A DNA stretch of 22,868 nt from a virus. Both the position numbers and the translations under genes were made by a program. The DNA lies in IMG/VR virus record IMGVR_UViG_3300005782_000031, positions 1 through 22,868 of that record. One strand, 5' to 3'. Position 1 is the first letter of the stretch. The number at the start of each line of letters is the position of its first letter. Positions 1-22,868 of this stretch are shown here, one piece after another. A model generated the notes under the pieces. That model was not told the DNA's origin. It did no database searches and worked only from the letters and a program-made list of their open reading frames with translations.

Positions 1-728
1 GCGATTATAGCAAGGGGCAAACCTTAACGATTGAGCGGCCAGAGTCCGATATCGTTGAGATGGAAATCGACAAAGGTAAATATTTTAACTTCATCTGCGA
101 TGATGTTGATGCCTATCAGAGCGATATCAAGCTCATGGATGATTGGTCCAGAGATTCTTCAAAGCAGATGAAAATAGAGATTGATACTGGTGTTCTGGGT
201 GAGATTTTTTCCGATGCTCATGCCAAAAACAAGGGAACTACGGCAGGTACTAAAACCAGTGCATTCAATTTAGGTACAACTGGATCTCCTGTTGTCGTCA
301 CAAAAGACGCTATCCTTGAATACATCGTTGATTGTAACACGGTTCTTGATGAGCAAGATGTACCGGATGAAAGCAGATGGATGGTTATCCCCCCTTGGTT
401 TTCAGGGATGATCAAGAAATCCGATCTCAAGGATGCTTCCCTTACCGGGGATGCCCAAAGCGTTATAAGGAACGGAAGGCTTGGGAAGATCGATGACATG
501 ACGATGTATAAGTCAAACCTACTCACAGCCGTAAGCGATAGTAGTGGTTTCACTGCCTGGCATATCATGGCAGGTGACAGAAATGCCTTATCATTTGCAG
601 CTCAGATGACCAAGATGCAGACTTTACAGGCAGAAAGCACCTTCGGAACCCTGGTGAGAGGATTGAACATATACGGCTACAAGGTCCTGAAAACAGAGGC
701 CCTTGTCGATCTGTATGTAAGAAAGTAA
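1..728 (+). CDS. Major capsid protein, 5'-truncated by window edge
   Basis: This is the C-terminal part of a phage major capsid protein. The reading frame (codons beginning at base 3) is open to the window edge, so the ATG at 60 is internal, not the start. The visible 241 residues include features I recall from HK97-fold-type capsid proteins of podovirus-like phages: KGQTLTIE near the visible start, a DDVDAYQSDI segment, NLGTTGSPVVVTK, the conserved VLDEQDVPDESRWMVIPPW block and the terminal YGYKVLKTEALVDLY. The product would assemble the icosahedral head. It is followed by a hairpin and by two tandem paralogous genes that may decorate the head. Family assignment rests on remembered sequence pattern, not on a search. 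Confidence 0.85.
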   Translation, partial: DYSKGQTLTIERPESDIVEMEIDKGKYFNFICDDVDAYQSDIKLMDDWSRDSSKQMKIEIDTGVLGEIFSDAHAKNKGTTAGTKTSAFNLGTTGSPVVVTKDAILEYIVDCNTVLDEQDVPDESRWMVIPPWFSGMIKKSDLKDASLTGDAQSVIRNGRLGKIDDMTMYKSNLLTAVSDSSGFTAWHIMAGDRNALSFAAQMTKMQTLQAESTFGTLVRGLNIYGYKVLKTEALVDLYVRK

Positions 729-765
729 TCGTCAGGTCCAGAGATTGCTTTATTTTATTAACCTG

Positions 766-809
766 GTAGAGGGGCATCTGATCCGGCAACCGGATTGTAG
801 CCCCTCTAT
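766..809 (+). other. Bipartite intergenic hairpin
   Basis: TAGAGGGGC at 767-775 pairs perfectly with GCCCCTCTA at 800-808, with a G-T pair outside. Inside the loop, ATCCGG (781-786) pairs with CCGGAT (790-795) around CAA. No T-run follows, so it does not look like a simple intrinsic terminator. It may be an attenuator or an mRNA-stabilising or processing structure between the capsid gene and the next gene. The role is inferred. Confidence 0.65.
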
Positions 810-833
810 CCCAAACTAATAGAGGAGTATATC

Positions 834-1352
834 ATGGCTACTTATCATTACTATAAACAAGGATATGCTATTCCTTACGATGCCTTCGGGCATGTCGTCC
901 TGAAAAAGCATATCGATTCTCCGGCAATCATAGCCAGTGGTGTCGCTGGTTGTTCACCTTTAGGTGTTAGTAATGTTAGGACTGCATTGCCTAGCACAGG
1001 TTTTGGAATTGGTGATACCTTGCAAGTCTTTAGAGTGCCTGTAGGTTTTATGGCTCATTCGGCGGGTATTCGAGTAACTACTCCTGAAGGCGCTGCTGCC
1101 ACAATCAGCTTCGGTTATGCCACGGCTACATCGGTTCATACTGGTGCGGCTGCGACTGCGGGGCTGATAGCGGCTGCTACAAGTCTTAATTCGGCAGCAA
1201 CTATTATAACTGCTGTTGGCGACGCCGTTGGTGCAGATGCCCTTATGGGTATCGTCGTTATTGTAACTACCACTTTTGATCTCGTATTTGCTGGTGCTGC
1301 GGTAGAGACAGCTATCTGGGATATTTGGGTCGAAGGTTTCAAGGTATTCTAA
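834..1352 (+). CDS. Phage virion protein, tandem paralogue 1 (possible head decoration)
   Basis: A 172-residue protein starting at an ATG preceded by AGAGGAG. I do not recognise a named family. It is colinear over its whole length with the next gene: both are exactly 172 residues, both begin with M.TYHY.KQG.AIPYD.FGH, both share NVRTALPSTGF or DVRTALPSTGF, and both end in KVF. The middle is rich in Ala, Thr, Val and Ile and looks like beta structure. There is no signal peptide or membrane segment. Its place directly after the major capsid gene suggests a capsid decoration or cement protein, or a capsid-surface display domain. This is inferred from position only. Confidence 0.7.
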   Translation: MATYHYYKQGYAIPYDAFGHVVLKKHIDSPAIIASGVAGCSPLGVSNVRTALPSTGFGIGDTLQVFRVPVGFMAHSAGIRVTTPEGAAATISFGYATATSVHTGAAATAGLIAAATSLNSAATIITAVGDAVGADALMGIVVIVTTTFDLVFAGAAVETAIWDIWVEGFKVF

Positions 1353-1388
1353 TTAGCCTAAAACAAAAGGCAATGGAGGATTTATATT

Positions 1389-1907
1389 ATGCCTACTTAT
1401 CATTACCATAAACAGGGGTTCGCAATACCTTATGACCATTTTGGACATTGTGTCTTAAGGCAAAAAGTGGATATACCTGCAATGATAGCTAGCGGTGCCG
1501 TCAATCTTTCGCCTTTGGCTGTATCTGATGTTAGGACTGCATTGCCTTCAACAGGCTTTGCGGCCTCTGATATCTTACAGCTTTGGAGAGTGCCGGCTGG
1601 ATTTCTTCTTCGGAATGTAGGTGTTCGTGTAAGCACAGCGGAAGGAGCAACCTGCACAGCGGATATCGGCAATAGTTCAACTACACAGACACATCTTTTG
1701 GGCGCAGCCCCAGCTGGTTATCAAGGGACTTTGAATTTGGCCTTAGCCACCACACAAATATGCTTAATAACTGATACCGATTTGGGTGCAAGTACAGTTA
1801 TGGGATGTGTTTTCATTACAGATGGCACGATTGATATCACGTTCGGCCATGCCGATACGGAAACTTGTATTTTCGATGTGTGGGCCGTTGGCTGCAAGGT
1901 ATTCTAA
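1389..1907 (+). CDS. Phage virion protein, tandem paralogue 2 (possible head decoration)
   Basis: A 172-residue protein with an AATGGAGGA ribosome binding site, 36 bases after its paralogue. The N-terminal 55 residues are strongly conserved between the two copies (AIPYDHFGH, IPAMIASG, SDVRTALPSTGF). The central 60-70 residues have diverged, and the end (ETCIFDVWAVGCKVF) is again conserved. The gene is followed by a terminator-like hairpin, so the capsid gene and both paralogues probably form one expression unit for abundant head proteins. Function is unknown; a decoration protein is the most likely guess from position and from high-copy-style expression signals. Confidence 0.7.
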   Translation: MPTYHYHKQGFAIPYDHFGHCVLRQKVDIPAMIASGAVNLSPLAVSDVRTALPSTGFAASDILQLWRVPAGFLLRNVGVRVSTAEGATCTADIGNSSTTQTHLLGAAPAGYQGTLNLALATTQICLITDTDLGASTVMGCVFITDGTIDITFGHADTETCIFDVWAVGCKVF

Positions 1908-1929
1908 ACAAACTAAAACCATGGAGCGA

Positions 1930-1968
1930 GGAGGGTGTCTTTTCCTCCTTTCAGGCACCCTCCTTTTT
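1930..1968 (+). terminator. Rho-independent terminator after the capsid block
   Basis: GGAGGGTG (1930-1937) pairs with CACCCTCC (1956-1963), extended inward by T-G and C-G pairs, with a 14-base loop and a TTTTT tract at 1964-1968. It separates the capsid and paralogue block from the neck genes. Confidence 0.8.
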
Positions 1969-1991
1969 AAACCTAAATTGAGGAGATTATT

Positions 1992-2501
1992 ATGCCAAGA
2001 TTTTTAATGCAGCATCCCTCGGGATACATCTACGGATGGACTGAGATACAATCCAAACGCAAGGACATGGTAGAGATCAGCGAAGAAGAGGCTAATAGGC
2101 GTCTACCTGCACAGGCAAAAGGAAAACCGGCCAGGACCGTAGGGCAGGAATTGAAAGTCATTGCTGCTGAAGTCCCAGAACCTGTGTCTGGATTGAAGGA
2201 AAAGGTCGAGATCCCAGAAGAAGGTGATCAAAACCCCCCTATTGAGGAAATGCCAGAAACGGTTGAAATGGAAACTGAAGACAAACCAACTTCGGCAGAC
2301 GAAAAAGATATAGATCCTGAAATCAAGATGCTTGAGCAAATCCGAGTTGTGGGCAAGGGAAAGGCCAAGATCGAGCTTTACATGCTTGACAAATATGGCA
2401 TTGATGTTGATCGAAGATTAAAGCTCGATGCACTTGTGGATCAGGCTGTGGAGGCCCGGGAGAAAGAGATCAATAGCAACACTGGCGATCCTAAAACATA
2501 G
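1992..2501 (+). CDS. Small acidic phage structural protein, unknown function
   Basis: A 169-residue protein with a TTGAGGAG ribosome binding site just after the terminator. Three parts are visible: a short N-terminal module (MPRFLMQHPSGYIYGWTEI), a low-complexity acidic and proline-containing middle (about residues 55-115), and a C-terminal helical part with YMLDKYGIDVDRRLKLDALVD. That last pattern resembles a short motif I have seen at the C-terminus of several phage head or neck proteins, but I cannot give it a family name. There are no cysteines or membrane segments. Position between the capsid and adaptor genes suggests a head-completion or minor head role, which is inference. Confidence 0.65.
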   Translation: MPRFLMQHPSGYIYGWTEIQSKRKDMVEISEEEANRRLPAQAKGKPARTVGQELKVIAAEVPEPVSGLKEKVEIPEEGDQNPPIEEMPETVEMETEDKPTSADEKDIDPEIKMLEQIRVVGKGKAKIELYMLDKYGIDVDRRLKLDALVDQAVEAREKEINSNTGDPKT

Positions 2502-2538
2502 CCTGATTTTTGATAGGCCAATTTTATAGAGGTGTATC

Positions 2539-3192
2539 ATGGCTAATGTTACTATAGGGCATATCATAGATAACCTTGTTCAGGTTGCGCTTAACGATCC
2601 AGATGCGGATACTTGGAGTGAAGAGACTCTTCTCGACTGGGCTAATCAGGGTGAGAGAAAGATTGTCTCCTTAGTCCCTGAAGCAAACCCTGTTGTTGGG
2701 AGTGTTATACTCGTAGCCAAGGCCCTGCAAACGATCCCTACCGGCGGTATGTCCTTTATCGAAGTAACCCGCAACATGGGTACTGACGGCAGTACCCCGG
2801 GGAGAGTTGTAACCCCGACCACCTTAGAGGCTCTTGCTGCCTTTGCCCCGGAGTGGGCAGAGGAAACGCAGGTTGCAGAGATATATCACACAATACGCCT
2901 TCGCAATGATCCCACGTCGTACCTTGTCTATCCCCCTTCCACCGGAACCGGATATGTGGAGATAATCTATGCGGATACTCCTACTGTTATCGCTTACGAT
3001 GCTCCGGGGGTATGGGAAGCAAGTTATCCGAGCATAAAAGAGGGTTATGTAGATCCTCTTGTCAGTTATATCCTTTGGCGGGCATTAAGTCAGGATTCAG
3101 GGATTCAGGGGACAAGGGTGAGGGCTCTGGATGCATATAACGCATTCTATCAGGGATTGGGTTTGCAAGCTCCACAACAGGGTGAGGGGTAG
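2539..3192 (+). CDS. Putative head-tail adaptor (DUF6682-like)
   Basis: A 217-residue protein with an AGAGGTG ribosome binding site. The N-terminus (IIDNLVQVALNDPDADTW then LLDWANQGERKIV) and the helical C-terminus (YVDPLVSYILWRALSQD) match the pattern of phage connector or adaptor proteins: an N-terminal helix pair, a beta-rich centre with YLVYPPS and YVEIIYA, and C-terminal helices. I recall this pattern as DUF6682-like, but I cannot confirm it. Such proteins form rings under the portal that join head to tail. The stop is only 3 bases before the next start. Confidence 0.65.
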   Translation: MANVTIGHIIDNLVQVALNDPDADTWSEETLLDWANQGERKIVSLVPEANPVVGSVILVAKALQTIPTGGMSFIEVTRNMGTDGSTPGRVVTPTTLEALAAFAPEWAEETQVAEIYHTIRLRNDPTSYLVYPPSTGTGYVEIIYADTPTVIAYDAPGVWEASYPSIKEGYVDPLVSYILWRALSQDSGIQGTRVRALDAYNAFYQGLGLQAPQQGEG

Positions 3193-3195
3193 GAT

Positions 3196-3711
3196 ATGGC
3201 TTTAATTAAAAATGAAAGATTAGTTAAGGTTAAAGCAGTGGATTGGGGATATTGGGATGATCCTGGCGGATATGAAATAAAAGAAGGTGCATTTAAAACG
3301 TATATCGGTTGGCTTCATGGACAAGTAATCGAGGAAACAGACGAATATATAGCTATTGGTCATGAGACCTTTGAAGGCAATAAGGTAAGAAAAACAACTT
3401 CTATTCCTAAAAGCGCGATTCTGGAAATTATTGAATTCAAAAGGCAGTTCCCTATTCCTGAAGGACAACAAAGCTGTAAAAGATGTCAAAAATCCCAATA
3501 TTTTGAATATTCAATTAAAGATAAAATTTGGCAATTGTTGCCAGAGAAATGGATAAGTAAGGCTTTATGTATAGATTGTTTCATCGAAGAGATTGATGGT
3601 GTTTTAGGGGATGTACATAAATTGAGTCTAAGAGATTTTGATTATATTGGAATAGTGGGAAATAAATTAAGAATGACCATTCTTGATAAAAAGCCAAAAA
3701 GAAAAAAGTAA
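3196..3711 (+). CDS. Hypothetical protein with CxxC-CxxC putative zinc site
   Basis: A 171-residue protein of unknown function, starting 3 bases after the previous stop. The N-terminal half (about residues 8-80) has a short beta-rich pattern ending in SIPKSAILEII. The middle carries two CxxC pairs, C94/C97 and C125/C128, likely one zinc-binding knuckle. The C-terminus is basic (KKPKRKK). Base composition is clearly more AT-rich than the adaptor genes on either side, so this gene and the next small one may be a later insertion into the neck module. It could be a small regulator or a structural accessory; nothing in the sequence decides. Confidence 0.65.
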   Translation: MALIKNERLVKVKAVDWGYWDDPGGYEIKEGAFKTYIGWLHGQVIEETDEYIAIGHETFEGNKVRKTTSIPKSAILEIIEFKRQFPIPEGQQSCKRCQKSQYFEYSIKDKIWQLLPEKWISKALCIDCFIEEIDGVLGDVHKLSLRDFDYIGIVGNKLRMTILDKKPKRKK

Positions 3712-3717
3712 TAAACT

Positions 3718-3888
3718 ATGGCCATAAAAATACGCAAGGTGAACGCTAAAATTATTGCCCTTTGTGCGGCAGAATTTGAGCCAAAGGATGGTGATATTTA
3801 CCTTAATGACAATATTGACCATGCTCTTAGAATGAAATTCATTAAAGATTATGAATCTGAAGGTATAGATTTTAAAAAGGTGAAATAA
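3718..3888 (+). CDS. Small phage protein, 56 aa, unknown function
   Basis: A short ORF of 56 codons from ATG 3718 to TAA 3886-3888, filling the gap between two genes without overlap. The product begins MAIKIRKVNAKI and contains ALCAAEFEPKDGDIYLND followed by a helical segment ending KKVK. It has no membrane segment. Snug packing, an unbroken frame and ordinary composition support it as a real gene. No clear Shine-Dalgarno precedes it, so it may be translated by coupling with the upstream gene, whose stop lies 6 bases before. Function unknown. Confidence 0.6.
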   Translation: MAIKIRKVNAKIIALCAAEFEPKDGDIYLNDNIDHALRMKFIKDYESEGIDFKKVK

Positions 3889-3891
3889 ATC

Positions 3892-4563
3892 ATGGCCACT
3901 AAAGCACTGACATTATGGTGGGAGGAAGTAGCCCCCGACGTGGCTGGTGTGAACATGCCAGCGGTTGTCAGCGCAGTGAGAAACGCCTGCATCAAGTTTT
4001 GTGCGGAGACATTTCTATGGACAGCAGATCTCACAAGGATCAATGTCGAGGCAAATACACAAAGCTATACGCTCACAGCACCTTCAGATAGCGTAATTAT
4101 CGGTGTAGATGATGTGAAATACAAGCAAAACGGAGCGGATGACGATCAGTTTGTAACTCTGGACCCTATATCCGAGACTCAAAAGAATCTCCACGATACC
4201 GGGTCCTGGAAATATAGAACATCACCCACACCCTACGGTTATTTTGTTGACAGGGATAAAAAGCTCTATCTTTACAACATCCCGACCGAGGCCAGCACTT
4301 CCGGATTGCTTGTGAAAGTCAATCTGCAGCCGGATCGTGCATGTACTACAGTCGAGGAATTTCTCTACAACGATCACTTCGATGCAATCGGCAACGGTGC
4401 AAAGGCCGATCTCTTTTCGAGAAGGGCTATGCCCTGGTTTGATGGAAACCTGGCCCTGGTTCACAGGGCATTGTTTAACAATGCAATCAATAACGCAAAG
4501 CCTCTAAAAACAACCGGATACACTAAGAGACCTATGAGAGTGAGGATGAGGGATTTTGTGTGA
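3892..4563 (+). CDS. Putative second head-tail adaptor or tail-completion protein
   Basis: A 223-residue protein. The layout resembles phage connector proteins: N-terminal helices (LTLWWEEVAPDV, AVRNACIKFCAETFLW), a beta-rich middle (about residues 55-150) containing YTLTAPSDSVIIGVDDV and a PTPYGYFVDRDKKLYLYN segment, and C-terminal helices from about residue 155 (EEFLYNDHFDAIGNGAKADL). It sits between the first adaptor-like gene and the fibre/tail genes and ends 11 bases before the next start. A role in the neck of a short tail is inferred from pattern and position. I did not recognise a specific named family. Confidence 0.65.
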   Translation: MATKALTLWWEEVAPDVAGVNMPAVVSAVRNACIKFCAETFLWTADLTRINVEANTQSYTLTAPSDSVIIGVDDVKYKQNGADDDQFVTLDPISETQKNLHDTGSWKYRTSPTPYGYFVDRDKKLYLYNIPTEASTSGLLVKVNLQPDRACTTVEEFLYNDHFDAIGNGAKADLFSRRAMPWFDGNLALVHRALFNNAINNAKPLKTTGYTKRPMRVRMRDFV

Positions 4564-4574
4564 GGAGATAAATT

Positions 4575-5507
4575 ATGGCAAATATTGAGCATGAAGCCCT
4601 AGCATACGGAGAAGGGCATGTAATCCACTTCGCAGAATATGCCAATGCTACGCTACGAGAAGCAGCTACAGGGCTTACTTCTGGTGATGATTATAAAGTA
4701 GCTTTGCAGACCGATGATCATAGCCTTTGGATACTTACGGATTATAGTGGGCCTACGTGGGTTGCCCTTGGAACGCCTGGAGATGATACTGTTACTGGGT
4801 CTAAGATAGTAGATGACGCTGTTGACTCTGAGCATTACACAGATGGCTCGATAGACAAAGCTCATCTTAGCGCTGATTGCGTGGATGGCACTAAGATAGC
4901 AGATGAAGCCATAGACTCGGAGCACTATACGGATGGCTCGATAGATGCAGCACATTTAGCCACCAATGCTGTAGAGACAGCAAAGATCAAGAATGCAAAT
5001 GTGACAGCAGCAAAGATCGGAACGGGAGCTGTAACCAACGCCAAGATCGGAGCTGATGCAGTGGATGATACCAAAATAGGCGATGACAAAATAAAATGTG
5101 AACACATAAATTCAAATGTAGCTGCTACAGGAGTAACACAAGATGCGAATGGCGCATTAAATGTTACTGGGATTGTGGAGACAGGTGCAAATGCAGAATT
5201 AAAAGTTAAAGTCATTGAGATTGGCGATTGGAATATGGATGCTACCCCAAGTGTAGAAATTGCTCATGGTTTAACTCTTGCAAACATAAGAACTATCTCA
5301 GTGTTGATTAGGAATGATGACGATATTATCTGCTCAAGTTTTGGGGATACTTTTAATGATGCAGGCGCAACCTACCAGTATACAAGAGTAGATGCTACGA
5401 ATGTAAAATTAAATAGAAGTGCTGGGGGTTATTTTGATTCAGCAAGTTATGATGTCATGGGTGATGATGGTAACAGAGGCTGGATAACTATAATTTATCA
5501 GGCATAA
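4575..5507 (+). CDS. Fibre-like virion protein with decapeptide repeats
   Basis: A 310-residue protein with a GAGGAG ribosome binding site. Residues about 1-70 look like an attachment domain. Residues about 75-175 consist of roughly ten-residue repeats of the type IADEAIDSEH, YTDGSIDAAH, LATNAVETAK, IGTGAVTNAK, IGADAVDDTK, which is the pattern of trimeric beta-helical shafts in phage fibres. A C-terminal domain of about 100 residues starts at VIEIGDWNMDATPSVEIAHG and ends RGWITIIYQA. I recall this tip domain in other phage fibre proteins. It is most likely a tail fibre or head fibre; no enzymatic motif is seen. Confidence 0.75.
   Translation: MANIEHEALAYGEGHVIHFAEYANATLREAATGLTSGDDYKVALQTDDHSLWILTDYSGPTWVALGTPGDDTVTGSKIVDDAVDSEHYTDGSIDKAHLSADCVDGTKIADEAIDSEHYTDGSIDAAHLATNAVETAKIKNANVTAAKIGTGAVTNAKIGADAVDDTKIGDDKIKCEHINSNVAATGVTQDANGALNVTGIVETGANAELKVKVIEIGDWNMDATPSVEIAHGLTLANIRTISVLIRNDDDIICSSFGDTFNDAGATYQYTRVDATNVKLNRSAGGYFDSASYDVMGDDGNRGWITIIYQA
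4801..5095 (+). repeat. In-gene repeats encoding decapeptide shaft units
   Basis: The clearest copies are 90 bases apart (GACTCTGAGCA at 4824 and GACTCGGAGCA at 4914), which is three decapeptides or 30 residues per long unit. Shorter degenerate ten-residue units continue to about 5095. They encode the predicted fibre shaft. Confidence 0.7.
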
Positions 5508-5638
5508 GATGTTTAACTGGTTTAGTCAAGGCAAGATCAATATATTTACTCATATTCAAGAGTATATGTGAAAATAATTAAAATGTCAAGATAACAATTT
5601 GGTATGTAGTTTAATAGTAATTAAATGACTATAAGGCT
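5508..5638. other. AT-rich intergenic stretch, no gene supported
   Basis: Between the fibre gene and the stop of the minus-strand gene there is AT-rich DNA. A 20-codon ORF (ATG 5509 to TGA) begins one base after the fibre stop, but it is too short to call. It might be the start of a gene interrupted when the reverse-strand gene was inserted. TACTC/GAGTA around 5548-5564 is a weak inverted repeat. I see no convincing terminator. Confidence 0.4.
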
Positions 5639-5932
5639 CTAAAATCTGAAACCGATAGTACAAATGATCTGAAGATCTTTAGCGGAAGAAAGAAAAATAC
5701 TGGGAAATAAAATAATTTGTTTATCTTTTTTCGTAGTTTTATCAATAAGATAAATAAGAGTGGTTATACTTAATACAAACCAGAAGGCAGTTTTTATTTG
5801 GCATTCATCTTTATCTTTAGAATGAGTCCAAACAGCCCAAAGAGGTCCATAGATTTTTGCAGAGGCTATACTGCCAAAAAATAATAGTTGTAGGAGTAAT
5901 ATAGAAAGACAGATTATCAAAATCTTTTTCAT
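5639..5932 (-). CDS. Small membrane or secreted protein, putative moron
   Basis: A 97-residue reverse-strand ORF, the only plausible gene on this strand. It begins MKK followed by a hydrophobic run (residues 4-20) and SIASA (21-25), which fits a signal peptide with an AxA-type cleavage site. A second hydrophobic segment lies at about residues 48-63 (TAFWFVLSITTLIYLI), flanked by charged residues. There is no Shine-Dalgarno, but a good promoter lies so close upstream that the transcript would start at or next to the ATG. An isolated, oppositely oriented, AT-rich membrane-protein gene inside a structural operon is typical of a moron, for example a superinfection-exclusion or host-envelope protein. 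Function is not shown by the sequence, and it may still be a chance ORF. Confidence 0.5.
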   Translation of the reverse strand: MKKILIICLSILLLQLLFFGSIASAKIYGPLWAVWTHSKDKDECQIKTAFWFVLSITTLIYLIDKTTKKDKQIILFPSIFLSSAKDLQIICTIGFRF

Positions 5933-5940
5933 AGCATATC

Positions 5941-5969
5941 AGTATAACAAAAATTGATTTAGGAAACAA
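5941..5969 (-). promoter_or_regulatory. Sigma70-type promoter for the reverse-strand moron
   Basis: Read on the minus strand: TTGTTT (5969-5964), a 17-base spacer, then TATACT (5946-5941), which is 5 of 6 to the -10 consensus, then 8 bases to the ATG at 5932. A start about 7 bases past the -10 would leave almost no leader. The -35 hexamer is weak (3 of 6). Confidence 0.45.
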
Positions 5970-5975
5970 GGATAA

Positions 5976-8087
5976 ATGCCAACAATCAGAATATCAAATT
6001 TCCAAGGTACAATCCCTGCTATCTCCCCAAAGCTCCTTGAGCAGAACCAAGCCCAGACTGCGGAGAATTGCAGGCTGAAAAGGGGCATTATAGAACCTCT
6101 TAAGGATATGACCGCAGCGGCCATTGCTATCCAAGGAGGCCCGATAGTGGATAGTGACGGGGACATTGTTGTAGCTGGTAAGTATAGCCTCAGAAGCGCT
6201 ACTTATAAATGGACTGACAGTGTGACGCAACCAGGTGAATATCATGTTGAGCTTGCAGGTGGAGGAGACCCTAGCTTGAATGAGCCAGTTGGCCTCATGG
6301 AAAATGGCTCCCATATCTCTACGGGTACGCTTGGTAGCCTGACTGCTAGTACCTGGGCATGGGGCGATAACGATAGTCTCGATTATGAAAGTGTTTATGT
6401 AAGAACTGCAGACACAACAGATCCGGATGGAAAAGCAGCCGATTATATACAAGCCTTTGAAGATAAGGTCGTAACAGGCGGACAGGCCCGCAGTATATAT
6501 CTGATGGATGATGCCTGGTTACATTGGCCTGGAGATGTCGATGTAGTTAAATCTTTCATCCCTGATTCTGATCATCGAATATATTTTACCGGAGACGGTG
6601 CACCAAAGCAAACAAATGACACTATGGCTACAAGCGGAGCTTTTTACACTTGGCCCACATCAACATACCCCCTTGGTGTTCCTGCCCCTGCAAATGTCAT
6701 TGCGGTTGCCGCTGTCGGTGAAGGCGATGGCGTTGTAGTTAAATCAATAGTCTATGTTTATACCTATGTTACCACCTGGGGGGAAGAGTCTGCCCCTTCT
6801 CCACCCTCCAATCTCCTTAATTTGGAAGGTGAGCAGACAATGCAGATCACTGGATTTGCAACTGGAATCTCAAATGTCACCCATATCCGCCTTTATCGCT
6901 TGAATACCGGGACTGCGATAGCTGAATATCAATTAGTGCCTTATCCACCTGACAATATCAGTGCTTATGCCAATGATGTCGATTATGTGATAGATGATCG
7001 AGTAACTTATCAAGGCCTCACATATATCTGCATACAGGCCAATGGACCTGGATCAGCAGTCAAAGCCCCTACAGATACAGATTATTGGTCTGTAGATGTT
7101 GATGACTGCGAGATTGCCGATGCAGTGGCAAGTGGGTTTGATGATAAAAGGGAAGATTCTGAACTTGCAGAAATCATTGTTGTAGAAGATTGGGATGTAC
7201 CACCTGCTGATTTAGCAGGACTGCATCTTTTTGTTAATAACATTGTTGTAGGATTTTCTGGAAATGAAGTGTATCCATCAGTGCCTAGCTATCCTTACGC
7301 ATACCCCGCTAAATATGCCATGAGATGTGATTATCCTGTCATTGCCATTGCTCATTATGGCGAAACATTAGTAGTCCTGACAGAGAGTAAACCTTATGTT
7401 GGGATAGGAACGGACCCTGCCGGCATGACATTGAAGCCATTACCATACATACGTCCATGCCTCGCCAAAAAAGGCGCTATCTCTAGCGAAAGGGGTGTTA
7501 TCTACCCATCTGATGATGGATTCTGGATAATCAATGCTTCTGGTGGCCGTCTGCTCACGAAGGATCTATTTACTAAAGAGCAATGGGAAGCAAAGGTTCC
7601 CGCTGACATGATATGCACGTATTGGGACGATAAGCTTTATACCTTTATTAGCGCTACAAATACTGGCTTTTATATTGATATGGACGATATGAGAGTAATA
7701 GATTTCGCTAGCGTTGATAAGGCCTTCTATGATGCTAAAGTTATTGAAGATTATCTCTATGTATTGGTAGCAAGGTATGATTATGATGTCTATACCTGGG
7801 AGAATGCCTCCACTGAATTGACTTATACCTGGAAATCTAAGAAATTTCAGAATTTCTCTCCTTTAAACTTTAATGTAGGCAGAGTGATAGCGGATGGCGC
7901 AGTGACAATGAAATTATATGTTGATGATGTGCTTAAGCATACTGAATCCGTGACAGATGATAGCATATTCAGGATGCCTTCAGGATACAGAGGCAAAGTG
8001 ACGGAGATCGAGCTTACTGGAACCTCAGACATTGATATTGTGGCTATAGCGACATCCATTGATGAGCTGATAGCATCGGAAGGATAA
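5976..8087 (+). CDS. Putative tail nozzle/hub protein with CBM5/12-like insert
   Basis: A 703-residue protein starting at an ATG behind AAGGAT. The N-terminus (ISNFQGTIPAISPKLLEQNQ, then AENCRLKRGIIEPL) follows the pattern at the start of podovirus nozzle or hub proteins (T7 gp12-like and related): a short motif, then a Q-rich helix, then 'A.N..L..G.I.PL'. Residues about 230-315 look like a fibronectin-type or similar beta domain (VYVYTYVTTWGEESAPSPPS). Residues about 330-370 (DYVIDDRVTYQGLTYICIQA to DTDYW) look like a carbohydrate-binding module of the CBM5/12 type. The rest, with repeated beta-strand and aspartate-turn patterns, suggests a propeller. The likely role is the distal tail channel with host-surface binding. 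Assignment is by pattern. Confidence 0.6.
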   Translation: MPTIRISNFQGTIPAISPKLLEQNQAQTAENCRLKRGIIEPLKDMTAAAIAIQGGPIVDSDGDIVVAGKYSLRSATYKWTDSVTQPGEYHVELAGGGDPSLNEPVGLMENGSHISTGTLGSLTASTWAWGDNDSLDYESVYVRTADTTDPDGKAADYIQAFEDKVVTGGQARSIYLMDDAWLHWPGDVDVVKSFIPDSDHRIYFTGDGAPKQTNDTMATSGAFYTWPTSTYPLGVPAPANVIAVAAVGEGDGVVVKSIVYVYTYVTTWGEESAPSPPSNLLNLEGEQTMQITGFATGISNVTHIRLYRLNTGTAIAEYQLVPYPPDNISAYANDVDYVIDDRVTYQGLTYICIQANGPGSAVKAPTDTDYWSVDVDDCEIADAVASGFDDKREDSELAEIIVVEDWDVPPADLAGLHLFVNNIVVGFSGNEVYPSVPSYPYAYPAKYAMRCDYPVIAIAHYGETLVVLTESKPYVGIGTDPAGMTLKPLPYIRPCLAKKGAISSERGVIYPSDDGFWIINASGGRLLTKDLFTKEQWEAKVPADMICTYWDDKLYTFISATNTGFYIDMDDMRVIDFASVDKAFYDAKVIEDYLYVLVARYDYDVYTWENASTELTYTWKSKKFQNFSPLNFNVGRVIADGAVTMKLYVDDVLKHTESVTDDSIFRMPSGYRGKVTEIELTGTSDIDIVAIATSIDELIASEG

Positions 8088-8088
8088 A

Positions 8089-8898
8089 ATGGCGACAAGA
8101 GAGACAAAGATTCCTTCTATAGGAGATGTCCCAGATGGCTTAAATGAAGATCTGACAAGCTTTTTATCTGCCATAAAAGAACGCCTTGAAATCAGAGAGG
8201 GAAGAGCTAATGACTTAGATAGAGTGCTCTTGAGAAGAGACCTGTCCAAAATAGGTATCGATGTAAAATCATTAATTAAAGAGCCTCCATCTTATTCTCT
8301 TAGCAACCTTATCCCAGATGCTGTCGATAATCATTATGCCAAATTTACATCTACTGGCCTGAAGAAGAAGACTTTTGCGGAGGTGTTAGCTGATTTAAGC
8401 GGAACTGCCGAGGCTACATTTGATTTTAATTCTCAGAATTTAGCAGCTGTAGGTACAATAAATGGAGTGACGATTGGAAAAAGAAATATGTTTGTTCCAT
8501 TTACTCACGGAGTTGGATCGGCTCGTTTTGTAAGCGGTTATGCTACAGGATGGGATATGGATGTAGTAACGGATACATGCTATGCATCTGGCGCTCTTCC
8601 CTCAGACTTCAATGAAATAGTAAGCGTGAAACTTTGTTGGACTGGAAATGGTGCAGGAACATACCAGCCAGGCGTAAAAATCCAGGTTTCAGCACATAAT
8701 GAAGCAGAAACGACACATACTTCCTCATCCGTCGTATCTGAAGGTGTATATGCTAACGACAAAACTTACGTAATAGCAGTAACGGAGACTGCTTTTGATG
8801 ATGCCACAGCCGGGGACTCATTTGGGATTCAGGGATTTTTAAATGCCTACACTAGTGGGGGAGGAGTTTTCACGGGAGTTATAATTGAATACAGATAG
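8089..8898 (+). CDS. Putative tail appendage/fibre protein
   Basis: A 269-residue protein starting 1 base after the previous stop, behind GAAGGA. The N-terminal 65 residues are helical and charged (LTSFLSAIKERLEIREGRAN, then DRVLLRRDLSKIGI). This type of N-terminus is common in phage proteins that anchor to the tail. A middle segment (AKFTSTGLKKKTFAEVLADL) leads into a beta-rich C-terminal domain (residues about 140-269) with Ser, Thr and Gly turns and a final VFTGVIIEYR. It lies directly after the nozzle-like gene, so a tail appendage or adaptor for a fibre is likely. No enzymatic motif was seen. Confidence 0.6.
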   Translation: MATRETKIPSIGDVPDGLNEDLTSFLSAIKERLEIREGRANDLDRVLLRRDLSKIGIDVKSLIKEPPSYSLSNLIPDAVDNHYAKFTSTGLKKKTFAEVLADLSGTAEATFDFNSQNLAAVGTINGVTIGKRNMFVPFTHGVGSARFVSGYATGWDMDVVTDTCYASGALPSDFNEIVSVKLCWTGNGAGTYQPGVKIQVSAHNEAETTHTSSSVVSEGVYANDKTYVIAVTETAFDDATAGDSFGIQGFLNAYTSGGGVFTGVIIEYR

Positions 8899-8899
8899 C

Positions 8900-8956
8900 A
8901 TGAACCAAAACGGCTTCAAACTCATTCACTACATTGAATGGAATATAGAGAGATGA
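8900..8956 (+). other. Tiny upstream ORF overlapping the sulfotransferase start
   Basis: ATG 8900 to TGA 8954-8956 encodes 18 residues (MNQNGFKLIHYIEWNIER). Its stop overlaps the ATG at 8953 as ATGA, an arrangement that allows translational coupling. It has no clear Shine-Dalgarno. It may be a leader peptide, a remnant of a lost gene, or chance. Confidence 0.3.
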
Positions 8957-9504
8957 ATACTTTTTTCATAACAGGTTTCCCGAGGACAAGAACGGCCTGG
9001 TTGGCTAACTTTTTCACTTATGGTAATAGTTTTTGTTTTCATGAAGCCATAAAGCAATGCAACAACATAACTGATTTGAAGGATTTATTTGTATCAACAG
9101 GAAAACAGTATGTTGGGAATAGCGATAGCGTGATTCCATTTTTTGCTAAACGGGTTAATGAACTATTTCCTCAAGCTAAATGGGTCATAATTGAAAGAGA
9201 TGAACAGGATGTAATAAAAAGCCTTGATAGGGTATTGCCGGGTTCAGAAAAGCAGAACGTATTGAATATCGGTAAACCGCTTTTAACATGGGTAAAAAAG
9301 ACATGTAATCCTTTAATGATAAATTTCTCTGAACTTAGCACTCAACGAGAATGTAAAAGGATATGGGAATATTGTTTGCCGACTATTCCATTTGATGAAA
9401 TGAGATGGAAGATGTTGGATAAGTTGCGAATAGAACTTATATTAGATGAATCAACTTTTAACGTTGAACCATACATTAATCTTTTTAAAACAATGGAGAG
9501 ATAA
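8953..9504 (+). CDS. Sulfotransferase-like protein
   Basis: A 183-residue protein (an alternative in-frame ATG at 8938 would add 5 residues). The start at 8953 puts the first beta strand at the N-terminus, as usual in this fold, and forms an ATGA overlap with an 18-codon ORF. Motifs: a P-loop-like PAPS-binding segment FFITGFPRTRTAWLANFF (residues 4-21), a histidine soon after (CFHEAI), and a later IIERDEQDVIKSL resembling the 3'-phosphate-binding strand-helix. Sulfotransferases move sulfate from PAPS to hydroxyl or amine groups on glycans, lipids or proteins. It is shorter than typical cellular enzymes. It sits between tail and internal virion genes, so the substrate might be a host-surface glycan or a virion component; this is unproven. 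Confidence 0.7.
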   Translation: MNTFFITGFPRTRTAWLANFFTYGNSFCFHEAIKQCNNITDLKDLFVSTGKQYVGNSDSVIPFFAKRVNELFPQAKWVIIERDEQDVIKSLDRVLPGSEKQNVLNIGKPLLTWVKKTCNPLMINFSELSTQRECKRIWEYCLPTIPFDEMRWKMLDKLRIELILDESTFNVEPYINLFKTMER

Positions 9505-9506
9505 AA

Positions 9507-10715
9507 ATGCCAGCATGGTATATCGGGGCAGCGGTGGCTGTAAGTATGTTTTATAATTCGCAGCAAGGAACAAGTACTACCTCATATGAAGCCTCCGATC
9601 CTGAAGCTGCTAGAAGACTTGCCGCTGTAGCAGAGGCACAGATGGCAATGTCTCAGGAGGCATGGGAAGTATATAAAACGGACTTTCTTCCTTATGAACA
9701 GGAGATGATACAGGCCAATATCGACCTTATTGACCCCAATAGAGAGTTGATGACTGCTCAGATAGAGGCCGAGGCAGCCCTTACCCCGGCAAGGCAGGCA
9801 GCCACAAAAGCTGCACTTGATGAGATGGTAAGCGATATCGAAGCCGGCCGTCCCGTTAAGGCAGAAATGCTCAAGCAGCAATTAGCGCAACTTGAGGCAG
9901 AAGGGCGGCTTTTGTCAGATAGAGAAAATCTTGCCAAGGTCGGACTTCAAGAGGCATTGGCTGATATTGAAGCCGGGCGACCTCTGAAAGCAGAAATGCT
10001 TAAACAAAACCTGGCCCAGCTCCAAGCTGAAGGAAGGCTCTTACCTGCACGTGAAGAGGTTGCGGCTGCGGGATTAAAACAGCAAGCAAAAGAAATGGAG
10101 TTATCCGGGCCTGCAGCAGAGAAATTCTACGAGGAAGCTGTCAGAGGAGTAGACCCTGAAGCAAGAAGGGGAGAAGCGGCCGCAGATGTCGAGCAGACTT
10201 ATGGCCAGGCATTAAAAGAGGCAAGAAGAGATTTAGCCAGGGCAGGCGTAGCCCCAGGCTCCAAGAAATATCAAGAAATGATGGCCGACATGATTTATAA
10301 AAAGGCCAAAGCAAGTGGAGGCGCACAAACAAGAGCGACAAGAGAAGCTGAAGAGGAAAGCTTTATGCGGCTTGGTGCGGCAATGTCAGTTAGAGGTAGA
10401 CCGGGTGGGGTAGGCGCTTTACCTACAACCCATGGGTTAACCCCTCCAGGAGGGTATGCAGCATCAGGAGCCATGGCGGGAGCTACAGGAGTAGGATTAG
10501 CGGGTACAGAATCTATGGGAAAATATGCTCCTGGAGCAACTCCTTATCAACCCGGTGCATTGCCTACTTACCGGACTGAGACTGGCCAGATGGCAGCTGG
10601 AACAATGGCAGGGGCCGGAGCCACTTCTGCGGCAGGGCTTAGACCTCAAAAGGAAACAACAGATTACGAAAAAACTGAATATGGTGTGAAAGTAGGCGGA
10701 AATATAGCTTTTTAG
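9507..10715 (+). CDS. Putative internal virion (ejection) protein with 43-residue repeats
   Basis: A 402-residue protein with a GGAGAG ribosome binding site, starting 2 bases after the previous stop. A short hydrophobic N-terminus (WYIGAAVAVSMFY) is followed by long Ala/Glu/Gln/Leu-rich helices (residues about 30-270). Inside these, two copies of a 43-residue unit share DIEAGRP.KAEMLKQ.LAQL.AEGRLL. The C-terminal 130 residues are rich in Gly, Ala, Thr and Pro and look disordered. Size, composition and position after tail genes and before two large proteins resemble the internal core or ejection proteins of podoviruses (functional counterparts of T7 gp14-gp16 or P22 ejection proteins). No direct family match is claimed. 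Confidence 0.6.
   Translation: MPAWYIGAAVAVSMFYNSQQGTSTTSYEASDPEAARRLAAVAEAQMAMSQEAWEVYKTDFLPYEQEMIQANIDLIDPNRELMTAQIEAEAALTPARQAATKAALDEMVSDIEAGRPVKAEMLKQQLAQLEAEGRLLSDRENLAKVGLQEALADIEAGRPLKAEMLKQNLAQLQAEGRLLPAREEVAAAGLKQQAKEMELSGPAAEKFYEEAVRGVDPEARRGEAAADVEQTYGQALKEARRDLARAGVAPGSKKYQEMMADMIYKKAKASGGAQTRATREAEEESFMRLGAAMSVRGRPGGVGALPTTHGLTPPGGYAASGAMAGATGVGLAGTESMGKYAPGATPYQPGALPTYRTETGQMAAGTMAGAGATSAAGLRPQKETTDYEKTEYGVKVGGNIAF
9834..10091 (+). repeat. Two tandem 129-bp in-gene repeats
   Basis: GATATCGAAGCCGG at 9834 and GATATTGAAGCCGG at 9963 begin two units of 129 bases (43 codons). Both encode DIEAGRP.KAEMLKQ.LAQL.AEGRLL and are followed by more weakly similar helix-forming sequence. 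Confidence 0.75.
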
Positions 10716-10739
10716 TTTTGATTTAGAGGAGATAAAGAT

Positions 10740-12623
10740 ATGGCAAATGGATTAGCAATGAGATCTGAAGAAGACTTTGAAAAGAGATATGATAGAGAAC
10801 TTCAAGAAGGGGGGTTTGACATAGAAGGCATAACTACTTCTCAGCGTGGCCTTGAGGAGAAGCCTATATCTACCGATCCTGGAATTAAGGCCCTAGAAGC
10901 CTATGATACTAAGTTCTGGGATAAAAAATCAGGTAAATATCTTCAAGGAAGAGGATCGGTGAAAGACAAAATGAAATTCATAGAGGCCTTCTCGTTAGGA
11001 AAAGAACGATCTGAACCATCATCCATGAATTTATTAGGAGAAGAAAGAAAGTCAACATATGAGTATAGTCCAGATGAACCAACCCAATTACATCAAATGC
11101 TCTTCTCAGGGAAAGGTGTTGCAAAGACTGCATTAGAACAAGAGGGAAAGAGAGGGCTTAGACCACAAATGAGCAGAGAGGAAATAGCCAGAGGCATGGA
11201 GACCAATATGCCAGAATTATCCTCTGAGCGAAATCGCAGGCTTGGACTTAAGGAGCCAGAAGAACGCAGACGCGGTTCATTACGAGCCCAAAAGATGCAA
11301 GAGGAGATACGTAGTATGCGGTTGCGTAATGATGTTGAGGAATATGGGCGTGATATGAAGGAGGCATTGACCGAACTCGCCCAGGCTGTTGATGCCCACA
11401 AAAATGAAGACTATAAGCAGGCTGCTATCTATGTTACAAGGGCTTATGATAAAGTCCCTGATGGAGGTGTGACATTAGATATAGGTCCGCCTAGAAATTC
11501 AATAGCCGAGAGGATAGCATATGGTGGTGAGGCTAATGAGGCCATAACGGTCAAAGATCCACAGGGGAACATTCGCTATTTGCCAGTCAACAAAAATGCA
11601 GTTGGTGCACTAATAGAACAGGCAAAGCCAGTATTCAATCCACAGGAATACATTACAACCAGAGCGAAGATGAAGATGAAGATGGAAGCGTACAATGCTG
11701 ATCAGATTGCCCATCCTCTTCGTTTCGAGGACGGAACCGTTACCATTGATCAGGTCGATGAAAAGGGCATAAAGAAAACCGAATGGTTCGCCACTGAAGA
11801 AGAATATATAGAAAAATATGGCAAGCCTAAACAGTGGGTAGTTCCAGAATATGAGAAAGCTCAGGCAGATTTGGAAGCTAAGAAAATGGAGACAAGGAGA
11901 AAGAGATTTATGACATCCCCAGGCGGTCTTGTCTATATTGGTAGACTAGGAGAGGAGCCCGGGATAGTTCCGGGAACTGAACCGCCGATAAGAACAACAG
12001 GAAAGGGTCCAACAATCCTTGATCCTTCTAAAATGGTAAAGGGACGCGATGAGAAAGGGAATGAGGTAAATGGATGGGTAATCAATGGTAAATTCCTTCC
12101 TATGCCAAATGTTTCCAAAATTCTAAGTAAAAAAGGCACTATCACCCAAAAAGACATAATCACGATGTATAAAGATTTTGAGAAGGCTTACCATAGTACT
12201 TTCTATGGTGAGAAAGGATATCCCGATTTTCAGGACACACAAACAGGCAAGATTATTAAGGGAGGCTCAGATGAGCATATTAGAGATTGGGTCAATAAAG
12301 CTATGAGGCGGATTCTGCCTCCTGAATATCAACGCCCTCTCCCAGGTATAGATGAGCAAATTGAAAGGAAAGGTTTATCTAAAGGACCTAAAACACAATT
12401 ACCACCTAGGGATAAAGAAAAACCATCCAAACCAGGAATGCGCTCTATAAGTCAACCTACAACAAAGAAAGCAAAGAAAACGCTTGTATCGGTAAAAAGG
12501 AATAAAACTACCGGCGATGTAGTTAAGATTTACTCAGATGGTACCAGGGAAACAATAATAGCTCCTCCCGGATCAGAGGCAACAAGAAAAAGAATAGAGC
12601 CAGGGGTTGGGTTAGGTAGATGA
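10740..12623 (+). CDS. Putative internal virion protein, 627 aa, unknown domain content
   Basis: A 627-residue, highly charged, mainly helical protein with an AGAGGAG ribosome binding site. No catalytic motif, signal peptide or membrane segment is visible. Residues about 180-250 form a long helix (RMKEALTELAQAVDAHKNED-like spacing) followed by YKQAAIYVTRAYDKVPDGG, which could be a helical-repeat turn. The last 130 residues are lysine- and proline-rich and probably disordered. Its end overlaps the giant gene as ATGA, so the two are likely translated together. By position it is the second of three candidate internal virion or ejection proteins. Function unknown. Confidence 0.6.
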   Translation: MANGLAMRSEEDFEKRYDRELQEGGFDIEGITTSQRGLEEKPISTDPGIKALEAYDTKFWDKKSGKYLQGRGSVKDKMKFIEAFSLGKERSEPSSMNLLGEERKSTYEYSPDEPTQLHQMLFSGKGVAKTALEQEGKRGLRPQMSREEIARGMETNMPELSSERNRRLGLKEPEERRRGSLRAQKMQEEIRSMRLRNDVEEYGRDMKEALTELAQAVDAHKNEDYKQAAIYVTRAYDKVPDGGVTLDIGPPRNSIAERIAYGGEANEAITVKDPQGNIRYLPVNKNAVGALIEQAKPVFNPQEYITTRAKMKMKMEAYNADQIAHPLRFEDGTVTIDQVDEKGIKKTEWFATEEEYIEKYGKPKQWVVPEYEKAQADLEAKKMETRRKRFMTSPGGLVYIGRLGEEPGIVPGTEPPIRTTGKGPTILDPSKMVKGRDEKGNEVNGWVINGKFLPMPNVSKILSKKGTITQKDIITMYKDFEKAYHSTFYGEKGYPDFQDTQTGKIIKGGSDEHIRDWVNKAMRRILPPEYQRPLPGIDEQIERKGLSKGPKTQLPPRDKEKPSKPGMRSISQPTTKKAKKTLVSVKRNKTTGDVVKIYSDGTRETIIAPPGSEATRKRIEPGVGLGR

Positions 12624-15600
12624 ACGGATTAAAAACAAGAGAACAAGATAAGCGATTTGTTCCCGTGCCGGAGGCCGTCAAGGACGAATATGGCCCTGAA
12701 TGGGAAGATGTTACAGAAGAATATAGGCCTTTTCAAGAATATAAAGAGGATGAATGGGAAGATGTTACGCATGAATATAAAGAGGAGATAGCGCCTCCAA
12801 GGGAGATAGAGCCTCCAAAAGCGCCTAAAGGGCTGAGGCCAGCAAAAGTAGGCTTAGGCGTTGCAAAATCAGTAGGTAAAACCTTACTTCGCTTTGGCCC
12901 TAATTTAGCAAAAATATTAGATCAAACAATAGGTTTCGCAGGCGGTACACTGGAGAGTACAGCTAAAACTATGGGTGAAGTTACTGCCCTTGAGGGGATG
13001 TTTAAACCTTATGAAAAGGCTGGTAAGGTGATAAAGGATTGGGGCCTGCAAGCGGCTGAAGACATACAGGGTAATATTTTAGAAACCCAGGATTGGTTAA
13101 ATTTGCCTAAAGAGAAGCGAGGCCGATTGATTGAGAATCTTAATTACTTAGCCGACCCAGAATGGTTGGCCTTTAATATCGGTGATGCTGCTCAATCGAT
13201 GGGCGCTATGGTTGCTGCTACCGTTTACGCTGGCCCTGGTGCAGGCATGGCAGTTGCTGGTGCTATGGAAGCAGGCGATCTATATGGTAACTTGATAAAG
13301 GATGGTATTGACCATGAAGTAGCGGCACTCGCAACATTGTCATTTGGCACTGTGGTAGCTACATTAAACAGGATAGGGTTACGTCAATTAGCCAAAAAAC
13401 CAGTGGGGAATATCCTCAAAAACATTGCTAACAGATTCACTGGTGGGGCGGTAGAGGCTACCACTGAATACATGGAAGAACCATTTGAGGCAGTGTTTAA
13501 TGCCTTGGCAAGGGGTAAAAATCCAAAAGAAATCGGATCAGATGTAATTCAGTCGCTTAAAAACATTGATGTTATTCCTGGATCTTTTGTTTTAGGTGCA
13601 GGCATGGCTGGAAAAGCTCCCTTAGCTCCTCCCACTGACAAACCCACTGACCTCCTCGATATCGTTGAGCCAGGAGCCAAATACCTTAAGGCAATCGGAT
13701 CCGATGTAAAGAAGGGCCTCATAACCCCAGAACAACTTCAAGATCTTGGAAAAGAATTCAGACAGAAATTTCCACAAAGCACAAAATCTATTCAGGAATT
13801 CGATAGCTTAATCGAGGCACAGGCGCAACTTCAGCCTATCGAGCCTACCGAGGTTGTAGAGGAGGGGGCTATACCGCTTGAGGAAGTGATGCCTCCTGAA
13901 GAGGCAGTTATTGAACCAGAGCCTATTGAGATAGAGCCTGAAGTTCTTGAGCCTGTTGAGGAGCCAGTGATTGAGGAAGAAATAATCCCTGAAGAGGCAA
14001 AATTACCCCCCCCAGAACTCGAAATTAAGCCCACAGTAGAAGCAAAGCCTGAGGAGGTAGGTAAGCCTATCCCAGAGGTTAAAAAGCCTTGGGAGATGTC
14101 AAAGGACGAATGGTTACGTAGTAAAACAGCAGATGAAGGGCAATTTAGACTGCTTAAAGCAGATAAAATTGTCGGGGCAACAATGATTAAGGCACAACAT
14201 GAGGTTGCTGTACGTGATGCCATCTCCGAAGGCAAAATCACCTCCCACCCTGATTATCCTGAATTGGGGAAGGTTGAACCCACCACACAAGAAATAGATA
14301 AGGCAGCTAAAGAAACTGAGACTGACCTCACCGAAGCGCAAAAAAAGACGGGAAAATATGAGAAAGGACGCATCAACCTTCACGGCTTTGACATTGACAT
14401 AGAGAATCCTAAAGGTTCTGTGCGATCCGGCGTTGATCGGCAAGGAAAGAAGTGGTCAATAAAGCTAAAACACCATTATGGCGAAATTCTAGGGGTCAAA
14501 GGGAAGGACAAGGACTGGCTCGATGTTTTCATCGGCCCTAATCCAGAAAGCGATAAAATCTTTGTGATCGACCAGGTGGATCCGGAGACAGGCAACTTTG
14601 ACGAACACAAGATCTTGATGGGATTTCCCACAGAAAAACAGGCCCGGGTAGGGTATCTGGCGAATTATGAGCGGGCGTGGAAAGGGCTGGGTGAGATAAC
14701 AGAGCTTACAGTAGATGAGTTTAAGGAATGGACGAAGACAGGCGATACTACTAAGGCAATAGGAGAGGTAATCAAAGAACCCCCAGAGATCGAAGTCATC
14801 CCCTACTCAAAGGATCTTGATATCAGGAATATAGAAGCCCTTCCAAGGGGAACCGGGGCCAGGTACTTAGAGGTTATCAGAGGCGAAAAGGACGAATATA
14901 TTGCAAAACTGTGGCGGCGAAAGGCTACAGATAAAGGGATACTGATTGATTTTAAGCCTACTGAAGTTGAAATTCCCCCACGCCCTTTAGTCAATCCCAA
15001 AGCAACCTATTTACAGCAAGATAAACAACTCCGTAAACAGCAAGCATGGGATAAAAAATATGGGGAGATAAAGAAAAAACCTACTCCTGAAGAAGCCAGA
15101 GCCAAGGCAACCGAAGTCGGTCGAAAAGCCCGTGAAACTCAACTGAAAAAAGCCGCCTCTCAGAAATACCTTGTCCCCTGGATAGCTGCAAGTGGAGGAA
15201 TAAAGCCACTGGATCTGAGCGGGGAGATCAGGGATATAATTTGGACAAGGGATGCAAAGGGTAAAAAAAAGATAATGAGGGGCATCCCCCCCGGCTTCCT
15301 AAGTGGAAAAGGCCGGACACTTGATGTTATTGTCACAGAGGCGAACGAGGCCGGCTTTAGCGTCAGGGACGATAATCAATTGATTGAACTGATAGAAAAA
15401 GACTTGACAGCAGCATCTACAGGTGATATAAAAGGAAGAGTAGGTAAGATCACTACCGAGCTTACTACACAAGAAGAATTTAATGAAGGATTGATTGAAC
15501 ATGAACGACAAAAACTCAGAGATCAAGGATATACCGAGGAACAAATTAAACGGGCTGAAGAAGGCATTGAAACTGAGGAAGTTGTATCTCCTGAAGAAAA

Positions 15601-18600
15601 AGCAGACCCCGACAAAGCCTACCAAGACCTAAAAGATTTCTTTGAAGAAGCCCCCTTCGAACTAAAACCCACCGAACCCACCCCAGAAGAAAAAATCGCA
15701 ATAGGCAAAGAGCGCGGGGAGATAGTTGCGCCTGAGAAAGCAAAGAAAAAACCCGTCATCCCCACCGAAAAGATCCCCGTGGCCACCAAAGGCGAACAAG
15801 TGTCTTTGCTGCCTCCTGTGAAAGGTGAGCAGATTACGATTGAAGGTCTGATTGATTCAATCAAAGATACCCTCAAAAATGAACGCGGCTCCATCTCCTT
15901 CGAGAGAATGAACAAAGACCATCCCGCCGTATTCGATAACCTCGTAACCATCGGTAAAGACGTCATAAGCGAAGGCCACACCAAATATTCCGATTTTGCA
16001 AAACAAATGAGGGACAAATTTTCCGAGATATGGGACAAGATCAGAAATGTAATGATGAGAGTGTGGAGGGCTGCCACTGCGAAGTTGAAGGAGGAGACCG
16101 GGGCGATTTATTACAAGGAGACGAAGATCAAACCCAAAGACGGGCAATGGGCCAAAGACTACCTTGATAAACTCACAAAGAAAATTGATAAGGAAAAGGC
16201 CATCGCCCAAGCAAAGAAACAAGAAGAAAGCCTGAAAGAAACCCCCAAAGAAGAAGATAAACCCAAAGAGCCTTCTCCGTATGAAAAAAGGGAAGATGAT
16301 TGGTTTGGCAATAAAGATTGGGATCAACAGGTACATACAGTTGAGGCCAGTAAGATACAGGATGCCATTAAGACTATCCTGAACAAAAACCGATATGATA
16401 GGGATTGCCAGAATATTGATCAGGCAATTCATATTTATCTTGATATTAAGAGAAACCCTGCTCATGTTGATGAGTATTATGATGAGCTCACCGATGATCA
16501 GAAAAAGATTGTAAATTTGGCTGCCACAATTGAAGATAACCCGGGATTGATGAAAGTGTCTGAATATATAAGTGAGCAATATGAGAAGGTTGGTCAAATT
16601 GCCAAAAGTCAGAATGTTATCTTCAATACCATAGATAACTATGTTGCCCGGGCCTGGAAGATCCCCAAAAAACTTTCTACCGATATTATGCAAAAATTCA
16701 AGACTACTTCCAGACATGCAAAGCATAGGGTATTTGAGACCATTCTTGAGGGCCAGGCCAAGGGATTTGAATTGGAAGTTACCGGAGCCTCTAATAACTT
16801 AGAGCTCCTCAAGGATGAGATCTCACGAACTATTGAGGATAAAAGACTCATTTCAACATTAAGGAAAACAGAATGGAAAGATACCGGAAATCCTGTCATT
16901 ATCCATAAGCAACTCAAGGGATATGAAGAAATTGAGCATCCTAACTTTACTTATTGGGTTCCAGAGGCCAGAATAAAGGCAGGAGATACAAAAGTATACG
17001 GGCCTAAATTCAGGGTTCAGACTAATTGGGGAGCCATAAAAGAGGGCAATACAAGGGCAACAAAACTCTTCGATAGTGAAGAAGCGGCTAAATTGTGGCT
17101 AAAGGATCAAGATGATGCCGATAAATTCAGGATAGAGAAAAGGGAATATTTATGGAGAAGGGAGCCTTTATATGCCCCTGAAGAGATTGCAAAGAGATTG
17201 AATAAGATCTTAGGGGTATCCAAATTAAAAGGTCTTGGACCTATAGATACCATTACAAAATATAATGCTATCTTTAAATCGACAATCCTAATGACTTCTC
17301 TCTTTCATCATCAAGCTTTTATTAGATCATACCTCCTCGGAACACGCCATAAGACACTTGCTGAATGGAACCCCTTTAAAATGTATAAGGAAGGATTGAA
17401 GGCTGTTAATGAGTTAAGGCCTGAGATTGAGCTATTGGTCAGAAATGGCCTCACCCTTGGCAAGATGCAGGATTGGGAAGAAAGTATATTAAGGAGCGAG
17501 GCCAATATATTTGGCAAAGTGTTGGATAAAACCGAGTACACTAAAGCTTTTAAGGAATGGGCTAATGATCTTAGAGAAAGACAGGCAAAATGGCTATTCC
17601 AAAACTTTGGTGCGGGATTGAAAGCTCAGGCCGCTTTGATCGAGTATAGAAATATGATGAAAGAGCAACCGGACCTTGAACCAAATGAGCGGGCTAAAAT
17701 GGTAGCCGAACTCATAAATGATGACTTTGGGGGCTTGCACCTGAGAAGGATGGGAAGGGATCCGACAATCAATCATATTTATAGGCTCCTGCTCCTAGCT
17801 CCGGATTGGACTTTTTCAAATGTCAATACTATGTGGAAAGCATTCATATCTGGAGATGCGGCCAAAACACATCTGTATAGACGTTTCTGGGCTTCAGTTA
17901 TAACAAAAGGTCTCACTGCCATGGTAATAGCCAATATTCTGTTATCATTCACAGATGAGGATGATCTTATTGAGAGATTCAAGAAAGCATGGAAAGCCGG
18001 ACATTTCAGATGGCTTGATATAGACGTGACTCCTATTTATAAGCTACTGGGAGGTAAATCAGAGGCAAGGAAGTATTTTTCAGTATTTGGTCATTTCAGG
18101 GATCCGATGAAGTTCATTACCCATCTAATTAGATCAGCAAAGCATAAAGGCTCTGTGTTTTTCCGAATGTTCTTTGAGGCCTTAACAGGAACCGATTGGA
18201 AAGGGCATCGATTCACTAGCTTGGATGAGTTGTTAGGCTATGACGATAAAGGCCTATATTTGACAGAAACCGAAGAACATAAAATCGGAGAGCCAAAGGG
18301 CGGCAGGATGCGGGGAGAAGTGGTTACACGTAGATATGGTAAGGAAGGAGCTATAGGATGGTCACAAATTCCCTCATATATGATTCATCAATTAAGAGCT
18401 GTAACCCCTGTCCAAGTCCAAAACTTCCTTGGCTGGCTACAGGGGGAGATAGAGGGATTTGACGCAATCGGAAGAAGTATAGGCGCTCATATGGGATCTA
18501 CCTATCCCACTGAGAGAAAGATTACTGAGGATTTTGTCAATCAATGGATAGAGATAAAAAGAGCCAGAGGATCATTTAAAGATTTAAAAAAGAAAGTAAA

Positions 18601-18733
18601 CGAGTATAATGAAAGACAATTGTTACGAGGAGAGAAAGGCATTCCTGTCTCCTGGTCAACCATATCTAAGAAAGGAATAAATATAATCAAAGCCGAAAGG
18701 GTAGGTGAGAAAAGAAAAGCCGTAAATTATTAG
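12620..18733 (+). CDS. Giant polyvalent internal virion protein with pyrophosphatase-like domain
   Basis: A 2037-residue protein overlapping the previous stop as ATGA. In order: an acidic N-terminus with two EWEDVT motifs (residues 27 and 45); an Ala/Gly-rich helical region with hydrophobic stretches (about 70-330, e.g. AQSMGAMVAATVYAGPGAG); an acidic Pro/Glu linker (about 405-487); a domain at about 583-715 (FDIDIENPKG, HHYGEILGVKG, DWLDVFIGPNP, DQVDPETGNFDEHKILMGF) matching the inorganic-pyrophosphatase-like domain of large polyvalent phage proteins; segments near 853-945 and 1087-1165 of a type often seen in such proteins; a Lys/Glu linker; and a long helical C-terminus (about 1546-2037) with NDDFGGLHLRRMGRDP and RLLLLAPDWTFSNV, resembling the conserved C-terminal domain of polyvalent proteins. 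It is probably packaged and ejected into the host with the DNA. Confidence 0.75.
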   Translation: MNGLKTREQDKRFVPVPEAVKDEYGPEWEDVTEEYRPFQEYKEDEWEDVTHEYKEEIAPPREIEPPKAPKGLRPAKVGLGVAKSVGKTLLRFGPNLAKILDQTIGFAGGTLESTAKTMGEVTALEGMFKPYEKAGKVIKDWGLQAAEDIQGNILETQDWLNLPKEKRGRLIENLNYLADPEWLAFNIGDAAQSMGAMVAATVYAGPGAGMAVAGAMEAGDLYGNLIKDGIDHEVAALATLSFGTVVATLNRIGLRQLAKKPVGNILKNIANRFTGGAVEATTEYMEEPFEAVFNALARGKNPKEIGSDVIQSLKNIDVIPGSFVLGAGMAGKAPLAPPTDKPTDLLDIVEPGAKYLKAIGSDVKKGLITPEQLQDLGKEFRQKFPQSTKSIQEFDSLIEAQAQLQPIEPTEVVEEGAIPLEEVMPPEEAVIEPEPIEIEPEVLEPVEEPVIEEEIIPEEAKLPPPELEIKPTVEAKPEEVGKPIPEVKKPWEMSKDEWLRSKTADEGQFRLLKADKIVGATMIKAQHEVAVRDAISEGKITSHPDYPELGKVEPTTQEIDKAAKETETDLTEAQKKTGKYEKGRINLHGFDIDIENPKGSVRSGVDRQGKKWSIKLKHHYGEILGVKGKDKDWLDVFIGPNPESDKIFVIDQVDPETGNFDEHKILMGFPTEKQARVGYLANYERAWKGLGEITELTVDEFKEWTKTGDTTKAIGEVIKEPPEIEVIPYSKDLDIRNIEALPRGTGARYLEVIRGEKDEYIAKLWRRKATDKGILIDFKPTEVEIPPRPLVNPKATYLQQDKQLRKQQAWDKKYGEIKKKPTPEEARAKATEVGRKARETQLKKAASQKYLVPWIAASGGIKPLDLSGEIRDIIWTRDAKGKKKIMRGIPPGFLSGKGRTLDVIVTEANEAGFSVRDDNQLIELIEKDLTAASTGDIKGRVGKITTELTTQEEFNEGLIEHERQKLRDQGYTEEQIKRAEEGIETEEVVSPEEKADPDKAYQDLKDFFEEAPFELKPTEPTPEEKIAIGKERGEIVAPEKAKKKPVIPTEKIPVATKGEQVSLLPPVKGEQITIEGLIDSIKDTLKNERGSISFERMNKDHPAVFDNLVTIGKDVISEGHTKYSDFAKQMRDKFSEIWDKIRNVMMRVWRAATAKLKEETGAIYYKETKIKPKDGQWAKDYLDKLTKKIDKEKAIAQAKKQEESLKETPKEEDKPKEPSPYEKREDDWFGNKDWDQQVHTVEASKIQDAIKTILNKNRYDRDCQNIDQAIHIYLDIKRNPAHVDEYYDELTDDQKKIVNLAATIEDNPGLMKVSEYISEQYEKVGQIAKSQNVIFNTIDNYVARAWKIPKKLSTDIMQKFKTTSRHAKHRVFETILEGQAKGFELEVTGASNNLELLKDEISRTIEDKRLISTLRKTEWKDTGNPVIIHKQLKGYEEIEHPNFTYWVPEARIKAGDTKVYGPKFRVQTNWGAIKEGNTRATKLFDSEEAAKLWLKDQDDADKFRIEKREYLWRREPLYAPEEIAKRLNKILGVSKLKGLGPIDTITKYNAIFKSTILMTSLFHHQAFIRSYLLGTRHKTLAEWNPFKMYKEGLKAVNELRPEIELLVRNGLTLGKMQDWEESILRSEANIFGKVLDKTEYTKAFKEWANDLRERQAKWLFQNFGAGLKAQAALIEYRNMMKEQPDLEPNERAKMVAELINDDFGGLHLRRMGRDPTINHIYRLLLLAPDWTFSNVNTMWKAFISGDAAKTHLYRRFWASVITKGLTAMVIANILLSFTDEDDLIERFKKAWKAGHFRWLDIDVTPIYKLLGGKSEARKYFSVFGHFRDPMKFITHLIRSAKHKGSVFFRMFFEALTGTDWKGHRFTSLDELLGYDDKGLYLTETEEHKIGEPKGGRMRGEVVTRRYGKEGAIGWSQIPSYMIHQLRAVTPVQVQNFLGWLQGEIEGFDAIGRSIGAHMGSTYPTERKITEDFVNQWIEIKRARGSFKDLKKKVNEYNERQLLRGEKGIPVSWSTISKKGINIIKAERVGEKRKAVNY

Positions 18734-18754
18734 TAATGGAATAGAAATAAACTG

Positions 18755-18783
18755 CTCTATAGATTCCTAACCGCCTCTATAGA
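18755..18783. promoter_or_regulatory. Paired palindromes, possible operator
   Basis: The nine-base sequence CTCTATAGA occurs twice, at 18755-18763 and 18775-18783. Each copy contains the perfect 8-base palindrome TCTATAGA, and the copies are exactly 20 bases apart, about two helical turns. They lie between the giant gene and the DGR block. This could be a dimer-binding operator or simply part of the folded RNA leader. Confidence 0.35.
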
Positions 18784-18837
18784 CTAAGCCGGGCTGCTTA
18801 AGCTTCTTGTGATACAAAAATCATTAGAGGCTTTTTT
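18773..18837 (+). terminator. Terminator-like structure before the DGR block
   Basis: GCCTCTA (18773-18779) pairs with TAGAGGC (18825-18831), followed directly by six T residues (18832-18837). The 45-base loop contains an inner hairpin TAAGC/GCTTA (18785-18800). The long loop makes it less standard than a usual intrinsic terminator. It marks the end of the internal-protein operon and may act as an attenuator for the DGR genes. Confidence 0.5.
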
Positions 18838-18849
18838 ATTTAACAAAAT

Positions 18850-18862
18850 AAGGAGAGAAAGC
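18850..18862 (+). promoter_or_regulatory. Ribosome binding site that sets the start at ATG 18863
   Basis: AAGGAG at 18850-18855 stands 7 bases before ATG 18863. An in-frame GTG at 18809 would extend the protein by 18 residues but lies inside the terminator-like loop and has no Shine-Dalgarno, so the ATG is preferred. Confidence 0.75.
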
Positions 18863-19234
18863 ATGTCTAACAAAAACATATTTATCAGAAATATTTTTAG
18901 TGCCGTTACTGTAGATGCAGCCGGTAATGAGGTATCCGAAGCCATCGACTTAGACGATTATAAACCAGAAGGATTTTTCTCATTGCAGATTACACTTACT
19001 GGAGATGGAACTGGAAAGTTTGAATATCAATTATCAAATGATGGTACAAATTATTTCACGCCATCAAGTGGTAGCGATATAGTGACTGCACATACTGTAG
19101 CGAGCGGACCCGGAGGCGATGGAAAGGATATTTACACTTTCCAACCTGAATTGGCGAAATATATGAAGATAAAGGTGACTGAAACAGTTGAGGCTAATAC
19201 CATTACGGTTACAGCAGATTTGGCGATACAATGA
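18863..19234 (+). CDS. Small virion protein upstream of the DGR target
   Basis: A 123-residue, beta-rich protein. It opens MSNKNIFIRNIFSAVTVDAA, continues with the charged segment IDLDDYKPEGFFSLQITLTG and GDGTGKFEYQLSNDGTNYF, and ends in a strand pattern (YMKIKVTETVEANTITVTAD). This looks like a compact jelly-roll or Ig-like virion protein. The stop overlaps the DGR target's start as ATGA, so the two are translationally coupled and probably made in fixed ratio. This suggests that it is the partner that anchors the variable protein to the tail, or its assembly adaptor. No family was recognised by name. The start choice rests on the AAGGAG ribosome binding site. Confidence 0.65.
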   Translation: MSNKNIFIRNIFSAVTVDAAGNEVSEAIDLDDYKPEGFFSLQITLTGDGTGKFEYQLSNDGTNYFTPSSGSDIVTAHTVASGPGGDGKDIYTFQPELAKYMKIKVTETVEANTITVTADLAIQ

Positions 19235-20880
19235 GAAATACAGGATTTCCTTTTCATGGCATTGGTTATTGGTCTAGAGGGCCTTGGCTTTCTGGCCCTT
19301 GGGATCATTCTATAAATGATATAGGCACACCAGGAAAAGTCGGTTTCGGCGTCGGGATATGCCCGATCCAGAGCATGGTTGCGAACTTCACATCTATGAC
19401 TGGAAATAGATCATCTGTCCATGACAACTACGGCAATTATCAATACCAGGACGGCTCCATCATGGTCTGGATTCCGAAGTTCTACTATCGGATTGCACAT
19501 GCAAACAATCCAACTTTCGGAACCTATGGGGTGAATTCAATAGACATTAAGGGCATCGACACCTATACATCGGAGACGGCTGCGAATGCCGATGGATACG
19601 CTCTTCCCAGGGCTTTTATAGATGGTGGCTCTACCAAGGATGGTTTTTTTATCGACAAATACATGTGCTCCAAGAATGCCTGGGGTGATGGTTATATCGG
19701 AAGTTCTATTAAGAATGGCGGTCCGATCTCTACCCATGCAGATCATAATCCTATTGCAGATTTAACGGCTTGTGCTTCAAATGCATATTTTGAGACCATA
19801 GATGCCGCCCACGCCAGAGATGGGGTGGATGGAGCCGTTAATGCAAGCAGCATCTTTCATGTAGCCTCCAAACTCCAATATTCTGCTCTCGCTATTCTTT
19901 CGATGGCCCACGCTCAGGCTTCTTCAGACACAACCTTTTGCGCCTGGTACGATGCTACCTACAACTATCCCAAGGGTTGCAACAATGATGCCTTACAGGA
20001 CTATGACGAAATAAGCAATGGGGCAGGGACAGGAGATGACCTGCTCTACACTTCAGATGGATACAGTAACTGCGGTAAGACCGGCTCTGGCGTTCCTTTT
20101 GCGAAATCGACTCACAATGGGCAAAATTGCGGTGTGGCTGACGTGAATGGCCTGATGTGGGAGGTGTCACTTGGGGTTACTACTATAATGGCAGACGACA
20201 CCATAGAGGATATATCGAGGGCAGACCCTGCCGTCGTGACCGAGACAGGCCATACGAAGGAGACTGGCGACTATGTGATGATCATAGGAATAGCAGGAGG
20301 TGACTGGGCTGGACTTGACGATAAAATCTACAAGGTCACAAAGATCAATGCCAATACTTATTCCCTGGATGGTGTAGATACAAGTGGCTTTACCTTGGCC
20401 TATGTGCAGGGCACGAATCATGGCACAACCACTTCTGGCACTTTCTATGCTTCCAAGGAAGCCACGGCGATGAAGGATTTTACAAGTGGTAATGCAGGCG
20501 CAACCGACCATTGGGGAGCAGCCGGTGTGGCTGCCATGATGGACTCCTTTGTGCCAGCATTTGAGACTGAATATGCAATCAATGGGCTTATTCAGAGATA
20601 TGGTAGTGGTGGAAATCAGGTATTGGCCGAAGATTTATCGGGTGCTGACTGGCTTTTGGCAGGGCTGGGGTTTCCGAAAGACAAAGATGGGATCGATACT
20701 ACTGGAACTAATCTTTTTGGCAAAGACTATTTTTATCAGTATTTGCGAAATGAATTGTGCTTGCGCTCGTGTGGGTCTTGGCGCAGCAGTTCGTCTGCGG
20801 GGGTTTGGTACGTGTCTTGGCTTCACTATCGGACGTCTTCCAGCAACAGTGTGGGCTTTCGGTGCGCCTTGTCGCCTTGA
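19231..20880 (+). CDS. DGR target: variable C-type-lectin/FGE-fold tip protein
   Basis: A 549-residue protein that is the target of the retroelement. The N-terminal 75 residues (GYWSRGPWLSGPWDHSINDI) probably attach it to the virion. The body follows the formylglycine-generating-enzyme variant of the C-type lectin fold: MVWIPKFYYRIAHAN, GFFIDKYMCSKN, ASKLQYSALAILSMAHAQ, then ADVNGLMWEVS (GLMWEV at residues 307-312). The C-terminus, LRSCGSWRSSSSAGVWYVSW to SVGFRCA, is the fold's last strand region and is the variable repeat (about residues 510-547). A roughly 70-residue FCCH-like beta domain (about 325-393) is inserted just after GLMWEVS. Known DGR targets in phages bind host receptors, so a receptor-binding tail-tip role is likely. 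Confidence 0.9.
   Translation: MRNTGFPFHGIGYWSRGPWLSGPWDHSINDIGTPGKVGFGVGICPIQSMVANFTSMTGNRSSVHDNYGNYQYQDGSIMVWIPKFYYRIAHANNPTFGTYGVNSIDIKGIDTYTSETAANADGYALPRAFIDGGSTKDGFFIDKYMCSKNAWGDGYIGSSIKNGGPISTHADHNPIADLTACASNAYFETIDAAHARDGVDGAVNASSIFHVASKLQYSALAILSMAHAQASSDTTFCAWYDATYNYPKGCNNDALQDYDEISNGAGTGDDLLYTSDGYSNCGKTGSGVPFAKSTHNGQNCGVADVNGLMWEVSLGVTTIMADDTIEDISRADPAVVTETGHTKETGDYVMIIGIAGGDWAGLDDKIYKVTKINANTYSLDGVDTSGFTLAYVQGTNHGTTTSGTFYASKEATAMKDFTSGNAGATDHWGAAGVAAMMDSFVPAFETEYAINGLIQRYGSGGNQVLAEDLSGADWLLAGLGFPKDKDGIDTTGTNLFGKDYFYQYLRNELCLRSCGSWRSSSSAGVWYVSWLHYRTSSSNSVGFRCALSP
20758..20869 (+). repeat. DGR variable repeat (VR)
   Basis: These 112 bases align without gaps to the template repeat at 21337-21448 (offset 579). 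By hand count, 26 of the 36 adenines of the template are replaced here (10 C, 9 G, 7 T), while only one of 76 non-adenine positions differs (template T 21344, here G 20765). Of 13 AAY codons in the template, 12 encode another residue here (Ser, Arg, Tyr, Leu, His). Four changes are silent (for example GCA to GCG and GTA to GTG), as expected from untargeted adenine mutagenesis. The repeat ends 11 bases before the end of the stop codon. Confidence 0.95.
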
Positions 20881-20883
20881 TTA

Positions 20884-20901
20884 GCCGCATGATAATGCGG
20901 C
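20884..20901 (+). promoter_or_regulatory. DGR target-site hairpin with GATA tetraloop
   Basis: GCCGCAT (20884-20890), loop GATA, ATGCGGC (20895-20901): a perfect 7-bp stem starting 3 bases after the target's stop codon. In the Bordetella phage DGR and relatives, a GC-rich hairpin or cruciform with a GRNA tetraloop just downstream of the VR promotes retrohoming. GATA fits GRNA. Confidence 0.8.
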
Positions 20902-20914
20902 ACTTAAGCTATAC

Positions 20915-21316
20915 ATGGGTATTCATAATGAAACAATTTTAAATAGAAAATTCTTAGAATTTGCAAAACTCTTAAATATTTACCTGAACCATTTTCCAAA
21001 ACATGAAAGGTATGCTCTTTCAAATAGAATCAGAGTTACATCATATGAAATCTATGATTTAATTATTGAAAGTCAGAAACGATATTATAAAAAGACAACT
21101 TTAACAAACTTAGATATAACTCATGAAAAGCTGAGAATGCAATTGTATCTTGCCTATGAACTTGGATATTTCAAATTTAAAGACGGGAAACAAATTGATA
21201 AATTGCCTGAAAAGTTAGAGGAACATAGGTTTGTAGCAATATCTAAACTGGTTGATGAATTGGGTAAAATGATAGGTGCCTGGATTAAAAAAGTTAAAGA
21301 GGAGGATAAATGGTAA
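20915..21316 (+). CDS. avd: DGR accessory variability protein Avd
   Basis: A 133-residue protein of the Avd family (four-helix bundle, bAvd/S23-like). The hallmark segment HFPKHERYALSNRIRVTSYE (about residues 27-46) is followed by helices with AYELGYFKF and a basic, tryptophan-containing C-terminus (AWIKKVKEEDKW). In BPP-1, Avd forms a basic pentamer that binds the reverse transcriptase and the TR RNA and is needed for mutagenic cDNA synthesis. The gene starts 13 bases after the target-site hairpin and has no visible Shine-Dalgarno, so translation may depend on coupling or on the hairpin region. It is more AT-rich than the target gene. It lies between VR and TR as in BPP-1. Confidence 0.9.
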   Translation: MGIHNETILNRKFLEFAKLLNIYLNHFPKHERYALSNRIRVTSYEIYDLIIESQKRYYKKTTLTNLDITHEKLRMQLYLAYELGYFKFKDGKQIDKLPEKLEEHRFVAISKLVDELGKMIGAWIKKVKEEDKW

Positions 21317-21575
21317 TTTAGGGCAACATATTGATATGCTTGCTATCGTGTAGGAATTGGAACAACAGTTCGAATGCAGGAGTTTGGAACGTGAATTGGA
21401 ATAACAATCGGACGAATTCCAACAACAATGTAGGATTTCAGTGCGACTATAATTTCACCTCAAACTCCAAATTGGAGATAGTGGAATTACAGGGATATGT
21501 TGTCCTGCCTTGGGCGAAATCAATTTAAAGCTTTCTTTTTGGTAGGTAATAGGCCGAAAATCAGGAAGTGATTTC
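21317..21575 (+). ncRNA. DGR template RNA (spacer-TR-spacer between avd and RT)
   Basis: A 259-base stretch without a credible protein between the avd stop and the RT start. It contains the TR plus about 127 bases of downstream spacer, the portion that in BPP-1 is required for self-primed cDNA synthesis. A small palindrome CTCCAA-A-TTGGAG (21465-21477) lies just past the TR. A readable frame through the TR is a by-product of its matching the target's frame. RNA ends cannot be placed from sequence. Confidence 0.75.
21337..21448 (+). repeat. DGR template repeat (TR)
   Basis: The invariant adenine-rich template for the VR. In the target's frame it carries 13 asparagine codons (AAC or AAT), grouped in WNNSSNAGVWNVNWNNNRTN and NNN, the usual codon choice that can be mutated to many residues but never to stop. 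Homology to the VR begins at TGCTTGC and stops just after GTGCGACT; beyond base 21450 the two sequences are unrelated. Confidence 0.95.
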
Positions 21576-22565
21576 ATGAAAAGAATTGGTCAATTATTTG
21601 ATAAAGTTTTCTCAGAGGAAAATCTATATCAAGCTTATCTGGATGCAAGAAAAGGCAAAAGAAAGAAGAGATCTTGTTTTGAATTTGAGATAAATTTGGG
21701 GACGAATTTAACAGATTTGTATGAAGAAATACATAACAAAACTTATTATCCAAAGCGGTATTTCAAATTCGTGATATATGAGCCAAAAAGAAGAATTATT
21801 TATGCACCAGCATTTAGGGACATCGTGGTTCAGCATGCTATTTATAGAATTATCTATAAAATCTTTGACAGAAGCTTTATCAATACATCTTTTGCTTGCA
21901 GATTGGGATATGGAACCCATAGGGCAAGCGATTATACACAACAGGCTTTGAGACAATATGATAAAGATCTTTATACGTTAAAGTTAGATATCAAGAAATT
22001 CTTCTATTCAATAAACAGGGATATTTTAAGAAGCTTAATTGAACGCAAGATCAAAGATAAAAGACTGGTTGATATTATGATGATATTTGCTGAGAATGAT
22101 GATCAATTAGGAATTCCTATTGGCAACCTGCTTAGTCAGATCTATGCACTTATATATCTGAATCCGTTGGATCACTTCATAAAGCGAGTTTTAAAAGTCA
22201 AACATTATGTCAGATACGTAGATGATTTCATTTTGATCGGACTCACAAGGGATAAATGTTTAGAATTCCGTAGAACTATTGTTGGATTTCTTAAAGAAAA
22301 TTTACATTTAGAGTTGTCCAAATCAACTATCCAGAAAGTCAAGCGTGGAATTAATTTTGTCGGATACAGAACTTGGAAAAGAAAGAGATTCATAAGAAAA
22401 TATAGTCTTTATAAATTTCGACGAGCTGTTAAAAATAAAAAACAGGAGGCTATTATTTCTTTACTTGGTCACGCTAAAAAAACTAATTCATTATTATACA
22501 TGATGAAGATTTTAAAGGAGTCACCAAATGCCGAAAGTATATACTTACCGAAAAATTATAGATAA
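21576..22565 (+). CDS. DGR reverse transcriptase
   Basis: A 329-residue reverse transcriptase of the DGR clade. Start ATG 21576 follows AGGAAG by 7 bases. Motifs: a fingers segment with YYPKRYFKFVIYEPKRRIIY, ACRLGYGTHRAS, motif A LKLDIKKFFYSI with catalytic D138, motif B as IGNLLSQ (G183, S187, Q188), which is the DGR-type [IVL]GxxxSQ in place of the QGxxxSP of group II intron and retron enzymes, and motif C YVDD (residues 214-217) with the two catalytic aspartates. The end (SIYLPKNYR) is compact, with no maturase or endonuclease domain. Together with Avd it copies TR RNA into adenine-mutated cDNA. The last 38 bases overlap the next ORF. Confidence 0.95.
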   Translation: MKRIGQLFDKVFSEENLYQAYLDARKGKRKKRSCFEFEINLGTNLTDLYEEIHNKTYYPKRYFKFVIYEPKRRIIYAPAFRDIVVQHAIYRIIYKIFDRSFINTSFACRLGYGTHRASDYTQQALRQYDKDLYTLKLDIKKFFYSINRDILRSLIERKIKDKRLVDIMMIFAENDDQLGIPIGNLLSQIYALIYLNPLDHFIKRVLKVKHYVRYVDDFILIGLTRDKCLEFRRTIVGFLKENLHLELSKSTIQKVKRGINFVGYRTWKRKRFIRKYSLYKFRRAVKNKKQEAIISLLGHAKKTNSLLYMMKILKESPNAESIYLPKNYR

Positions 22566-22868
22566 GTTTACGACTAACACCCTATTCGAGCCTCATTCCG
22601 ATGATGAGGACAGCGCAAGAATCACCGAGCTATGTGCAGTCGATGGACTTACATATGTCTTTGTGCCTGATGGGATTACATTACCAGGGCAAAAGGAGAT
22701 TATCGCTCAATCACTGAAGGAAGTCATGTTAGACACTAAACTCAAGGCAAAGATCATAGAAAAGTCTTCCTATCTCCAGCTGACCAGAAAGAGGATGAAG
22801 GGCAAAACTATAGCCGTGAGGTATTCCAAGCATGATGAAAATCAACTGAGAAGCATGGAGATGTTTTT
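22528..22868 (+). CDS. Hypothetical phage protein, 3'-truncated by window edge
   Basis: An ORF from ATG 22528, with AAGGAG 7 bases upstream inside the RT gene, open through the window end (at least 113 codons). It begins MPKVYTYRKIIDKFTTNTLF, continues with LTYVFVPDGITLPGQ and helices (EIIAQSLKEVMLDTKLKAKI), and has a basic stretch LTRKRMKGKTIAVRYSKHD. It overlaps the RT by 38 bases, so it is co-transcribed with it. No family was recognised. Composition is less AT-rich than the RT and closer to the structural genes, suggesting a return to the virion module. Confidence 0.65.
   Translation, partial: MPKVYTYRKIIDKFTTNTLFEPHSDDEDSARITELCAVDGLTYVFVPDGITLPGQKEIIAQSLKEVMLDTKLKAKIIEKSSYLQLTRKRMKGKTIAVRYSKHDENQLRSMEMF

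Follow-up and report, generated by a model that had tools for sequence, protein, structure and literature searches.

The DGR (diversity-generating retroelement) of Bordetella phage BPP-1 has the annotated gene order mtd/VR, avd (bbp7), TR and brt. According to PMC12875486, the structure of the BPP-1 spacer recruits RT-Avd, and cDNA synthesis begins within IMH*, from a spacer adenine. A published consensus for the hairpins of phage DGRs (PMC3240598) has a GC-rich 7-10 bp stem and a GRNA loop and lies 4-34 bp past the VR. Metagenomes have already yielded a catalogue of more than 30,000 DGRs, and that survey (PMC8144416) reports signs of recent activity in 50-75% of DGRs and broad activity in nature.

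The window analysed here is a virus contig of 22,868 bases whose last 3.6 kb carry, we have little doubt, a complete BPP-1-type DGR in a phage tail/structural region. The element occupies 19231-22565, all on the + strand, and consists in order of a target gene with its VR, a hairpin, avd, the TR, a spacer RNA and the RT gene. A sequence-only reading of the same DNA had claimed that all parts were present in order, and that the order was that of BPP-1; each named part was found in its place, and the arrangement is identical to the annotated BPP-1 locus. Upstream, the ORF list and a profile search place a small gene of unknown function (phrog_5707; 18860-19234, +), the stop of which overlaps the start of the target gene (ATGA). 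The target ORF (19231-20880; 1,650 nt, 549 aa) has a predicted C-type lectin/FGE fold. The VR ends 11 nt short of the last base of the target, and the TR, at a VR-to-TR distance of 579 nt, lies between avd and the RT gene.

The TR (21335-21448) and the VR (20756-20869) can be aligned along their 114 nt with no gap. There are 28 mismatches, 27 at TR adenines and one at a non-A position (hypergeometric p about 8e-17 for the adenine bias), and 27 of the 37 TR adenines are substituted in the VR. The homology stops at TTTCAGTGCGACT in the TR and TTTCGGTGCGCCT in the VR, the IMH* and IMH sides, respectively. As had been noted from the sequence, all 13 asparagine codons (AAY) of the TR are in frame with the target; the other two frames contain stops and no such codon. 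No second VR or target was found in the window, where the next-best site matches 37 of the 79 non-A positions compared with 74 for the VR.

The DNA hairpin/cruciform GCCGCAT-GATA-ATGCGGC (20884-20901) begins 14 nt past the VR and folds better than 199 of 200 shuffles, with the one other shuffle equalling it. It also fits the consensus of PMC3240598, GATA being a GRNA loop and the 7-bp stem falling within the range. The avd ORF (accessory variability determinant; 20915-21316, 133 aa) matches Pfam bAvd PF22296 above the cut-off (3.4e-16) and phrog_3206, 'Avd protein of DGR' (4.7e-21); its score against NCBIfam NF033474 (71.7 bits) is under the cut-off of 80. The RT ORF (21576-22565, 329 aa) matches PF00078 and phrog_1423 (1.6e-100), and has both the IGNLLSQ and the YVDD motifs reported by the sequence-only reading. 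In a sequence search of the PDB with the RT alignment, the top match was the DGR-like RT 8ub7, which is not an independent result because the query alignment includes the BPP-1 RT; Avd and the target had no PDB match by sequence. No Rfam family matched anywhere in the 22,868 bases.

The structure of the target was modelled with AlphaFold2 (pLDDT 85.5). The best structural match of the model, and its closest solved structure, is TaqVP (Thermus aquaticus DGR variable protein, 5VF4; Z 28.6, rmsd 3.0, 298 residues aligned), followed by Mtd of BPP-1 (Z about 13) and formylglycine-generating enzymes (FGE), in agreement with the fold that had been proposed from the sequence. The target differs from TaqVP in having only 21% identity over the aligned part and in carrying an extra domain inserted within the lectin fold (residues 319-404; 20185-20442, +; from a domain search and a structure match). 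On model comparison this domain resembles the E1 FCCH barrel and flexible tail-tube proteins, and it is absent from several related targets (e.g. those of loci L031 and L055). The target is a probable receptor-binding or tail-tip protein.

The description of the phage as podovirus-like is reasonable, given a major head protein, two SU10-type adaptors and an internal virion protein on the contig. Downstream, the near-identical relative L002 goes on into genes for a phage lysozyme and a tyrosine integrase, and on these grounds the phage that carries the DGR is probably temperate. We found no nucleotide similarity between the first 8 kb of the window and named phages. Three other features of the contig are recorded here. 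A giant protein of 2037 aa (12620-18733) has an inorganic pyrophosphatase-like domain (PF18823, 2e-54; residues 572-706) of a type that also occurs in DarB-like and other large phage proteins. A sulfotransferase-like gene (8938-9504; PF17784, 7e-5; phrog_10855 'hydrolase', 3e-14) lies inside the structural module. Two similar, adjoining 172-aa genes (834-1352 and 1389-1907) beside the major head protein have the look of a tandem duplication.

To place the element among known DGRs, a tree was built from 32 RTs (29 from DGRs and three from group II introns). A 100/100 branch separates the DGR RTs from the intron RTs, and the window RT groups with all the other DGR RTs, which is the outcome of a check proposed beforehand. 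Within the DGRs, it falls in a well-supported clade with Pseudomonas phage Bise (OR683401), with a Helicobacter ganmani prophage as sister (100/99). Among 50,697 named phage records, the RT of Bise is the closest, at 62% identity. As to the earlier suggestion that this instance may be undescribed, there is no close relative among the named phages, but the element may be one of the more than 30,000 already catalogued.

The likeness to the BPP-1 DGR extends over the gene order, a VR at the 3' end of a C-type lectin target, the hairpin after the VR, Avd, the adenine mutagenesis pattern and the structural-gene setting. In contrast, the RTs are only about 35% identical, the first mismatch at the boundary is C in the TR and A in the VR of BPP-1 but A and C in the window, and the BPP-1 spacer was not detected by a covariance model of the clade's spacers (R1, below). 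With Bise, the window shares the RT clade, a boundary mark and the spacer RNA, whereas the phage itself is different, the target is shorter (1,095 nt as annotated versus 1,650 nt) and the VR-TR spacing is longer (714 nt versus 579 nt). The window element is complete and belongs, as an ordinary member, to a well-known class; the boundary mark and the spacer RNA may be its only new parts.

The boundary mark was recognised by comparison across relatives. A scan of IMG/VR yielded 80 loci with related RTs, and a TR/VR pair was found in 73 of these, always in the layout VR, TR, RT at similar distances; related elements also occur in genomes of Delta-, Gamma-, Beta- and Alphaproteobacteria and of Campylobacterota. 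In 71 of 74 elements (the window plus its viral relatives), the repeats stop being homologous at ACT on the TR side and CCT on the VR side. In the window these triplets are at 21446-21448 (IMH* side) and 20867-20869 (IMH side), the first C of the latter being opposite the A of the TR. The same mark is present in all 34 bacterial-genome relatives in which a TR/VR pair was found, in phage Bise and, by eye, in the Helicobacter ganmani prophage. When elements with ACT in the TR were scored with the base opposite the A left free, the boundary A faced C in 52 of 52 distinct TRs, whilst all four bases (A, C, G and T) occur opposite the other TR adenines. The exceptions are L004, with one VR base missing, L059, with ACC in the TR and GCC in the VR, and L027, in which the TR also has C. 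L027 (5409-5512), with a TR that ends in CCT as its VR does, may show if one-way transfer depends on the boundary base. A universal ACT/CCT mark across DGRs was considered and rejected: BPP-1 has C/A and VHML-like phages have C/T at the boundary, and the mark thus belongs to the clade of the window, which includes Bise.

The spacer RNA between the TR and the RT gene (21446-21541, +) has a fold that is conserved and covaries across the clade. The stretch beginning with ACT contains a conserved motif made up of CCTCAAA, a variable hairpin (in the window CTCCA-AATTGGAG, within 21465-21481), AGTGGA and then ACAGGGAT...TCC.GC..GCGAAATC. Across 49 sequences, 92% of the paired cells hold standard pairs compared with 77% in shuffles, and two-sided changes in paired cells number 108 compared with 29.5. 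The covariation score is 0.437 compared with 0.159 in shuffles (0/500), and at most 0.111 in slid controls. R1 detects the window spacer at 97.4 bits, the window being one of its training sequences; of the held-out relatives, 25 of 29 were found at E <= 0.01, with one match each, before the RT, and the held-out Bise spacer was found at 1.2e-15. Against BPP-1 and other DGR lineages R1 gave no match, only Bise being found. A stretch in common with BPP-1 (TGTCCTG.CTT.GGCGAA) was equalled or exceeded by shuffles in 7 of 2000 cases with the clade consensus and in 64 of 2000 with the window. Relative to what is known for BPP-1, what is added is comparative evidence from this clade.

Taken with the boundary mark, these results lead us to a tentative proposal, on which we stand slightly on the doubtful side of evenly balanced. 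A large clade of phage DGRs (Proteobacteria, Campylobacterota) would have its own boundary rules, in which a fixed A (TR)/C (VR) followed by CT sets the cDNA start and one-way transfer and is coupled to the conserved spacer RNA downstream. Such a single-base boundary would differ from the multi-base IMH/IMH* of BPP-1. We found no earlier description of the ACT/CCT mark or of the clade's spacer RNA in the limited part of the literature that was read, and we make no claim of priority.

Evidence for activity came from sister pairs, i.e. contigs with near-identical RT and TR and, where comparable, near-identical upstream DNA (for example, 600/600 identical in the pairs L060/L062, L018/L019 and L077/L081). 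Over 11 such pairs, VR differences fall on 129 of 362 TR-adenine sites compared with 5 of 918 other sites. This pattern is the signature of mutagenic retrohoming, and the clade is clearly active in nature. The window phage itself gives a different picture. L002 is the nearest locus, with 99.63% identity across 7,293 bases and with TR and VR both identical, and a pattern scan of IMG/VR that allowed N at each TR adenine found the L002 contig alone, with its VR unchanged. No VR change is thus seen in the window phage, since its sole near-identical relative has the same VR. For the DGR of the window, the earlier statement that the element is probably active is an inference; it is the sister phages that show such elements at work in nature.

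Two other observations concern the relatives. In L041 and L043, avd-TR-RT and the downstream DNA are identical while the targets have diverged (upstream of the VR, 391 of the 571 aligned bases agree), so that, from the alignment, one DGR core appears to have acquired a different target gene by a swap; a second target-like stretch is present in L041 at 714-1818. L099 and L115 are 100% identical DGR loci of 10,987 bases, about 35 kb apart on one Psychrobacter contig (NZ_CAJHBI010000012.1), and are either tandem prophage copies or an assembly artefact.

Three other readings of these data bear on class, activity and boundary. That the element is not a DGR at all, but an RT of group II intron-like or retron-like type with a repeat lying next to it by chance, might be suggested by the NCBIfam group II model, to which the RT has a weak match (114.6 bits; cut-off 300). 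However, the RT has IGNLLSQ in place of QGGPLSP (the group II form being QGxxxSP) and stands apart from the three intron RTs in the tree, Avd is present, and the TR and VR diverge at adenines; the adenine pattern, the phrog matches, the RT motif and the tree refute this reading, and it is scarcely conceivable. It is less far-fetched, although still improbable, that in this lineage of phages the DGR, though intact in sequence, works very rarely or not at all. The VR of L002 is identical despite 27 differences elsewhere, and signs of recent activity in the survey of PMC8144416 extend to 50-75% of DGRs, not to all. Those 27 differences, however, are all within 15868-16408 (about 540 bases in the 2037-aa gene, far from the DGR). 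Such clustering is consistent with a single recombination event, and the window and L002 are for this reason perhaps near-clones in which no VR change would be expected. Moreover, each part (RT, Avd, TR, hairpin, spacer) is intact, and sister lineages of the clade are active.

The reading with most weight, whilst still rather unlikely, is that ACT/CCT is no mechanistic mark: the TR A would be copied and mutagenised like any other, and selection on the C-terminal strand would keep only C (Ala). The boundary C does encode a nearly invariant alanine, A546, and TR adenines 6-14 nt upstream of it mostly face G in the VR, which is what the conserved Gly and Arg of VGFR would require. Selection on the target protein may therefore explain the mostly-G positions, and selection on the Ala codon may add to the constancy of the VR boundary C. 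It cannot account for the conserved A of the TR, because translation of the target does not include the TR. The TR nevertheless keeps ACT (52 of 52 distinct TRs; 71 of 74 overall), which needs a reason at the level of RNA; if not through the protein, the conserved ACT must matter as RNA. The C is, in addition, never replaced, even between sister VRs that differ at many sites.

Returning to a mechanistic boundary, the steps can be proposed by analogy with BPP-1. A transcript across avd, TR and spacer would be bound by RT and Avd via the folded spacer, cDNA would be synthesised from the 3' end of the TR with adenines misread, and the cDNA would replace the VR with the help of the hairpin. On the simplest reading, the cDNA would start just 5' of the TR ACT. 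The A at 21446 would then never be transferred, and the VR would therefore keep its C at 20867, which in turn would keep the transfer one-way. The outcome would be phages with differing receptor-binding surfaces.

The window element itself is one more phage DGR among the tens of thousands catalogued. The wider interest lies in its clade, where sister phages with the same machinery and different VRs provide a record of retrohoming in nature. The near-invariant ACT/CCT boundary and the covarying spacer predict where the cDNA would start and what would make the TR act as donor and the VR as recipient, and the spacer model could locate DGRs on contigs that lack a target or an RT. If true, a single-base boundary would define a minimal, portable target site.
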